Shown: positions 1-64,000 of the stretch, piece by piece
How the letters are laid out: every line of letters begins with the position of its first letter
How positions within the stretch are numbered: the first letter of the stretch is position 1
Source: an uncultured Eubacteriales bacterium
Lineage (GTDB): Bacteria > Bacillota > Clostridia > Oscillospirales > Ruminococcaceae
Assembly (NCBI GenBank): GCA_900314975.1
Contig: OMXI01000018.1
Coordinates: forward strand, 25,456-89,455
Reading direction: 5' to 3'
Length of the DNA stretch: 64,000 bases
Notes under the pieces: generated by a model
The model's input: only the letters and a program-made list of their open reading frames with translations
Told to the model about the DNA's origin: nothing
Database searches by the model: none
Translations under genes and position numbers: made by a program

Positions 1-741
1 GTCATCTGTTGTGGATACTGCAAAACGGTCTGCTACGACATGGCAGCTGTCCTCGTACCCGAACGTGTCAGCAAGCAGCTGCGCAACAGCCTTTAGCAGT
101 TTATCGCCCTGTGCAAAGCCGTATCTGTTGTTATAATATTTCATTCCGTTGAGGTCAATATAAAGCAGACACCCATGCTTGCCCTCACCCAAAAGCTGCT
201 CTTTGCCGACCTCACAGTGCTTGAAAAAATATGCAAGGTTGGGCAGTCCCGTCAGCATATCGTAATTAGCGGCTCTGAGGATACTTTCCTCGTGAAGAAC
301 GCTGTTGATCATACGGTTCATACCACTGGCGGCTGATTCATCACCTTCAATATAGACACCCTCGTCCATATACCAGATTTGTGCGAGCCTGTCACCTGTT
401 TGTGTATATATATGCTTTCCGTGTGCATGGATAACGTGATAATCTGAATCCACACCTGCCTTGGTTCTGAAAACGACCTCATATTCGGCATCGTCACTCG
501 CCGCAAACAGCAAAGCCGCATCGGATATCCTCTGTCTGTCATCAGGATGCGTGTCCTTGTACATTTCGTGTTCCATATCCCACATAGCCTGCTTGCGCTC
601 TTTATAACCGAGAAGTTGGCAGAATCCGTCCGACACCAGAACAGTGGCTATTTTGTTGTCAACAAGCTGAAACACCGCAAGCGGCTGCTGCTGGCTTTCC
701 AAAGCTGCTCTGACTTCATCGGGGTAGGTGTATCGCTTCAT
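1..741 (-). CDS. PAS-GGDEF protein, 3' end beyond window
   Basis: The first 247 codons of a longer gene read off the left edge. The start is the ATG at 741, preceded by AAAGGAGG. Residues about 10-120 resemble a PAS sensor fold (LGYKERKQAMWD, HPDDRQR). From about 165 a diguanylate cyclase-like domain begins (NYDMLTGLPNLAYF, LLYIDLNGMKYYN). The signature position reads VADRF rather than GGDEF: the Asp and Phe remain but both glycines and the Glu are replaced. Cyclase activity is therefore doubtful, and the domain more likely binds GTP or regulates a downstream partner domain. In many clostridial relatives an EAL phosphodiesterase domain follows, but that part is outside the window. It has its own promoter at 816-844. 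Confidence 0.85.
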   Translation of the reverse strand, partial: MKRYTYPDEVRAALESQQQPLAVFQLVDNKIATVLVSDGFCQLLGYKERKQAMWDMEHEMYKDTHPDDRQRISDAALLFAASDDAEYEVVFRTKAGVDSDYHVIHAHGKHIYTQTGDRLAQIWYMDEGVYIEGDESAASGMNRMINSVLHEESILRAANYDMLTGLPNLAYFFKHCEVGKEQLLGEGKHGCLLYIDLNGMKYYNNRYGFAQGDKLLKAVAQLLADTFGYEDSCHVVADRFAVSTTDD

Positions 742-815
742 ACTGTCAGCCTCCTTTCAAATCCCAAAATACAATTGCGCATTACCGTTTTTAAGCTTAT
801 CCTATAATCCCTTAT

Positions 816-844
816 ATTATATCACAAAAGTGTGAATATGTCAA
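816..844 (-). promoter_or_regulatory. Sigma-70 type promoter for the PAS-GGDEF gene
   Basis: On the minus strand TTGACA (839-844) and TATAAT (816-821) are separated by exactly 17 bp, about 75 bp upstream of the ATG at 741. Both boxes match the housekeeping consensus. Confidence 0.85.
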
Positions 845-881
845 CTCTGAAAGCGCTGATACCTGTACTGTTATCTGATTG

Positions 882-924
882 CAAAACAACAAAGCAGAGT
901 CTCTTTTTTGAGGCTCTGCTTTGT
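882..924 (-). terminator. Terminator after pyrG
   Basis: Arms 889-902 and 911-924 form a 14-bp stem with one G-U pair, followed on the minus strand by TTGTTGTTTTG. It lies about 50 bp past the pyrG stop and closes the glnN-amt-asnB-pyrG unit. Confidence 0.75.
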
Positions 925-974
925 CTGTATTTACTTACTAAAAAGCGCCGTTCCTGCCCTTTAAAAGACCACTT

Positions 975-4183
<3,209 letters not shown>

Positions 4184-4219
4184 TTCTATCCATCCCTTCG
4201 ATATTTTTAACAAAGCATC

Positions 4220-4242
4220 GGGAACAGCCCACCGCTGCTCCC
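4220..4242 (-). terminator. Intercistronic hairpin between amt and asnB
   Basis: Arms GGGAGCAGC and GCTGTTCCC pair over 9 bp with one G-U and a 5-nt loop in the 74-bp amt-asnB gap. It lacks a clean U-run on the minus strand, so it may be a weak terminator, an attenuator or an RNA-stability element. Confidence 0.4.
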
Positions 4243-4257
4243 GTGCCTTTTTGATTT

Positions 4258-5988
4258 TTATTCCTCACTGTCCTGCAAAGCGTCAAAGCCTTCCTCGCCG
4301 GTTCTTACCTTTACAACGTTCTCAACATCGTAAACGAATATCTTTCCGTCCCCGATGTGACCCGTGTAAAGCGCCTTCTTGGCAGTTTCGATAACGCTTC
4401 TTACAGGCACCTTGCTGACAACGATATCCACCTGTACCTTCGGCATAAGGTTTGTCTCGACCGCAACGCCTCTGTAATATTCGGGCTTGCCCTTTTGCGT
4501 GCCGTAGCCCATAACGTGTGATACCGTCATACCTGTAATGCCTATCTGACTCATCGCCTTCTTCAAGCGGTCAAATTTAGCCTCCTTGCAGACGATTTCA
4601 ATTTTAGTGAACTTCGGGCTTGTGCCGTCATCAAAGGTCGGAACCTTCTTGACAGGTATAGCCTCTGCCTGCGGAGTGTCTCCCTCAACGGCGACAACGT
4701 CCTGGTCATCATAGGTCGTGTACTTGTGTACCGACGGCATAAAGTCGGGGTATGCACTCGGCAGACCGTGCTCGGTGATGTCAAGTCCGAGTATCTCCTC
4801 CTCTGCCGTGGTGCGCAGTCCGTTTGTCTTTTTGATGACGGTGAAGGTGATTATCATCATCACAGCCGCATAAGCCGCAACTGAACCAAAGCCCACCAGC
4901 TGCAAACCGAGCTGCTTGAATTCGCCCGTGTAGAAAAGTCCTTTGAGACCTGCGGGAGCATCAGGGTTAGCGAAAAGTCCGACCGCAATTGTGCCCCATA
5001 TACCGTTTGCCATATGTACGCCGACTGCACCGACAGGGTCGTCTATGTGCAGCTTGAGGTCGAGCAGCTCAACTACCCATACCACCAGCAGACCCGATAC
5101 AAGTCCGACCGCTGCCGCACCGATAGCGTCAAATGCGTCCGTTCCTGCGGTAACCCCCACAAGTCCCGCGAGCGATGCGTTAAGGCACATCGAAACGTCA
5201 GGCTTGCCGTTCTTTACCCAGGTGTAGATCATAGTTGTGACCGTTGCAACAGACGGAGCGATAGTCGTTGTGACGAATATCGACGAAAGCTCTGAAACAC
5301 TTGTTGCTGCCGCACCGTTGAAGCCGTACCAGCCCAGCCACAGAATGAAAACTCCCAGTGCACCCAGCGTGATAGAGTGACCCGGTATAGCGTTTACCTT
5401 TACTACCTTGCCGTCCTTGTCACGCTCGTATTTACCTATTCTTTCACCCAGCATTGACGCACCGATAAGGGCAGCGATACCGCCGACCATATGGATGGCA
5501 CAAGAGCCGGCGTAGTCGTGAAAACCGAGCTTTGAGAGCCAGCCGCCGCCCCATATCCAATGCGCCTCGATGGGATAGATGAAAAGCGAAATTACTGCCG
5601 AGTAGATGCAGTAGCTTGAAAACTTTGTCCTGCCTGCCATAGCGCCCGAAACGATAGTCGCCGTGGTCGCGCAGAAAACGAGGTTGAAAACGAATGTTGA
5701 AGCACCCGTGAAGCTGCCGTCTCCGGGACTTGCGATAAACTCCTTGAAGTGCGTGAACATATCCAGGTTCGGTATACCGATAAGCCCGAACAATGTGTCC
5801 TCACCCATCATAAGTGTGTAACCTAAAATTGAGAAAACAACTGTACCGATACAGAAATCCATCAGGTTTTTCATAATGATGTTTCCTGCGTTCTTTGCAC
5901 GGGTAAAGCCCGTCTCCACCATTGCAAAGCCTGCCTGCATCCAAAAGACCAGTGCAGCACCTATCAGAAACCAAAATTCCACTGTCAT
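4258..5988 (-). CDS. amt: Ammonium transporter with fused C-terminal PII domain
   Basis: A 576-residue Amt/MEP/Rh channel takes up ammonium. About 11 membrane segments fill residues 1-400, including the paired pore histidines in AIHMVGGIAAL and GVHMANGIWGT. After a cytosolic linker, residues about 450-570 form a GlnB/PII signalling domain: T-loop region MGYGTQKGKPEYYRGVAVET and B-loop TGHIGDGKIFVYDVENVV. PII normally blocks Amt by inserting its T-loop into the pore in response to ATP, ADP and 2-oxoglutarate; here the regulator is covalently attached. The tyrosine uridylylated in E. coli GlnB (YRGAEY) corresponds to Val in YRGVAV, so that control is absent. It sits between glnN and asnB. Confidence 0.95.
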   Translation of the reverse strand: MTVEFWFLIGAALVFWMQAGFAMVETGFTRAKNAGNIIMKNLMDFCIGTVVFSILGYTLMMGEDTLFGLIGIPNLDMFTHFKEFIASPGDGSFTGASTFVFNLVFCATTATIVSGAMAGRTKFSSYCIYSAVISLFIYPIEAHWIWGGGWLSKLGFHDYAGSCAIHMVGGIAALIGASMLGERIGKYERDKDGKVVKVNAIPGHSITLGALGVFILWLGWYGFNGAAATSVSELSSIFVTTTIAPSVATVTTMIYTWVKNGKPDVSMCLNASLAGLVGVTAGTDAFDAIGAAAVGLVSGLLVVWVVELLDLKLHIDDPVGAVGVHMANGIWGTIAVGLFANPDAPAGLKGLFYTGEFKQLGLQLVGFGSVAAYAAVMMIITFTVIKKTNGLRTTAEEEILGLDITEHGLPSAYPDFMPSVHKYTTYDDQDVVAVEGDTPQAEAIPVKKVPTFDDGTSPKFTKIEIVCKEAKFDRLKKAMSQIGITGMTVSHVMGYGTQKGKPEYYRGVAVETNLMPKVQVDIVVSKVPVRSVIETAKKALYTGHIGDGKIFVYDVENVVKVRTGEEGFDALQDSEE

Positions 5989-6031
5989 AGGATCATATCC
6001 TTTCTATCGTATCTTTCCTTACTTTAAATAA

Positions 6032-6113
6032 AGCCACAGCTCCTGCGCATTGATGGAAGTTATTATTTGTTTTGCCTCTGTTATGGAAACGGCGCAGGAG
6101 CATGGCGGCTTTT
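6032..6113 (-). promoter_or_regulatory. Long-range hairpin in the glnN-amt gap
   Basis: On the minus strand an arm at about 6095-6113 (AAAGCC..CCATGCTCCTGCGC) pairs with an arm at about 6032-6050 (GCGCAGGAGC..GGCTTT), with a perfect 10-bp core and a loop of about 45 nt. It is followed by ATTTAAAG. It fills most of the 133-bp gap and could reduce readthrough from glnN into amt or be a regulated attenuator. Confidence 0.5.
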
Positions 6114-6121
6114 TGAAACAA

Positions 6122-8218
6122 TTATCTCACACCGAACAGCAGCTCGTCATATGTCGGGAACGGCCAGAACTTTGCAGCTGTTATCGTTTCTGCCTCGTCA
6201 CAGGAAGCACGCAGCTTATCCATTACGCCAAGCAGCTCGTCTCTGATAAGGTAGCCCTGCTCGATAACATCCTTTGCAGACTGTACCTTTTCAAGTGCCT
6301 TTGAAAGCTCGTCAAGGCTCTGGTAAGCGTCGCTTGCAAGCTGCGAGAGTTTCTTGACCGTCTCTGCCTCGTAGGTGCAGGTAAGGTCGGTAGCCAGCGA
6401 CTTTTTAGCGTTAGCGGTCTTTGCCACGAAAGCCGCGTATTCCTCGATAGCGGGAAGAATCTCTCTGCGTGCGAGCATCTCCATTGTGTTTGCCTCAATA
6501 ATTACCGCCTTGCAGTAGTTTTCAAGGGTTATCTCGGTACGGCTGCGAAGCTCTGCCTCGGAAAATACCTTGTGAGATGTCAGCATCTTGACGTTCTTTT
6601 CGTCCATCAGATGCGGAATAGCATCAGGTGTCGTGCGGTAGTTGAGCAGACCCCTTACCTCTGTCGCCTCTTTTATCCACGCATCATCATATCCGTTGCC
6701 GTTGAAGATGATGCGCTTGTGGTCGGTGATAGTTTTCTTTATCATCTCGTGCAGCTTTTCCTCAAAGTTGTCTGCCTTTTCAAGCCTGTCTGCGTAGATC
6801 TTCAGGCTCTCTGCAACAGCAGCGTTGAGCATGATGTTTGCGCACGCGATAGAGTTTGACGAACCGAGCATTCTGAACTCGAACTTGTTGCCCGTAAATG
6901 CAAAAGGTGATGTCCTGTTTCGGTCGGTCGTGTCCCTTGTAAAGCGCGGCAGTACACTTACTCCCAGCTTCATCACTGTCTTTTCAACACTTTCATAAGG
7001 CGTGTCTGTCTCGATAGCCTTTAGGATACCCTCCAGCTCTTCACCCAGAAAGATTGAGATAACAGCAGGCGGCGCTTCGTTTGCACCGAGACGGTGGTCA
7101 TTGCCTGCGGTAGCAACGGAAATTCTCAACAGATCCTGATAATCATCAACAGCCTTGATAACAGCGCAAAGGAACAGCAAAAACTGTGCATTCTCGTACG
7201 GTGTCTCACCCGGCGTCAGCAGGTTTACGCCCGTGTCGGTAGCGATAGACCAGTTGTTGTGCTTGCCCGAGCCGTTGACGTTCGCAAACGGCTTTTCGTG
7301 CAGCAGGCAGACAAGTCCGTGCTTCTTAGCGACCTTCTGCATAATTTCCATAGTCAGCTGGTTGTGGTCGGTCGCGATATTCGTAGTCGCATAGATTGGC
7401 GCAAGCTCGTGCTGTGCAGGTGCGACCTCATTGTGTTGGGTTTTAGCAAGAATGCCCAGCTTCCACAGCTCATCGTTGAGGTCGGACATATACGCCTCAA
7501 CTCTTGGCTTGATAACTCCGAAATAGTGGTCGTCAAGCTCCTGACCCTTCGGCGGCTTTGCACCGAAAAGCGTTCTGCCCGTGTAGATAAGGTCTTTTCT
7601 CTTGTCGTAAAGCTCCTTTGGAATAAGGAAATATTCCTGCTCGGGACCTACAGATGTCGTAACGTGCTTTACGTTGTCGTTACCAAACAGCTTCAAAATA
7701 CGCATCGCCTGCTTGTTGAGCGCCTGCATAGAGCGCAGCAGCGGTGTTTTCTTGTCAAGCGCCTCGCCGCCGTATGAACAAAAAGCGGTCGGTATGCAAA
7801 GTGTCTTTCCTTTTATAAAAGCATACGAGGTCGGGTCCCACGCGGTGTAGCCACGCGCCTCAAATGTCGCCCTCAAGCCGCCGGAAGGGAAGCTCGACGC
7901 GTCAGGCTCACCCTTGATAAGCTCCTTGCCCGAGAAATCCATAATAACTCTGCCGTCGGGTGAGGGCGAGATGAAGCTGTCGTGCTTTTCGGCGGTGATG
8001 CCTGTAAGCGGCTGGAACCAGTGTGTGTAGTGTGTCGCACCGTTCTCTACTGCCCATTCCTTCATAGCCTCTGCAACTGCGTTTGCTACGGTAATGTCAA
8101 GCGCCGCGCCGATGTCGATAGTTTCTTTTAATGACTTGTAGACCTTTGATGAAAGTCTTGATTTCATCACTCTGTCATCAAATACCTTGCTTGCAAAAAG
8201 TTCTGTTACTGTGCTCAT
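6122..8218 (-). CDS. glnN: Glutamine synthetase type III
   Basis: This large cytoplasmic enzyme makes glutamine from glutamate, ammonium and ATP. Its 698 residues match GSIII (about 700 aa) rather than GSI (about 440) or GSII. The N-terminal region [20 protein letters not shown] and the motif [12 protein letters not shown] are typical of GSIII, as are [11 protein letters not shown] and [14 protein letters not shown]. The start follows GGGAGGAAATAAA. It heads the leftward operon with amt, asnB and pyrG. Transcription begins at the promoter 8404-8432 and must pass a leader terminator at 8251-8299. A second, type I synthetase is at 13806. GSIII is known from Ruminococcus, Bacteroides and some cyanobacteria. 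Confidence 0.96.
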
Positions 8219-8250
8219 TTTTTATTTCCTCCCTTAAAATATTGACTGTT

Positions 8251-8299
8251 AAAAACAAAAGCGCCTCAAAGCGCGGACTGTTGCCCGCACCCAAGACGC
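8251..8299 (-). terminator. Leader terminator upstream of glnN
   Basis: The glnN leader contains a G-U-rich stem of about 15 bp (arms 8283-8299 and 8261-8277) followed by TTTTGTTTTT, ending about 30 nt before the start codon. A terminator inside a 5' leader implies transcription attenuation. Upstream leader RNA also contains CTTGAAG/CTTCAAG arms (about 8356-8381). A plausible antiterminator protein is encoded at 15525. Confidence 0.65.
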
Positions 8300-8403
8300 C
8301 GTTGCCTAAAATATTGAGATAGACTGCCAAAGGCATTAAAAATAGAGACAAATACTTGAAGATAGCCAGATTACTTCAAGACTCCTTTGCCTCTATGCCT
8401 TGC

Positions 8404-8432
8404 ATTATACACCATCATTTTTGATTTGTCAA
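8404..8432 (-). promoter_or_regulatory. glnN: Consensus promoter for glnN operon
   Basis: Minus-strand TTGACA (8427-8432) and TATAAT (8404-8409) with a 17-bp spacer. The start codon is about 190 bp downstream, leaving a long structured leader. Confidence 0.9.
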
Positions 8433-8505
8433 CCCCCTTTTTGATGAAATTTTGCAATTTACATTTACAAAACTTGCAGTTTACAAATAATTTATATATC
8501 AAAAC

Positions 8506-8534
8506 TTGACAAAAATGAATTTCTGGAGTATAAT
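8506..8534 (+). promoter_or_regulatory. Consensus promoter for the glutamate synthase operon
   Basis: TTGACA (8506-8511) and TATAAT (8529-8534) with a 17-bp spacer, divergent from the glnN promoter with about 75 bp between their -35 boxes. Confidence 0.9.
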
Positions 8535-8550
8535 ACTTGCAAATGAGCAA

Positions 8551-8591
8551 AGGCGTTCATTCGGTTTTACAGACCGAGTGGCGCCTTTTTT
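8551..8591 (+). terminator. Leader terminator of the glutamate synthase operon
   Basis: AGGCG/CGCCT pairs, then an internal loop, then CATTCGGT/ACCGAGTG (8 bp with one G-U), loop TTTACAG, followed by a run of T. It begins about 10 nt after the predicted transcription start, so most transcripts would stop here unless antiterminated. Confidence 0.75.
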
Positions 8592-8622
8592 AGATGTAAG
8601 AGGTAAGAGATAAGAGGTAAGA
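8592..8622 (+). repeat. Heptad direct repeats, half element
   Basis: Imperfect 7-nt repeats of the type (A/G)GTAAGA lie between the leader terminator and the first gene of the glt operon. The same heptad forms both arms of the longer palindromic element at 13687-13788, so this looks like a partial copy. Confidence 0.6.
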
Positions 8623-8672
8623 TTTTTAATGGATAGTTTTGCTCATTGAATAATCTATATCGAAAGGATGAG

Positions 8673-9770
8673 ATGATGATGAAAAGAGAAGGAGAGGTCC
8701 GTATCCCGTCAGGCTGTGCCATAGCCGCAGTCATTTCAAGGGAGGGCAAAGGCATCACAGGCGACCTTATCACCGAGGCGATGAAACCGATGCACGACCG
8801 TTCCAACGGTCTTGGCGGAGGCTTTGCCGCATACGGTATTTACCCCGAACACAAGGAGTTTTTCGCGTTTCATATTTTCTTTGACCACCGCAGTACAAGA
8901 AAAGAGTGCGAGGCTCTTTTAAAGGAAAGGTTCGAGATAGTAAAGGGCGAGATAATCCCCACACGCAAGATACCCGAAATAACCGACGAGCCTATCATCT
9001 GGAGATATTTCGTCGCACCGCTCAAATCAATGCTCGCCGCCGAACAGATAGATGAAAACGAGTTCGTTGCAAGAACCGTTGTTAAGATAAACACCGAGCT
9101 TAAAGGCGCGTATGTCTTTTCAAGCGGAAAGAATATGGGCTGCTTCAAAGCTGTCGGCTTCCCCGAGGACGTGGGTCGCTTTTACAGACTTGAAGAGTAC
9201 GAGGGCTACTCGTGGACAGCGCACGGGCGCTACCCGACAAATACGCCCGGCTGGTGGGGCGGCGCTCACCCGTTTTCGCTGCTCGATTACTCGGTAGTCC
9301 ACAACGGCGAGATATCGTCCTACGACGCAAACCGCCGCTTTATCGAGATGTTTGGCTACAAATGCAACCTTCAGACCGACACCGAGGTCATCACCTATAT
9401 AATAGATTACCTTTTAAGGCGGCAAAAGCTTACTCTGGAAGAAGTCGCTTCCGTTATCGCCGCACCGTTCTGGAGTACGATAAATTCCAAACCCGAAAAG
9501 GAAAAAGAAAAGCTGACCTATCTGCGAACCGTCTTTTCAAACCTGCTTATCACAGGTCCGTTCTCAATAGTTTTCGGCTGGGACGGCGGACTTATGGCAC
9601 TCAACGACAGGCTCAAGCTGCGCTCGATGATAACCGCCGAAAAAGAGGACAAGGTGTTTATCGCCAGCGAAGAGGCTGCCGTCAGAGTTATGGAGCCAGA
9701 TGCCGGGAATTTCTACGCACCAAGCGGCGGAGAGCCTGTTATAGTTCGTGTCAAGGAGGGTAAATTCTGA
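8673..9770 (+). CDS. Glutamate synthase amidotransferase subunit (class II GATase)
   Basis: This stand-alone glutaminase domain releases ammonia from glutamine for the FMN subunit encoded next. Three consecutive ATGs at 8673-8681 follow AAAGGA; any may be used. The class II nucleophile is the Cys in IPSGCAIAAVI near residue 15, so a short propeptide must be cleaved, as in other glutamate synthases. The motifs RYPTNTPGWWGGAHPF and VVHNGEISSY are typical of archaeal-type GltB1/GlxB subunits. At about 365 aa it has the size of a single domain rather than the 1500-residue bacterial GltB. Its stop overlaps the next start by one base (TGATG). Confidence 0.9.
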   Translation: MMMKREGEVRIPSGCAIAAVISREGKGITGDLITEAMKPMHDRSNGLGGGFAAYGIYPEHKEFFAFHIFFDHRSTRKECEALLKERFEIVKGEIIPTRKIPEITDEPIIWRYFVAPLKSMLAAEQIDENEFVARTVVKINTELKGAYVFSSGKNMGCFKAVGFPEDVGRFYRLEEYEGYSWTAHGRYPTNTPGWWGGAHPFSLLDYSVVHNGEISSYDANRRFIEMFGYKCNLQTDTEVITYIIDYLLRRQKLTLEEVASVIAAPFWSTINSKPEKEKEKLTYLRTVFSNLLITGPFSIVFGWDGGLMALNDRLKLRSMITAEKEDKVFIASEEAAVRVMEPDAGNFYAPSGGEPVIVRVKEGKF

Positions 9771-11275
9771 TGATAGATCAATATATATATCCCGAATTTG
9801 AAGTGGTGAGAAACCAAAACCGCTGTATCGCCTGCCGCGTCTGCGAAAGGCAGTGCGCCAACGAGGTACACCGCTTTGATACAGACCTCGGCGTTATGCT
9901 GTCGGACGAGGCAAAGTGTGTAAACTGCCAAAGGTGTGTTTCGCTCTGCCCTACCCACGCTCTGAAAATCGTAAAGAGCGACTGCCGTCTGCGTGAAAAT
10001 GCCAACTGGTCAGACCAGACCATAAAGGAGATATACAAGCAGGCAAACAGCGGCGGCGTGCTGCTGTCATCAATGGGCAATCCCAAGCCGCTGCCTGTTT
10101 ACTGGGACAGGATACTTATCAACGCATCACAGGTCACCAATCCGCCTATCGACCCGCTGCGCGAGCCAATGGAAACCAAGGTCTTTCTCGGCAAAAAGCC
10201 CGATAAGGTACTGCGCCGTGCAAACGGAGATCTTATCACACAGCTGCCTCCGCAGATAGAGCTTTCTATGCCCGTGATGTTCTCCGCAATGAGCTACGGC
10301 TCGATAAGCTACAACGCCCACGCGTCGCTTGCAAGGGCAGCCACCGAGCTTGGTATCTGCTACAACACAGGCGAGGGCGGACTGCACGAGGACTTTTACT
10401 GCTACGGCGAGAACACTGTCGTTCAGGTAGCTTCGGGACGTTTCGGCGTTCACAAGAATTATCTCGAAGCCGCTGCCGCAGTCGAAATAAAAATGGGACA
10501 GGGCGCTAAACCCGGTATCGGCGGACACCTTCCCGGTGCAAAGATAGTCGGTGACGTGTCGCGCACAAGAATGATACCCGAGGGTACAGATGCTATCTCC
10601 CCCGCACCTCACCACGACATCTACTCTATCGAGGACCTGCGCCAGCTGGTCTATTCGCTCAAAGAGGCGACCGATTACAAAAAGCCGATAATCGTCAAGG
10701 TCGCAGCAGTGCATAACATTGCAGCTATCGCCAGCGGTATCGCACGAAGCGGCGCTGATATCATCGCTATCGACGGCTTCCGCGGCGGCACCGGAGCAGC
10801 TCCCACAAGGATAAGGGACAACGTCGGCATACCTATCGAGCTTGCGCTTGCAGCTGTTGACCAGCGCCTGCGTGACGAGGGTATAAGAAACAATGTCTCG
10901 CTTGTCGTCGGAGGAAGCGTGCGCTCGGCAGCAGACGTTGTCAAGGCGGTAGCCTTGGGCGCAGATGCAGTCTATGTTGCAACGGCTGCACTGCTTGCAC
11001 TCGGCTGTCACCTGTGCCGCACCTGCCACAGCGGCAAGTGCAACTGGGGTATAGCTACCCAGCGCCCCGACCTTGTAAAAAGGCTCAACCCCGACATCGG
11101 CAGCCAGCGCCTTGTAAATCTGATGAACGCATGGCGCCACGAGATAAAGGAGCTTATGGGCGGTATGGGCATCAACTCTATCGAAAGCCTGCGCGGCAAC
11201 AGACTTATGCTTCGCGGTGTCGGTCTTACCGCAAAAGAGCTTGAGATACTCGGCATATCCCATGCGGGAGAATAA
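9770..11275 (+). CDS. gltB: Glutamate synthase central FMN subunit with ferredoxin domain
   Basis: This catalytic subunit joins ammonia with 2-oxoglutarate and reduces the product to glutamate. Residues 1-80 hold two [4Fe-4S] motifs, CIACRVCERQC and CVNCQRCVSLCP. The remainder is the FMN-binding TIM barrel of glutamate synthase, with SAMSYGSISYNAHASLARAA, GQGAKPGIGGHLPG, DGFRGGTGAAP and the late Cys cluster CHLCRTCHSGKC, which in GltB binds a 3Fe-4S centre. Length is 501 aa, as for archaeal-type GltB. It starts inside the stop of the amidotransferase gene, so the two are translationally coupled. Electrons probably come from the ferredoxin and flavoprotein subunits that follow. Confidence 0.93.
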   Translation: MIDQYIYPEFEVVRNQNRCIACRVCERQCANEVHRFDTDLGVMLSDEAKCVNCQRCVSLCPTHALKIVKSDCRLRENANWSDQTIKEIYKQANSGGVLLSSMGNPKPLPVYWDRILINASQVTNPPIDPLREPMETKVFLGKKPDKVLRRANGDLITQLPPQIELSMPVMFSAMSYGSISYNAHASLARAATELGICYNTGEGGLHEDFYCYGENTVVQVASGRFGVHKNYLEAAAAVEIKMGQGAKPGIGGHLPGAKIVGDVSRTRMIPEGTDAISPAPHHDIYSIEDLRQLVYSLKEATDYKKPIIVKVAAVHNIAAIASGIARSGADIIAIDGFRGGTGAAPTRIRDNVGIPIELALAAVDQRLRDEGIRNNVSLVVGGSVRSAADVVKAVALGADAVYVATAALLALGCHLCRTCHSGKCNWGIATQRPDLVKRLNPDIGSQRLVNLMNAWRHEIKELMGGMGINSIESLRGNRLMLRGVGLTAKELEILGISHAGE

Positions 11276-11292
11276 AGAAAGAGGTGGCACAA

Positions 11293-11721
11293 ATGAAACG
11301 AGTATATGTAAATGAACAATGGTGCCTTGGCTGTCACCTTTGCGAATATAACTGCGCCTTTGCCAATTCGGGACTTACCGATATGGTCAAAGCGCTCAAG
11401 GATAAGCCTATCTATCCCCGTGTGCATATCGAGCAGTCGGACGATATAACCTATGCAGTCTCCTGCCGTCACTGCAAAGACCCGCTTTGCGTGAAAAGCT
11501 GTATCGCAGGTGCGATAAGCATTGATGACGGCGTTGTAAAGATAGATAAAAACAAATGCGTCGGCTGCCTGACCTGCGTGCTTGTGTGTCCCTACGGCGC
11601 GGTAAGACCGGGTCCGACGGGCGCAGCACAAAAGTGCGAGCTGTGTCTTGAAAACAGCTGCGGCGAGCCTGCCTGCGCGGCGGGCTGCCCGAACAACGCG
11701 ATAGTCTATGAAGAAAGGTAG
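11293..11721 (+). CDS. Polyferredoxin, electron-transfer subunit of glutamate synthase
   Basis: A 142-residue iron-sulfur protein of the HycB/DmsB/CooF type. Four cysteine groups are visible: CLGCHLCEYNC, CRHCKDPLCVKSC, CVGCLTCVLVCP and CELCLENSCGEPACAAGCP, enough for up to four [4Fe-4S] clusters. The ATG at 11293 is chosen because GAGGTGG lies 6-7 nt upstream; a GTG at 11284 overlaps that site. Placed between the FMN subunit and a FAD oxidoreductase, it most likely relays electrons between them. No membrane segment or Tat signal is seen, so it should be cytoplasmic. Confidence 0.85.
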   Translation: MKRVYVNEQWCLGCHLCEYNCAFANSGLTDMVKALKDKPIYPRVHIEQSDDITYAVSCRHCKDPLCVKSCIAGAISIDDGVVKIDKNKCVGCLTCVLVCPYGAVRPGPTGAAQKCELCLENSCGEPACAAGCPNNAIVYEER

Positions 11722-11730
11722 GGAGTAACA

Positions 11731-12969
11731 ATGAGCAAGTTTGTTATCATCGGAAACGGCGTTGCTGCCGCAGGCTGCATTGAAGGTATCCGCAGCGTTG
11801 ACAGCCAAAGTGAGATAACCGTCATCTCCGCAGAAAAGCACCCCGTCTATTCAAGACCGCTTATCTCCTACTATCTTGAGGGCAAAACAACGCTTGAAAA
11901 AATGAACTACCGCGGACTTGATTTCTACGATAAAAATAATGCCGAGCTTATCTATGCCGCGGCTGAAAAGATAGATGTCAAAAAGCGCGAGGTAACCTTC
12001 GGCGGCAAAAAAACAAAGTTTGACAAGCTGTGCCTTGCGACCGGCTCGTCACCTTTCGTTCCGAAAATGGACGGGCTTGAAAGTGTCAAGAACAAGTTCA
12101 CCTTTATGACTATGGACGACAGCCTTGCACTTGAAAAGGTTCTCAAAAAGGACAGTCGTGTGCTTATCGTCGGAGCAGGTCTTATCGGTCTTAAATGCGC
12201 CGAGGGTATCCTTGAAAGAGTTTCAAGCGTGACAGTGTGCGACCTTGCGGACAGAGTACTTTCAAGTATCCTTGACAGCGAGTGTGCAGCGGTAATGCAA
12301 AAGCACCTTGAAAGCAAGGGCATCAGATTTTTGCTGTCCGACAGCGCCGAGAGCTTTGATAAGAACGCTGCAAAAATGAAAAGAGGCGAAACAGTCGAGT
12401 TTGATATCCTCGTGCTTGCCGTCGGCGTCAGAGCGAATGTTTCGCTTGCCAAGGACGCAGGCGCAGATGTAAACAGAGGTATCATCATCGACACCAAAAT
12501 GCAGACCACACTTGAAAACATCTATGCCGCAGGTGACTGCACCGAGGGCTACGACAGCTCTATCGGTGCAAACAGAGTGCTGGCTATCCTGCCCAATGCC
12601 TATATGCAGGGCTTTTGCGCAGGCGTGAATATGGCAGGCGGCGATAGCAGCATCACCAACGCTATCCCCATGAACTCCATCGGCTTCTTCGGACTGCACT
12701 GCACCAGCGCAGGCAGCTATTTTGCAGACGGCGAGGGCGAGATATTTGAGCAAAAGACCTGCGGCGGCATAAAGCGCCTGTACATCAAGGACAATAAGCT
12801 CACAGGCTATATCATCATCGGCGATGTCACGGGAGCAGGCATCTACACCTCTTTGGTGCGCGAAAAGACCGACCTTTGTGACGTAGATATTGACAAACTG
12901 AAAAAAGATGCAACATTGGCAATGTTTTTGCCCCAAACCCGTAGAAAAAAACTTGGAGGTGTGGTATAA
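11731..12969 (+). CDS. FAD/NAD(P)H-dependent oxidoreductase of glutamate synthase operon
   Basis: A 412-residue pyridine nucleotide-disulfide oxidoreductase-type flavoprotein, close in layout to NADH-rubredoxin reductase and the NirB N-terminus. It shows the FAD Rossmann motif VIIGNGVAAAGCIEGI at the start, a second nucleotide-binding motif LIVGAGLIGLKCAEGI (about 148) and the FAD-closing motif NIYAAGDCTEGY (about 262). There is no redox CxxC pair, so it is not a thioredoxin reductase. It replaces the usual GltD beta subunit, passing electrons from NAD(P)H to the polyferredoxin. Its stop overlaps the next start (TAATG). Confidence 0.87.
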   Translation: MSKFVIIGNGVAAAGCIEGIRSVDSQSEITVISAEKHPVYSRPLISYYLEGKTTLEKMNYRGLDFYDKNNAELIYAAAEKIDVKKREVTFGGKKTKFDKLCLATGSSPFVPKMDGLESVKNKFTFMTMDDSLALEKVLKKDSRVLIVGAGLIGLKCAEGILERVSSVTVCDLADRVLSSILDSECAAVMQKHLESKGIRFLLSDSAESFDKNAAKMKRGETVEFDILVLAVGVRANVSLAKDAGADVNRGIIIDTKMQTTLENIYAAGDCTEGYDSSIGANRVLAILPNAYMQGFCAGVNMAGGDSSITNAIPMNSIGFFGLHCTSAGSYFADGEGEIFEQKTCGGIKRLYIKDNKLTGYIIIGDVTGAGIYTSLVREKTDLCDVDIDKLKKDATLAMFLPQTRRKKLGGVV

Positions 12970-13688
12970 TGAATATCAATGCAACAGGTCTTGATTTTAT
13001 CGACCTCAATGAAGCGCTGCGCCAGAGCCGCGGCAGCTGCACCATAACCAATTGCCTCGGGCAGAGATTTTTAGCCGCAGGTATCTCCGACAAGACCGTT
13101 ACCGTCAGCGGTATCCCCGGCAATGCGCTGGGCGCTTACCTCAACGGCGCTAAAATCGAGGTAATGGGCAACGCGCAGGACGCAGTCGGCGATACTATGA
13201 ACGACGGAACTATCATTATCCACGGCAACGTAGGTGACGCAGTCGGCTATGCAATGCGCGGCGGTCACATCTATGTACGGGGCAACGCAGGCTACCGCGC
13301 TGGCATACATATGAAAGCCTATAAGGAAAAGCAGCCCGCTATCGTCATCGGCGGCAAGGCAGGCAGCTTTTTGGGAGAATACCAGGCAGGCGGAACTATC
13401 ATCGTGCTTGGTCTTGTCGATAACGACAAGCCTATCGTCAGCAACTTTACCTCAACAGGTATGCACGGCGGCAAGATGTTTCTGCGCAGCGACTGCAAGG
13501 GCATAAAGTTTCCCAGCCAGGTGCATACACACCTCGCGGATAAAAAAGAGCTTGATGAGATAGACCACTATCTTAGGCATTTCTGCTCGTATTTTGACTA
13601 TGATATAAAGGAGCTTGTCAACTCTCCTTTCACAGTCGTTATGCCCGACAGCAAAAACCCGTATCGACAGATGTATGTTGCAAATTAG
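12969..13688 (+). CDS. Glutamate synthase GXGXG-domain subunit
   Basis: The third separated domain of glutamate synthase: the right-handed beta-helix (GXGXG) C-terminal domain of GltB as a 239-residue protein, as in GlxC or archaeal GltB3. Repeats of the helix are visible: AYLNGAKIEVMGNAQDAVGD, GTIIIHGNVGDAVGYAMRGG, IYVRGNAGYRAGIHMKAY and GTIIVLGLVDNDKPIV. It is structural, holding the ammonia channel between the amidotransferase and FMN domains. It is preceded by CTTGGAGGTG and its start overlaps the oxidoreductase stop by one base, so all five synthase genes form one unit. Confidence 0.9.
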   Translation: MNINATGLDFIDLNEALRQSRGSCTITNCLGQRFLAAGISDKTVTVSGIPGNALGAYLNGAKIEVMGNAQDAVGDTMNDGTIIIHGNVGDAVGYAMRGGHIYVRGNAGYRAGIHMKAYKEKQPAIVIGGKAGSFLGEYQAGGTIIVLGLVDNDKPIVSNFTSTGMHGGKMFLRSDCKGIKFPSQVHTHLADKKELDEIDHYLRHFCSYFDYDIKELVNSPFTVVMPDSKNPYRQMYVAN

Positions 13689-13788
13689 AAGTAAGAGGTG
13701 AGAAGTAAGAAGTAAGATACTGCTTTAGCAGCTATGGCATAGAGATAAGAGCTTTATCTTACCTCTTACATCTTATTTCTTACATCTA
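13687..13788. repeat. Palindromic element of AGTAAGA heptads
   Basis: The left arm is a series of 7-nt units (AGTAAGA, GGTGAGA, AGTAAGA, AGTAAGA). After a core of about 35 nt the right arm repeats the complement (TCTTACC, TCTTACA, TCTTATT, TCTTACA). It lies between the GXGXG gene and glnA inside the operon and could fold as a long hairpin in the mRNA. Elements of the same design but different heptads lie at 24939 and 40981. Confidence 0.7.
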
Positions 13789-13805
13789 AAAGCAGGAGGA
13801 AAACT

Positions 13806-15014
13806 ATGAAATACACCGCACAGGAGATATTACAGTACACACAGGAGGAAGATGTCAAGTTCATCAGGCTTGCATTCTGTGATGTTTTCGGCAAGCAAAA
13901 GAACATTTCCATAATGCCCTGCGAGCTTGAAAAAGCATTTGAACAAGGTATCGGCTTTGACGCATCGGCTGTGCGGGGCTTTGGCAACGAGGCTCGCTCG
14001 GACCTTATGCTTTTTCCTGACCCCGACACGCTCTCGGTGTTGCCGTGGCGACCAGAACACGGGCGTGTGGTAAGGATGTTCTGCTCGATAAAAAAACCGA
14101 ATGACCGGGACTTTGAGTGCGACACAAGAAGCCTTCTTGTCAAAGCCGTGCAGGACGCAAAAGCACAGGGCATAGAGTTTTCTTTCGGCTCTGCGCTGGA
14201 GTTTTACCTGTTCAAGCTTGACGAGAACGACAACCCGACAACTATCCCCTACGACACCGCGGGATATATGGACATAGCACCCGAGGATAAGGGCGAGAAC
14301 ATAAGGCGGCAGATCTGCCTGCATCTTGAACAGATGGGTATTACACCGCAGAACTCGCACCATGAAGAAGGACCGGGACAGAACAAAATAGATTTCCATT
14401 ACGCCGACCCCCTTACCGCCGCAGACGATGCGATGTCATATAAAACCGTCGTCAAGACTGTTGCCCACGCAAACGGGCTGTTTGCCGACTTTTCGCCCAA
14501 GCCGCTGAAGGATAAGCCGGGCAACGCTTTTCACATCAATATCTCCGTTGGCAGCGACACGCACCACACTATCCTGCCATCGGTGATAGCGGGAATAATG
14601 CATCACATAAAGGATATAAGCCTGTTTCTCGACCCGTGCGATGCATCTTACGAAAGACTTGGCAAGTTCAAGGCTCCGAAGTTCATATCGTGGTCGGGCG
14701 AGAACCGCTCACAGCTTATTCGCATACCCGCCGCAAAGGGCGAGTACAGACGTGCCGAGCTGCGCAGCGCAGACCCTACTGCCAATCCGTATCTTGCCTA
14801 TGCCCTGCTTATCTACGCAGGGCTTGACGGCATAAAGAACAATCTGTATCTGCCGCCTGTTGCCGACTTTGACCTGTTCAGTGCGGACGAATCGGTGACA
14901 AAGGACTTTGATACCCTGCCCGAAAGCCTTGCCCAAGCCAAAAAGCTGGCAGCTGACAGCAGCTTTGTCAAAGCCCACCTGCCGCAAAGGCTTATCGACA
15001 TCTATTGCAAGTAA
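13806..15014 (+). CDS. glnA: Glutamine synthetase type I family
   Basis: A 402-residue GSI-fold enzyme, about 40 residues shorter than classical GlnA (about 443). It keeps the core motifs in variant form: IGFDASAVRGF, the active-site strand ALEFYLF, NSHHEEGPGQNKIDF, the ATP region GNAFHINISV, ASYERLG and NRSQLIRIPAAKGEYRRAEL. The adenylylation loop Tyr segment of enterobacterial GSI is not evident. It probably makes glutamine, but the shortness and divergence leave room for another gamma-glutamyl amine ligase. It follows AGCAGGAGGAAAACT, so it has a strong ribosome site, and is cotranscribed with the glutamate synthase. With glnN it gives the cell two GS types. Confidence 0.85.
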   Translation: MKYTAQEILQYTQEEDVKFIRLAFCDVFGKQKNISIMPCELEKAFEQGIGFDASAVRGFGNEARSDLMLFPDPDTLSVLPWRPEHGRVVRMFCSIKKPNDRDFECDTRSLLVKAVQDAKAQGIEFSFGSALEFYLFKLDENDNPTTIPYDTAGYMDIAPEDKGENIRRQICLHLEQMGITPQNSHHEEGPGQNKIDFHYADPLTAADDAMSYKTVVKTVAHANGLFADFSPKPLKDKPGNAFHINISVGSDTHHTILPSVIAGIMHHIKDISLFLDPCDASYERLGKFKAPKFISWSGENRSQLIRIPAAKGEYRRAELRSADPTANPYLAYALLIYAGLDGIKNNLYLPPVADFDLFSADESVTKDFDTLPESLAQAKKLAADSSFVKAHLPQRLIDIYCK

Positions 15015-15029
15015 AACGGGGTGCTTTTT

Positions 15030-15491
15030 TTGGAGAATATCGAGTTTGTGTGGACTGACGGAGCAAACAGTGATTTTCAAGTTTTCTATCAGATAACCGA
15101 GGACTATTACAGCAGCCTTGTCGGCGGCGTGAGCAAACGCAAAGGCTTTGTTCCGTATAATGCTTCGGCTCAGATACCTGACGTTCTGATAGCTTATGAT
15201 GACGGTAAAGCTGTAGGCTGTGCAGGCTTGAAAAAATATGATGACAAAAGCACCGAAATAAAGCGTGTATGGGTGCAGCCCGAATACAGAAGACAGCATA
15301 TCGCAGGCAAAATGATGCAGCTTGTTGAGCAAAAAGCCAAAGAGCAGGGTTTTGCAAGAGTGATACTTCAGACCAGACCGCAGATGACCGAGGCGGTGGC
15401 TATGTACACAAAGCGCGGATATTATCTGATACCGAACTATCCGCCCTACGATAAGCTCGTCGGTGCGGTGTGCTATGCAAAAGACCTTTAA
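15030..15491 (+). CDS. GNAT-family N-acetyltransferase
   Basis: About 153 residues with the GNAT acetyl-CoA fold: the beta-4/motif A strand TEIKRVWVQPEYRRQHIAGK, where the Q/R-x-x-G/A loop binds acetyl-CoA, and the C-terminal signature AVAMYTKRGYYLIPNYPPY. The substrate cannot be read from sequence. The start is either TTG at 15030, 8 nt after ACGGGG, or GTG at 15021, which overlaps that site; the TTG is preferred. It lies 15 bp after glnA and 33 bp before the ANTAR gene, so it is part of the nitrogen operon. An amino acid or a nitrogen-pathway protein is a reasonable but unproven substrate. Confidence 0.78.
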   Translation: MENIEFVWTDGANSDFQVFYQITEDYYSSLVGGVSKRKGFVPYNASAQIPDVLIAYDDGKAVGCAGLKKYDDKSTEIKRVWVQPEYRRQHIAGKMMQLVEQKAKEQGFARVILQTRPQMTEAVAMYTKRGYYLIPNYPPYDKLVGAVCYAKDL

Positions 15492-15524
15492 CAGCATGAA
15501 AAAAACATCAAAGGAGGGATAAGA

Positions 15525-16121
15525 TTGCAGCTCAAACAGCGCAGATACAGCGTGCTGATAGTCTCCTCGCAGCCTAAATTCAATCAGGCGCTTACCGAGC
15601 TTATCAGTTCAAGGCGCAACTACGACAGCGAGCTTGAAACGAGCGTGAGCGGTGCAAAAAGAAGACTGCTTGAACGCAGCTTTGATATGCTGATAATCAA
15701 CGTCCCTCTGCCAGACGACGACGGGATAAGCCTTGCGATAGACCGAAGTGCAGGCATGGGCTGTGCGGTGCTTTTGCTCGTTAAGAGCGAATACTACCCG
15801 ACTGTGTTTGACAGGGTGTGTCCTCACGGGGTGTACACACTGCCTAAGCCGTCGCCAAAGCAGATGGTATCGCAGGCGTTCGACTGGCTCGAAAGCACAA
15901 AGGAAAGGCTTCGCAGGCTCGAAAAAAAATCCGTCTCGCTTGAGGATAAAATGCAGGAGATACGCCTTGTGAACAGAGCAAAATGGCTGCTTATCTCGGA
16001 AAAAGGAATGACCGAGGACGACGCCCACCGCTATATCGAAAAGCTCGCAATGGACAAGTGTATAACCAAGCACGACGCAGCACAGCAAATCATCTCACAA
16101 TATGAAAAAGCTTCGCAGTAA
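15525..16121 (+). CDS. ANTAR-domain antiterminator with pseudo-receiver
   Basis: This 198-residue protein pairs an N-terminal receiver-like domain (about 1-120) with a short coiled coil and a C-terminal ANTAR RNA-binding domain (about 130-190: IRLVNRAKWLLISEKGMTED, DAHRYIEKLAMDKC). ANTAR proteins bind paired small hairpins in leader RNA and prevent termination. The receiver lacks the chemistry for phosphorylation: the acidic pair reads SS (IVSSQP) and the acceptor Asp is Asn (IINVPLPDDDG); only the conserved Lys (LPKPSP) remains. Control must therefore come from a partner or ligand. The start is TTG after AAGGAGGGATAAGA. As last gene of the operon, its likely targets are the leader terminators at 8251 and 8551. 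Confidence 0.9.
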   Translation: MQLKQRRYSVLIVSSQPKFNQALTELISSRRNYDSELETSVSGAKRRLLERSFDMLIINVPLPDDDGISLAIDRSAGMGCAVLLLVKSEYYPTVFDRVCPHGVYTLPKPSPKQMVSQAFDWLESTKERLRRLEKKSVSLEDKMQEIRLVNRAKWLLISEKGMTEDDAHRYIEKLAMDKCITKHDAAQQIISQYEKASQ

Positions 16122-16137
16122 ATGCGGAGCTTTTTTT
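16107..16137 (+). terminator. Terminator of the glutamate synthase operon
   Basis: AAGCTTCGCA and TGCGGAGCTT pair with one G-U around the loop GTAAA, followed by seven T. It overlaps the 3' end of the ANTAR gene. Confidence 0.85.
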
Positions 16138-16146
16138 ATCCTCGGT

Positions 16147-16369
16147 CTGTTGCTGCAAATCCCTGTCAGATCCCAATGATGTCATTTCTCTTGACGTGTA
16201 CACCACACACATTCAGGAAATAATCGAGTCCACCAACATCAACGGCAAGGGATACGGCTTTATCGTCGATAAAGACACAACACTCATTGCCCACCCCGAT
16301 AAGTCGCTCAACGGAGCAAATATCAGCAAGCTCGGCGGCGTGCTTATGGCTTTAAATATGTACGAGTGA
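16147..16369 (+). pseudogene. Remnant of a Cache-domain chemoreceptor
   Basis: One open frame from about 16147 to the TGA at 16367 encodes a fragment whose sequence (SLDVYTTHIQEIIESTN, GKGYGFIVDKDTTLIAHPD, KSLNGANISKLGG) matches the extracellular dCache domain of methyl-accepting chemotaxis proteins. There is no start, no membrane helix, and no HAMP or signalling domain. Both ends are therefore lost and this is a decayed relic. It fills the gap between two converging operons, a typical spot for gene remnants. Confidence 0.75.
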
Positions 16370-16390
16370 CAGCAAACAATTTGATCGCAC

Positions 16391-16430
16391 CAAAAACAAC
16401 AGACGTAAGGTTTTATCCCTCACGCCTGTT
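16391..16430 (-). terminator. Terminator of the radical-SAM operon
   Basis: On the minus strand AACAGGCGT pairs with ACGTCTGTT, extended by AGG/CCT, followed by GTTTTTGG, immediately after the radical-SAM stop at 16431. Confidence 0.75.
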
Positions 16431-17450
16431 TTATTTTTCTGTGTTTCTTGCGCAATAGGGCGACTCGTACAGCTTGCCGTGTACAAAGTAGTTATACGAG
16501 CGGCATCCGCCGCCGCAGTATTCACCGAGTTCACACTGCGCGCATTTGCCCGTCAGAAGCTCCTTGGTGAACTTTCTGTTATACGCAAACTTTTCGGGGT
16601 CTTTCCATATGCTCTTTAGCGACTGCCGCCGCACATTGCCCTCATTGAAGCGCTCATCATACATTGATTCGCAGCCGCGCACATTCCCCACGCTGTCAAT
16701 TCCTATCGAGGATATACCCGCAAGGCAGCCCTTGAAGAACGCCCTGCCGCTGCGGTTGCCGCGCAGTCTGCCGTCGGCTTGCGTAAAATAACCGATATTG
16801 TCAGCCATGCCTATCGAGAACGGGACAGTATCCGCATTTTCGTCTATAAAATCCATTACCCTGCAAAAATCGAACCTGTGGTCAAGCTCGCCGTCAGATG
16901 CGTTGCCCATAGGCGAGCAAGCCTGAAGCTGCCACGCAAAAATATTGTATCCCCTCAAGCTCTCAAGCATCTGTTCAAGGCACTGCGCGTTCTCGCGGTG
17001 AAGAGTCGTGATAATGCTTGTGGGAATGCCCGCAGCTGTCAGTGCGGATACAGCATTCAAAGCCCTGTCAAAGCTGCCCGCCTGTCTGAACCTGTCGTGT
17101 ACCTCGCGCGGTCCGTCAAGTGATACCGATACCGACTCGACCCCTGCGCTTTTAAGCTCGCCCAGCACCCTCTCATCAAAAAGAAATCCGTTCGTGATGA
17201 TATTCACTGCCGCGCCGCCGCTTGTCAGGCGCTTGGCTATATCGCACCAATCACGGCGCATGAACACCTCTCCGCCGATAAGCGACACCCTTTTGCACCC
17301 AAGAGCAATAAGCTCATCAGCGACCCTGAAGCATTCCTGCGAAGAAAGCTCATTCTCCCTCGCGCGACCTGCCCGCGAGCCGCAGTATCTGCAATTAAAG
17401 CAGCAAGCCAGCGTTATTTCCCACACGCACCTTGTAAGCGTGAATGTCAT
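16431..17450 (-). CDS. Radical SAM/SPASM protein, possible peptide or protein modifier
   Basis: A 339-residue radical SAM enzyme. The [4Fe-4S]/SAM motif CxxxCxxC is CCFNCRYC, followed by GSRAGRARENELS. LIGGEVF and SVSLDGP are further core motifs. The C-terminal SPASM region (about 245-335) has cysteines in GCLAGISSIGIDSVGNVRGC, CAQCELGEYCGGGC and YCARN for auxiliary clusters. SPASM enzymes mature peptides or proteins such as sulfatases, PQQ and sactipeptides. The start at 17450 is fixed by a 4-bp ATGA overlap with the upstream zinc-ribbon gene. No RRE leader-binding domain is visible, unlike many RiPP maturases. The translationally coupled zinc-ribbon protein is the obvious candidate substrate or partner, by inference only. 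Confidence 0.88.
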   Translation of the reverse strand: MTFTLTRCVWEITLACCFNCRYCGSRAGRARENELSSQECFRVADELIALGCKRVSLIGGEVFMRRDWCDIAKRLTSGGAAVNIITNGFLFDERVLGELKSAGVESVSVSLDGPREVHDRFRQAGSFDRALNAVSALTAAGIPTSIITTLHRENAQCLEQMLESLRGYNIFAWQLQACSPMGNASDGELDHRFDFCRVMDFIDENADTVPFSIGMADNIGYFTQADGRLRGNRSGRAFFKGCLAGISSIGIDSVGNVRGCESMYDERFNEGNVRRQSLKSIWKDPEKFAYNRKFTKELLTGKCAQCELGEYCGGGCRSYNYFVHGKLYESPYCARNTEK

Positions 17451-17839
17451 GCCTTGTTTCCGCCGCCTGCGGTGTCCATCGGGCTTCCGCACTCGCTGCA
17501 GAAATTAGAACCCTTTGGAATAAAGCTGCCGCACTTGCTGCACTGCACCTTATCGGGAGATGCCTGCTGCGCGGTGGGCTGTACAGGCTCCTGCGGCGCA
17601 GGAGAAGGTACGGCAGACATTGGAAAACCCATACCGCCGCCATTCATAAACTGCGGACCCGCATAGGTCATCATAGCAGACGGATTGCTCGGCTGCGCAA
17701 AAACAGGCATCTGTTCAGGTCCTGCGTACACCCCTTCACACGAGGGCTGTTCACCCCTGCGTTCAGCAGCACGCTCTGGGTATTTGGGGGAATCATTCAT
17801 TATATCCTGTACATTGAGGTTCTTTTCATTATCACTCAT
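17447..17839 (-). CDS. Pro/Gly/Met-rich protein with C-terminal zinc ribbon
   Basis: A 130-residue protein I cannot assign to a family. The N-terminal 45 residues are charged (MSDNEKNLNVQDIMNDSPKY). The middle is low-complexity, rich in Pro, Gln, Gly and Met (AQPSNPSAMMTYAGPQFMNG, GGMGFPMSAVPSPAPQEP). The end has a two-CxxC zinc ribbon, CSKCGSFIPKGSNFCSECG, then a short Gly tail. There is no signal peptide or membrane helix. The ATG follows GAGGAGGAAATGCT. It lies 42 bp after a GGDEF gene and overlaps the radical SAM gene by 4 bp. Alternatives are a RiPP-like substrate, a chaperone or adaptor for the enzyme, or an unrelated zinc-ribbon protein. Confidence 0.8.
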   Translation of the reverse strand: MSDNEKNLNVQDIMNDSPKYPERAAERRGEQPSCEGVYAGPEQMPVFAQPSNPSAMMTYAGPQFMNGGGMGFPMSAVPSPAPQEPVQPTAQQASPDKVQCSKCGSFIPKGSNFCSECGSPMDTAGGGNKA

Positions 17840-17881
17840 AGCATTTCCTCCTCGTATAGCATATCAGCAAACACTGCTGCT

Positions 17882-19297
17882 TTAATCCTTTCTTTTCCTT
17901 TCGGGATAAAGACTGTAAAACCTCTGCTTATCCTCATACATTCTCGCATCAGCTTCCTTCATAGCCTTGCGCACATTGTCCGCAGTCTCCGCGCAGATAC
18001 CTACCGAGAACGCCAGATTTTCAACCTTTGCAGCCGCCTCACGCAGCCTTGCAGCTCTTTGTTCAAGCACCTGCTGCGTCATCTCTGTCGTTATCAGCAT
18101 AAATTCGTCGCCGCCCACACGGTATATCTCGCATTCGGGGAACTGCTCCTTGAGTACCTGCGCAGCCTTTTGCAAAAGCATATCACCTGCGTGGTGACCC
18201 TGATTGTCGTTGACCGCTTTAAGCCCGTTGAGGTCAGCAAAAACAATACCCACCCTGCACTGCGCCGCAGCCTTATCCCCGCACAGCTCATCCACGCGCC
18301 TGTTCATCGCGTTACGGTTGTAAACACCCGTTAGCATATCCACAGTGCTCATAGTTTCGAGCTTGTCAAGCAGCTGATAGTTTGCTATCTCCGATGCGAT
18401 AAAATATGTCGTAAGTCCGAGCGTGTCAATAATTTTGGGTGTCATTGTCGTGTTGAAATTTATTGCCCAGATAAAACCGAAAATTTCATCACGGTACTCA
18501 AGCGGAAAAAGCACCAGGCTTTTAGCGCCCGCCTGCGTCATCGACTCATACCATATCGGGTTTTGCTGTTTCAGGCTGCCCCAGTCCTGCGGCTTGCTGA
18601 TTATAATGCACCTGCCGCCGCCTATCGTTGCAGGCCAGGTCTGTACTATGTCAAAGAACTTATCGTCAACATAGTTGTGCATCGAAACAAGCTCGGTGTC
18701 GCTGCTCAAAGCCTCGCAAAGCACAGAGCATTTTCTCTGCTTGAAATCCGAAAGCAGTATACAGCAGTGGTCTGCATCGCACATATCACGGATATCTCTT
18801 ATGACCTCGTTTATCGTCGAGTAGAAATCCCCCGTGCCCCGCAGCTTTATACAGGTGTTAAGCACCTGCGAAAGCACATCATACGACAGATTGGTCATTC
18901 TGTCAGCCTCTGCTGCCTTTGTGAATTCCTGCGTGTAAGCGCAGTATCCTATGTTTTCATCATCCGATTGCAGCGGTACCATAGTCACGCTGATCCAGAA
19001 CGGCAGATTTGACGGAGTGATATATGTATGCATAGTCTGTCCCAGAACTGCACTGCGATAGCAGTACTCCTCAAAATTGCTGTCCTTTTTCATGTACCTG
19101 TCATAAAGCGAATTAGGTACAAACTCGGCAAGTTCTCTCTTATCAACGCCCAGGGCTTTGAACCGCGTCGCCACATCGAGATAAGAATCATTTCCCGTTA
19201 CTATACGAATGTCGCCGTATGTTCCGCCCGGCTTTTTCTCAACAGATATGATAGATGTAGTCGGCTTGAATATGTCAGCAAATTGTTTAAAGTCCAT
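17882..19297 (-). CDS. PAS-GAF diguanylate cyclase
   Basis: A 471-residue cytoplasmic signalling protein. The N-terminal PAS-like region covers about 1-135. A GAF-type sensor covers about 140-300 (CDADHCCILLSDFKQRKCSV, LVLFPLEYRDEIFGFIWAIN). The C-terminal GGDEF domain (about 315-460) is intact: DMLTGVYNRNAMNRRVDEL, VFADLNGLKAVND and YRVGGDEF. It should make cyclic di-GMP. No membrane segments are visible, so its signal is internal. It is collinear with, and probably a duplicate of, the protein at 34084. The start follows GGAAAGGAAG. The zinc-ribbon and radical-SAM genes follow within 42 bp, so they may be cotranscribed. Confidence 0.93.
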   Translation of the reverse strand: MDFKQFADIFKPTTSIISVEKKPGGTYGDIRIVTGNDSYLDVATRFKALGVDKRELAEFVPNSLYDRYMKKDSNFEEYCYRSAVLGQTMHTYITPSNLPFWISVTMVPLQSDDENIGYCAYTQEFTKAAEADRMTNLSYDVLSQVLNTCIKLRGTGDFYSTINEVIRDIRDMCDADHCCILLSDFKQRKCSVLCEALSSDTELVSMHNYVDDKFFDIVQTWPATIGGGRCIIISKPQDWGSLKQQNPIWYESMTQAGAKSLVLFPLEYRDEIFGFIWAINFNTTMTPKIIDTLGLTTYFIASEIANYQLLDKLETMSTVDMLTGVYNRNAMNRRVDELCGDKAAAQCRVGIVFADLNGLKAVNDNQGHHAGDMLLQKAAQVLKEQFPECEIYRVGGDEFMLITTEMTQQVLEQRAARLREAAAKVENLAFSVGICAETADNVRKAMKEADARMYEDKQRFYSLYPERKRKD

Positions 19298-19486
19298 ATA
19301 GCAGCTTCCTTTCCGTCAGTTTTACCTGACAAGTGAACGCTTATGCTGTAAACGAAATGTTAATATGCTTTATACAGTATACCACATCATCTCCAAAAAA
19401 TCAATGGGAGAGACCCGCAATTAACATATTTATTTTCTCACCCCTGCCGCACAGACCCCAAGCTCTTTATGTGTCCTTGTGTCAAA

Positions 19487-19521
19487 ACAAAAAGGCAGTG
19501 AGGTCTCCCCCACGCCTTTTG
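19487..19521 (-). terminator. Terminator after the DUF3592 gene
   Basis: AAAAGGCGTG and CACTGCCTTTTT form the stem on the minus strand with a U-rich tail. The remaining sequence between 19298 and 19542 shows no gene. Confidence 0.7.
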
Positions 19522-19542
19522 CCGATAATTTGTATTTGTGTC

Positions 19543-20187
19543 TTACATCATCACCGAGTTTCGCTCGTTGCGTTTGCTCTTTACGCTTACAATAACAAGC
19601 ATTATACCCAGCACCAAAAATGCTCCCGATATCACCGAAAGCGCACTGATGACCGTGCTGTCGTCCTTTTCAATATACAGTTCCTTTGGATTATCGGGGT
19701 TGATATGCACAGTCACGACCTGACCTGTTTCGTACTTTGCAGGGTAGCTTCCGCTGTCGCTTTTCTGCTCGTATTCCCTGCCCTTGTATTCAAATCTGAT
19801 AACGGGGAAATAGGTGCTTTCATTGCCGCTTCTTGAAATTACGTTATCAACAATAACGCCCTGTACCTCAACACTGCAGCGAGCATACGACTGCCTCATG
19901 GAATGTACTATCACAAACATAAGTACAGCCAGAAACAGCGCCAGCACAAAAAACATCACCGAAAGCCCCGTAAGTAAATGCCTTGCCGAGCGTGAGCTTA
20001 TCGGGTTGCCCTTTTTATCATAAAACGGGCTGTAATCATATCCGTCATACTGACCATTGTTCTGATAATAGCCGTTTGCATTGCTTTGTATGTTTGCTCC
20101 GTCTTTCATATTAAGCTGCCGCTGCAGCTGCTTTTCTCTCGCATCAGCCCGCGCGAACTCGTCTTCATAATCAAAGCCGTTTCCCAT
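19543..20187 (-). CDS. DUF3592-family membrane protein
   Basis: A 214-residue protein with a charged, Asn/Tyr-rich cytoplasmic N-terminus, a membrane helix (about 80-105, LLTGLSVMFFVLALFLAVLM), a beta-rich extracytoplasmic domain and a second helix (about 180-205). The middle domain (YARCSVEVQGVIVDN, FPVIRFEYKGREYEQKSDSG, VVTVHINPDNPKELYI) fits DUF3592, whose function is unknown. The start at 20187 follows TCGGAGGAGAGAA; a longer frame upstream has no ribosome site. It is monocistronic by its flanking signals. The protein at 22329 has a similar two-pair helix plan with a comparable central domain, so the two may be distant relatives. Confidence 0.82.
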   Translation of the reverse strand: MGNGFDYEDEFARADAREKQLQRQLNMKDGANIQSNANGYYQNNGQYDGYDYSPFYDKKGNPISSRSARHLLTGLSVMFFVLALFLAVLMFVIVHSMRQSYARCSVEVQGVIVDNVISRSGNESTYFPVIRFEYKGREYEQKSDSGSYPAKYETGQVVTVHINPDNPKELYIEKDDSTVISALSVISGAFLVLGIMLVIVSVKSKRNERNSVMM

Positions 20188-20290
20188 TTCTCTCCTCCGA
20201 AAGCTGAAATTTATACCTTTATTATACACCGTTTTCAAAAAAAAGCAAGTATGTTCATTCACCCGCTGACCCGCCTGAAAAGCGCAACAC

Positions 20291-20319
20291 TTGACGAATG
20301 TTATCAAAAGAAGTATAAT
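20291..20319 (+). promoter_or_regulatory. Promoter of the LRR surface gene
   Basis: TTGACG (20291-20296) and TATAAT (20314-20319) with a 17-bp spacer, followed by GGGGAGGTC at 20341. The promoter and ribosome site are intact although the gene is broken. Confidence 0.8.
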
Positions 20320-20354
20320 TACAAAGTACGAAAATAACACGGGGAGGTCAAACA

Positions 20355-22227
20355 ATTGAAAAAAGGTTTTTATCATTGGCACTTGCGCTCGCAATGGCTT
20401 TCGGCGCAGGCACATACCTGCCGCAAAGCGCTTTTACCGACAGTCTATCTGTCACCGCAAATGCCGAGGTATCAGGCGACTGGGAATACGAATATGCGGA
20501 TGATTCGCACACAACGATAACGCTTAAAGGCTGCAAAGGCACCTCAACAAATATCACCACACCGACCAAGATAGGCGGAAAGCCTGTTGTAAAGCTTCGT
20601 AATACTTCAAAGAGCTTTTGGGGAGATAAGAAAGAAAATATACAATCGATTACCGTCTCTGAAGGAGTAAAGGAGATCCACGACGATTACGGACGTGGTT
20701 ATTTTTTCGGTGGCTGCGATAAACTGACTACCCTTAAGCTGCCGTCGACTCTGAAAGAGATTGAGCCATACCTGTGTGGTTGGCTGGCAGCACTAAAATC
20801 AGTAACCATCTCAAACGGCACAGAGAAGATAGGACGGGAGGCGTTCTCTCACTGTAATTCTCTGAAGAGTATAAAAATACCCGATTCAGTGACCCGGATC
20901 GAGTCCGATGCATTCAGCTACTGTGAAAATCTTGAAAGCGTTGTGCTGTCGAACAATTTAAAGGAGATCACACCTTTTTGCTTCACCTATAGCAGTCTGA
21001 AAAGCATAACTGTTCCCAAGAGTGTCACAACAATTTATGACCGCGCGTTTGATGAGTGCGCTCAGCTGGAAAAGGTAGTTCTCTCCGAAGGCTTGAAGAC
21101 GATAGATTACGGCGCTTTCGGACACTGTGTGAAGCTTTCCTCGCTCAATATACCAAAGAGCGTGACTGATATCCACAGAAATGCTTTTTATTATGGATCG
21201 TCTTGGACCAATCAATCACCATGGTATACTGATCTGAAAAGACCGCTCGTCTTCAACGATATCCTGTACGATTTGGGAGATAATTTGCGCGAATACATAG
21301 CGCCCGAAAATATAGAGACCGTTCTCAATACCGGTACCGGCGCGAATACTTCTCTGCACAATATCTTCCTCGCGCAGAATGTTGATATAATCAAAGAAAA
21401 TGCGTTCATAAACTTTGGAAACCTTGAAAACTTTTTTTATCCAAAGCCCCGATGCTTTGTTTGAAGAGGATGCATTGAGCTGGACTAAAGAAGAATACCG
21501 TCCGAAAAATTTAAGGATAATCGCTCCCAAAGGCTCCACCGCACAGGAGTACGCAAATGCAAACAACATCAAGTTTGCCGCAATGCCCTACGTTGTGCAT
21601 GCCGCAGGCGATAACCGCTTTGATACAGCCGTTATGGTATCAAGGCGCACCTACACCGAGATGCCCGACATCAAAGCAGACTGTGTAGTAATCGCATCTG
21701 GTCTTGACTACGCCGATGCGCTTGCAGGCGTGCCTCTTGCAAGACTTTACAACGGACCTCTGCTTCTGACCGCAAAGGACAGCGTAACCGAGCGCACCCT
21801 CAATGAGATAAAAAGACTGATGAATAACAGCAGCAAGCTCAAAACCGCGTATATCCTCGGCGGCTAGGGCGTCATTTCAAACGATATGCTCAAGCAGATA
21901 GGCAAACTCCGAGGAGGTTCCGAGCCTTTAAGGATCGGCGGCAAAAACAGGTACGAGACCTGCTCAATGATCATCGACGGATACGGCTCACTGTTTGACG
22001 GCACTGCGATATGCGCCGCAACAGGCACAGCTTTCCCCGATGCACTCGCAGGCGGAGTCCTCGCAGCATATAATAGCTCACCGCTTTACCTCGTCGGCGC
22101 TAACCTTGAAGACTCGCAAAAGGCGCTGCTTGCCGATACAATAGCAGACAAGATATTTGTTTTCGGCGGTAAAGGTGCAGTCTCCAAAAACACCGAAGCG
22201 CAGCTGATAATGAACCTCAAATATTAA
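20355..22227 (+). pseudogene. Interrupted BspA-like LRR protein with cell-wall-binding repeats
   Basis: Three frames together encode one exported surface protein: a signal peptide (LALALAMAFGAG), several LRR_5/BspA-type repeats (SVTISNGTEKIGREAFSHC, SIKIPDSVTRIESDAFSYC), then a CWB2-type cell-wall-binding region (DNRFDTAVMVSRRTY, YADALAGVPLARLYNGPLLL, AFPDALAGG). There are three lesions. After the ribosome site the in-frame codon is ATT, and TTG at 20356 is out of frame by one base in an A6 run. A T7 run at 21432-21438 causes a frameshift; six T restores the frame. A TAG at 21865 interrupts the binding region. It may be a pseudogene or a phase-variable adhesin; the amber codon favours decay. 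Confidence 0.85.
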
Positions 22228-22234
22228 CACCAAG

Positions 22235-22262
22235 GGCGGCATATCTGCCGCCTTACTTTTTT
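22235..22262 (+). terminator. Terminator of the LRR surface gene
   Basis: GGCGGCA-TATC-TGCCGCC is a perfect 7-bp GC stem followed by TTACTTTTTT. Confidence 0.85.
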
Positions 22263-22328
22263 GCCATAACACATTTTTAATAATTGTATGGTATAATTGA
22301 AAAAATCATTGCAGCTGGGGGAAACGAT

Positions 22329-23219
22329 ATGGGCAAATTCGGAGATATGCTGAACAATATAAGGGCTGCCGCAAACGAAGCTGCACAAAAACGCAAAGCC
22401 GAGCAGCAGGCACTGCACGAAAGAATGAAGCAATACTACCGCGGCTACGACGTTTTTCCCGACGAGGTCAATACGCAGTATACCGACCGGGTGCGCCGCA
22501 GCCTTATCAAAGGTCTTGTCATCAAAAGCCTTATACTTGCCGCGCTGATAGCTCTTGGCGTGACAGCGTTTGGAGCAAAAGCCTACGATGTGTTCCCTGT
22601 GTACATGATAGGCGGCTTTGTCGCTTTGATACTGCTGCTGTTTGTGATTACCGACATTTCGCTGCTCACCCGTTTTCTTAAGGGAAATTACGACTGTTTC
22701 GGCGCAATGGTCACCAATACCCGCGTTGAGTCTCACACCTCTACCGACTCCGACGGGAATACGACCACCACCTACGATTATTACGTCTCCCTCAACGGCA
22801 TAGAGTGCGAGGTCGACTCCAAGCAGTACCGCAAGGCAGCCGTCGGGCAGTATATGCACTTTGTCCGCCTCAAAGCCAAGTACCGCAAAAACGACCGCTT
22901 CTATTTCTTTCCCTGCTCCGAGGACGAGGAGTACTACCTTATCGGTCACCATAACCCCTCGGACGAGCCGCGGCTTTACCGCGCCGAAAAAGGCTCGTCA
23001 GCACTCACCGCACTTTCCGTGCTGTGCTTGCTTGGGTCATTTGGCACACTTATCTGGGCGATCTTGCGTGGAAGCACCGAGTTTCTGCGTACAGTGTGGA
23101 TACTTCCCGCAGGGCTGCTGACAGGCTCGCTGGTGCTTGCGGTGATAAACAAAATAGTCGGTCTTAACAAAGACAGAAAAAAGCTGGAAGAAATGAAGCG
23201 CCGGCACTTCGGCGAATAA
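22329..23219 (+). CDS. Membrane protein of unknown function, four helices
   Basis: A 296-residue protein. A basic, Ala/Gln-rich N-terminus precedes two helices (about 65-120, LVIKSLILAALIALGVTAFG and VYMIGGFVALILLLFVITDI). A soluble domain of about 100 residues follows (FGAMVTNTRVESHTSTDSDG, YYVSLNGIECEVDSKQYRK), then two more helices near the C-terminus. The central domain recalls DUF3592-like folds, but I cannot assign it firmly. The ATG at 22329 follows CTGGGGGAAACGAT; an upstream in-frame codon at 22284 lacks a site. An extended -10 (TGGTATAAT) lies at about 22290-22298. It is monocistronic. Confidence 0.78.
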   Translation: MGKFGDMLNNIRAAANEAAQKRKAEQQALHERMKQYYRGYDVFPDEVNTQYTDRVRRSLIKGLVIKSLILAALIALGVTAFGAKAYDVFPVYMIGGFVALILLLFVITDISLLTRFLKGNYDCFGAMVTNTRVESHTSTDSDGNTTTTYDYYVSLNGIECEVDSKQYRKAAVGQYMHFVRLKAKYRKNDRFYFFPCSEDEEYYLIGHHNPSDEPRLYRAEKGSSALTALSVLCLLGSFGTLIWAILRGSTEFLRTVWILPAGLLTGSLVLAVINKIVGLNKDRKKLEEMKRRHFGE

Positions 23220-23247
23220 CTAAAATCAGATGTACATATTAACGAAA

Positions 23248-23286
23248 AAAGGAGCAGTAACCGTTGCTGCTCCTTAATTTTTTCAT
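23248..23286. terminator. Bidirectional terminator
   Basis: AAGGAGCAG and CTGCTCCTT pair over 9 bp, with T-runs on both strands. It separates the converging genes at 22329 (+) and 23291 (-). Confidence 0.85.
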
Positions 23287-23290
23287 TGCA

Positions 23291-23503
23291 TCAGATATCC
23301 TGCAAATCCGCCTGCGGAATGTCATTTTCAATGTTGTCTCTTGCAAGGTCATTGTCGATAGCAGGATACGCAGATGAAATCGGCACCTCGTCCGTATACA
23401 GCTTGTTATCCCACGCCTTCATCTGAATATCGGGGATAAGCGGCTGCTTTTTGCGCGGGAAAATATGAATGTTTCCGCGATGTTTCCTGTCGTGTTCTGA
23501 CAT
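23291..23503 (-). CDS. Small hypothetical protein
   Basis: A 70-residue soluble protein with a basic N-terminus (MSEHDRKHRGNIHIFPRKKQ) and an acidic C-terminus (DNDLARDNIENDIPQADL). I do not recognise it. The ATG at 23503 is chosen because GTGAGGTGATAAAG precedes it; a GTG three codons earlier overlaps that site. A shared terminator follows directly, which supports a real gene. There are no cysteines, membrane segments or signal peptide. Confidence 0.6.
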   Translation of the reverse strand: MSEHDRKHRGNIHIFPRKKQPLIPDIQMKAWDNKLYTDEVPISSAYPAIDNDLARDNIENDIPQADLQDI

Positions 23504-23617
23504 CTTTATCACCTCACGGTTATTGTGTGTATCAAGCGCGGTCTTATTCTGAAAAAATCACAGAATAATATTCATACTTTTGCGCATAATACTCCCAAAA
23601 AAATAACGGAGGCATAT

Positions 23618-24325
23618 ATGGAACTTTTAACGACCGTGTGGACATCTGTACTGAGCATAATCGTGCTTTTTATCCTGACAAAACTTATGGGCAACAAACA
23701 GCTCTCGCAGCTGAGTATGTTTGATTATATCATCGGCATTTCGATCGGCTCGATAGCAGCCGAGTGCTCTTTTGAAAACGAACATCCCGAGCGGATGGTC
23801 GTCGCAATGCTTATCTACGCATTAAGCGCCTATGCCGTTTCGATAATCACAGGCAAATCGACACATATGCGCAAGCTGCTTATAGGCAAGCCGCTGATAC
23901 TTTTTGACAACGGCAAACTGTACCGCGAAAATCTCAAAAAAGCCCGTATCGACATCAGCGATTTTCTCACCCATTGCCGCAATCAAGGCTACTTTGACCT
24001 CTCAAAGCTGCGTACAGCCGTGTTTGAGTATAACGGCTCGCTGAGCCTGCTGCCCGTTGATACCGACAGACCTCTCACCCCCTCTGACGTGCAGCTCCAG
24101 CCGCAGCAGGAAGAGATAATGCTCAACGTTATCCTCGACGGTCACATCAACGACGTCAACCTCAAAAAAGCGGGATTTGAGCGCGTCTGGCTGGAAAAGC
24201 AGCTGCACAAGCAGGGCTACACAAACGTTAAGGAGATTTTTCTCGGAATGGCAGATACCGTTAAAAAGACACTCCAGCTCTACCCTATGAACGTGAAAAA
24301 TCAAACCCTCGACCCGTTTGAATGA
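23618..24325 (+). CDS. DUF421 (YetF-like) membrane protein
   Basis: A 235-residue protein with three N-terminal membrane helices and a soluble C-terminal domain, the layout of the YetF/YrbG (DUF421) family often linked to spore or envelope physiology in Firmicutes. Characteristic stretches are TKLMGNKQLSQLSMFDYIIG, ISIGSIAAE and HCRNQGYFDLSKLRTAVFEY. The start at 23618 is set by AACGGAGGCATAT; upstream codons in frame lack a ribosome site. The molecular function is not established. It is followed 47 bp later by the SodC-like gene, possibly in one transcript. Confidence 0.85.
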   Translation: MELLTTVWTSVLSIIVLFILTKLMGNKQLSQLSMFDYIIGISIGSIAAECSFENEHPERMVVAMLIYALSAYAVSIITGKSTHMRKLLIGKPLILFDNGKLYRENLKKARIDISDFLTHCRNQGYFDLSKLRTAVFEYNGSLSLLPVDTDRPLTPSDVQLQPQQEEIMLNVILDGHINDVNLKKAGFERVWLEKQLHKQGYTNVKEIFLGMADTVKKTLQLYPMNVKNQTLDPFE

Positions 24326-24372
24326 ACCCTTTTTGTTCATCGGCATATTATCATTTTAGGAGGTAATATGCT

Positions 24373-24864
24373 ATGAACAGACCAAATTGTAATTGCAGTC
24401 CGCTTATCCAAAGACAGCCGCAGGCAAGAGCCGTGCTTAACGGGAGCGAGCAGTACCCCGATATAAACGGCATCGTCAGGTTCTATTCAATGAACAGCGG
24501 TACTCTGGTTTACGCAGATGTAAGCGGGCTGCCCCACTCTGATAACAAATGCAGTCAGGAGTTTTTCGGCTTTCATATCCACAGTGGAGAGTCGTGCAGC
24601 GGAAACGCCGACGACCCCTTTGCAGACGCACTAACACATTATGACAAAAACAACTGTCCCCACCCGTCACACACGGGCGACCTGCCGCTGCTTCTTGGCA
24701 ACAGCGGACGGGCGATATCCGTTTTTCTTACCAACAGTTTTTCTGTCAGCGACATCATCGGAAAAGCAATGATAATCCACGGCAGCCCCGATGATTTCAC
24801 CACCCAGCCAAGCGGCAATTCGGGAAAGAAAATCGCCTGCGGCATCATCAGAGCCGTCAGATGA
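24373..24864 (+). CDS. Cu/Zn superoxide dismutase-like protein
   Basis: A 163-residue SodC-fold protein. Candidates for all metal ligands are present: the copper pair in FGFHIHSG, the bridging His in THYDK, zinc ligands in CPHPSHTGDLP and the late His in IIHGSPDDF. A Cys in ESCSG and one near the end (KIACGI) could form the conserved disulfide. No signal peptide is seen; the N-terminus (MNRPNCNCSPLIQ) is Cys-containing and hydrophilic, so the protein may be cytoplasmic, unlike most bacterial SodC. It would dismutate superoxide, but activity in an anaerobe is unproven and some SodC-like proteins are not enzymes. The start follows TTAGGAGGTAATATGCT. Confidence 0.83.
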   Translation: MNRPNCNCSPLIQRQPQARAVLNGSEQYPDINGIVRFYSMNSGTLVYADVSGLPHSDNKCSQEFFGFHIHSGESCSGNADDPFADALTHYDKNNCPHPSHTGDLPLLLGNSGRAISVFLTNSFSVSDIIGKAMIIHGSPDDFTTQPSGNSGKKIACGIIRAVR

Positions 24865-24888
24865 TTTAGAGAATGCGTCCACTTTACC

Positions 24889-24916
24889 TTGACAAGCGCG
24901 CAGGGTATGGTATAAT
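24889..24916 (+). promoter_or_regulatory. Promoter upstream of the phosphoglycerol transferase gene
   Basis: TTGACA (24889-24894) and TATAAT (24911-24916) with a 16-bp spacer. The next gene starts 300 bp downstream, with a palindromic repeat in between. Confidence 0.75.
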
Positions 24917-24938
24917 AGTCTTATATTATCTTTCTCAA

Positions 24939-25122
24939 ATAAATCGGAATTTAGCGTCTTTGACGCTAACAGTGAATAGTGAATAACGAATAGTGAAAAG
25001 TTTATAGTTAAGGTATCGCCTTCGGCGATATATTAAAGAACACCGCTACTATTCACTATTCACTTTTCACTCTTCACTATTCATTGCTTATCGGCGCAAA
25101 GCGCCGATAAATTCTGATTTAT
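24939..25122. repeat. 184-bp palindromic element of GTGAATA heptads
   Basis: Outer terminal inverted repeats (24939-24953 and 25108-25122) match at 14 of 15 positions. Inside are GC-rich mini-hairpins (GCGTCTTTGACGC; TATCGGCGC..GCGCCGATA), then arms of 7-nt units GTGAATA (left) and TATTCAC (right) flanking a core with a TATCGCCTTCGGCGATA hairpin. It sits in the 5' leader of the phosphoglycerol transferase gene and contains no open frame. The structure is MITE-like but no target duplication is obvious. Confidence 0.75.
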
Positions 25123-25215
25123 CTTTTCAGCACATAATTTTACTACATTATAAAAAATGAAAGCTGTCAGCCTACACTGCGCAGCTTTTACAAACAAAAG
25201 ATAGGGGACTAAAAA

Positions 25216-27255
25216 ATGAACGTGTTAACGGGGATAAAAAAAGATTTCAAAAGGGTAAAAAATACAACCGCGCGCCGTATTATCATCGCACTTGCCGCAG
25301 CCCTGCTGGTCGGCGCTGCCGCGGTAATGCAGCAGCCTCTTGCTTCAATGGCTCTGTCGCCTGTAAAGTGGGCTGTGGCTTTTCTTGAGCCGTTTATAGT
25401 TTCCTTTTTACTTTATATACTCGTCCAAAAGCCCAAGCCATCGGTCTTTTGCTTTATAAAATATATGTACCTTGTCTGCACACCTGCGCTGCTTATGCTT
25501 TTGACAGGGTTTGTCTTTACACCAAGCAAAGCCGACCTGTACTCGCAGCACTTTTTCACCCGCTTTCTGCCGTGGTGGGCAACACTGTGGTGGCTGGGTA
25601 CAGCGCTTGCGTATCTGCTTATGCACGCCGCCGAAAGCGCCTTTAAAAGCGCTCTTGAAAAGGACAGCCGCGCCGTAGGCGTGGTCTATGCCCTCGCCGT
25701 GATGTACACCCCGCAAAAAACGATAAGCAAGCAAAAAAGGCAGGGCAAAGCCAAGTGGGTATCCATAACCCTGTGCATAGTGATGATAGCGCTCGCAGTC
25801 TTTATCGGCACAGTCACCCTGTTTTTGCACAACGTCTACTCCAATATGGATTTTGAAGCCATACTGTTTACGATACGCTTTGCCGCAGGCGGTCTTGCGC
25901 TTGAGGACATCATTTCAGGCACTTTACTCACCGTGCTTTTCGCGATCGTGACAGGGTATCTTTGCTTTCACCTGCTCAAAAGTATGCGAAACGATAAGCT
26001 CGTTGTCGTCGACACGCACAGAGGCGGCAAGTACACCCTCGTGATGAACGGCAGAAAAAGAGCCGTGCATATCGTGCTGTCTGCCGTGCTGCTTATCACA
26101 AACATAGCTCTGTTTTCGGGCGAAACTCACTTTGTCCGCTATCTTTCGATGAAAAACAAAACGTCCGACATCTACGAGACCTATTACGTAGCGCCCGATG
26201 ACAGCGTGCTGACCTTTCCCGAGAAAAAGCGCAACCTTGTCTACATATACCTTGAATCTATCGAGAACACCTACGCCTCAAAAGAGGCAGGCGGCTCGCA
26301 GGATAAAAACTACATCAGCGGTCTGACCGAGCTTGCAGGTGACAAGGACAGCGTAAACTTTTCAAATACCGACACCCTCGGCGGCGCATCGGTCTTTGTT
26401 CCGTCCATTACGTTCACACAGGGCTCGACCGTCGCGCAAACGTCGGGCGTGTCGCTCAATACCAAGATATTCCCGCCCTATACCGCGGCAGAATTCCCAA
26501 ACACCGTGCGACTTGAGGATATCCTGCACCAAGGCGGCTATAACCAGCTTTATATCGAAGGCTCAAAGGGCGAGTTTTCAATGTACGACAAATACGTCGG
26601 CAGATACGAGGACAGCAAGGTCTTTGACAGAAAAACCGCCGCAGACCGCGGCTATTCCGACGAAAGCGCGGATTACATCTGGAAATGGGGAATTGAGGAC
26701 AGAAAGCTTATCGAGATAACAAAGGAGCTTATCACCGACATCTCCCAGCAGGACAAACCCTTTTTCGTGACCATGTACACCATGGATACCCATACCTTTG
26801 AAACGGGTCACCGCTGCCCCAATTGCGACAGCAGCATATCCAGCGACTACCTTGCGTCTGTCGACTGCTCGTCAAGACTGGTGAGCGAGCTTGTACAGTG
26901 GATAAAGCAGCAGCCGTTTTACGAAAACACTACCGTCATACTTGTCGGTGACCACCTTGGCAACGAAAAGACCACAATGGTAGATATCCCCGTTGATTAT
27001 GTGCGCACCACCTACAACTGCATCATTAACCCCGCAAAGCAGCCCGCCAACGCCAAAAACCGAGTGTTCTCATCGCTTGATATGTTCCCCACTACCCTTT
27101 CGGCGATAGGCGTGCAGATAAAGGGCGACAGGCTGGGGTTCGGCACAGACCTTTTCTCGCAGACACCGACGCTGTGCGAGCAGCTGGGCAAGCAGGAGTA
27201 TATGGATAAGCTCGAACAAAGCAGCGAGTACTACGACAACAAATTCTACAAATAG
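25216..27255 (+). CDS. OpgB/LtaS-like phosphoglycerol transferase
   Basis: A 679-residue membrane enzyme of the alkaline phosphatase superfamily. Several helices fill residues about 20-300. An extracytoplasmic sulfatase-type domain follows (about 330-660), with metal and substrate motifs YIYLESIENTYAS, GSTVAQTSGVSL (nucleophile segment, resembling OpgB more than LtaS), MYTMDTHTFETGH and LVGDHLG. Enzymes of this group move phosphoglycerol from lipid to glycans or teichoic acid outside the membrane. The ATG follows AGATAGGGGACTAAAAA. It converges with the glycolipid operon, so envelope lipid and polymer genes cluster here. The precise acceptor is unknown. Confidence 0.87.
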   Translation: MNVLTGIKKDFKRVKNTTARRIIIALAAALLVGAAAVMQQPLASMALSPVKWAVAFLEPFIVSFLLYILVQKPKPSVFCFIKYMYLVCTPALLMLLTGFVFTPSKADLYSQHFFTRFLPWWATLWWLGTALAYLLMHAAESAFKSALEKDSRAVGVVYALAVMYTPQKTISKQKRQGKAKWVSITLCIVMIALAVFIGTVTLFLHNVYSNMDFEAILFTIRFAAGGLALEDIISGTLLTVLFAIVTGYLCFHLLKSMRNDKLVVVDTHRGGKYTLVMNGRKRAVHIVLSAVLLITNIALFSGETHFVRYLSMKNKTSDIYETYYVAPDDSVLTFPEKKRNLVYIYLESIENTYASKEAGGSQDKNYISGLTELAGDKDSVNFSNTDTLGGASVFVPSITFTQGSTVAQTSGVSLNTKIFPPYTAAEFPNTVRLEDILHQGGYNQLYIEGSKGEFSMYDKYVGRYEDSKVFDRKTAADRGYSDESADYIWKWGIEDRKLIEITKELITDISQQDKPFFVTMYTMDTHTFETGHRCPNCDSSISSDYLASVDCSSRLVSELVQWIKQQPFYENTTVILVGDHLGNEKTTMVDIPVDYVRTTYNCIINPAKQPANAKNRVFSSLDMFPTTLSAIGVQIKGDRLGFGTDLFSQTPTLCEQLGKQEYMDKLEQSSEYYDNKFYK

Positions 27256-27269
27256 TACATACCAAAAAA

Positions 27270-27307
27270 CACAACCGCCCGAGAGTAATCTCCCGAGCGG
27301 TTTTTGT
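27270..27307. terminator. Bidirectional terminator
   Basis: ACCGC-CGAGA and TCTCCCGAGCGGT pair with one mismatch, flanked by T-runs in both directions, between converging genes. Confidence 0.8.
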
Positions 27308-27315
27308 ATGCACAA

Positions 27316-29118
27316 TTATTCTATTCCCTCAACAAAGCCCTTAAGCTGTTCGGTGTTTTCCTGCGTGGTGTAGGAAAGCGGTATGTGATAAACACTTTCG
27401 TAGATATCCTTCCACGTCTCGTAATTCTTTTTCATCATGTATTCCGCTTGATTTCGGTGGTTAAGTCCCTGCTTTGGGAAAATCGGCGGCGAAATGTGTA
27501 TCGTGTACTCCTGCACGTAAAAGCCGTCCTCACCCATAACATCGGAATCCTGCATCGTTATAAAGCAAGGCAGCACAGGCGCACCGCTGCGCGCAGCATA
27601 AAGGTACGCGCCTCTCTTTAACGGCTTTGGCTTGCGGTAATTCCACCACATACTCTGCTCCGGGTAAAACAGCACATAATCGCCGTTTTTTACAAGCTCA
27701 TCCACAGCGTTGAAGAACTTTTTCATCGTGTCTATGTTTGACGACAAAGGCAGCGTGTTGCAGTGGCGCATAAGAAAGCCGTAAAACCCCGGGAACGACG
27801 TGTAGTTGCCCTCTCTTATCACTCTCCAGAAGTTTCTCTGCGGCTGCTGTGCGGCTTCGTATGCAAGCTGTATCGCAAAGCTGTCATAAGCGTTAAAGTG
27901 GTTGCAGGTGATTATCGCACCGCTTTCAAGCGCGTGGAAATTCTCAACACCCTTTATCTCTTTTATAATAAGCTTCCTGTCGGCAATAAGCTCGTCAACG
28001 AACTTGTGCGCCATCTTGAAGGCAAACTTTGTCTTCAGCTTTTCAGCCTTTGTCTTGCGAACATATTCTATCTCGTCAGGCATCAGCACGCGCCCGGGAG
28101 GGTCATTCTCCACGTCCTCGTCAAAGCGTCCCTCGCGCTCGTACTGCTCTATCTTGTAAAGTATCTCAACTCTGTCCTTTGCGCGCTTGTCGCGGTTGAT
28201 ACGGTTGAGAAAATTATCCTCACGCTGCGTCTCCTTGACAGCCAGCGCCAAAAGGTTCTCGCCCGACTTTGCATCGCGCGCCTTTTCCTCATCGGTGTAA
28301 GCCTTCAGCACGGCAAGCAGCGCATCGTAGACCTCCGTCTGCTTTGCATATTCCCAGAAATATTCGCCGTACAGGCAGTCATCATAGTGCCACGGCTTGT
28401 TCGTCATAATGTAGTGCAGCATCTCCGCCTGCTCAACAGGGTGCGGCAGCGTGCCGAAAACCTCGGTGTTCCAGCGCTGGTCAAGCCAGTAAACGTGGTC
28501 CTTGCAGATAAGGTTGAGATAGTCCTCGTCCTGCGTCACCACAAAATTGTAGTAGTGCAGATAGTCGATAAATTTGTCCAGCACAAAATGCAGCCTGAAC
28601 TGCTCACAGTTGATAAGCATAAGCCCCGCGTTGAAAAAGTTGTAGCGCGATACGCCCACTACCCTTTCAACATATGTGCCGTACTGCTCTATCTGTACCA
28701 TCGCCTGCTCGTGACAGGCACCCAGGTACGCGTCCTTTATATCTGTCAGATAGACCTTGCTGATGTCTCCCCTTACCACCGTGTCGCTGTCAATGTATAT
28801 AGCCTTGGTGTAATCAGGGAACATCTCTGCGATAAACAGCCTGTAGTAAGTCGTCTTTGAGTAGTAGTCGCGCAGCGGCAGCTTGTCAGAAATAGACTGA
28901 AGATACGGCGTAACATCAACAAAGCGTATCTCAAAGCAGTCATCAGCAAGCTTGTTCACCACGTTCTTCATCTCATCGGAAATCTCCGTGTAAAGAATGT
29001 GCAGCACATACTTGTACTCCCTCGACGCATTCTTTATCAGCGAGTGCATCGACACCACAGTGTACTTTACAAAGGCATCGTCGCACGCATAGAAGATAGG
29101 TATGATGGTTTCCTTCAT
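27316..29118 (-). CDS. Fusion of GT8 glycosyltransferase and PlsC-type acyltransferase
   Basis: A 600-residue two-enzyme protein. Residues about 1-280 are a GT8 glycosyltransferase with the DxD motif IYIDSDTVV and NFFNAGLMLIN. Residues about 370-590 are a phospholipid/glycerol acyltransferase with HX4D in CNHFNAYD, then LFYPEQSMWWN and RGAYLYAARSGAPVLP. The linker (about 290-365) is charged and possibly helical. The protein could glycosylate and acylate one lipid. It is the last gene of a three-gene operon whose members overlap by 4 bp, following a stand-alone acyltransferase and a stand-alone GT8. The product is probably an acylated glycolipid of the membrane, by inference. Confidence 0.88.
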   Translation of the reverse strand: MKETIIPIFYACDDAFVKYTVVSMHSLIKNASREYKYVLHILYTEISDEMKNVVNKLADDCFEIRFVDVTPYLQSISDKLPLRDYYSKTTYYRLFIAEMFPDYTKAIYIDSDTVVRGDISKVYLTDIKDAYLGACHEQAMVQIEQYGTYVERVVGVSRYNFFNAGLMLINCEQFRLHFVLDKFIDYLHYYNFVVTQDEDYLNLICKDHVYWLDQRWNTEVFGTLPHPVEQAEMLHYIMTNKPWHYDDCLYGEYFWEYAKQTEVYDALLAVLKAYTDEEKARDAKSGENLLALAVKETQREDNFLNRINRDKRAKDRVEILYKIEQYEREGRFDEDVENDPPGRVLMPDEIEYVRKTKAEKLKTKFAFKMAHKFVDELIADRKLIIKEIKGVENFHALESGAIITCNHFNAYDSFAIQLAYEAAQQPQRNFWRVIREGNYTSFPGFYGFLMRHCNTLPLSSNIDTMKKFFNAVDELVKNGDYVLFYPEQSMWWNYRKPKPLKRGAYLYAARSGAPVLPCFITMQDSDVMGEDGFYVQEYTIHISPPIFPKQGLNHRNQAEYMMKKNYETWKDIYESVYHIPLSYTTQENTEQLKGFVEGIE

Positions 29119-29948
29119 ATTTTCTCCCTCATCGGTTCTTTTATAATTTTCTCATATTCGCAGTAAATATCGTCAAACTGTCTGTATCCGAAAACCGAGT
29201 GTACCTTGTCGATATGCCACTGCTTTATATTGTCCGTGTGCGGATAAGGCAGCCAGAAAAGCCGCTTTGAAAAGTGCCGCACCACCGTATGCCTGTGCAG
29301 GAATTTCTGGTCGTTGAACCTCTGCGGCAGAAGCTTTCTGCGCGTGGTCGAGCGTATCAGCGCGCTCTGGTCGGCAAAGACCAGCTTCTTGCGCTTTATC
29401 CACCACCGAGCCTTTTTGAAAAGCCCCGTCTGCCGCGCAAGCTTCATATTGAACAGCAAAACGCCCGCGTTTATGTACCCTGGATTTATCAGATACTTGC
29501 CGTAGTGGTCGCGTGCCGCAGCATACTCGTACCCCGTAAGGTCGGTATCCCACAGCAGCCTTACATCGCGGTTGAACATAATGTCCGCATCAAGATACAG
29601 CAGCTTGTCGGGTATCCCCCTCACCACATCGGCAAACAGCCTTATCAGCGTGTACGGCGAGCAGTATGCACTCTCGTTGGGGCAGCCCGAAAACGCCTTC
29701 ATATAATACTTTGTCACGTCGTGCAGCATAACGCAGTTGTCTTGGTTGTATGCCTTTACCGCACGCTCGAGCGTATCGATATGCTCCTGCGAAATACAAG
29801 TGTATCTCTCGTCAAGGTGCGAAACGTCCATAGTGAATATATGAAAGCAAAACGGCTCATCTGTTTGCGTGCGCCGAAGTATCGACAGCGCGCAGGTCAG
29901 CACCCCGTCAAATACTCCGTCGTTTCCGCAGAATAAAATATCTATCAT
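29115..29948 (-). CDS. GT8-family glycosyltransferase
   Basis: A 277-residue GT8 enzyme that transfers a hexose from a UDP-sugar. Visible motifs are the opening strand DILFCGNDGVFDGVLTCALS, the metal-binding DxD in LLYLDADIMFNRDV and NPGYINAGVLLFNMKLA. It overlaps the upstream acyltransferase and the downstream fusion gene by 4 bp each, so all three are translationally coupled. No membrane helix is seen; it should act at the inner face of the membrane. The acceptor is probably a lipid, given its neighbours. Confidence 0.9.
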   Translation of the reverse strand: MIDILFCGNDGVFDGVLTCALSILRRTQTDEPFCFHIFTMDVSHLDERYTCISQEHIDTLERAVKAYNQDNCVMLHDVTKYYMKAFSGCPNESAYCSPYTLIRLFADVVRGIPDKLLYLDADIMFNRDVRLLWDTDLTGYEYAAARDHYGKYLINPGYINAGVLLFNMKLARQTGLFKKARWWIKRKKLVFADQSALIRSTTRRKLLPQRFNDQKFLHRHTVVRHFSKRLFWLPYPHTDNIKQWHIDKVHSVFGYRQFDDIYCEYEKIIKEPMREKI

Positions 29949-30727
29949 TTGCCTTTCTCCCGTTTAATATATCTTATCTGTATGTGGTCAGAGCTCTTTG
30001 CCCGTTTGCACATCGCCTCATACACCTTTTCACGAAGTTCCTTCCTTCGTGCCTTCAGCGGCTTATCCATATCGGGATAGAACGGACCGTCTATGTACGT
30101 CACTATCCGCGGGTGCGCAAAAAAGCGCCGCTTATGGTATGTGTTTGTAAAGCAGTATACAGGCACACCCAGCTTTGCGGGGTAAGCAAAACTCGTGTCA
30201 GGGAAATTCCTTATTTTAGTGTAGTACGGCCAGATGTGCGCCTCGGGAAATATCACAACGCAGTGTCCCTGCGAAATGCGCGTCTCGACCGCGTCAATAA
30301 AGTTTTTGTACGCCGCCATGCCCTCGGGTATCGGCAAAGCCCCAAGCGACGGCGTTATTTTGCCCAGCACAGGCATCGAAACATTGTTTGGGTGTACGAT
30401 AACATAATTGGTCTTTGGAAAGTTTATCACATTGGGGATAAACGGCTCTGCCGCGTCCTGCGTGTGATTGCCGTACATAAAGTATCCGTCGTGCAGATGC
30501 TTTTTCAGCTTGTGCTTGCCCTTTGATCTGTGCCCAAAGACCAGCTTTACATACGCAAACGCGATAGGCGTTGCGATTATGCGATACCAGAAAAAATGTG
30601 TAAATCTCTTAAAAGGCGATTTATGGATATAGACGTAGTTTTCATCTATCACGCGCGGGGTTATCTGCGCCGTAGAAAACTCATCGTTAAGCTCATCGGA
30701 ATAGTATATTACCTTTCGCTTGTCCAT
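29945..30727 (-). CDS. PlsC-type glycerolipid acyltransferase
   Basis: A 260-residue acyltransferase of the lysophosphatidic acid acyltransferase family. The catalytic region reads YGNHTQDAAEPFIP, a variant of HX4D seen in other Firmicute homologues (NHTxxxxDAFIP). FPEAHIWPYYTKIRNFPDTS and YPAKLGVPVYCF are further conserved blocks. The start is placed at 30727 because AGGTG lies 8 nt upstream; the ATG at 30733 is too close to it. It is first gene of the glycolipid operon and is transcribed from the promoter 30768-30796. Confidence 0.87.
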   Translation of the reverse strand: MDKRKVIYYSDELNDEFSTAQITPRVIDENYVYIHKSPFKRFTHFFWYRIIATPIAFAYVKLVFGHRSKGKHKLKKHLHDGYFMYGNHTQDAAEPFIPNVINFPKTNYVIVHPNNVSMPVLGKITPSLGALPIPEGMAAYKNFIDAVETRISQGHCVVIFPEAHIWPYYTKIRNFPDTSFAYPAKLGVPVYCFTNTYHKRRFFAHPRIVTYIDGPFYPDMDKPLKARRKELREKVYEAMCKRAKSSDHIQIRYIKREKGK

Positions 30728-30767
30728 TATCATATCACCTGCCGTATTTAAATACACTATCAATGAA

Positions 30768-30796
30768 ATAATACCATAACCGCGCCGATATGTCAA
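30768..30796 (-). promoter_or_regulatory. Promoter of the glycolipid operon
   Basis: Minus-strand TTGACA (30791-30796) and TATTAT (30768-30773) with a 17-bp spacer, about 40 bp before the start codon. Confidence 0.8.
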
Positions 30797-30887
30797 TAAG
30801 AAACATTATCCGACAGTATAAAAAACTTGTAAAATCAAAGCCGTGCATTCACATCAGTAAACTATTCCCATTTCCAAGCGTCACGGG

Positions 30888-30916
30888 TTGACAGAAGCTG
30901 CATAAAATGCTATACT
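30888..30916 (+). promoter_or_regulatory. Promoter upstream of the sigma-factor locus
   Basis: TTGACA (30888-30893) and TATACT (30911-30916) with a 17-bp spacer. Downstream at 30946-30979 lies an imperfect duplication, TATGCCGATAAAACGAT and TATGCCGATAACGAT. Confidence 0.75.
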
Positions 30917-30987
30917 TTGTGTGAAAAATGCACACCATAAATATATGCCGATAAAACGATTTTTATGCCGATAACGATAAAAGACGG

Positions 30988-31018
30988 GACAGCTGCGCAG
31001 CAATGCAGCTGTCTTTTT
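30988..31018 (+). terminator. Early terminator, leader attenuator or end of a small RNA
   Basis: GACAGCTGC and GCAGCTGTC form a perfect 9-bp stem followed by TTTTT. It is about 95 nt after the predicted transcription start and 90 nt before the next start codon. A promoter followed closely by a terminator gives either a short RNA of about 95 nt or an attenuated leader. Confidence 0.7.
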
Positions 31019-31106
31019 GGATTTATCAAAAAAAATATAACCAACGCGCCGTTTTTCTATCTGAATATATAGAAGAAAAAACTAATGCCAAAAAGGTGTG
31101 GTGCGT

Positions 31107-31286
31107 ATGGAACTTAACGAACTTATTAAGCAGGTGCTTATGCAGATGTATCAAAACTGTCTTGATGACAAGACCGAGCTTGAACATCTGGACAAGCGCG
31201 TGATAAGCGCAATAAGAAAGGAGCGTGAAAGCGATGGAAACACACGAGCTTGCCGCAGCAGTGAAAGCAGCGCAGTCGGGGGATAA
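31107..31286 (+). CDS. Small helical protein overlapping the sigma-factor gene
   Basis: A 59-residue frame (MELNELIKQVLMQMYQNCLD, DKTELEHLDKRVISAIRKER) opens after AAAAGGTGTGG and ends 53 bp inside the sigma gene in another frame. The first 45 residues are predicted amphipathic helix; the last 15, encoded by the overlap, are Ser/Arg-rich. It could be a regulator of the sigma factor or only a leader whose translation feeds ribosomes to it. I do not recognise a family. Confidence 0.55.
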   Translation: MELNELIKQVLMQMYQNCLDDKTELEHLDKRVISAIRKERESDGNTRACRSSESSAVGG

Positions 31287-32667
31287 AGCCGCAATAGAGC
31301 AGCTTTACAGGCACTACCGCAGCAGAATATGGTTCTTTGTCTGCAAAAATATCGGCTCCAAGCAAGCCGCCGAGGACATCGTTTCCGACACCTTTCTGAC
31401 AGCAATAGAAAAACTGTGCGACCTGCGAAGCGCAGACGCTTTCGGCTCGTGGCTGTACTCGATAGCATACAGCAAGTGCCTGATATATCTGAACGCACGG
31501 TCGGCAGCCGCGCACTTTTCAAGCGATACAGAGCTTGAAAGCACTATCCAAAACAGCACCTTGAGCGAACCCGTCAAGCTTCCGCAGGATTATATCGAAA
31601 GCGAGCAGACAAAGCAGCAGCTGCGCGAGGCTATCGACAGCCTCAAGCCCGAAATGCGCTCTGCCGTCATAATGTACTATTTCGAGGAAATGACCGTCGC
31701 GCAGGTCGCACAAGCGCTTGGCATAAACGAAAACGCCGCCAAGCAAAAGCTGTACCAAGCCCGCAAAAAGCTCTCTGCCAAGCTAAAGAGACTTTGCAGA
31801 AACGGCACCGCGCTTTGTGTCGTCCCTCTCGGCGCAGTTATGAACGCAGCGCTTGAAAGCAGCACCGCAGCAGCAAGCACCGCAGGCGCAGCAATCAAAA
31901 CAGGCTTTACCGTCAAGCTGGCAGCCGCCTTTATTTCAGGCGCGCTCGCCGTGGGCGTGCCTATTGCCCTGCTTGACCGCGAAAGCCGCGGCGACTACCG
32001 CCCCGAGCAAACCACACAGCAGCAAAGCGCAGAGCTTAAAGCCGAGGCGAGCGAGCTTCTTACAAGCCTGCGCGGACTTGACTTTGAATACCGTACGCAG
32101 TCAGCGCAGAATGTTTCAGATACCGCAGGTCTTGGAAGACTGGTCGAACAGTATGGCAAGTCAGTCGATACAGGTCTGCCAAAGCTGTTTTTAGACCAAA
32201 GCGACAAATGGAGATTATCCGTCTGCAGCGAGATTGACGAGCGCAGCGCAAGCAGCGTGACTATGCACTATTCACAGCCTCTGTCCGATTTAAAGCTGTA
32301 CTGCTCACCCGCAGGCGACAGCACGCTTTGCAGGCTCTATATGCGCAAGTACCCCTACAGCTCCGCCGACGCGGGAAAGTATATCCGCATAGAGCTTACC
32401 CTGCCTGCACAAAATGATGTAATCTATACCCTGCTGCACCCCGACGTCACGGTAAACTTTGACTGCAAAAGCCAGACTATGTACGAACCCGCACCTATGA
32501 CCGACAGCACAGGTCAGCTTGGCTACAGCATAAGCTGTACCGGCACAGACAGTCTTTATATCGAGCTTTCACCAAGCAAGGAACTGCTTTGCGATATAAA
32601 TGACGTGACCTTCAGCGCAGCCGCATATGCACACGGCAAAGCGTACAGTGTCGTCAACGAGGCTTAA
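31234..32667 (+). CDS. ECF sigma factor fused to a membrane-anchored C-terminal domain
   Basis: A 477-residue protein. Residues about 1-180 are a sigma-70 ECF factor: region 2 in EQLYRHYRSRIWFFVCKNIG and SKQAAEDIVSDTFL, region 4 in SAVIMYYFEEMTVAQVAQAL and GINENAAKQKLYQARKKL. A single membrane helix follows (about 223-246, KLAAAFISGALAVGVPIALL), then about 220 extracytoplasmic residues without a recognised family. Sigma and sensor therefore sit in one chain, so the sigma domain may need release or may act at the membrane. The start at 31234 follows AAAGGAG with 10-nt spacing. No separate anti-sigma gene is present. Confidence 0.85.
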   Translation: METHELAAAVKAAQSGDKAAIEQLYRHYRSRIWFFVCKNIGSKQAAEDIVSDTFLTAIEKLCDLRSADAFGSWLYSIAYSKCLIYLNARSAAAHFSSDTELESTIQNSTLSEPVKLPQDYIESEQTKQQLREAIDSLKPEMRSAVIMYYFEEMTVAQVAQALGINENAAKQKLYQARKKLSAKLKRLCRNGTALCVVPLGAVMNAALESSTAAASTAGAAIKTGFTVKLAAAFISGALAVGVPIALLDRESRGDYRPEQTTQQQSAELKAEASELLTSLRGLDFEYRTQSAQNVSDTAGLGRLVEQYGKSVDTGLPKLFLDQSDKWRLSVCSEIDERSASSVTMHYSQPLSDLKLYCSPAGDSTLCRLYMRKYPYSSADAGKYIRIELTLPAQNDVIYTLLHPDVTVNFDCKSQTMYEPAPMTDSTGQLGYSISCTGTDSLYIELSPSKELLCDINDVTFSAAAYAHGKAYSVVNEA

Positions 32668-33484
32668 CTTTACGGAAAACGAGCTTGATGACAAGACAAA
32701 ACTAGATTTAAAAAAATTTGAGCTTAAAAAGTTTGCCGATACCGACCCCGAAAATGCCCACGGGTTTGACATCGCACAAAAAGAGAGCGAAGAGGCGATG
32801 ATAGAAAAGATAGTCTACAAAAAGACCGACCTTATCTATTCCTGCCCGACTGTTGCGCTGTTTGATGACAAACTCGACGAACTCGACCAATTCGTTATCG
32901 ACGGCAAAATCGACAAACAAAAGCTCAAAGGCGGCAGCGAGGTGCTGCTCGTTATGGATATAACGAACAAGATCAAGTTTGAAGAGACGTTCAAAGCAGG
33001 CGATAAGCTTCCGCTGTCGGATATAATTCTCAACGAAAAGGAAGAACAGCTTGATTTCAGTTCTCTTGATTTCAGTCAGCTCGGTGAGCCTGCTTACCAA
33101 AAGAAAGTCAAGTCCTACACGGGCGAGGTGACCGAGGAGCGCTCGTATGCAATCGGCAAGCGCAAAGACATCAACGTTAAGATAGGCGCAGTGCTTGTCC
33201 TCGACCTTGACGTTGCAAACAAATATATGACCGAAGCAGCAGAAGGCAACCATGGGCTTAACGTGTTCTGTTCTCCCGAATCGTTCAAAGCGTGGGGAGT
33301 TGGAGAACGCAATCTGACGGAGCTTTCGATCAAGATAAATGATGATGCTTCAATAGAAGATGCGGACAATTTGTGGTACGATACGATAGCACAAGCTAAG
33401 GGCATATCGAGCTACTCAACTACTGAAATAACTGAAAACATAAACAGAGGCACGCACAAAGTCATGTGTATATACTACTCTATG
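32668..33484 (+). pseudogene. Remnant of a FtsX/MacB-type ABC permease
   Basis: An open frame continues from inside the sigma-factor 3' end with no start codon or ribosome site of its own. The sequence is hydrophilic (FAKGDKLPLSD-like blocks, KRKDINVKIGAVLVLDLDVA, DDASIEDADNLWYDTIAQAK) and ends at the beginning of a membrane helix (YYSMMVIVLL). This matches the extracytoplasmic loop of FtsX-family permeases with the first helix and the final three helices missing. The frame then shifts into ABC ATPase sequence at about 33485. The call rests on this arrangement rather than a strong motif. Confidence 0.6.
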
Positions 33485-34002
33485 ATGGTAATTGTATTGC
33501 TGACCTCTGCGGCACAAGCGGCAGCGGAAAGTCAACGCTGCTGCATATGCTCGGCTGCCTTGACAAAGCCACCTCGGGTGACGTGTTTATCGGCGATATA
33601 AAAGTTGTGTTCCAGAAATTCTGCCTTATCCCCGAACTTACCGTCACCGAAAACATAGTTGTGCCCGTACTGCTGTCGGGCAAGCGTCCCGACACTGCTT
33701 ACATTGACGAGCTTTGCGATATACTAGGTCTTTCGGACAGAAAATCTCACCTGCCGTCCGAGCTTTCGGGCGGTCAGCAGCAAAGGTGCGCGATTGCACG
33801 CGCGCTTGCCAACGATCCACAGATAGTCCTTTGCGATGAGCCGACAGGCAACCTTGACAAGAAAACGGGCGAGGAAGTAATATCGCTGCTGCACGAAATC
33901 AACAAGAAATACAACAAAACCGTTGTGATAGTCACCCACGACCAAGATATTGCAAGCGGCGCAGACCGCATTATCCACATCGAAGACGGCATGATAATCT
34001 GA
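33485..34002 (+). pseudogene. Internally deleted ABC transporter ATPase
   Basis: The frame encodes most of a LolD/MacB-type ATPase: Walker A GTSGSGKSTLL, signature LSGGQQQRCAIARAL, Walker B IVLCDEPTGNLD and the switch His in VIVTHDQD. The beginning, before Walker A, is absent. About 20 residues are missing between the strand after Walker A and the Q-loop (SGDVFIGDIKVVFQKF). With the permease remnant fused in front out of frame, the locus looks like a transporter collapsed by deletions. Confidence 0.8.
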
Positions 34003-34011
34003 CCGCACAAA

Positions 34012-34060
34012 AAGCACCTGCATTTGCTTTTTTCACAAACGCAGGTGCTTGATTTTTTCG
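34012..34060. terminator. Bidirectional terminator
   Basis: AAGCACCTGC and GCAGGTGCTT form a perfect 10-bp stem with a 19-nt loop and a following GATTTTTT, between converging genes. Confidence 0.75.
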
Positions 34061-34083
34061 TTTTCAGTTTATCGGACAAGCCG

Positions 34084-35490
34084 CTACCTCAATTTCCTTT
34101 CGGGGTGCTTTTTATAGAATTCCTCTTTGTCCCTGTACATATCCACATCAGCAGTATGCATCGCATCTCTTACGTCACAGCCGTTGTCGCCGTAGCTGTA
34201 CCCGACCGCAAAGCTGACACCGTCAGGGTCCTGCGACCTATCCTTGAGCAGCGCGATCTTTCTTTCGCACTCGTCCTTGTCACAGCCCACCATAATAATT
34301 AAAAATTCATCACCGCCCGCGCGGTATATCTCATCACCCTCAAAGACCTCCTGAAGAGCTATCGCAGCCTTTTTGAGCAACAGATCACCCGCAGAGTGTC
34401 CGTATCTGTCATTGGTCAGCTTCAAGCCGTTAAGGTCTGCAAAAATCACACAGTAAGGCTCGCTGAACGACTCGCTGTCAGCAGTCATCGCGCTTACGCG
34501 GCTGTTCATAGCATTGCGGTTCTTCACGCCTGTCAGAAGGTCAGTGTAGCTGATATGCTCAAGCTGTTTCATCAGCTTGTAGCTTGCGACCTCTGAAGAA
34601 AGAAAGTACGTGGTAAGCTCCAGCGTCTCCTTTATGCGCAGAGCATTTTCCGTCGCAAAATTAGTCGCCCAGATAAATCCCAGCACCTCATTGTTGTACC
34701 GCAGCGGGAACATCACCACGCTGTCAACGCCGGCTTCCTCAAGTGTCAGATACCACGGATTGTTTATCTGTTCAATGTATTTCATATCCTGCTCGTTTTT
34801 GATGATAAGGCAGTCATTGTCGCCTATCGTGTCTATCCACGACAGCGCTATATCGTAAAAGTTGACAAACTGCGTTACCCTCTTTATCACGCTGCCCTCT
34901 CTTATATTCGTCGCCAGCATCGAACAGGTACCCGTACCTGTATCCACAAGCATCAGCGAGCATACCTCTGCCTTACAGATAACACGGATATCCTTGATAA
35001 CGTCCTTCATCGTCTGTTCAAAATCGTCCGTGCCGTGCAGCTTGATACAGGTCTTTATCACGTCAGAGTAAATGTGCATAGCCTGCGTGGACATAAGGTC
35101 AAGGTCAGTGACATCCGCTATCTTCGTCGAGTATGTGCAGTAGCCGACATCGCCTTCCTCATAGTCTATAGGCATAACAAAAACATTGAACCACAAATTC
35201 GGCTCATTCATATATACATACGTGTGCGTAGGCTTTTTCAGTATCGCCGCGCTGTAGCACAGATCCTCAAAGCTCAGATTTTTCGGAAGATACTTTTCAT
35301 ATGCAGAGTTGGGAACAAACTTTTCTATCGCCCTGCCGCCCACATCATACGGCGGGTTTTCGATAAGGCGGATGTATTCCTTATTACCCGTAACTATGCG
35401 TATATCGCCATAGCTGCCGTCGCTGAATTTTCTGACGGACATAATACCCGTCATAGTCACAAAGCCGTCGGCAAACTTCTGAAAGTCCAT
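34084..35490 (-). CDS. PAS-GAF diguanylate cyclase, paralogue of 17882
   Basis: A 468-residue protein collinear with the one at 17882: PAS-like N-terminus (MDFQKFADGFVTMTGIMSV, SDGSYGDIRIVTGNKEYI), GAF-type centre (ICKAEVCSLMLVDTGTGTCS, VVMFPLRYNNEVLGFIWATN) and an intact GGDEF domain (DLLTGVKNRNAMNSRVSAM, IFADLNGLKLTND, YRAGGDEF). It should make cyclic di-GMP in response to an internal ligand. The start at 35490 is set by GAGAGGTG; an upstream in-frame codon has no ribosome site. It is monocistronic with its own promoter at 35579. Confidence 0.93.
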   Translation of the reverse strand: MDFQKFADGFVTMTGIMSVRKFSDGSYGDIRIVTGNKEYIRLIENPPYDVGGRAIEKFVPNSAYEKYLPKNLSFEDLCYSAAILKKPTHTYVYMNEPNLWFNVFVMPIDYEEGDVGYCTYSTKIADVTDLDLMSTQAMHIYSDVIKTCIKLHGTDDFEQTMKDVIKDIRVICKAEVCSLMLVDTGTGTCSMLATNIREGSVIKRVTQFVNFYDIALSWIDTIGDNDCLIIKNEQDMKYIEQINNPWYLTLEEAGVDSVVMFPLRYNNEVLGFIWATNFATENALRIKETLELTTYFLSSEVASYKLMKQLEHISYTDLLTGVKNRNAMNSRVSAMTADSESFSEPYCVIFADLNGLKLTNDRYGHSAGDLLLKKAAIALQEVFEGDEIYRAGGDEFLIIMVGCDKDECERKIALLKDRSQDPDGVSFAVGYSYGDNGCDVRDAMHTADVDMYRDKEEFYKKHPERKLR

Positions 35491-35578
35491 TTTTACACCT
35501 CTCCGCTGAATTTGCACCCGCTGCCCCGAAAAAAACATTTTTTGCTGCAATTTCAGCACAAATTAACAACTTTTTTTC

Positions 35579-35607
35579 ATTATAGCACATACATTTTTGT
35601 TTTTCAA
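35579..35607 (-). promoter_or_regulatory. Promoter of the second GGDEF gene
   Basis: Minus-strand TTGAAA (35602-35607) and TATAAT (35579-35584) with a 17-bp spacer, about 90 bp before the start codon. Confidence 0.8.
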
Positions 35608-35672
35608 GTGAAAAACCGCCGCTTCACGAAAAAAAACAACTTTTTTTACAATCGTTTTTAAGCCGAAAAAAT

Positions 35673-35706
35673 AACCCGACAGCAGCGCACGGTCACCGTC
35701 GGGTAT
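35673..35706 (-). terminator. Terminator after the C_GCAxxG_C_C gene
   Basis: ACCCGAC and GTCGGGT pair around a 17-nt loop, followed on the minus strand by TATTTTTTC. Confidence 0.75.
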
Positions 35707-35709
35707 TTA

Positions 35710-36069
35710 TCAGATCATCTCTTCAAGCAGCTGTGCCGCATCACTGACGCACCCTCTGCAAGGGCGCAGCACCGAGCCTGTCAGTCCGCCTTTAAGCTCG
35801 CGGCACATAACGCTCTTGTTCATCTGCCTGAACTTCTCTTCAAGCTGCGCCGCCTTTTCGTCAGCTTGCTCGGGGAACATTCTGCGCAGAACATACTCTG
35901 CCGCAAGCACCGCACCGCACTTGCCCATACGTCCGCCCGCAAACTGCGCAGCCGTGCTTTTAGCCTCTTTCTGCGACAGCCCTGCCTGCTGCGCAAAAGC
36001 GCACAGTACCGCCGCCGAGCAGCTGTAAAAATGCTTGTGGTTCTCCACAGCCTGTTGTGCCAAACTCAT
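35710..36069 (-). CDS. C_GCAxxG_C_C family redox protein
   Basis: A 119-residue Cys-rich protein of the C_GCAxxG_C_C family (PF09719), thought to be redox- or metal-active in anaerobes. The ordered cysteines are visible: HFYSCSAAVLCAFAQQAG, GGRMGKCGAVLAAEYVL, VMCRELKGGLTG and LRPCRGCVSDAA. It follows the BMP gene by 18 bp and is probably the third gene of that transcript. Family members occur beside many unrelated operons, so the link to the receptor is weak. Confidence 0.85.
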   Translation of the reverse strand: MSLAQQAVENHKHFYSCSAAVLCAFAQQAGLSQKEAKSTAAQFAGGRMGKCGAVLAAEYVLRRMFPEQADEKAAQLEEKFRQMNKSVMCRELKGGLTGSVLRPCRGCVSDAAQLLEEMI

Positions 36070-36087
36070 TTTAACCTCCGTCTCCCG

Positions 36088-37296
36088 TCAGTCCGTCACC
36101 GTGATTATGTCCTTCAGCACATAATGGAATGTCGGCGCTGACGATTGCTGGTTCTCAAAATATTCTTTGTTAAGGTCATACGTATCGCTTGGGTCATCTG
36201 GGTCAACACCAATGTAATCCCCCTTGAAAACGTGTATCCTGCCCTTGCTCATGTCATTCACAGCATCATCCACCAGCTTTTTGCAGCCCTTGGGCGCGAT
36301 AGCAGGGTTTATCTCCATCATCTCCACCCAGCCCTCTTTCAAGCCGCCGCTTGCGTCGTTTCCGTTGATTGTGCCCTTGACGTTCTTTTCGATCTTCCTG
36401 TTGTCAAGCACAGCATTTACAGCCGAAATGATGTATTCCGACCAGTCAATGCGGCAGCTTATCAGCGCACTTGTCGGCGCGACGTCCATCATATCCTGAT
36501 TGTAAGCAACGTGATAAACAGGGTACGGCTTGTCAGCGTTTTCGCACGCAATAGCCGAACCTACAGTGTTTGAGTGATGTGAGATAATAACGCAGCCTTC
36601 CTCGATAAGCTGCGCCGCCGCGTCCTTTTCGAGCGAGTAGCTGTTCCACGTGTCAATGTACTTGACCCGCATAGTCGCCTCGGGACACTGCGAGCGCACA
36701 CCCATAAGAAACGCCGTGTAGCCCGAAATTACCTCTGCCACAGGGTACGCCGCCACAAACCCGACGACCGCCTGCTGCTTTGTGATGACCTCGTTGTCTA
36801 TCATCTCCTTGAGCTTTGCGCCTGCGACCATTCCGCTGATGTAGCGCCCCTGATATATCTCGCCCATGAACGTGTGGTAGTTTGACAGCTTTGGCTCGTC
36901 ATTTGCGTTGTCGCACGTCGCCTCGCAGAACTGCACATCAGTGTATTTCTTTGCCGCCGCCTTTGCGGTCTCACCGTAGCCGTAGGAGTTTGTGAAGATT
37001 ATGTCACAGCCTTCCTTTGCAAGCTCCTCTATAACGCTTTGAGCGTCCTCGTACGGTACATTGTTCTTTTCGATAATCTCCACCTTGTCGCCAAGCTCGG
37101 TGCGCAGCCTGTTTGTCGCGCGTATAAAATTCGCACTGTACGGAGTGCTTGCGTCACCGTCGTAAATAAACCCGACTTTTGCATGGTCCTTTGCGCCCGA
37201 GGTCACGCTCTGGATATAATGATAAGCGTAGAAAAGAGAAAGAGCCAGCACAGAAGCGATTATCGCGCATATGATATTAGGTTTTTCTTTGCTCAT
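36088..37296 (-). CDS. BMP/PnrA-family substrate-binding protein, membrane-anchored
   Basis: A 402-residue extracytoplasmic binding protein of the basic membrane protein family, whose known members bind purine nucleosides for ABC import. Characteristic stretches are AKVGFIYDGDASTPYSANFI, CDIIFTNSYGYGETAKAAAK, VGFVAAYPVAEVISGYTAFL and CVIISHHSNTVGSA. The N-terminus is a membrane helix (IICAIIASVLALSLFYAYHY) without a lipobox, so it stays anchored. No permease or ATPase gene is near. The start at 37296 follows AGAGGAAGAGGAAA and lies 20 bp inside the HD-GYP gene, so the two are coupled. A role as ligand-sensing partner of that receptor is inferred. Confidence 0.88.
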   Translation of the reverse strand: MSKEKPNIICAIIASVLALSLFYAYHYIQSVTSGAKDHAKVGFIYDGDASTPYSANFIRATNRLRTELGDKVEIIEKNNVPYEDAQSVIEELAKEGCDIIFTNSYGYGETAKAAAKKYTDVQFCEATCDNANDEPKLSNYHTFMGEIYQGRYISGMVAGAKLKEMIDNEVITKQQAVVGFVAAYPVAEVISGYTAFLMGVRSQCPEATMRVKYIDTWNSYSLEKDAAAQLIEEGCVIISHHSNTVGSAIACENADKPYPVYHVAYNQDMMDVAPTSALISCRIDWSEYIISAVNAVLDNRKIEKNVKGTINGNDASGGLKEGWVEMMEINPAIAPKGCKKLVDDAVNDMSKGRIHVFKGDYIGVDPDDPSDTYDLNKEYFENQQSSAPTFHYVLKDIITVTD

Positions 37297-40200
37297 TTTC
37301 CTCTTCCTCTCCCTTCTGATGATCACCGCGTGCGATAGCATCAAGGTCTATCTTCTTATCATCTATCAGCTTTAAGAAGATGTCCAGAAGCTCGGGGTCA
37401 AACTGCGTTCCCCTGTTCTTTTTCAGCTCATCCAGAACGTAGTCAAAGTCCTGCTGTTTTCTGTATACTCTGTTCGCCGTCATCGCATCAAAAGCGTCTG
37501 CAACAGCGATTATCCTGCCGTAAAGCGGTATCTCGTCACCCTTCAGACCGTCTGGATATCCGCGTCCGTCATATCGCTCGTGGTGGTACCTCGCACCCTC
37601 AACAACGTGGTCAATAAGCGTAAAGTCCTTGAGTATCTCCGCACCCTTTATAACGTGCGATTTCATTATCGCGTATTCCTCATCATCGAGCCTGCCGGGC
37701 TTGTTGAGTACCCTGTCGGGAATAGCTATCTTGCCTATGTCGTGCAAAAGCGCCGCCTTGCGCAGATTTTCGCACTCATCATCGGTAAAGCCGTACTCCT
37801 TTGCTATCAAAGCCGAGTACTCTGAAACACGGTACGAGTGTCTGCTCGTGCGCAGGTCCTTTGCATCGACCGTATTTGCAATAGCAAGGATAGTCTCGTT
37901 GCCCATCTGTACCTGTTTGAGAGCCATTTCCAGCTTTGTCTGCTGAAGCTCCAAGGTGCGCTGCATAGTGCGCCTTGAAATGAACCACGTCAGCCAGCCC
38001 ACAAAGATACCGCCGACGATTATAATGTACAGTCTGAACCAGGTGTTGTCGTAAATCGCCTTTTTCTTTTCAAACTCGTAAGAGCTTTCCTCGATTATCT
38101 TTCCGCTGTCGTCGCGTATAGCTATGCGGAATGTGTAGTTACCCGGCTTTATGTTCGTGTACGGTATCGTCGAAAGCTCGCTTTGCTTAACGTTCGTCCA
38201 ATCGCTGTCAAAGCCCTCAAGCTTGTACGAGACCGTCGGGTCATCAAGCGAGTAGTTTATTATCTCGGGTACAAAGTCTATCTTGACCGTGTCACGCTCG
38301 ACCTTAAATTCAGTTCCGCGCTCGATGCTCATCTGCTTGTCGTCAAGCTTTACCTCGCTGACCATAAGCCTGAAATACTTTTGCTTTAGCACATAGTCGT
38401 CAAGGTTCATCATAAATACTCCGCGCCCCGAAGAAAGATAAACGTTTCTCTCGCTGTCCACCGCGTTCCAAGCATTAGCGGTCAGCGCGCCTACCAGTCC
38501 CGTTTTGGAGTTCAGCACCACGTATTCGGGCGAATCCTGTTCAAGCAGCTGCTTTTTGTTGACCACATAAATGCCCGCACTTCCGGGAACAAGTATGTCG
38601 CCGTTTCCGTCAAGTATAATGTCGTAGTTGTTTGAGTACGGAAAAGCCTTCAGCTGCTTTATGCTGCCCTCTGCCATTGCGCATATGCTGTTTGAGGTAA
38701 CGATATAAATGCTCGCATCATCGGGGTCAAAAACCATTCGCAGTATTACCCCCGAGGTCAGTCCGTCTTTTTTATCAAGCACTCTCTCAACGTTTCCGTC
38801 CTTTATAACAAGGATACCGCTTCCGTCAGTACCCGCGTACAGCGTGCCGTCGGGCGTCTGCAAAAAGCACAGCGTCGGCGTGTGACCCGTCTTTTCATCA
38901 TACGGTATCTTCCCCGTTATCCTATCATTTTTCAGGAAGAACAACCCGTTCGAGCTGCTGATAGCCATAGTTCCGTCCTGCAGCTCCAGACATACTCTCA
39001 CTCGCTCGCCTATCTCTTTAAATCTTTCCGAATAGTTGGTTATCTTGTTGAACCTGTCCGAGCAAACAAGCCCCGCACCGTAGCTGCAAACCCACAGCTT
39101 CTGGTCGCTGTCGGTCATCATGCATCTTATTCGGCTGCCCTGCAGCATCTCGGTGAGGTCATTTTTCATCGTCGTTTGAGCGTCAATGTTGATTATGTCA
39201 AGTCCGTCGTCAGTACCCGCGTAAAGCAGACCGTTTCGTATAGCCGTCGAGTTTACGACCGTCTTTCCAAGACCCGTGTCCGCGTAGATGTCCTTGAACG
39301 ACGAGCGGGAAAGCCGCAGCAGCCCAAGTCTTGAAGATGCAAACCACAGATTTCCCTGATAGTCTGTTATCATGCTTTCGACCGAGTGATCAAATTCGCC
39401 CGTCTCCTGTCTGATGAACACACTGCGCTGATCGATATAGCCTATGCCGCTGTCTGCGCATACCCACGTCATATCGCCCTCACGCATAGGGTAAATGTTG
39501 TTTATCTTGGTCGTTGCATCGCAGAAGGTGTTCTGCCACAGCTTGAGTTCCTCACCTCTTGTAAGATACTTGCTCACCATTCCGTCAGTAGTCCCGATGT
39601 ATACCGAGCCTTCATCGTCAAACGCGCAGGCGGATATCTTTCTGCCGCCGTATGCCGCAGTGATTTTGTTTGTCACCTTGCCGCCCTTTAGTATAAAAAG
39701 CTCACCCGTGTTGCTCACAGCCGCTATCCTGCCGCTCTGGTCAGCGCTCATGCGGTCAACATAGCCAATGTCCTCAAGCTTGTCGCTCACCGACATTCCT
39801 ATCTTCATTTCCATGGTGACTATGCCTTCGGATGTGCCGATATAGTATTCGCCCGTCGAGCTTTGAATGATAGAGCGTATCGAGTCCGAGGGCAGACCGT
39901 TTTTAGAGTTGATAACGTTAGCGACCTTTTCATTTATCACGATAACAACGCCGTTGTCGTTCGTGCCTATCCACAAACGACCCTCGCTGTCAACGTAAAG
40001 GCAGTTGACGTTTCTTACCTCCTCAATGTCCGACCTCAAAACGAACTCGCTTCCGTTGTACCTGTAAAGTCCCGCGTAAGTGCCTATCCACAGCACGCCC
40101 TCGTTTGTCTGCGCGATAGCGTTCGCATGACCGCTGGACAAACCGTTTGAACCGTCATACACAGTCTGTATGTAAGCAGTGCTCATTCCCTGCCCCTGCG

Positions 40201-40864
40201 CAGAAACGCTGTTGCCTGCAAATCCAAAATTCGCCGTCACAAATACTGCTATCGCCGCAGTTATCGCCGCCGCAGACTTTGCAGCCGCTTCAGCCTTTTT
40301 CAGCTTTCTTTTGCGGTGCGCCCTTACCAGCTTTATCAGCAAATACATAGCTATCGACGTGAACAGCTTGTCGGGGAACTCAATGTAAAACTCACCGATA
40401 AGCCCCGCAGGATACTTGTTCAAGCCGTTTTCCATAAGCATATCCATAGCGCCGTTTCCCCACATATTGCCCGTGTCGCCGCCGTAGAATATGAAGTTGA
40501 TTATCGCCGACATTACCGCGCAGCCCGTAGTTACCGCGCCCGAAAGAGTCATAGTGTAAAAGAACGTGTCAAAGTATCTCTTCCTCGAAAAGTATCCCAC
40601 ACTCAAGCCTATAAAAATGCTCACGACCATATACAGCGCCGCGCCCTTTGCCCAGAACGAGAATATGATGTTCGCCGAAACACCTACGATAGCGCCCGGT
40701 ATCGGACCCATAGTGTACGCCGCAAAGAACGTGCCGTATGAATCGAACCAACCCGGCAGCGAAAACTTGCTTGCCAGTTCGCGCCCGAAATAGTTGGCGT
40801 AAATGCAAAGCAGAAGTATTACTATCGTACGCAGATACGATGATAATGTACTTTTTTTATTCAC
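37277..40864 (-). CDS. Membrane receptor: S-component-like domain, propeller, Y_Y_Y and HD-GYP
   Basis: A 1195-residue protein in five parts. Residues about 10-190 are a multi-helix membrane domain resembling substrate-binding (S) components of ECF vitamin transporters (WFDSYGTFFAAYTMGPIPGA). A further helix leads to an extracytoplasmic two-component-regulator propeller (about 225-800, repeats such as GVLWIGTYAGLYRYNG and EGRLWIGTNDNGVVI). Next come a Y_Y_Y domain (about 830-920, YKLEGFDSDWTNV), a membrane helix (about 935-955) and a coiled segment. The HD-GYP phosphodiesterase at about 985-1160 shows LLHDIGKIAIPD, YHHERYDGRGYPDGLKGDEI. It should degrade cyclic di-GMP on an external signal. 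The GTG start at 40864 follows AAAAGGAG. Confidence 0.88.
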   Translation of the reverse strand: MNKKSTLSSYLRTIVILLLCIYANYFGRELASKFSLPGWFDSYGTFFAAYTMGPIPGAIVGVSANIIFSFWAKGAALYMVVSIFIGLSVGYFSRKRYFDTFFYTMTLSGAVTTGCAVMSAIINFIFYGGDTGNMWGNGAMDMLMENGLNKYPAGLIGEFYIEFPDKLFTSIAMYLLIKLVRAHRKRKLKKAEAAAKSAAAITAAIAVFVTANFGFAGNSVSAQGQGMSTAYIQTVYDGSNGLSSGHANAIAQTNEGVLWIGTYAGLYRYNGSEFVLRSDIEEVRNVNCLYVDSEGRLWIGTNDNGVVIVINEKVANVINSKNGLPSDSIRSIIQSSTGEYYIGTSEGIVTMEMKIGMSVSDKLEDIGYVDRMSADQSGRIAAVSNTGELFILKGGKVTNKITAAYGGRKISACAFDDEGSVYIGTTDGMVSKYLTRGEELKLWQNTFCDATTKINNIYPMREGDMTWVCADSGIGYIDQRSVFIRQETGEFDHSVESMITDYQGNLWFASSRLGLLRLSRSSFKDIYADTGLGKTVVNSTAIRNGLLYAGTDDGLDIINIDAQTTMKNDLTEMLQGSRIRCMMTDSDQKLWVCSYGAGLVCSDRFNKITNYSERFKEIGERVRVCLELQDGTMAISSSNGLFFLKNDRITGKIPYDEKTGHTPTLCFLQTPDGTLYAGTDGSGILVIKDGNVERVLDKKDGLTSGVILRMVFDPDDASIYIVTSNSICAMAEGSIKQLKAFPYSNNYDIILDGNGDILVPGSAGIYVVNKKQLLEQDSPEYVVLNSKTGLVGALTANAWNAVDSERNVYLSSGRGVFMMNLDDYVLKQKYFRLMVSEVKLDDKQMSIERGTEFKVERDTVKIDFVPEIINYSLDDPTVSYKLEGFDSDWTNVKQSELSTIPYTNIKPGNYTFRIAIRDDSGKIIEESSYEFEKKKAIYDNTWFRLYIIIVGGIFVGWLTWFISRRTMQRTLELQQTKLEMALKQVQMGNETILAIANTVDAKDLRTSRHSYRVSEYSALIAKEYGFTDDECENLRKAALLHDIGKIAIPDRVLNKPGRLDDEEYAIMKSHVIKGAEILKDFTLIDHVVEGARYHHERYDGRGYPDGLKGDEIPLYGRIIAVADAFDAMTANRVYRKQQDFDYVLDELKKNRGTQFDPELLDIFLKLIDDKKIDLDAIARGDHQKGEEEENEQRKT

Positions 40865-40915
40865 AGTAAGCTCCTTTTCCAAATAGTAGACAATTGTTAT
40901 GTATACCTAATATGA

Positions 40916-40944
40916 ATTATAGCATATTCAAAGAATTTTTTCAA
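40916..40944 (-). promoter_or_regulatory. Promoter of the HD-GYP/BMP operon
   Basis: Minus-strand TTGAAA (40939-40944) and TATAAT (40916-40921) with a 17-bp spacer, about 50 bp before the GTG start. Confidence 0.8.
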
Positions 40945-40980
40945 TACTTTGTCATATATTTTATACATTAAACTAATGTA

Positions 40981-41077
40981 AATCAGAATTTGCGCTTCAA
41001 GAAGCAAGAGCGCTTCGCTTTTCAGAAGCAAGAAGCAAGACAAGGTGATTCTTGCCTCTTGCCTCTGATTTTCTTGC
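40981..41077. repeat. Palindromic element of GAAGCAA heptads
   Basis: Units of AGAAGCA/GAAGCAA form the left arm, interrupted by GAGCGCTTCGCTTTTC. The right arm carries the complement (TTGCCTC, TTGCCTC, TTTTCTTGC). It begins with AATCAGAATTTGCGC, similar to the outer repeat of the element at 24939. It fills the gap between the methyltransferase gene and the HD-GYP promoter. Confidence 0.6.
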
Positions 41078-41089
41078 ATCCAGAGGCGC

Positions 41090-41122
41090 AAAAAGAGCAA
41101 GGATTTTTCTTCCCTGCTCTTT
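41090..41122 (-). terminator. Terminator after the methyltransferase gene
   Basis: AAAGAGCAGGG and CCTTGCTCTTT pair on the minus strand, followed by TTTGCGC. It abuts the stop codon. Confidence 0.7.
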
Positions 41123-41922
41123 CATCTTATTGCCTTGTAGTTTATTTCTGCGTACTTGGGCAGTCTGCGCTCAAAGCTTTCAAGCACTGCACTTTCGGCT
41201 GTTTTTGCCAGCACGATAAAATACTTTCTGTACTGCTCGATTATGTAGACCGCACCGAACGGCGCCTGAATACTCTGCGCAAAGGCGCGTATCTGCGCTA
41301 TTGACACCCGAAACGAGTTTATCACCGCAAGTCCGCCCTCGTCAAGCAGGTCAAACACCTGCGAAACATAGCCTTGCGTGTAAACATCGGGATGGATCAT
41401 ATCCGCAACGTATATGTCGGTGTACACCAGCCCGAAACGGCGCTTCCCTGCGTTTTTGCGCACATATTCAAACCCGTCGCCGCAGACAAGCTCAAAGCGC
41501 GAGCGCATCTGCTCGTTAAAAAAGAACCTGTTTGCAATGTCCACAAACTGCTGCGAGTATTCAACGCCGACCACTTCGCACTTTGAAAAGTGCAGCACCA
41601 CAAACCGCGGTATCGTGCAGCCTGCGCACCCAAGCACCAGCGCACTTTCAAGACCGCGCTTTCCAAAGTACGCATCTATAAGCCTTTGCGACACCTGATA
41701 AACAGGCTGGAAATGCCGCCGCGGATTTTTATACACAGCCGAGTAAATGTACGAGCCGTTGTTGTCAAACTCAATAGCAAGCGCATCCGAGCCATGAAAA
41801 ACAGGGAAAGTATACTGCACTATCTGATAGCGCACATCGCTGCCCTCGTCCTCGCTGCGCACCGTTTCGAGAATGGTTCTTCTGCCGTATTTTCTTATCT
41901 TGTCAATGTCTGCTTTTTTCAT
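41122..41922 (-). CDS. Spermidine synthase-like class I methyltransferase
   Basis: A 266-residue Rossmann-fold protein like spermidine synthases and related SAM-dependent methyltransferases. The cofactor-binding glycine motif is LVLGCAGCTIPRFV, unusual in its two Cys, followed by the acidic strand end VVGVEYSQQF, then VCGDGFEYV and the active-site strand FGLVYTDIYVADMI. It may be a spermidine synthase homologue or an unrelated methyltransferase; the N-terminal beta domain (residues about 10-85) favours the first. No other polyamine gene is adjacent. The ATG at 41922 is preferred over the GTG at 41931 by spacing to GGTGGG. Confidence 0.75.
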   Translation of the reverse strand: MKKADIDKIRKYGRRTILETVRSEDEGSDVRYQIVQYTFPVFHGSDALAIEFDNNGSYIYSAVYKNPRRHFQPVYQVSQRLIDAYFGKRGLESALVLGCAGCTIPRFVVLHFSKCEVVGVEYSQQFVDIANRFFFNEQMRSRFELVCGDGFEYVRKNAGKRRFGLVYTDIYVADMIHPDVYTQGYVSQVFDLLDEGGLAVINSFRVSIAQIRAFAQSIQAPFGAVYIIEQYRKYFIVLAKTAESAVLESFERRLPKYAEINYKAIR

Positions 41923-41935
41923 AATGCCCACCGAC

Positions 41936-41962
41936 TAAAAACGGGCGGAACAAATCCGCCCG
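41936..41962 (-). terminator. Terminator after the DUF1508 gene
   Basis: CGGGCGGA and TCCGCCCG pair perfectly around TTTGT, followed on the minus strand by TTTTTAG. Confidence 0.85.
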
Positions 41963-41977
41963 CTGTTTGTTTTATCC

Positions 41978-42352
41978 TTACTCTGCCACCTCAACAGGTG
42001 CGTCCGCAGCGTTCTTTCTGACGCTTTCTATGCCGTTTTTGCAGGCAGCCTTTGTTGTATAGCCCTCGCCCGCAGCGATGACCTGACCGTTTGTAGCTTT
42101 CAGGCGGAAACGTGTTTCACCTTTTTTGTCGGTGTACATTTCAAACTTCGGGCACTTTGCGGTCTCGAAATTCTCGACCGTCTGGTCTTCAAAATTAGCG
42201 GCAGGTGCGTTCTTTGCAACACTTGCGCAGCCGTTTTTAGCAGAATCAAGACTGCTGAAAACCTCGCCGCCGATAGCGATTACCTCGCCGTTGCCCGCCT
42301 TGAGCGACCACGTAAAACCTGTAGCTGTCTTTTTAACAACAAACTTTCCCAT
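41978..42352 (-). CDS. DUF1508 (YegP-like) protein, two tandem repeats
   Basis: A 124-residue soluble protein made of two copies of the DUF1508/YegP fold: residues about 2-50 (GKFVVKKTATGFTWSLKAGN, GEVIAIGGEVFSSLDSAKNG) and about 68-115 (YTDKKGETRFRLKATNGQVI, AAGEGYTTKAACKNGIESV). Family function is unknown; members are small and often abundant. The start at 42352 follows GTGAGGTC. It is monocistronic with a consensus promoter at 42553 and a leader carrying six palindromes at a 22-bp period, so it is probably tightly regulated. Confidence 0.9.
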   Translation of the reverse strand: MGKFVVKKTATGFTWSLKAGNGEVIAIGGEVFSSLDSAKNGCASVAKNAPAANFEDQTVENFETAKCPKFEMYTDKKGETRFRLKATNGQVIAAGEGYTTKAACKNGIESVRKNAADAPVEVAE

Positions 42353-42389
42353 TGAAGATGACCTCACTTTCGTTGATTAAATTGTTTAA

Positions 42390-42513
42390 CTACCGAGCGG
42401 TAGTCATTTGCCTACCGAACGGTCGTATTTTGGCTACCGAGCGGTAGTTATTTACCTACCGATCGGTCGTATTTTGGCTACCGATTGGTAGTCATTTGGC
42501 TACCGAGCGGTAG
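42390..42513. repeat. Six palindromic operator-like repeats, 22-bp period
   Basis: CTACCG-NN-CGGTAG or a close variant occurs at 42390, 42412, 42434, 42456, 42478 and 42500, each 14 bp long and each start exactly 22 bp after the last. The spacers are 8-bp AT-rich sequences of the type TCATTTGG/TATTTTGG. Copies 2 and 4 end CGGTCG; copy 5 has TTGG in place of CGG. The palindrome resembles TetR-family operators. All six lie between the DUF1508 transcription start and its ribosome site. Confidence 0.92.
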
Positions 42514-42552
42514 TTTGCGCGGTGCAGCAGACAGTTTGCTGCCATTACAGAC

Positions 42553-42581
42553 AGTATAATACAGTTTGTCCTTTTTGTCAA
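42553..42581 (-). promoter_or_regulatory. Promoter of the DUF1508 gene
   Basis: Minus-strand TTGACA (42576-42581) and TATACT (42553-42558) with a 17-bp spacer. The palindrome array starts about 40 bp downstream of the -10. Confidence 0.85.
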
Positions 42582-42681
42582 CAAACGTGTAACGATTTGT
42601 ACATTTATGTGCATTACCCGCACTGCAAATTATCTATTTTCACAACAAATTGAATTGCCGCCGCGAGATATAAATCTGCAA

Positions 42682-42710
42682 ACAAAAAAGCGCGGAAGTC
42701 CGCGCCTTTT
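42682..42710 (-). terminator. Terminator of the trp operon
   Basis: GCGCGGA and TCCGCGC pair around CT on the minus strand, followed by TTTTTTG, just after trpA. Confidence 0.85.
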
Positions 42711-42714
42711 GTGA

Positions 42715-43485
42715 TTATCTGATTGCGTCTTTCATCTGCTTTACAAATTCCCCCACGGGCTTTGCAGAATCCTTACCGTGCTGTGCTATTTTGCGAACTA
42801 TCGCAGAGCCGACTATTACGCCGTCTGCGAACTGCGACATATTCTTTGCCTGCTCGGGATTTGAAATACCAAAGCCGACTGCGCACGGAATGTCCGTATT
42901 TTCGCGGATAACGCTTACCAGCTTGGAGATATCGGTGGTTATCTGCGAGCGCTCGCCCGTTACGCCGAGCGAGGAAACTATGTAGATAAAGCCGTCTGCG
43001 TCTTTAGCTATCATTGCGACCCTGTCGGCGGAGGTAGGTGCGATAAGCGAAATGAGGTCAACGCCGTACTGCCTGCAAATCGGCAGGAACTCGTCCTTTT
43101 CCTCAAAGGGAAGGTCGGGCAGGATAATGCCGTCGATACCTATCTGCTGACAGGTGCTGATAAACCTTTCAGCGCCGTAGGAAAATACTACGTTTGAGTA
43201 GGTCATAAACACAAGCGGAACGCTCACGTCTTTGCGAAGCTCGCGCACAAAATCAAATATCTTATCGGTAGTCACGCCGCCGGAAAGTGCGCGGATATTA
43301 GCGCCCTGGATCACGGGTCCTTCGGCGGTCGGGTCGGAAAAAGGTATGCCAAGCTCGATAAGGTCTGCGCCGTTCGCTGCCATTTCGCGCACGATCTTTC
43401 CCGTTGTTTCAAGGTCGGGATCGCCGCAGGTGATAAAAGGAATGAACGCCTTGCCGCCCTCAAAAGCCTTTGCTATATTACTCAT
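42715..43485 (-). CDS. trpA: Tryptophan synthase alpha subunit
   Basis: This subunit cleaves indole-3-glycerol phosphate to indole and glyceraldehyde 3-phosphate. The 256-residue TIM barrel has the catalytic Glu region [19 protein letters not shown] and the catalytic Asp region [17 protein letters not shown]; the phosphate-binding end is [13 protein letters not shown]. Its start overlaps trpB by 8 bp, as expected for partners of one complex. It is the last gene of the operon. Confidence 0.97.
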
Positions 43486-44668
43486 TGATATCCTCCCCTC
43501 TGTATCTTGCGATAGCTGCGCAGTCCTTGTCGCCTCTGCCTGAAATGGTGACGATGATTATTTTATCCTTGTCCATTGTCGGCGCAAGTTTCATAGCGTA
43601 AGCTACTGCGTGTGCGGATTCTATTGCGGGAATTATGCCCTCGGTGCGCGAAAGGAACTCAAAGGCATCGACTGCCTCGTCGTCGGTAACGGGGACATAC
43701 TCTGCTCTGCCGATATCGTGCAGGTGAGCGTGCTCGGGTCCTACGCCGGGGTAATCAAGTCCTGCGGAGATAGAATAAACGGGCGCTATCTGACCGAACT
43801 CGTCCTGGCAGAAATAGGACTTCATGCCGTGGAAGATACCGAGTCTGCCTGTATTGACGGTAGCAGCAGTTTCAAAGGTATCTATACCTCTGCCCGCAGC
43901 CTCGCAGCCGATAAGGCGAACGTCCTTGTCGCCTATGAAATTATAAAAGCTGCCTATGGCATTTGAGCCGCCGCCCACGCAGGCGATCACAGCATCGGGC
44001 AGTCTGCCCTCGTATTCAAGTATCTGCTCTCTTGCCTCTTTTGAAATGACCGACTGAAAATCGCGCACGATAGTCGGGAACGGGTGCGGTCCCATTACGG
44101 AGCCAAGGCAATAGTGGGTATCGTCGATTCTGCTCGTCCACTCGCGCATAGCCTCGGAAACGGCGTCTTTGAGCGTTGCGGTGCCACTTGTGACGGGCAC
44201 TACCTTTGAGCCGAGCAGCCGCATACGGTAGACGTTGAGCGCCTGTCTCTTTGTATCCTCCTCGCCCATAAACACTACACATTCCATACCCAGCAGTGCC
44301 GCAGCCGTAGCTGTTGCAACGCCGTGCTGACCTGCGCCTGTTTCGGCGATAAGTCTTGTTTTGCCCATTTTCTTGGCAAGCAGCGCCTGACCCAGCACGT
44401 TGTTTATTTTGTGCGAGCCTGTATGGTTGAGATCCTCGCGCTTGAGGTATATCTTTGCGCCGCCCAGCGTTTTTGTCAGCTTATCGGCATAGTAAAGCAG
44501 CGACGGTCTGCCAGCGTAGTTTGCGAGCAGGTCGTTAAGCTCGCGCACGAAATCGGGGTCATTCTTGTAATGCTCGTAGGCTTGTTCAAGCTCGATGACC
44601 GCGTTCATCAGCGTTTCGGGGATATACTGTCCGCCGTGTATACCGAAACGTCCCTTGGGGTTTGTCAT
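43478..44668 (-). CDS. trpB: Tryptophan synthase beta subunit
   Basis: This PLP enzyme condenses indole and serine to tryptophan. It has 396 residues, the standard TrpB1 length. The PLP lysine lies in [19 protein letters not shown], the catalytic Glu in [10 protein letters not shown], and the phosphate loop in [10 protein letters not shown]. It is preceded by GGAAAGATAAAA and lies two bases after trpF. No anomaly is seen. Confidence 0.97.
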
Positions 44669-44670
44669 TT

Positions 44671-45279
44671 TTATCTTTCCTTTCTCACGGCAGAAACGAA
44701 ATCTGCCATTTTATTTTTATCCTTTACGCCGTTCGTTTCGAGGCTGCTGCTGGCATCGACTGCAAAGGGGTGAAGCGTTTGTATCGCCTCGCCGACGTTT
44801 TGCGCTGTCAGCCCGCCTGCTAAAAAGAACGGTCTTTGTATGCCTTTTATAAGCGAATGGTCAAAGGTTTTTCCTGTACCTGTTCCCGAATCGAGAAGGA
44901 CGAAGTCTGCCGCCGATTTTTCGGCAAGCTGCACGTCCTGCTCGGATTTGATTTTAAATGCTTTGATTATCGGCTTGCCTGCTTGGGCGCGAAGATTGGC
45001 GATATAGCGCTCGTCCTCACTGCCGTGCAGCTGTATGATATCAAGCATTTCGGCGTAGTAATCCATTATGTTTTCTATCGGTTCATCAACGAAAACGCCG
45101 ACTTTTTTGATACTTTTATCATAGTCATCAAGATAGGAAGCAAGCTCGCAGAACGTGCCAAGACCTATTGAGCGCTTGAAGCCCTGCGTGAGAATAAAGC
45201 CGACGTAGTCTGCCGAAAATTCGGCTGCGGCGATAACGTCGGGGGGATTCATCATTCCGCAGAGTTTGATTTTAGTCAT
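44671..45279 (-). CDS. trpF: Phosphoribosylanthranilate isomerase
   Basis: A 202-residue TIM barrel performing the Amadori rearrangement to CdRP. Typical motifs are [11 protein letters not shown], with the catalytic Cys near residue 7, [30 protein letters not shown] (catalytic Asp) and [16 protein letters not shown]. It overlaps trpC by 4 bp. Confidence 0.96.
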
Positions 45280-46061
45280 TGTATCTCACACCGCAGCTGT
45301 TTGAGCTTTTGTGCGATATTATCTGCGCGCATAAGCGCCTCGCCGATAAGCACTGCGTCAACACCTGCGTCCTCAAGCTGTGCAACGTCTGCGCGGTCTT
45401 TTACGCCGCTTTCGGAGACGAACAGAATGTCGCTTGGGACAAGCTCTCTCAATCTGCGGCTGTTGCCTGTATCGACTGAAAAATCGGCAAGGTTGCGATT
45501 GTTTACGCCGATTATCCTTGCGCCTGCGCTGACGGCAAGCTTTACCTCGCTTTCGTCGTGCGCCTCGACAAGCGCCGAAAGACCGAGCTGTGCGCAGATG
45601 TCAAGGTAGCTTTCAAGCTGCTGCGGCGAAAGTATCGAGCAGATAAGCAGCACGGCTTTTGCGCCAAGCAGCTTTGCCTGATATATCATATACTCGTCGA
45701 CTGTGAAATCCTTGCGCAGACAGGGTATGGCGACCGCCTGCGCTATCTGCTCAAGGTACCTGCTGCTGCCGAGGAACTTTGTCGGCTCGGTGAGTACAGA
45801 GATACAGTCTGCACCTGCGGACTGATACTGCCTTGCTATATCAAGGTATGGGAAATCGGGCGAGATGATGCCTTTTGAGGGGCTTGCCTTTTTGCACTCG
45901 CAGATGAAAGATATGCCGCCCTTGCCAAGTGCGGTCTCAAACTCAAAGCTGCCTTTTTCAAGGGCGAATGCCTGCTGCTTTATCTGTTCGGGCGAAAGGC
46001 TTTTCTTTGCTGCCTCTACGCGCTCGCGCGCGCTTTGTGCAAGCGTTTCAAGTATGGTCAT
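45276..46061 (-). CDS. trpC: Indole-3-glycerol phosphate synthase
   Basis: A 261-residue TIM barrel that closes the indole ring of CdRP. Conserved motifs are FICECKKASPSKGII (catalytic Glu and Lys), VLTEPTKFLGSSRYL, CLRKDFTVDEYMIYQAKLLG, IIGVNNRNLADFSVD and VSESGVKDRADV. It stands alone, not fused to trpF, and overlaps it by 4 bp. TCTCC-rich sequence upstream gives the ribosome site AAGGAGAAAC. Confidence 0.97.
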   Translation of the reverse strand: MTILETLAQSARERVEAAKKSLSPEQIKQQAFALEKGSFEFETALGKGGISFICECKKASPSKGIISPDFPYLDIARQYQSAGADCISVLTEPTKFLGSSRYLEQIAQAVAIPCLRKDFTVDEYMIYQAKLLGAKAVLLICSILSPQQLESYLDICAQLGLSALVEAHDESEVKLAVSAGARIIGVNNRNLADFSVDTGNSRRLRELVPSDILFVSESGVKDRADVAQLEDAGVDAVLIGEALMRADNIAQKLKQLRCEIQ

Positions 46062-46071
46062 TTGTTTCTCC

Positions 46072-47046
46072 TTATCTGTTTGAGACCTCTATTACCTTTT
46101 CAAGAGTTTCGTATGCTTTGCCGCTGTCCTTGCCGCCCACGCAAAGTGCTGCACCTGCGTTGAGCAGGACAGCGTCTCTTTTAGCGCCTTTTTCCTCGCC
46201 GCGAAGGATACGGCGGGTTATCTCGGCGTTTTCCTGCGGAGTGCCGCCCTTGATGTCCTCGTGGGTGCCGCCTGCAAGCCCGAACTGTGAAGGCTCGATG
46301 TCATAGCTTTTGAACCAGCCCTCCTTGAGCTCGCAGATGTGGGTCGGTGCGGCTACGGATACCTCGTCGAGCTTATCGGTGCCGAAAACTACCATTCCGC
46401 GCTTTACGCCGAGGTTCATAAGCACCTGCGCAAGCGGCTCGACGAGAGAACGGTCGTAGACTCCCAGTACAAAGCGCTTGGGGCTTGAGGGGTTGGTGAG
46501 AGGTCCGAGGATATTGAACACGGTCCTTATGCCAAGCTCTTTTCTTATCGGTCCGACATACTTCATTGAGGTGTGGTATTTCTGCGCAAAGAAGAAGCAG
46601 AAATTCGTTTCGTCAAGCATTTCGCGGCATTTTGCTACGTCCTGCTGGATATTTACGCCGAGTGCTTCAAGGCAGTCTGCTGTGCCGCAAAGCGACGATG
46701 CTGCGCGGTTGCCGTGCTTTGCTACCTTGATACCCGACGCTGCGATGACCATTGCGGAGGTGGTGGAGATGTTAAAGCTGTGGGCATTGTCTCCGCCTGT
46801 GCCGACAATCTCAAGCAGGTCGTCGTCATTTTCAAACTTTATGGCTGCATCGCGCATTGCTGCTGCGCAGCCTGCTATCTCCTCGATCGTTTCTGCTTTT
46901 GTGGACTTTGTGGAGAGCGCTGCAAGGAACGCTGCGTTCTGCGTGGCGCTGGTCTTGCCCGACATTATCTCGCTTATTACCTCGTATGCCTCGTCGTATG
47001 TGAGGTCCTGCTTATCTACTATTTTAACTATTGCTTTCTCGATCAT
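46072..47046 (-). CDS. trpD: Anthranilate phosphoribosyltransferase
   Basis: A 324-residue enzyme joining anthranilate to PRPP. The PRPP/metal motif [19 protein letters not shown], the loop [20 protein letters not shown] and the second metal motif [15 protein letters not shown] are present. It is somewhat short against about 335-345 aa but complete. It follows AAGGGGGATATAAC and lies 13 bp after trpG. Confidence 0.96.
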
Positions 47047-47059
47047 TGTTATATCCCCC

Positions 47060-47620
47060 TTAAAGATTTATAAAGTTTTCAAGCATTTGTCTGCCAAGCG
47101 GTGTGAGTATCGACTCGGGGTGGAACTGCACGCCGTAGATTGCATACTGCTTATGCTGTACTGCCATTACCTCGCCGTCGTCGGTCTGCGCCGTTATTTT
47201 AAGGCAATCGGGCAGGTCCTGTGCGGCAAGTGAATGATACCTTGCGACCTGTGTTTGCGTTGGCAAGCCTTTGAAAAGCGCGCACTCGGTATCGAGCGTG
47301 ACGGTGCTTTGCTTGCCGTGCATAAGGCGCTTTGCGTGGACTATCTGTGCGCCGAACGCTTCGCATATCGCCTGATGACCCAGGCACACGCCAAGGGTGG
47401 CTATATCCTTTGAAACGGTCTGCGCGACCTCGACGGTCACGCCTGCGTCCTGCGGTCTGCCGGGACCTGGGGAAAGTATTATCTTTTCGGGTGCAAGCTG
47501 TCTTATCTGCTGTGCTGTCATTTCGTCGTTTCTTATGACTTTGATGTCGGGTTCAAGCTCGCCGACCATCTGGTAAAGATTATACGAAAAGCTGTCGTAA
47601 TTGTCAATAAGAAGAATCAT
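47060..47620 (-). CDS. trpG: Anthranilate synthase glutamine amidotransferase subunit
   Basis: A 186-residue class I glutaminase supplying ammonia to TrpE. It shows the oxyanion motif [11 protein letters not shown], nucleophile [10 protein letters not shown] and catalytic HPESI near the end. It overlaps trpE by 4 bp. The same subunit could also serve aminodeoxychorismate synthase, as in Bacillus, but its position argues for tryptophan. Confidence 0.96.
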
Positions 47621-49083
47621 TCTGTGACCTCCTGTGCTGCTTTGAGCGCCTCTACAACGGCGGCTGCTTTGTTTATGCTTTCGCGGTACTCGTTGACGGG
47701 GACTGAATCTGCAACTATACCTGCGCCGCTGCGGACAAAGACCTTGCCGTTTTTCTTGAACGCGGAGCGTATTGCTATGCAGGTATCGAGGTTGCCTGTG
47801 AAGTCGATATAGCCTATTGCGCCGCCGTAGAGACCGCGTTTATTGTTTTCAAGCTGTGCGATAAGCTGGCAGGCTCTTATCTTCGGTGCGCCCGACAGTG
47901 TACCTGCGGGAAGGACTGCGCTCACCGCGTCAAGTGCATCGCAGCCGTCTTTTATCTCGCCGCGCACGGTAGAGCCGATATGCATAACGTGGGAGAACCT
48001 TTCTATCGTCATATAGCGCTCGACCTTTACGGAGCCGAAGGTACTTATTCTGCCAAGGTCGTTTCTGCCCAAATCGACGAGCATATTGTGTTCGGCAAGC
48101 TCTTTTTCGTCGGCAAGCAGCTCGGCTTCAAGCGCTTTATCCTGTTCGTCGGTCTTGCCCCTCGGTCTTGTACCTGCGAGAGGGAAAGTGTGCAGCACGC
48201 CGTCTTCAAGCTTTACAAGAGTTTCGGGTGATGCGCCTGCTATCTCGACATCGGTGCCGGAAAAGTAGAACATATACGGCGAGGGGTTGGCGGTGCGCAG
48301 GACGCGGTAGGTGTTGAGCAGGCTGCCGTCATACTCGGCGCACAGGCGGTTTGAAAGGACTATCTGGAAGATGTCGCCCTCGGTGATATGCGTTTTTGCC
48401 TTTTCGACCATTTCGCAGAACTGCGATTGCGAGAAAAGCTCGGTGACCTCGGATCTCAGTCTGCCTGCTGGCTCTGCTAAAGGCTTGCCGTGCATAAGCA
48501 GGTCTGCCATTTTTTCAAGGTCTGCGCAGGCTTTTGCGTAGCCCTTTTCAACGTCGTCAAGCTTCATATTGGCAATCAGCACGATGCGTCCGCGGTAGTT
48601 GTCAAAGGCAATGACCTTATCAAACAGCATAAGGTCGGCATTTTTGAAATGCTCGCTGTCGTCGACGGGCAGCTTTACTGTCGGCTCGCTGTAGCCGATA
48701 AAATCATAGGCAAAGTACCCCACAAGTCCGCCTGTGAAAGACGGGAGCCCTTGTATTTTCGGGCTGCGGTAGTGTGAGAGCAGCTCGCGGATATGCTGTG
48801 CGGGGTCTTGGGTGTGTATCTGCTTATCGCCTATTGTTAGCGTATTGTCGTCGCAGGTGAGGCAAAGCGCGGGGTCATAGCCCATAAATGACCAGCGCCC
48901 CCACTTTTCTCTGTCCTCTGCGGATTCGAGCAGGTAGCAGTGGGTGGACACGTTTTTGAGTTTCTTTACCGCTTCTATCGGTGTACAGATGTCTGACAGC
49001 AGCTCGCAGCTTATCGGCATAATGTCATATTTGCCGCTTTTTGCGTACTCACGCGCTGTTTCGATGCTTGGATAAAAATTCAT
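47617..49083 (-). CDS. trpE: Anthranilate synthase component I
   Basis: A 488-residue chorismate-using enzyme. The N-terminal region carries the tryptophan feedback element [20 protein letters not shown]. The C-terminal catalytic region has [50 protein letters not shown] and [20 protein letters not shown]. It is the first gene of trpEGDCFBA, read through the T-box leader, and follows GGAGGTGCCTT. Both feedback inhibition and T-box control are expected. Confidence 0.97.
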
Positions 49084-49103
49084 AAGGCACCTCCGTAATG
49101 CAA

Positions 49104-49390
49104 AATAAAAACGCCCTTAACAAAACCTTACGGTCTTGTCAAGGACGAATAACTGCATTATCCGCGGTGCCACCTTGATTCGCAGCCTTGCTGCGCACTT
49201 AGCAGGATACCAACATATCCCCGGCAACTGACGTATGCCAGCACGTCGCAGAATACTCTGCCCTTTCAGGCATTTGACTGCGCCCTCGGCGGTCCATTTG
49301 ATGACTTGTTTTTCGCTCGGCTCTCACCTTTCCCAAGCTCTCTGTGGAAGCATCATCACCGTTATCTCCGCGTCAACGGTTTATCTTTGT
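49104..49390 (-). promoter_or_regulatory. T-box riboswitch, tryptophan specifier
   Basis: The leader reads uncharged tRNA-Trp to allow trp transcription. The T-box sequence AAGGTGGCACCGCGG lies at 49162-49176. Upstream Stem I features are AGAGAG and GGTGAGAG. The likely specifier is UGG followed by A (49294-49296 on the minus strand), matching tryptophan. Downstream, CGTCCTTGACAA and TTGTTAAGGGCG form the terminator with TTTTTATTTT (about 49104-49150), ending just before trpE. Confidence 0.93.
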
Positions 49391-49395
49391 TTCAC

Positions 49396-49424
49396 ATTAT
49401 AGCACTGCTCTTAACATTTGTCAA
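49396..49424 (-). promoter_or_regulatory. Promoter of the trp operon
   Basis: Minus-strand TTGACA (49419-49424) and TATAAT (49396-49401) with a 17-bp spacer, immediately upstream of the T-box leader. Confidence 0.92.
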
Positions 49425-49470
49425 CACTTTTTTGAAAAAAATTTGCGCACCCGCGCAAAGTGCGCTGCTA

Positions 49471-49499
49471 TTGACTTATACGGTTATTTATGTTATAAT
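49471..49499 (+). promoter_or_regulatory. Promoter of the sulfatase-fold membrane gene
   Basis: TTGACT (49471-49476) and TATAAT (49494-49499) with a 17-bp spacer, 34 bp before the start codon and divergent from the trp promoter. Confidence 0.85.
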
Positions 49500-49532
49500 T
49501 ATTTAGTATATATTTTTAACGGAGGTCAAAAA

Positions 49533-51605
49533 ATGAAGCTGCTTTCTTTGCCGCTGAAAAAGGCGGTGCCTTCACCTAAAGTGCAAAAAAACACGGGCAT
49601 TGTACTGGGTGCTTTATTTGCTGCATCGCTCGTTTGTCTTGCATACTACAAAAACATTTCAGTAATACTTGCAGCGTTCGTGGGCGCTGCTGCGGTATTT
49701 GCACACATATGGTTCAAGCTGTACAGGCTGATGTGGAACAATCCCCTGATCTATCACCTTATCTGCGCTCTTGGGGCTGCATACCTTGGCTCGAACGTCA
49801 TTGGAATTGCTGACGCTCCGCAGATGGACAAGGTGCTTTTGACTATCGCATCGGGCGCGGTGTTTTCTTTCTTCATTTTAGAGCTTATCTGCGGCATTTT
49901 TTTGAAATTCGTTATGGACAAGCCTGAGCCGAAAAACTTTCTCAAAGCCTTTGCGGTGGTTTTCTCGCTGCTGTTTACCTGCTTTGTTTATCTTCCGTCG
50001 GAGACGTACATCAACAACTCAGCTAACTACCGCTATGTATACTTGGACTTTGCGCCGTACATCTTTATACGCACTATCGTTTTCTCGCTGCTCGCGGCGG
50101 TGGCTGCCTGCGCACTGAAAAAAGCTGTGTTCAAGGTTGTTTGCTGCATAGGCGCGGGTCTTACGCTTTGCACATACTGCCAATATATGTTTATGAATAA
50201 AGACCTGCCGCTTGCGATAGACGACCCGATAGACTGGGAAAGCCTTAAAACAAAGGCTGTGATAAACGCGCTGGTATGGGTCGGTCTCTTCCTGCTGCCG
50301 CTTGCCTTTATGCTTATCACAAGCAGGATAAAGGCTGTGAAAAACAACAAGGCTGTCCGCAACGCACCTGTTTGCGTATCGGCGCTTATCGGTGCGGTAC
50401 AGGTTCTTTCGCTGGCTATAATGCTTTTCACGACAAGCTCGGAGCTGTTCGGCTCGCGTTTGTGTCTGCTTTCTAACAAGGAGCAGTTCGTTGTATCGTC
50501 AAAAAAGAACGTTATCACGTTTATTCTGGATATGTCCGACAGGCATTACTTTGACGACGCTTACAAGTCTGATCCCGAAAAGTTTGAGTTCTTAAAAGAC
50601 TTTACCTATTACACAAATGCGGCGATGGTTTATGATTCGACCAATCTTTCGATACCGCAGATGCTTTCGGGCTACAAGGAGATACCAAAGGACAACGGCT
50701 TTTACGAGTGGATGGAAAATGCGTGGAAATCCGACACCTGTGAGACATTCTACAAGAGGCTGCACGACAATGACTACAAGGTGAATGTTTTCGGCAGTTT
50801 CGGAAACACTTATCAGTATCTTGACGGAAAGGTCGACAACTGCGAGGAGATAGACAGAGACGACATATACATTATTAAGAACGACCTTTATGAAAGCATA
50901 AATGATATGGCTGCGTTCAGGTATCTGCCTATCGGGCTGAAAAAACATTATGAGCCTGACATGAACAGCGTCAACTACGCGGTGGATATGCCTAACAGCT
51001 GCATTATGGACAATAACGAGTATGCACAGGAAATGAATCTGAAAAAATCCGACAGCGACAAGAATTATTTCATTGTCGAGCATCTTTACGGATCGCACTA
51101 CACCGACAAGGAAGCAGGCACGCAAAGCTCGCTCGATGCTTTGAAAAAATACACCGACCAGCTGAAAAAGCTTGGTGTGTATGATGATGCGGTCATCATT
51201 ATTACTGCCGACCACGGTACGCACGGCGAACCTGATAATTTCCCGATATGGTACATAAAGAGAGCCAATGAACACAACGACCAGATGCAGTACAACAATG
51301 CGCCTATATGCTTTACCGACTACCTTGCGACCTGCCTTGACACTGCGGGGCTGAAGCAGGACGGCGACGAGGAGTTGTTCGGGCGCAGTATATATCAGAT
51401 AAAAGAGGACGAGCAAAGGGAACGCTTGCTGTTTGAGCGCAACGGATTTAAGTTTACGGGCGAGATAAACGGCAAGAAATGGAACGAGATGTTCAAAAAG
51501 GGCAACTTTTACGGGTACTACTTCACGGGCGACAGAGAGGCTCTAAAGGAACGCACTGAAAGCGGTCCGCCCGATATTTACATTGCGCTGAACTACGAAT
51601 GCTGA
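49533..51605 (+). CDS. Sulfatase-fold membrane transferase
   Basis: A 690-residue protein of the alkaline phosphatase superfamily. About nine membrane helices fill residues 20-310. The extracytoplasmic domain begins with VITFILDMSDRHYFDD, the metal-binding strand, with a nucleophile candidate in VYDSTNLSIPQML. Later metal motifs are EHLYGSHY and IITADHGTHGEPD. Family members transfer phosphoethanolamine, phosphoglycerol or similar groups to envelope glycans. The ATG at 49533 follows AACGGAGGTC. It is monocistronic and converges with the phosphonate operon, whose product could be its donor or acceptor; that link is inference. Confidence 0.83.
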   Translation: MKLLSLPLKKAVPSPKVQKNTGIVLGALFAASLVCLAYYKNISVILAAFVGAAAVFAHIWFKLYRLMWNNPLIYHLICALGAAYLGSNVIGIADAPQMDKVLLTIASGAVFSFFILELICGIFLKFVMDKPEPKNFLKAFAVVFSLLFTCFVYLPSETYINNSANYRYVYLDFAPYIFIRTIVFSLLAAVAACALKKAVFKVVCCIGAGLTLCTYCQYMFMNKDLPLAIDDPIDWESLKTKAVINALVWVGLFLLPLAFMLITSRIKAVKNNKAVRNAPVCVSALIGAVQVLSLAIMLFTTSSELFGSRLCLLSNKEQFVVSSKKNVITFILDMSDRHYFDDAYKSDPEKFEFLKDFTYYTNAAMVYDSTNLSIPQMLSGYKEIPKDNGFYEWMENAWKSDTCETFYKRLHDNDYKVNVFGSFGNTYQYLDGKVDNCEEIDRDDIYIIKNDLYESINDMAAFRYLPIGLKKHYEPDMNSVNYAVDMPNSCIMDNNEYAQEMNLKKSDSDKNYFIVEHLYGSHYTDKEAGTQSSLDALKKYTDQLKKLGVYDDAVIIITADHGTHGEPDNFPIWYIKRANEHNDQMQYNNAPICFTDYLATCLDTAGLKQDGDEELFGRSIYQIKEDEQRERLLFERNGFKFTGEINGKKWNEMFKKGNFYGYYFTGDREALKERTESGPPDIYIALNYEC

Positions 51606-51612
51606 CAAAAAG

Positions 51613-51650
51613 AACCGTTCACGGCTTAACGGCTGTGAACGGTTTTTTGT
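51613..51650. terminator. Bidirectional terminator
   Basis: AACCGTTCAC and GTGAACGGTT form a perfect 10-bp stem followed by TTTTTTG. It separates the sulfatase-fold gene from the end of the phosphonate operon. Confidence 0.85.
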
Positions 51651-51651
51651 T

Positions 51652-52839
51652 TTATGCTTTTTTTGCAAGCTGTGGGGTGATTATTTCGTCGATGATAAAG
51701 CGTGCGGTTTTGTCGATATCGTCAAAGGCGACCTGCTTGGGCAGGGTGACACCGAACGCTTTTTGCGCTTTTTGGATAAGTGCGTCGGTGTAGATGAGCG
51801 TTCCGTCTCTGACATCTTCGACACCGTCAAGCGCCATAGATGCTCTGTCGGCGGTGTTCATTTCTTCAAAGGTGAACACCGACTGGTCTATCCACGCACC
51901 GAGCTTGTCCTCTTTATAGCCGACAAGCACGGGATAGCCGCCGATATTTCCGTCAAAGCCCGGGATAAACAGTCTTTGCGTTTCGTGCGTTCTGATCGCG
52001 TCGATTAGCGCTGTGATGATACGGCAGTTGCTTGAGGCATTCATCATATTGCGTGTCTGATCGACGGGCATAGGTATTTTGCAGCGTGCAAAAATCTCGT
52101 CCTGCGCAAGCTGCTTTTCCTCGCCGCCGTAGTATATTTTCAGCGGAAGAGGCACGCCCTCGGTCTGCCCCTCCTTGCTTATGCAGACATCGTGGAAATG
52201 CCCTGCGGCAAACATAACGTCTACGTTCCAGAAATCCTTTACGCCGAGCATTTCGGCTGCTGCGTACTGTATACGCGGAACAAGGTGGTTGAGATTTCCG
52301 CTGCCAAAGTCGGGGTACGCCTTGCCTGCGCTTTTGAGCCAGGGGATAACTGCGTCGGAATAAGAGGTGTTGATAACGACTGCGTCGGTATCGGCTGCGT
52401 CGCAAGCTGCCATAACGTTCTTTGTAAAGCGTATGGCAAGCGGGCTCCAGATACCGTAGGCTCTGACGTTTGCCCAGGAAATGCTGCCGTATTTAAGCCC
52501 CGGATACGCGCGGCTGGAGTTGACGATGAAATCAGGCTTATGCTTTTTTATTGCGGCAGTCACGGAGTCTGTATCGTCAAGGTCGACACCGCCCTGCACC
52601 TCGATATGTGTTTTGTTTACGCCGCGGATAAGCGCTGAGATCCTTGCTATATTCACTTTGGTCTGCATTTTCTGCTCGTCTCTTCCGACTGCGACAATGC
52701 TCAATGCGGGGTCTGCGCGGCTGATAAGGTAGTCAAGCAGGTAGGCTCCCACGCTGCCAAGACCGATTATCATTACCTTGACGTTTCCGCTTTTTATATG
52801 GTTTTCCAGCGTTTGAAGTCTTTGCTGCAAGGTCTTCAT
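51652..52839 (-). CDS. NAD(P)-binding dehydrogenase-like protein, unknown substrate
   Basis: A 395-residue protein with an N-terminal Rossmann motif (KVMIIGLGSVGAYLLDYL) and acidic residues after the second strand (VGRDEQ), suggesting NAD use. NSSRAYPG and NTSYSDAVIPWL are unusual conserved-looking patches. The overall layout recalls saccharopine dehydrogenase-like or 6-phospho-glycosidase-type dehydrogenases, but I cannot assign a reaction. It is the last of nine genes in the phosphonate operon and overlaps the preceding cytidylyltransferase by 4 bp, so it probably acts on the same polymer building block. Confidence 0.7.
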   Translation of the reverse strand: MKTLQQRLQTLENHIKSGNVKVMIIGLGSVGAYLLDYLISRADPALSIVAVGRDEQKMQTKVNIARISALIRGVNKTHIEVQGGVDLDDTDSVTAAIKKHKPDFIVNSSRAYPGLKYGSISWANVRAYGIWSPLAIRFTKNVMAACDAADTDAVVINTSYSDAVIPWLKSAGKAYPDFGSGNLNHLVPRIQYAAAEMLGVKDFWNVDVMFAAGHFHDVCISKEGQTEGVPLPLKIYYGGEEKQLAQDEIFARCKIPMPVDQTRNMMNASSNCRIITALIDAIRTHETQRLFIPGFDGNIGGYPVLVGYKEDKLGAWIDQSVFTFEEMNTADRASMALDGVEDVRDGTLIYTDALIQKAQKAFGVTLPKQVAFDDIDKTARFIIDEIITPQLAKKA

Positions 52840-53609
52840 TTTTCCTCACTCTCCCAATACGAAAGAATTTTTTTATAGTCCTGCCTTGTGTTGCAGTTTG
52901 TCCAGCGCGAAAGACAGGCAAGCTCGAAATCCTCGCTGTCGCAGCTGTCGATATAGCGCCGGATTATGCAAAGGTTGGTGCCGTGCTTTTCGTTTTCATA
53001 AAACGCTTGGTTTGCCTCTTTGAGCTTTTGCGCGTTGGTGAATTTCCAAACCTGTCCCGAATTGAGTATGACGGAGAAAGGCTCGGTTATGCTCAAAAGC
53101 CCGTGGCTGCTGTTGAAGGCGTATTTATACTGCCCCTTTGCATTTTTGTAAAGAACCACTGCTTTGTTTGCATAGATAGGCTCAAGGGTGTAGGTAAGCA
53201 CGTTTGTTTTTGCGGCGGCGACTTTTGCGAAGCTGTTGCTGTCGATATCAAGGTCGCCCTCGGCAAACAGCACCTGCTCGACATTCTCGCAGTTGTCAAA
53301 CAGCGCTTTAAGCCCGACATACAGGCTATAGCCTGATGCGAGGTCGGCAAAATGCTCGTTATACACCAAAGTCACACGCTCGCGCATTTGCTGCGGCAGG
53401 GTGTCGCAGTAGGCTTTTACCTCGTCATACCTGCTGCCGCCGACAAGGATTATTCTATCGGCAAAGCTGCATTTTTCAAGCAGGTGGTAAAGCAGGGTAT
53501 GCTTTGGATTTGATTCGTAATAGATTATTTTGTGGCGCTTGTCCGCTTCGCCCACGCCCTCGTTAAAGCGGCTCGAAACGCCTGCTATGGTGATTATCGC
53601 TGCTTTCAA
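52836..53609 (-). CDS. Nucleotidyltransferase, LicC-like
   Basis: A 257-residue sugar/choline-type nucleotidyltransferase. The N-terminal loop AAIITIAGVSSRFNEGVGE matches the GxSxRF variant of the NTP-binding motif; DKRHKIIYYE supplies the Lys, and VLFAEGDLDID the metal-binding acidic motif. It probably couples CTP or another NTP to a phosphorylated small molecule. The lower half is diverged. It lies 3 bp after the SDR gene and overlaps the dehydrogenase gene by 4 bp. Within a phosphonate operon with LicD, activation of a choline-, polyol- or phosphonate-type head group is likely. Confidence 0.78.
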   Translation of the reverse strand: MKAAIITIAGVSSRFNEGVGEADKRHKIIYYESNPKHTLLYHLLEKCSFADRIILVGGSRYDEVKAYCDTLPQQMRERVTLVYNEHFADLASGYSLYVGLKALFDNCENVEQVLFAEGDLDIDSNSFAKVAAAKTNVLTYTLEPIYANKAVVLYKNAKGQYKYAFNSSHGLLSITEPFSVILNSGQVWKFTNAQKLKEANQAFYENEKHGTNLCIIRRYIDSCDSEDFELACLSRWTNCNTRQDYKKILSYWESEEK

Positions 53610-53612
53610 GGT

Positions 53613-54629
53613 CTACTCCGTTTCTGTGCTTTTGAGGTAATTTTCAATGCACTCGTCAAGTCCTTTATCAAGGTCGACGGCAGGCTTCCAGCCTGTGCGC
53701 GTTCTTATCTTTTCGGTGGACAAAAGTCTGCGCTCGGGGTCGGATTCGCGGTAGCCGCTGAACTCTATGACGGGCTGTGTGATACCCATTTTCGCGGCGC
53801 ACTTTTTGGCAAGCTCGATTATGGTTATCTCCTCGTCGGTGGCGACGTTGTAGACGGTGCCGTCAAGTGCTGAATCGGTGGCTGCAAGTGCAAGCACGGC
53901 GCTGCAGCTGTCAAAGTTGTTGAGGAAAGTCCTGCGGTTTTTGCGGGAATTTTCAAGCAGCACTACTTTGCCGTTATTTTTAAAGCTGTTGATGATGAAT
54001 GGGATTATGTGCTTGGGGTATCTTTCGTTTTTGCTGTAGACGTTTGCAAATCTTATAGAGCAGCCCTTTATCTTTCCCGCGTCGACTGCGTCCTTGATGA
54101 AAAACTCAGTGAGCAGCTTGCCGACGGCGTAGCTTGTACGCTGGCTGTGCTCGGCATCGGAAAGAGTAAGAAAGTCGTCCTCTCTCACGCCGCCGTTTTC
54201 GTTCCACGAGTTCATTGAGTAGACCTCTGACGTTGAGCAGTTGATGAACTTATCCGCGCCCACTCTCAAAGCCTGCTGCAAGAATGCATTCATACCCGTG
54301 ACGTTGGTGTCAAAGGTTTCGTAGACACGGTAAAAATGCTCGGTATGCACGACTGCGGCGCAGTTGATGTATACGGTCTGGTCAAAGCCCTGTTTGAGTA
54401 CATTTACTCTGCTTTCAAAGTCGGTCATCTGCGATGTGCTGTTCAAATCGTACTCGAAAAACTCAAAGCGCTCGTCTGAAAGGCAGTCCTTTACTGTTTC
54501 GATGGACGATGCGTAGAAATTATCAAAGCCGATAACGTGATGCGTGGCAGATTTATCGGAAAGTATCTGCCTGACAAGCTCGCTGCCTGTCATTCCCGTT
54601 ACGCCGCTGATTGCATAAAGCGTTCCCAT
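53613..54629 (-). CDS. NAD-dependent epimerase/dehydratase (extended SDR)
   Basis: A 338-residue extended SDR. The cofactor loop is ISGVTGMTGSELVRQIL; the catalytic Ser/Thr and YxxxK are seen in NCSTSEVYSMNSW and TSYAVGKLL; the late motif RIRTGWKPAVDLDKGL is typical of nucleotide-sugar epimerases. It probably converts a nucleotide-linked sugar for the surface polymer made by this operon. The exact sugar cannot be read from the sequence. It lies 14 bp after licD. Confidence 0.85.
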   Translation of the reverse strand: MGTLYAISGVTGMTGSELVRQILSDKSATHHVIGFDNFYASSIETVKDCLSDERFEFFEYDLNSTSQMTDFESRVNVLKQGFDQTVYINCAAVVHTEHFYRVYETFDTNVTGMNAFLQQALRVGADKFINCSTSEVYSMNSWNENGGVREDDFLTLSDAEHSQRTSYAVGKLLTEFFIKDAVDAGKIKGCSIRFANVYSKNERYPKHIIPFIINSFKNNGKVVLLENSRKNRRTFLNNFDSCSAVLALAATDSALDGTVYNVATDEEITIIELAKKCAAKMGITQPVIEFSGYRESDPERRLLSTEKIRTRTGWKPAVDLDKGLDECIENYLKSTETE

Positions 54630-54643
54630 TTTATTCAGCTCCC

Positions 54644-55540
54644 TTAATACTCTATCCTTGAAAATGACACCTTTGGCACGCGCTTTTCGGGCGGCGGCGG
54701 TGTCATATAGTCGCCGTAGGTGTAGGTCAATATCCCGTCATAGTCGCGTGTGCCGATAAGCACGGTATCCTCGAATTTATAGTTTTTGAGGCGGACAAAC
54801 CATTTTTTCGGCATACCGTAGCGCTTTCTTATCGGGTTCTTGACATACAGCGTGCCAAACGGCGGAAATGTGAGGCACCTGACGCGGTTGCATTGTTTTG
54901 CGCTGCTTTTGCGCTCCCACCGCTTGAGGTGCTTATAGACGCTGTCGGTCGGTATGTGGGAGATAAGGCTGAACCACGCTTTTTTCAAGCCCTTTTCGGT
55001 GCGCTTGCCCACCTTTGACCAGAGTATCTTGCGGCAGATATAGCAGTCGATATTCTGAAAGAGCTGCCCTGCAAGTGACTGCGGAATGTCGTCAAGCGGA
55101 AAGATGTCGATATACACGCCGTTTTTGCACTTGATATGCTCCTGACCTGTGCGCATATGGTATGTGCCTGTTCTGCGCAGCTTTCCGTAGCCCCACAAAT
55201 AAGCGGGGTCGGTGGAGTGGTCCTGGAAAAAGCCGATATCGGAGTTTATCTCGTGGGCGACTTTTTTGAACTTTTCATAGTCCTCACGCAGCATTGCGAT
55301 ATCGGCGTCATCGTCCCAGGGGATATAGCCCTTATGCCTTACTGCGCCAAGCAGCGTACCGCAGAAAACGGTATAGCGTATTTTGTGCTTACGGCACACT
55401 CTGTCAAGCTCTTTGAGCAGCGAAAGCTCTACAAGCTGCAGACGTCTGAACTCGGCATCGGTGAGCTTTTCGTCATTTATTTTTACCACGCGCACCCTGT
55501 CGAGGTCGGTGAGAATGTCGGTTGGGTTTTGGTTATCCAT
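54644..55540 (-). CDS. licD: LicD-family phosphotransferase
   Basis: A 298-residue LicD protein. The defining motif is FCGTLLGAVRHKGYIPWDDD, with the Asp-rich metal site, near residues 60-80; CKNGVYIDIFPLDDIP is the second family block. LicD enzymes transfer phosphocholine or similar groups from CDP-linked donors to glycans. Here, with PEP mutase and cytidylyltransferases in the operon, the transferred group may be a phosphonate, as inferred for other LicD-PepM loci. It has no membrane helix. The start follows CAGGAGAAAAACA. Confidence 0.92.
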   Translation of the reverse strand: MDNQNPTDILTDLDRVRVVKINDEKLTDAEFRRLQLVELSLLKELDRVCRKHKIRYTVFCGTLLGAVRHKGYIPWDDDADIAMLREDYEKFKKVAHEINSDIGFFQDHSTDPAYLWGYGKLRRTGTYHMRTGQEHIKCKNGVYIDIFPLDDIPQSLAGQLFQNIDCYICRKILWSKVGKRTEKGLKKAWFSLISHIPTDSVYKHLKRWERKSSAKQCNRVRCLTFPPFGTLYVKNPIRKRYGMPKKWFVRLKNYKFEDTVLIGTRDYDGILTYTYGDYMTPPPPEKRVPKVSFSRIEY

Positions 55541-55557
55541 TGTTTTTCTCCTGTAGT

Positions 55558-56286
55558 TTAAACTCCGTATTCAAGTCTTGCTCTGTAAAAGTCGTCGACA
55601 GAGCCGTCGTAAAGCGCCATAGCTTTATCTGCGGGATAGTCGGTGCAGCGCATTGTGACGGACAGCGTATCGCTGTCAAAAATGGCATACTGCGCGCGCG
55701 GATTATGGTTCCTCGGCTGACCGACAGAACCCGGATTTATAAACGTTACGGCGTGCTTATTGCGCCTTTGGGGGTCTTGGGTTTCATAGAATTTTGCAAA
55801 GGCATGGGAATAATGCGAATGCCCCGAAAAGACGATATCGTATTCGCGGTAGTCACCGCGGACGTTATCGGGTGCTATTGCTTTCCAGTAAGGTTCATCA
55901 AGTGAGGCATGAACGGCAAGGCACTTTTTGCCTGCAAGCGTAAACTCAGCCCTTCCCTCGCGAGTCATCTTGGTATCAAGGTATTGTTTTACGTCATCTG
56001 CAAGCAGACTTGCGGTATGCTTTGCGCAGTCCTCACCGCGCTGTGAGGAAAAGCGGTCAAAGTCGCCAAGCATTATGGCGCGCTCGTGATTTCCCCAGAT
56101 ATTGCAGATGATGTCATAGTCAAATTCGTCACGCAAAAGGCGCACGACTTCATTAGACTGCATACCGTAGTCGATAAGGTCGCCAAGCAGCACTGCGCCT
56201 TTGATATCAAAGCTGCGCATATCGCGCAGGACGCTTTGCAGGGCGTACATATTGCCGTGGATATCGGATAAAACTGCGTATAACAT
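55558..56286 (-). CDS. Metallophosphoesterase
   Basis: A 242-residue calcineurin-like phosphoesterase. All five metal motifs are visible: SDIHGN, LLGDLIDYG, WGNHERA, AVHASLDE and FSGHSHYSHA. The FVFSGHSHY-type ending and the INPGSVGQPRN block place it with YfcE/MJ0936-like small-molecule phosphodiesterases. In this operon it could hydrolyse a phospho- or CMP-linked intermediate or recycle CMP, but that is conjecture. It lies between pepM and licD with gaps of 9 and 17 bp. Confidence 0.88.
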   Translation of the reverse strand: MLYAVLSDIHGNMYALQSVLRDMRSFDIKGAVLLGDLIDYGMQSNEVVRLLRDEFDYDIICNIWGNHERAIMLGDFDRFSSQRGEDCAKHTASLLADDVKQYLDTKMTREGRAEFTLAGKKCLAVHASLDEPYWKAIAPDNVRGDYREYDIVFSGHSHYSHAFAKFYETQDPQRRNKHAVTFINPGSVGQPRNHNPRAQYAIFDSDTLSVTMRCTDYPADKAMALYDGSVDDFYRARLEYGV

Positions 56287-56295
56287 TTTTTCTCC

Positions 56296-57591
56296 TTAAA
56301 GCTCGTCGATAAGGGTGATGATATCGTTTATCGACATAAGCTCGCTGTCAATTTCGTGCGAGCGGTGATGTGTGAGTATGCTTTTTGCGACATTCTCCAT
56401 AGCGGGAAATGACGCGCGCATTAGCTGATTTGCATATATGCAGATGTTCGCGCCGTGGCTTGCAAGCTCTGCCTCGGTTACGGTATTGTACGAGCTTGGC
56501 ACGACAACGACAGGCGTGGTCTTGTCCGTCTGCCTGAAGCTGTCGCAGAATTCAAGTATCTCGCCTGGGTCTTTGCGTCTGGAGTGTATCATTATGCCGT
56601 CTGCGCCTGCGCTTACGTACGCCTTTGCTCTTTTAAGCGCGTCGTCCATGCCTTTTTCAAGGATAAGGCTTTCAATACGCGCGATTATCATAAAGTCATC
56701 AGAAAGCTGTGCTTTTTTGCCGGCAGTTATCTTTGCGCAGAAGTTCTCGATGCTGTCCTGCGTCTGCTCGACCTGCGTACCGAAAAGGCTGTTCTTTTTA
56801 AGACCTGTTTTGTCCTCGATTATGACTGCGGAAACGCCCATTCTTTCAAGCGTTCTGACGGTGTAGACAAAATGCTCGGTAAGTCCGCCGGTATCGCCAT
56901 CAAAGATTATCGGCTTGGTCGTGACCTCCATAACGTCCTCAATGGTGCGCAGTCTGCTGGAGATATCGACAAGCTCGATATCGGGCTTGCCCTTGTTGGT
57001 GCTGTCGCAAAGCGAGGATATCCACATCGCATCGAACTGGTTTATCTCCTCACCGTCAACGACTATCGTTTTTTCGGCGATAAGACCTGTAAGACCGCTG
57101 TGTACCTCTATGGCGGTGATGAGCGGGAGCATTCCCAGCACCTTGCGCAGTCTGCCGCGGCGGAACTCGGGCATTGCGAGCTTTTCGCGCATCTGCCTGT
57201 CAAGCTTTATCAGCTTTTCGTTGTGGGTATAGGGTATCTCGACAAGCTGTGCGCCGAATTTTTCGCAAAGCGCGGTGATGTTGTCGTGTACCGCCTGCAT
57301 TGACGGAGTGCTCCAGTTATCGCCGTGGACGATATAATCGGGGTGCAGGGTCTCAAACACCTCGTCGTAGCTTATGCGGTTCTGCACGATGACATTTGTT
57401 ACGCCCGGGATTTTCTTCACAAGATCAATGCGCTCTTCAAGGCTTACCGAGGGAAAGCGGTTGTAGCGTATCATTGCAGAGTCGGTCAGCACGCCAACGG
57501 TGAGGTCGCCAAGCTTGAGCGCTTCATTTATGATATTGAGGTGTCCCTCGTGGATTATATCGGTACAGAAGCAAGTGTATACTGTTTTCAT
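56296..57591 (-). CDS. pepM: Cytidylyltransferase-PEP mutase fusion
   Basis: A 431-residue two-domain enzyme. Residues about 1-135 are a small cytidylyltransferase with TCFCTDIIHEGHLNIIN (HxGH) and the later SVSLEERI. Residues about 145-430 are phosphoenolpyruvate phosphomutase with the diagnostic EDKX5NS motif IIEDKTGLKKNSLFG. PEP mutase makes phosphonopyruvate, the committed step of nearly all phosphonate biosynthesis. The fused domain would activate the finished phosphonate with CTP. Such fusions are known in bacteria that decorate glycans with phosphonates. The decarboxylase gene precedes it by 17 bp. Confidence 0.95.
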   Translation of the reverse strand: MKTVYTCFCTDIIHEGHLNIINEALKLGDLTVGVLTDSAMIRYNRFPSVSLEERIDLVKKIPGVTNVIVQNRISYDEVFETLHPDYIVHGDNWSTPSMQAVHDNITALCEKFGAQLVEIPYTHNEKLIKLDRQMREKLAMPEFRRGRLRKVLGMLPLITAIEVHSGLTGLIAEKTIVVDGEEINQFDAMWISSLCDSTNKGKPDIELVDISSRLRTIEDVMEVTTKPIIFDGDTGGLTEHFVYTVRTLERMGVSAVIIEDKTGLKKNSLFGTQVEQTQDSIENFCAKITAGKKAQLSDDFMIIARIESLILEKGMDDALKRAKAYVSAGADGIMIHSRRKDPGEILEFCDSFRQTDKTTPVVVVPSSYNTVTEAELASHGANICIYANQLMRASFPAMENVAKSILTHHRSHEIDSELMSINDIITLIDEL

Positions 57592-57608
57592 GGCATTTCA
57601 CGCCCTTT

Positions 57609-58730
57609 TCAAGTGTTGTTGAGGTTTTGCATAAAGTTTTGTTTGTTCTCTATCGCGGTGGTGGTGGGTCGTCCGAGGTCGTCCCTTGCGCCTATAGAGC
57701 ATTTTACCTCGATAAGCGAGAGCGCGTTTGCGGACTTTGCTTTTTGAAGCTGCGTATCAAGTGCTTCAAAGCTGTCAACGCTGACGGCACTTGGGTAGCC
57801 GCAGGATCTTGCGACACCGACAATGTCTATTTGCCCTGCGACAGTTGGCATACCGCCGACTGTTTCATGCGCGCTGTTGTTTATGACGATGTGAACGAGG
57901 TTTTGCGGCTTGTTTGCGCCAAGGACTGCCATTGCGCCCATATGCATAAGCATAGCGCCGTCGCCGTCGATACACCATATCTTTTTATCGGGTTTGTTTA
58001 TTGCAACGCCAAGGGCGATTGATGAACTATGTCCCATTGAACCGACGGTGAGGAAATCGTACTTGTGGCTCTGACCGTTTGCTTCGCGTATCTCGAAAAG
58101 CTCGCGGCTTGCCTTGCCTGTGGTGGAGACTATGGGGTCTTCCCCGCTGACATTTACGATATGGCGGATTATCTCCTCACGGGTCATTTGGTTATCGTTT
58201 TTATACTCGACCTTCGGAGCATCGGTAAGCGCGCCCTTGCGGATAACGAATGCTACCTGCTTACCTTTGGCAAGTATCTCTCTGAACTTGTCCATAGCGG
58301 TCTTTACTTCGTCGTCTGTGGTTTGCGTACCGATGATGAAAGTAGCTATGTCCATATCCTCAAGCAGCTTGACGGTGACCTCGCCCTGATAGATGTGCTG
58401 CGGTTCGTCGTGGACTCCAGGCTCGCCTCTCCAGCCGACAATGAAAATCATCGGGATAGCGTAGACCTTATCGTTGAGCAGGCTGGCAACGGGGTTGATG
58501 ATATTGCCCTCGCCGCTGTTTTGCATATACACCACTGGGGTTTTGCCTGTGGCGAGGTGGTAGCCCGCTGCGAGTGCGGTGCAATTGCCCTCGTTGGCGG
58601 CTATGATGTGGTGCTTTGGGTCTATCCCATAGGTGTGCATAAGGTAGTTGCAAAGCGCTTTGAGCCGGCTGTCGGGAACGCCCGTGAAAAAGTCGGCACC
58701 TATTATTTCAACAAGATTTTGTACTTTCAT
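57609..58730 (-). CDS. ppd: Phosphonopyruvate decarboxylase
   Basis: A 373-residue thiamine diphosphate enzyme turning phosphonopyruvate to phosphonoacetaldehyde, which pulls the unfavourable PEP mutase step forward. Conserved segments are FFTGVPDSRLKALCNYL, ANEGNCTALAAGYHLATGK (cofactor Glu), MQNSGEGNIINP, GWRGEPGVHDEPQH and the ThDP motif CIDGDGAMLMHMGA..INN. The ATG at 58730 is chosen because AGGTGAG precedes it; a GTG three codons up overlaps the stop of the dehydrogenase gene. Confidence 0.95.
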   Translation of the reverse strand: MKVQNLVEIIGADFFTGVPDSRLKALCNYLMHTYGIDPKHHIIAANEGNCTALAAGYHLATGKTPVVYMQNSGEGNIINPVASLLNDKVYAIPMIFIVGWRGEPGVHDEPQHIYQGEVTVKLLEDMDIATFIIGTQTTDDEVKTAMDKFREILAKGKQVAFVIRKGALTDAPKVEYKNDNQMTREEIIRHIVNVSGEDPIVSTTGKASRELFEIREANGQSHKYDFLTVGSMGHSSSIALGVAINKPDKKIWCIDGDGAMLMHMGAMAVLGANKPQNLVHIVINNSAHETVGGMPTVAGQIDIVGVARSCGYPSAVSVDSFEALDTQLQKAKSANALSLIEVKCSIGARDDLGRPTTTAIENKQNFMQNLNNT

Positions 58731-58731
58731 T

Positions 58732-59847
58732 TTACTCACCTAAAATCTGCTTGTAGAGTTTTTCGATAGTCGGCACATCAAGCTTGACAGGGTTGTTTTT
58801 GAGCCTGTCGGGGTTGACCGACGTTTTGAGGATATCTATGTCGCTTTCGCCGTTTGTTTTTGGCACTTCAAGCGCGAGGTAATCAACTATCTGCGCGAAC
58901 CTTTCAGCCGCTGCCTGCGGGGTTTGGCAGCCCATAGCGTTTGCTATTCCGGCGAAGGAATTTTTGAGGAACCCCTCTCCGCGCGGGTCGATACACTTAT
59001 CGGTATTGGCGATCATATACGGGAAAAGCGATTTGACACAAAGCGCTGCTGCGTGTCCGTGGGCGATGCCGTAGAGGCTTGTCAGCTTATAGCACATTGC
59101 GTGACCCGCTGTTGTCTGGGTGATGTTTATCGCTTTGCCTGCGAGGTTTGCGGCTTTGAGCATTATCGGGTAGGTGTTCTCGTCGCCGCAAAGATAGCTT
59201 TGCATATTTTCAAGTATCAGCTTTATTGCCTGCGCGGAAAACTGCTTGCTTTGCGGTGTGCTGTTGACAGACCACACCGACTCAAGTGCGTGGCAGAGTG
59301 CATCAAGCATTGTGGATTTTTTCTGGTACTCGGGCAGGGTCTTCAGAACCTGCGGCTCGAAAAGCACGGCGGTGGGTATGCAGCTTTCGTGGGTTATAGA
59401 CTGCTTTTCGCCGCCGTAGTAGATGACCGCATAGCGCGTTGCCTCGCTGCCCGTGCCTGCGGTAGTCGGCACTGCAAGAAGCGGCATATCGCAGGGAACA
59501 ACGGCTTGGGTGAGATAGTTTATGCTGCTGTCCGAATTTTTGTACAGCTTTATACACTTGGCGACATCTATCGCGGAGCCGCCGCCGACAGCTGCTATCA
59601 TATCGCAGCCGCTTTCGCGCAGGACTTTTTCGCCGAGCACAACGCTTTCATACGCGGGATTTGATTCAAAGTCCTCAAAGCGAATGACCTGTATGCCCTT
59701 TCGTTTTTCAAGGTCTGCAAAGTACTCGTCAAGTCTCAAAAAATGAATGGAATGGTCGCACACGAGCAACAGCTTTTTTGCGTGTGCTTTGGCGAGATAT
59801 TCGTCAAGGTCTTTGAGGTCGCTTTCGGTGTTAAGGATAGTCTGCAT
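58732..59847 (-). CDS. Iron-containing alcohol dehydrogenase, likely phosphonoacetaldehyde reductase
   Basis: A 371-residue group III alcohol dehydrogenase. The nucleotide motif AAVGGGSAIDVAKCIKLY, the phosphate/metal segment VPTTAGTGSEATRYAVI and metal-binding histidines in DALCHALES and GIAHGHAAALC are present. Next to PEP mutase and phosphonopyruvate decarboxylase, the expected reaction is reduction of phosphonoacetaldehyde to 2-hydroxyethylphosphonate. No aminotransferase lies in the operon, so 2-aminoethylphosphonate is less likely. The start at 59847 follows CGGAGGAAAAGTAAA; longer upstream frame lacks a site. It is separated by one base from both neighbours. Confidence 0.88.
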   Translation of the reverse strand: MQTILNTESDLKDLDEYLAKAHAKKLLLVCDHSIHFLRLDEYFADLEKRKGIQVIRFEDFESNPAYESVVLGEKVLRESGCDMIAAVGGGSAIDVAKCIKLYKNSDSSINYLTQAVVPCDMPLLAVPTTAGTGSEATRYAVIYYGGEKQSITHESCIPTAVLFEPQVLKTLPEYQKKSTMLDALCHALESVWSVNSTPQSKQFSAQAIKLILENMQSYLCGDENTYPIMLKAANLAGKAINITQTTAGHAMCYKLTSLYGIAHGHAAALCVKSLFPYMIANTDKCIDPRGEGFLKNSFAGIANAMGCQTPQAAAERFAQIVDYLALEVPKTNGESDIDILKTSVNPDRLKNNPVKLDVPTIEKLYKQILGE

Positions 59848-59848
59848 T

Positions 59849-61306
59849 TTACTTTTCCTCCGTGGTGCGATAGCCCTGTACATCAAGACGCTGTACGCAG
59901 AATGAATTGGTGCTTTCGGCAAAGATGACCATATCAAATCCGCTTGCTTTCAGCTGCGCGGCGTTTGCGGCAAAGTCGTGACAGATTGCGGCTAAAGGCG
60001 TATGTGCATTCGCTTTGAACCTTTGCGCAAATTCGCACAAGGCGGCTGTATCCTCTCCCCTGACGGCGATGATATCTGCGCCGCTGCGAACGCGCTGCAA
60101 TGCGGTTTCAAGGGCTTTATCGAGGTCTTTATCAAGCAGTAAAGTGTTAACCTTCGCACTCACTGACGGTTCACCCGATTTGAGCGTTCTACTGTCCAAG
60201 ATTTTGTACTTTTCATCTTTTGCGTAGGGAAACTCGACAAGCCTTGCGCCGTAAGATGCGAGCAGCGCTGCTGCCTCGTCACGCACTGGCTTTTGCAAGC
60301 CGCTTTCCCAATCGTCGCCGTGGACTACGATATCGGGGCGGTACTTTTCAATATTGTGCTTATAGCTCAAGGTCGTTTGCTCGACAACATTGTACACGCC
60401 GCTGATGTTTTCAAACAGCGATTTGCGTTCCTCAAAGGGCATAAGCGGCGCTTTTTTATAGCCTGCGACTGCCTCGTCTGAAAGCACGCCTACGGTGAGT
60501 CTGCCAAGGCGAGCTGCTTTTTTGATTATTGCGATATGACCGCTGTGCAGCATATCGACTGAAAAGCACATATACACCTTTTTGCTCTCGGCTTTTTTCA
60601 GCGCTGCGCTGACGCGCTGCAAGTCGCACGGGTCGTCTATCTCGCTGCAAAGACCGGTGCCGACATCAAACGGCTTTATCACGCATTTTTGCGAGACCTC
60701 GTTGAACGCATTCTCGGCATAGCATTTGCGCTTTGCCTGCTCACCGCTTTCGCAGTAGGCGGCGATATTATCAAGCCACACTCTCCAATCTGCGCGGCTT
60801 ATTTTGTAAAGCGGCTGGGCTGCCACGGCATTTTCAAAAAACTCTATGCCGACTTTATCTATTCTGCCCTCGCAAAGCACTGCCTTGAAGTCCTTTTGCG
60901 GAAGCGGTGCTGTTGTGCTTACTGCCATACAGCTGCCGTCAAAATCAAGCAGAGAATCAAACACGCTGTTTTCAAACACGAGGTCGCCGTGCATAAGCAG
61001 GATATCGTCATCAAGAAACTCGCGCGCGCAGTATATCGAATAGATGTAGTTGGTCTTATCATAGACAGGGTTTTTTACGAATGTATATTCAAGCGGCAGG
61101 TCAAGCTGCTCGCAGTAGCTTTCAAGCACCTTATCGTAATAGCCTGTTGTGATGACCACCTGCTTTATGCCGCTGTAGACTATCTGGTGCAGCTGTCTGC
61201 TAAGTATTGTCTCGGTCGCGGAAATTTCGGTCATACACTTTGGCTGTTCACTGGTCAGCACGCCCATTCTCGTGCCCATACCCGAATTGAGTATCAACGC
61301 TTTCAT
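59849..61306 (-). CDS. Two nucleotidyltransferase domains with a C-terminal PEP mutase-like remnant
   Basis: A 485-residue protein in three parts. Residues about 1-230 are a LicC/PntC-type nucleotidyltransferase (ALILNSGMGTRMGVLTSEQP, HGDLVFEN). Residues about 245-375 are a second, HxGH-type cytidylyltransferase (MCFSVDMLHSGHIAIIKKAA, PFEERK), close in sequence to the N-terminus of the PEP mutase fusion. Residues about 400-480 resemble only the last third of PEP mutase (VRSGADIIAVRGED, ASGFDMVIFAESTN); the catalytic EDKX5NS part is missing. It appears to descend from a copy of the fusion gene. It is the first gene of the operon; the ATG at 61306 follows GAAAGGCAAC. Confidence 0.85.
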   Translation of the reverse strand: MKALILNSGMGTRMGVLTSEQPKCMTEISATETILSRQLHQIVYSGIKQVVITTGYYDKVLESYCEQLDLPLEYTFVKNPVYDKTNYIYSIYCAREFLDDDILLMHGDLVFENSVFDSLLDFDGSCMAVSTTAPLPQKDFKAVLCEGRIDKVGIEFFENAVAAQPLYKISRADWRVWLDNIAAYCESGEQAKRKCYAENAFNEVSQKCVIKPFDVGTGLCSEIDDPCDLQRVSAALKKAESKKVYMCFSVDMLHSGHIAIIKKAARLGRLTVGVLSDEAVAGYKKAPLMPFEERKSLFENISGVYNVVEQTTLSYKHNIEKYRPDIVVHGDDWESGLQKPVRDEAAALLASYGARLVEFPYAKDEKYKILDSRTLKSGEPSVSAKVNTLLLDKDLDKALETALQRVRSGADIIAVRGEDTAALCEFAQRFKANAHTPLAAICHDFAANAAQLKASGFDMVIFAESTNSFCVQRLDVQGYRTTEEK

Positions 61307-61383
61307 AACTGTTGCCTTTCGTTTTTTGCGCTTTTTCGCACTCTGCACAAAGCAGGCTGTGCGAAAAGGCAATATCATTCTTA

Positions 61384-61412
61384 ATTATATCAAATTTGAC
61401 AAACAGTGTCAA
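61384..61412 (-). promoter_or_regulatory. Promoter of the phosphonate operon
   Basis: Minus-strand TTGACA (61407-61412) and TATAAT (61384-61389) with a 17-bp spacer. TTTGTCAAATTTGATA in the spacer contains a short imperfect palindrome. Confidence 0.88.
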
Positions 61413-61452
61413 GCAAAACGCGCTTATTTTAGTTATTTTACGCATTTTCGCC

Positions 61453-61481
61453 TTGACAGTGGGCGGGATGTATGATATAAT
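61453..61481 (+). promoter_or_regulatory. Promoter of the YidC-fusion operon
   Basis: TTGACA (61453-61458) and TATAAT (61476-61481) with a 17-bp spacer, back to back with the phosphonate promoter 40 bp away. Confidence 0.88.
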
Positions 61482-61528
61482 AAAAAAGTTAAATCAAATC
61501 GGAATATGAGCCGAAAGGGATGTTTATA

Positions 61529-61831
61529 ATGAAAAAAGCTGTATTGACAGTTCTGAACACGGTATGTCTGTCAATTATTCTTGCGCAGCCCGTTTACGCA
61601 TACATAGACCCTGCGACGACAAGCTACGTTATTCAGATAGTTGCGGGTATCGTTATTGCGTGCGGCGCGACGATAGGAATACTGTGGAGCAGGATAAAGC
61701 GCAAGATAAAGAGCAAGAAAAATCAGGGCGAGGAGATTTCGCAGGAAGAGCTTCGCTCGGCGATCGACAGAGAAAAAGACGTTATCACCGCTGACGACCT
61801 GCTCGGTGACGAGGACAAGGACAGCAAATGA
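61529..61831 (+). CDS. Small IDPxTxSY membrane protein
   Basis: A 100-residue protein. Residues 1-24 look like a signal peptide or first helix (KKAVLTVLNTVCLSIILAQP). The motif YIDPATTSYVIQIVAGIVIA starts a second helix, followed by a basic stop-transfer (SRIKRKIKSKKN) and an acidic tail (DDLLGDEDKDSK). Small proteins with IDPxTxSY next to a helix are common beside surface-polymer genes, with no known activity. The ATG at 61529 is better spaced from AAAGGGATG than the one at 61520. Its stop overlaps the next start by 4 bp, implying a complex with the YidC fusion. Confidence 0.8.
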   Translation: MKKAVLTVLNTVCLSIILAQPVYAYIDPATTSYVIQIVAGIVIACGATIGILWSRIKRKIKSKKNQGEEISQEELRSAIDREKDVITADDLLGDEDKDSK

Positions 61832-63861
61832 GCGCAGTTATCGATGCCATAAGCGCAGTTCTTGGCTTTATAATGCGCGGATGCTACAATCTGTTCTCAA
61901 ATTACGGTGTAAGCATCATTTTCTTCACGCTTGCCACAAAGGTAATTCTTTTCCCTGTCAACATCTTTATACAGAAAAACTCCATACGCATGGTCAAGCT
62001 GCAGCCTGAACTGAATGCGCTGAAGATACGCTACATTGATGACAAGGATAAATACGCTGACGAGCAGCTGAAGCTGTACAAAAAGTACCGCTACCACCCG
62101 TCGCTGGGAATCATACCGATGATTTTCCAGCTGGTGATAGTAATGGGCGTTATGGGCGTGGTGTACAGACCTATCACATATCTGCTGGGTGCAAGCAGCG
62201 GCGACATTGAGCTGCTGGGCGACTGGCTGAAAAACACGATGCACATCACCGATGCGGGAAGCTCGGCGCAGATACGCATTATCGAGCTATTGCAGGGCGG
62301 TGCGGCTGCACCTGAGGGACTGTCGCAGGGGTGCCTTGACGGGATAATGTCGTTTAAGATGAACTTTCTGGGGCTTAACCTGGGCGACGTTCCGAAACTT
62401 CTGAGCGGGATAAGCTTTTTCATTCTGCCTGTAATTGCGGGGCTGAGCGCGCTGACGCTTTGCATTGCGCAGAACAAGATAAACGTTTTGCAGCTTGCGG
62501 CGGGCAAGTTCAACAGATACGCGACGACTATCTTTATGGTCGCTTTCTCGACTTACTTTGCGTTCCTTGTGCCGCACGGCGTGGGCGTTTACTGGATATG
62601 CGGAAACCTGTTTGCGATAATACCGATGATCATTATAAACATCATCATTCCGCCGAAAAAATACGTTGACCTCGGATATCTCAAACGCATAAAGGAGGAG
62701 CGTATCGCAAAAGAGGAAAAGTACCGCAAGTACCACAAAAAAGAGAGAGCCGACTACAAGCGGTTCTTTAAAAACGGCGATGTAGATCTGGTTTTCTACT
62801 CCGAGGCGAACGGATTTTACAAGTACTACAAGGACACGATAGACTACATCTGCCAGCACAGCGACGTGGCTATACACTACGTTACAAGTGACCCCGAGGA
62901 CAAGATATTTGAGGACACGAGGGAAAACATTCACGCGTACTACATTGCAAGGGACGCGTATCTTATCCCGTTCTTTATGAAATTAAGCTGCAAGGTCGTG
63001 GTGATGACGACACCTGACCTTGAAAAGTACCACATCAAGCGTTCGAGAGTGAACAAGAACATTGAGTACATCTACGTTGAGCATGGTATCGGAAGCGTTA
63101 TCCTCACGGCGCGCAAGGGCTGTCTTGACTGGTTTGACACGGTGTTTGTCACCACAAAGGACATTGTTGAGGAGATACGCGAGATGGAGGAGTTTTACAA
63201 GACTCCGAAAAAGCTTATCGTGCAGGCGGGCTACCCTGTGCTTGACACGATGACCAGAGAATACGAGAGTATGTCGCACGAAAAGCACGACGTTCCGCAG
63301 ATAGTTATTGCGCCGTCGTGGCAGCCCGACAACATTATCGAGCTGTGCGGCGAGGAGCTTATCGACAAGCTGTCGGACAAGGGCTATGACGTGACTCTGC
63401 GCCCGCATCCGCAGCAGGTAAAGCACTCCCCCGAGCTGTTTGCGCAGATGCAGGAAAAGTACGCGGACAAGAAAAACATCACTATCCAGACGGATTTTTC
63501 AAGCAACACATCAATGCTTGATGCTGACGTGCTTATCACCGACTGGTCGTGCATATCCTGTGAATATGCGTTTGCGACGAAAAAACCTGTGCTGTTTGTG
63601 GACACGCCGATGAAGATACTCAACAACGACTACGACAAGTTCAAGACGCCGCCGAACAACATTGTGTTCCGCTCGCTGCTGGGTGAGCAGATAGCTCCCG
63701 ACAAGCTGGACAACGTCGGCGAGGTGATCGCAGATATGCTTGAAAACCGCGAAAAGTACGCGCGCAAGATCGACGAGACTTACCACGACTATGTTTTTAA
63801 CATCGGCATATCGGGCAAGGTGTGCGCAAGGTACATACTTAAATCACTGGGAAAGATTTAA
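61828..63861 (+). CDS. YidC/OxaA insertase domain fused to a TagB/TagF-like glycerophosphotransferase
   Basis: A 677-residue fusion. Residues about 1-275 carry the YidC/Oxa1 membrane fold: five to six helices and typical stretches NYGVSIIFFTLATKVILFPV, QPELNALKIRYIDDKDKYAD and LVPHGVGVYWICGNLFAI. Residues about 300-677 are a CDP-glycerol glycerophosphotransferase domain (YVEHGIGSVILTARKG, VTLRPHPQQVKHSP, ADVLITDWSCISCEYAF), with the two catalytic His motifs (HG, PHP). The insertase part would tether and perhaps position the transferase or insert a partner. The ATG overlaps the small upstream gene by 4 bp. It lies divergent from the phosphonate operon. Confidence 0.9.
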   Translation: MSAVIDAISAVLGFIMRGCYNLFSNYGVSIIFFTLATKVILFPVNIFIQKNSIRMVKLQPELNALKIRYIDDKDKYADEQLKLYKKYRYHPSLGIIPMIFQLVIVMGVMGVVYRPITYLLGASSGDIELLGDWLKNTMHITDAGSSAQIRIIELLQGGAAAPEGLSQGCLDGIMSFKMNFLGLNLGDVPKLLSGISFFILPVIAGLSALTLCIAQNKINVLQLAAGKFNRYATTIFMVAFSTYFAFLVPHGVGVYWICGNLFAIIPMIIINIIIPPKKYVDLGYLKRIKEERIAKEEKYRKYHKKERADYKRFFKNGDVDLVFYSEANGFYKYYKDTIDYICQHSDVAIHYVTSDPEDKIFEDTRENIHAYYIARDAYLIPFFMKLSCKVVVMTTPDLEKYHIKRSRVNKNIEYIYVEHGIGSVILTARKGCLDWFDTVFVTTKDIVEEIREMEEFYKTPKKLIVQAGYPVLDTMTREYESMSHEKHDVPQIVIAPSWQPDNIIELCGEELIDKLSDKGYDVTLRPHPQQVKHSPELFAQMQEKYADKKNITIQTDFSSNTSMLDADVLITDWSCISCEYAFATKKPVLFVDTPMKILNNDYDKFKTPPNNIVFRSLLGEQIAPDKLDNVGEVIADMLENREKYARKIDETYHDYVFNIGISGKVCARYILKSLGKI

Positions 63862-63864
63862 AAT

Positions 63865-63896
63865 AAGCAGTCCGTAAAATGCGGGCTGCTTTTTTG
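63865..63896 (+). terminator. Terminator of the YidC-fusion operon
   Basis: AAGCAGTCCG and CGGGCTGCTT pair over 10 bp with one G-U around TAAAATG, followed by TTTTTT. Confidence 0.85.
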
Positions 63897-64000
63897 CAAA
63901 ATTGTCGGTTTGTCAATGATGTGATACAAAGATTTCAAAAAAGTTCACCATTTGAAAGGAAGGCGCTGATATAATCAGCGGGAGACTTCCAGTTCAATGG
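63897..64000. other. Right-edge intergenic sequence
   Basis: No gene is supported here. The stretch TTGAAAGGAAGGCGCTGATATAAT resembles a weak promoter or leader of a gene beyond the window, and GCTGATATAATCAGC is a short palindrome. Confidence 0.35.

Follow-up and report, generated by a model that had tools for sequence, protein, structure and literature searches.

Introduction

The xylose sensor XylFII-LytS has a four-helix-bundle outer domain and a histidine kinase output. The membrane sensor offers this outer domain as the docking site for its binding protein (mentioned in PMC9769921). Another parallel to the system described here is NspS-MbaA of Vibrio cholerae, where a cyclic-di-GMP enzyme of the membrane is governed by a periplasmic binding protein that associates with it in a ligand-dependent way; there the ligand is a polyamine, and MbaA has GGDEF and EAL domains (PMC8967002). 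A review of cyclic-di-GMP sensing treats binding-protein domains that are fused to such enzymes, and a word search of its available text returned neither "propeller" nor "NspS" (PMC8846402). The fold of the ECF S components has also been described as a receptor domain: 5TMR-LYT receptors use it, sometimes fused to GGDEF and EAL, and in the available text of that paper a word search for "propeller" and "phosphodiesterase" was negative and no HD-GYP was counted (PMC11109136).

Here we describe a pair of overlapping genes, a receptor gene and a gene for a BMP-family binding protein, in the window, by which we mean the whole 64,000-nucleotide stretch of DNA that was analysed. As in NspS-MbaA, a dedicated binding protein is encoded together with a membrane receptor, a likeness that here is known from the genes alone; as in XylFII-LytS, the binding protein may dock on the outer part of the receptor. 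To our knowledge, NspS-MbaA contains neither a propeller nor an S domain nor a protein of the BMP family, and the Bacteroides sensors BT4663 and BT3049, which resemble our receptor in having a double propeller and a Y_Y_Y domain outside the membrane, have neither an S domain nor a BMP partner. Judging from their PDB titles, the Bacteroides proteins differ in having a hybrid two-component output, and BT4663 is a sensor of heparin and heparan sulphate. The BMP protein is of the same family as AtzT (6pi5) and 3s99 and has the same pocket residues; AtzT, however, is thought to serve uptake (PMC6834077), whereas the protein here is membrane-anchored and tied to a receptor.

We found no description of this pair among the literature matches listed, which are chiefly titles and abstract openings and include few subscription journals. 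By analogy, the gene pair would be a new arrangement of binding-protein-coupled sensing, in which the logic of NspS-MbaA is built from other parts. The parts and their linkage are firm: this is a widely conserved two-gene receptor. We lean towards the view that their products form one dedicated complex, a cyclic-di-GMP phosphodiesterase that responds to purines. In this reading the ligand, the docking, the cleavage of the receptor, the enzyme activity with its substrate, and the direction in which the complex responds are all predicted.

The receptor and BMP genes

The features of the two genes are listed in Table 1. The receptor gene begins with GTG, preceded by AAGGAG, and encodes 1195 amino acids, with Pfam matches to Reg_prop (3.9e-26) and Y_Y_Y (5.7e-11) in addition to HD_5. 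The BMP gene begins with an ATG inside the receptor gene. Beyond it on the same strand come a C_GCAxxG_C_C protein and then a GGDEF protein, neither of which is a permease or an ATPase. The preliminary description, made from the letters alone, had claimed a 1195-residue receptor with an S-component-like domain, propeller, Y_Y_Y, membrane helix and HD-GYP, a BMP-family gene beginning 20 bp inside it, and no permease or ATPase nearby, and it proved correct in each of these points that was checked.

The source genome consists of 91 contigs, is 98.48 percent complete and, at E 0.001, contains only one sequence that matches the BMP protein. A third gene was considered as a general part of the system and was rejected because related downstream genes occur at only 9 of 80 loci; the one that was scanned is transglutaminase-like.

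Table 1. Coordinates of the receptor and BMP genes and of their parts (window positions).
Feature	Position	Strand	Evidence
Receptor gene	37277..40864	-	S-component domain, internal signal-peptide-like segment, double propeller, Y_Y_Y, transmembrane helix, HD-GYP
ECF S-component domain, residues 4-195	40280..40855	-	ECF_S_CD3073 match; model mean pLDDT 96.9; Foldseek
Internal signal-peptide-like segment, residues 196-222, likely cut after SVSA (residue 222)	40199..40279	-	motif conservation; split-gene relatives
Double beta-propeller, about residues 228-845	38330..40183	-	Reg_prop; model pLDDT 91.4; closest solved structures 3v9f, 4a2l/4a2m
Stretch with sites 295, 310, 356 and 375, proposed BMP-docking face, blades 2-4	39740..39982	-	changes in BMP-less receptors
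Y_Y_Y domain, residues 875-922	38099..38242	-	Pfam
Transmembrane helix before HD-GYP, about residues 941-963	37976..38044	-	hydropathy in homologues and in own sequence
HD-GYP domain, about residues 985-1170	37355..37912	-	HD_5 2e-40; motif residues
Overlap of receptor and BMP genes, 20 bp	37277..37296	-	sequence
BMP-family binding protein gene, 402 aa	36088..37296	-	PF02608 (Bmp) 2.9e-28; conserved pocket residues
N-terminal membrane anchor helix of BMP protein, about residues 8-29	37210..37275	-	sequence; row comparison

Conservation of the pairing

The pairing was surveyed from both sides. From the BMP side, contigs were scanned with four BMP proteins and the best 80 of 212 relatives were kept; the scan sought peptides of this clade, and the counts cover this BMP clade only. 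A receptor lies directly upstream at all 78 loci that have upstream sequence, 77 of them found by script on the same strand and one (L107) examined apart, while the other two (L100 and L126) start at a contig edge. By name, the 80 records include 38 Lachnospiraceae and 13 Ruminococcus, and 42 carry a rumen-type isolate name. Some of these loci come from genomes that are also in the receptor-side survey.

The receptor-side survey used E thresholds for the S domain that were set by eye, at the point where other architectures begin. Among 299 genomes of family f31, a threshold of 1e-55 or better gave 25 receptors. In 21 of these a BMP gene adjoins on the same contig; in one (G593) the BMP gene is split by a contig end, another (G632) is a fragment, and in two genomes (G493 and G726) no BMP gene was found genome-wide at E 1e-115. 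Conversely, all 22 clade BMP genes of this family are in genomes that hold a receptor. In the 396 genomes of the window's own family, a threshold of 1e-60 or better gave 15 receptors, comprising 11, among them the window, whose adjacent BMP gene is intact, one whose BMP gene is broken (G807) and three without: a genome-wide search of G113 gave no BMP match at E 1e-10, and in G965 and G905 there is no BMP gene beside the receptor, the locus being the region searched. A sample of the class (341 genomes) gave three receptors, all with BMP, which are the window and two genomes already counted.

The total is therefore 40 receptors, of which 32 have an intact and adjacent BMP gene, one has a split and one a broken BMP gene, five have none and one is a fragment. 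The adjacency of homologues had been named beforehand as the point on which the idea of a joint sensor might fail, and most receptors were found to carry the BMP gene. Since five have none adjacent, BMP is not essential to every receptor. These five, together with a propeller model whose nearest structures are BT3049 and BT4663, could be taken to mean that the receptor senses something else, such as an oligosaccharide bound on the propeller as in the Bacteroides sensors, and that BMP only modulates it. We regard this as decidedly unlikely, given that BMP is retained by most receptors surveyed and that its pocket, described next, is nearly invariant.

The BMP protein: anchor and pocket

The preliminary description held that the BMP protein is retained by an uncleaved helix, and a hydrophobic N-terminal segment is indeed present in 80 of 81 rows, the remaining row being truncated at the edge of a contig. 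Six of the 81 receptor BMP rows show a lipobox-like pattern, which lies inside the helix in three and before the helix in one; the other two (L142 and L154) are ambiguous and, judged by eye, could have a real lipobox. Among transport-type BMP relatives, 31 of 32 ORFs have a lipobox, and BMP, ATPase and permease genes stand in a row at 25 of 31 loci. All 48 members of the BMP set that were tested match PF02608.

The closest solved structures are 3s99 (E 2.1e-33) and AtzT (9.9e-28). In AtzT, guanine is held between Tyr45 and Trp194, with Ser97, Glu165, Asn218 and Asn220 (PMC6834077). The aligned residues in the 81 receptor BMP rows are Y53 (80 rows and one gap), W217 (81), S104 (79), E188 (81), H241 (77) and D/N243 (81); Asn169 of AtzT is not retained, with Gly at this position in 79 of 81 rows. 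The same set is found in 31 or 32 of the 32 transport-type ORFs, and the pocket therefore marks a class of ligand, not signalling. Its aromatic sandwich, Ser, Glu and two Asn/His/Asp residues suggest a pocket of the purine-base type, which might also accept nucleosides. The ligand of the preliminary description, an extracellular nucleoside or vitamin, thus stands as regards a purine-class pocket and the possibility of nucleosides, and is adjusted to the purine-base type represented by AtzT and 3s99. Against this, the best and only related NCBIfam model for the protein describes a putative binder of vitamin B6, although its score of 40.6 bits is far short of the 400-bit cut-off. The conserved C-terminal tail was considered as a docking element and set aside, because transport-type BMP proteins have a similar tail.

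That the pocket is identical to that of transport-type proteins is also what would be expected if BMP were an ordinary transport binding protein feeding a distant permease, its adjacency to the receptor serving only to co-regulate uptake and signalling. We saw no free permease of the BMP type in the genome, which is 98.48 percent complete, so that one may have been missed. The four BPD_transp_2 matches that it does contain lie in two operons, one sugar-type (Peripla_BP_4 and FGGY kinase) and one Liv-type (Peripla_BP_6), each with its own binding protein. This arrangement, the contrast between the lipobox of the transport ORFs and the anchor helix of the receptor BMPs, and the finding that sites in the propeller track the presence of BMP (see below) together make an ordinary transport role very unlikely.

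The S-component domain

ECF_S_CD3073 of NCBIfam matches receptor residues 19–183 at 4.7e-16 and 58.9 bits, and the window's row of the S-domain alignment scores 63.8 bits; both scores are under the equivalog cut-off of 180, and the domain is therefore a relative of CD3073 and not a CD3073 equivalog. An alignment of 59 rows was made from the window and 58 of 65 loci, with identity kept below 85 percent. At E 0.01, ECF_S_CD3073 is matched by all 59 rows, Pfam ECF_trnsprt by 44, the folate S family by 40 and 5TM-5TMR_LYT by 19; for the last of these (PF07694) the window protein scores 0.011, and its S domain alone 0.00076 (19.6 bits, cut-off 24.6). In a Foldseek comparison of the predicted model with the PDB, S components (RibU, FolT, ThiT, BioY and one other) take ranks 1–10 and rank 12, with probabilities of 0.77–1.00 and query TM-scores of 0.39–0.59, although no PDB match falls below E 0.001. 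The family profile and the predicted fold both fit, and residues 10–190 are thus predicted to be an S component, not another known sensor membrane domain, the possibility against which the preliminary description had set its proposal. The domain is in this respect nearer to S components than to 5TMR-LYT; it differs from 5TMR-LYT also in preceding a signal-peptide-like segment, a propeller and HD-GYP, and in being paired with BMP.

Relatives of the S domain that occur as lone proteins were collected at 25 loci, five looked at first and 20 fetched later. The first five loci hold EcfT, ATPases and PNP_UDP_1 or IU_nuc_hydro, one of them also PfkB, and these five are the only ones with an EcfT match. 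A PNP or nucleoside hydrolase is found at 13 of the 25 loci, 8 of these being among the 20 fetched later. No such enzyme was found near the receptor genes (0 of 58 loci) or near transport-type BMP genes (0 of 31); the first of these counts weighs against the purine reading. The S domain, whose transporter kin often adjoin genes for nucleoside enzymes, is probably a second purine-binding part of the receptor. In the 13 S proteins that adjoin nucleoside enzymes, residues N24, D41 and D165 are present in 13 and K166 in 11, while the other S residues that are invariant in receptors, N133, Y160 and F163 among them, are mostly not common to these proteins.

A signal-peptide-like segment within the receptor

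Between the S domain and the propeller there is a basic stretch, then a hydrophobic core, then an [AV]xA motif, a feature that the preliminary description did not include. The motif follows the core in 62 of 66 receptor rows, compared with 30.5 in shuffled tails. Elsewhere its occurrence is closer to that in shuffled sequence: 16/66 against 9.4 in the last helix, 24/80 against 12.4 in the BMP helix and 15/66 against 12.2 in the first S helix. Among the 67 receptor ORFs that do not touch a contig edge, two with a length of 433 residues have no such region and were excluded. The motif is present in seven of nine relatives of other architecture and in one of the three BMP-less receptors tested. 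In two relatives (L063 and L064) the S domain and the propeller are encoded by separate genes, and there the propeller protein opens, as judged by eye, with a signal-peptide-like segment. Such a conserved segment at this place suggests that the receptor chain is probably cut in two after residue 222.

The internal cleavage motif and the split-gene relatives raise the question of whether the S domain, after its release, works as an ECF S component on a shared module. The locus would then be a transceptor, taking up and sensing its ligand through one subunit, with BMP as donor. The genome does encode an EcfA-EcfA-EcfT module, as well as a second, weak CbiQ match, and the residues N24, D41, D165 and K166 are held in common with S proteins linked to nucleoside enzymes. 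N133, Y160 and F163, however, are not generally shared, and we know of no S component that requires a binding protein. The AxxxA motif of helix 1, for EcfT, is found in only 6 of 66 receptor rows; its loss was considered as a sign of lost transport and discarded, since the motif is nearly absent from other S rows as well (1 of 23), and so AxxxA does not decide. On this evidence we think a transceptor rather unlikely.

Receptors without an adjacent BMP gene

The receptors without an adjacent BMP gene point to a candidate docking site for BMP. We counted as conserved those 132 propeller columns whose letter is shared by 90 percent or more of the BMP-linked rows. In the first three BMP-less receptors, seven of these are altered in at least two and five in all three. 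As a control, 14 long-branched BMP-linked receptors gave 364 trios, none of which reaches either number (maxima 6 and 2); these trios overlap, and their counts are not independent. In 1000 random trios, one, which contains two sisters, had 10 columns altered in at least two, and none reached five in all three (maximum 2). Compared with the long-branched trios, the other domains show no excess of changes; an excess of four columns in the last helix, seen in the first random-trio count, vanished with this control. Six of the seven columns fall within residues 226–380, an interval drawn only after the first result.

In a larger set, the 93 BMP-linked rows deviate at none (65 rows), one (25) or two (3) of the seven sites, and the five BMP-less rows at five to seven. 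Some of the 27 added BMP-linked rows are from genomes already in the set, and the two added BMP-less rows are kin of G113 (0.67–0.71 identity) and so give no independent test. Sites 295, 310, 356 and 375 are altered in all five BMP-less receptors, whereas their consensus letters are retained in 88, 87, 93 and 86 of the 93 BMP-linked rows, respectively. These four sites were located by hand, from the predicted strand order, at or beside A-B or C-D turns of blades 2–4 on one face of the propeller, and we propose this face as the docking face for BMP.

The five BMP-less receptors do not form one clade (AU p 0.000135, quick tree). They need three changes on the tree and include two independent pairs on well-supported branches; with only two to three independent events, no formal test of the site pattern could reach significance. 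The site counts do not separate gain of BMP from loss, and outgroup receptors agree with the BMP-linked rows at some sites (295) and with the BMP-less rows at others (832). FastTree places one BMP-less receptor at the base, but a mixture-model tree nests the same receptor, and we therefore do not rely on the order of gain and loss. The receptor with the broken BMP gene (G807) deviates at one of the seven sites and is altered at 7 of the 50 conserved columns of 226–380. Comparison of distance matrices shows that BMP tracks the propeller best (r 0.87; partial 0.76 given HD-GYP), although this result was set aside because shared descent can account for much of r.

A model for signalling

We suggest the following model for the dedicated purine-responsive complex. 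BMP, held by its helix at the outer face of the membrane, would close on a purine base (or nucleoside) and would dock on the first propeller of the receptor. Signal peptidase would probably have cut the receptor, placing an S subunit beside a subunit made up of propeller, Y_Y_Y, helix and HD-GYP. Docking would then be relayed through Y_Y_Y and the helix, altering the breakdown of cyclic di-GMP. The claim in the preliminary description that binding protein and receptor form one dedicated sensor made from transporter parts is well supported, if indirectly, by the two-sided adjacency, the shared propeller changes and the search of the genome, in which no free BMP-type permease was seen. Many rumen and gut bacteria seem to have made a sensor out of two transporter parts, a binding protein of the purine type and a membrane subunit of the vitamin type. 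The inner end of this sensor probably destroys a signalling molecule, and the cell could in this way translate external nutrients into a cue for its behaviour.

If the model is correct, it describes a purine-sensing cyclic-di-GMP system that little-studied bacteria of the gut and rumen have assembled from parts of transporters, ties the S-component fold to signalling in a new arrangement, hints at a family of nucleoside ECF transporters, and provides a candidate ligand, a face for docking and a site of cleavage, each open to test. There is also an outside chance that the receptor is a polyprotein, with BMP joining both of its products. The freed S part might then hand purines on to the shared ECF module, and the propeller part might signal their presence; import and cyclic-di-GMP signalling would then use one common set of parts.

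The output domain

The HD and HHExxDGxGY residues, which serve as metal ligands, are invariant in all 66 receptor rows, while the P of GYP is retained in 38. The closest solved relatives are 5z7c, a 3'3'-cGAMP phosphodiesterase, and 4mcw. The motif points to a putative cyclic-di-GMP phosphodiesterase; the partial retention of P and the relationship to a 3'3'-cGAMP phosphodiesterase make the substrate uncertain. The c-di-GMP-I riboswitch was considered as an output, and a search of the genome found none; control genomes were equally empty, and the search is therefore uninformative. The genome contains 21 GGDEF matches.

S-domain relatives and their outputs

Relatives of the S domain that stand alone were collected from 25 loci (L247, L248, L249, L250, L252 and L256–L275). 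Genes for a nucleoside phosphorylase or hydrolase lie nearby at 13 of these loci, and genes for EcfT and an ATPase at five, and we regard the lone S-domain proteins as a candidate family of nucleoside ECF transporters.

Three loci encode shorter S-domain HD-GYP proteins of 589–713 amino acids, which have no propeller (see table). A gene for a ZnuA-like binding protein is found near the one in L251.

S-domain/propeller receptors with outputs other than HD-GYP occur at the four loci covered by the scan for output domains, where Pfam identified a hybrid histidine kinase in L062, L063 and L064, and GGDEF in L291; L287 is a further candidate. The S domain is encoded by a separate gene in L063 and L064.

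BMP genes and their neighbors

Across the seven proposed propeller sites, the receptor beside the broken BMP gene of L300 shows just a single deviation. The transport-type BMP gene and adjoining chemoreceptor gene of L091 may represent another BMP-coupled sensor. Weak BMP-like matches were also seen within open frames of 640–930 amino acids (contigs G127:C5, G008:C23 and G134:C45, among others).

Genes flanking the receptor/BMP pair in the window are included in the table; at loci L097 and L099, a small gene similar to the window's likewise follows the BMP gene.

Positions of related and flanking genes
Feature	Location	Strand
BMP gene, broken off, 229-residue frame left	L300:4884-5573	
S-domain HD-GYP protein, no propeller	L251:6355-8496	
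S-domain HD-GYP protein, no propeller	L083:6175-8313	
S-domain HD-GYP protein, no propeller	L254:6735-8504	
Transport-type BMP gene, then directly chemoreceptor gene with sCache_3_3	L091:2779-5692	
GGDEF protein gene, after BMP gene	window 34084-35559	as BMP gene
C_GCAxxG_C_C gene, after BMP gene	window 35710-36069	as BMP gene
Presumed tryptophan synthesis genes (named from translations), upstream of receptor	window 42715-47046
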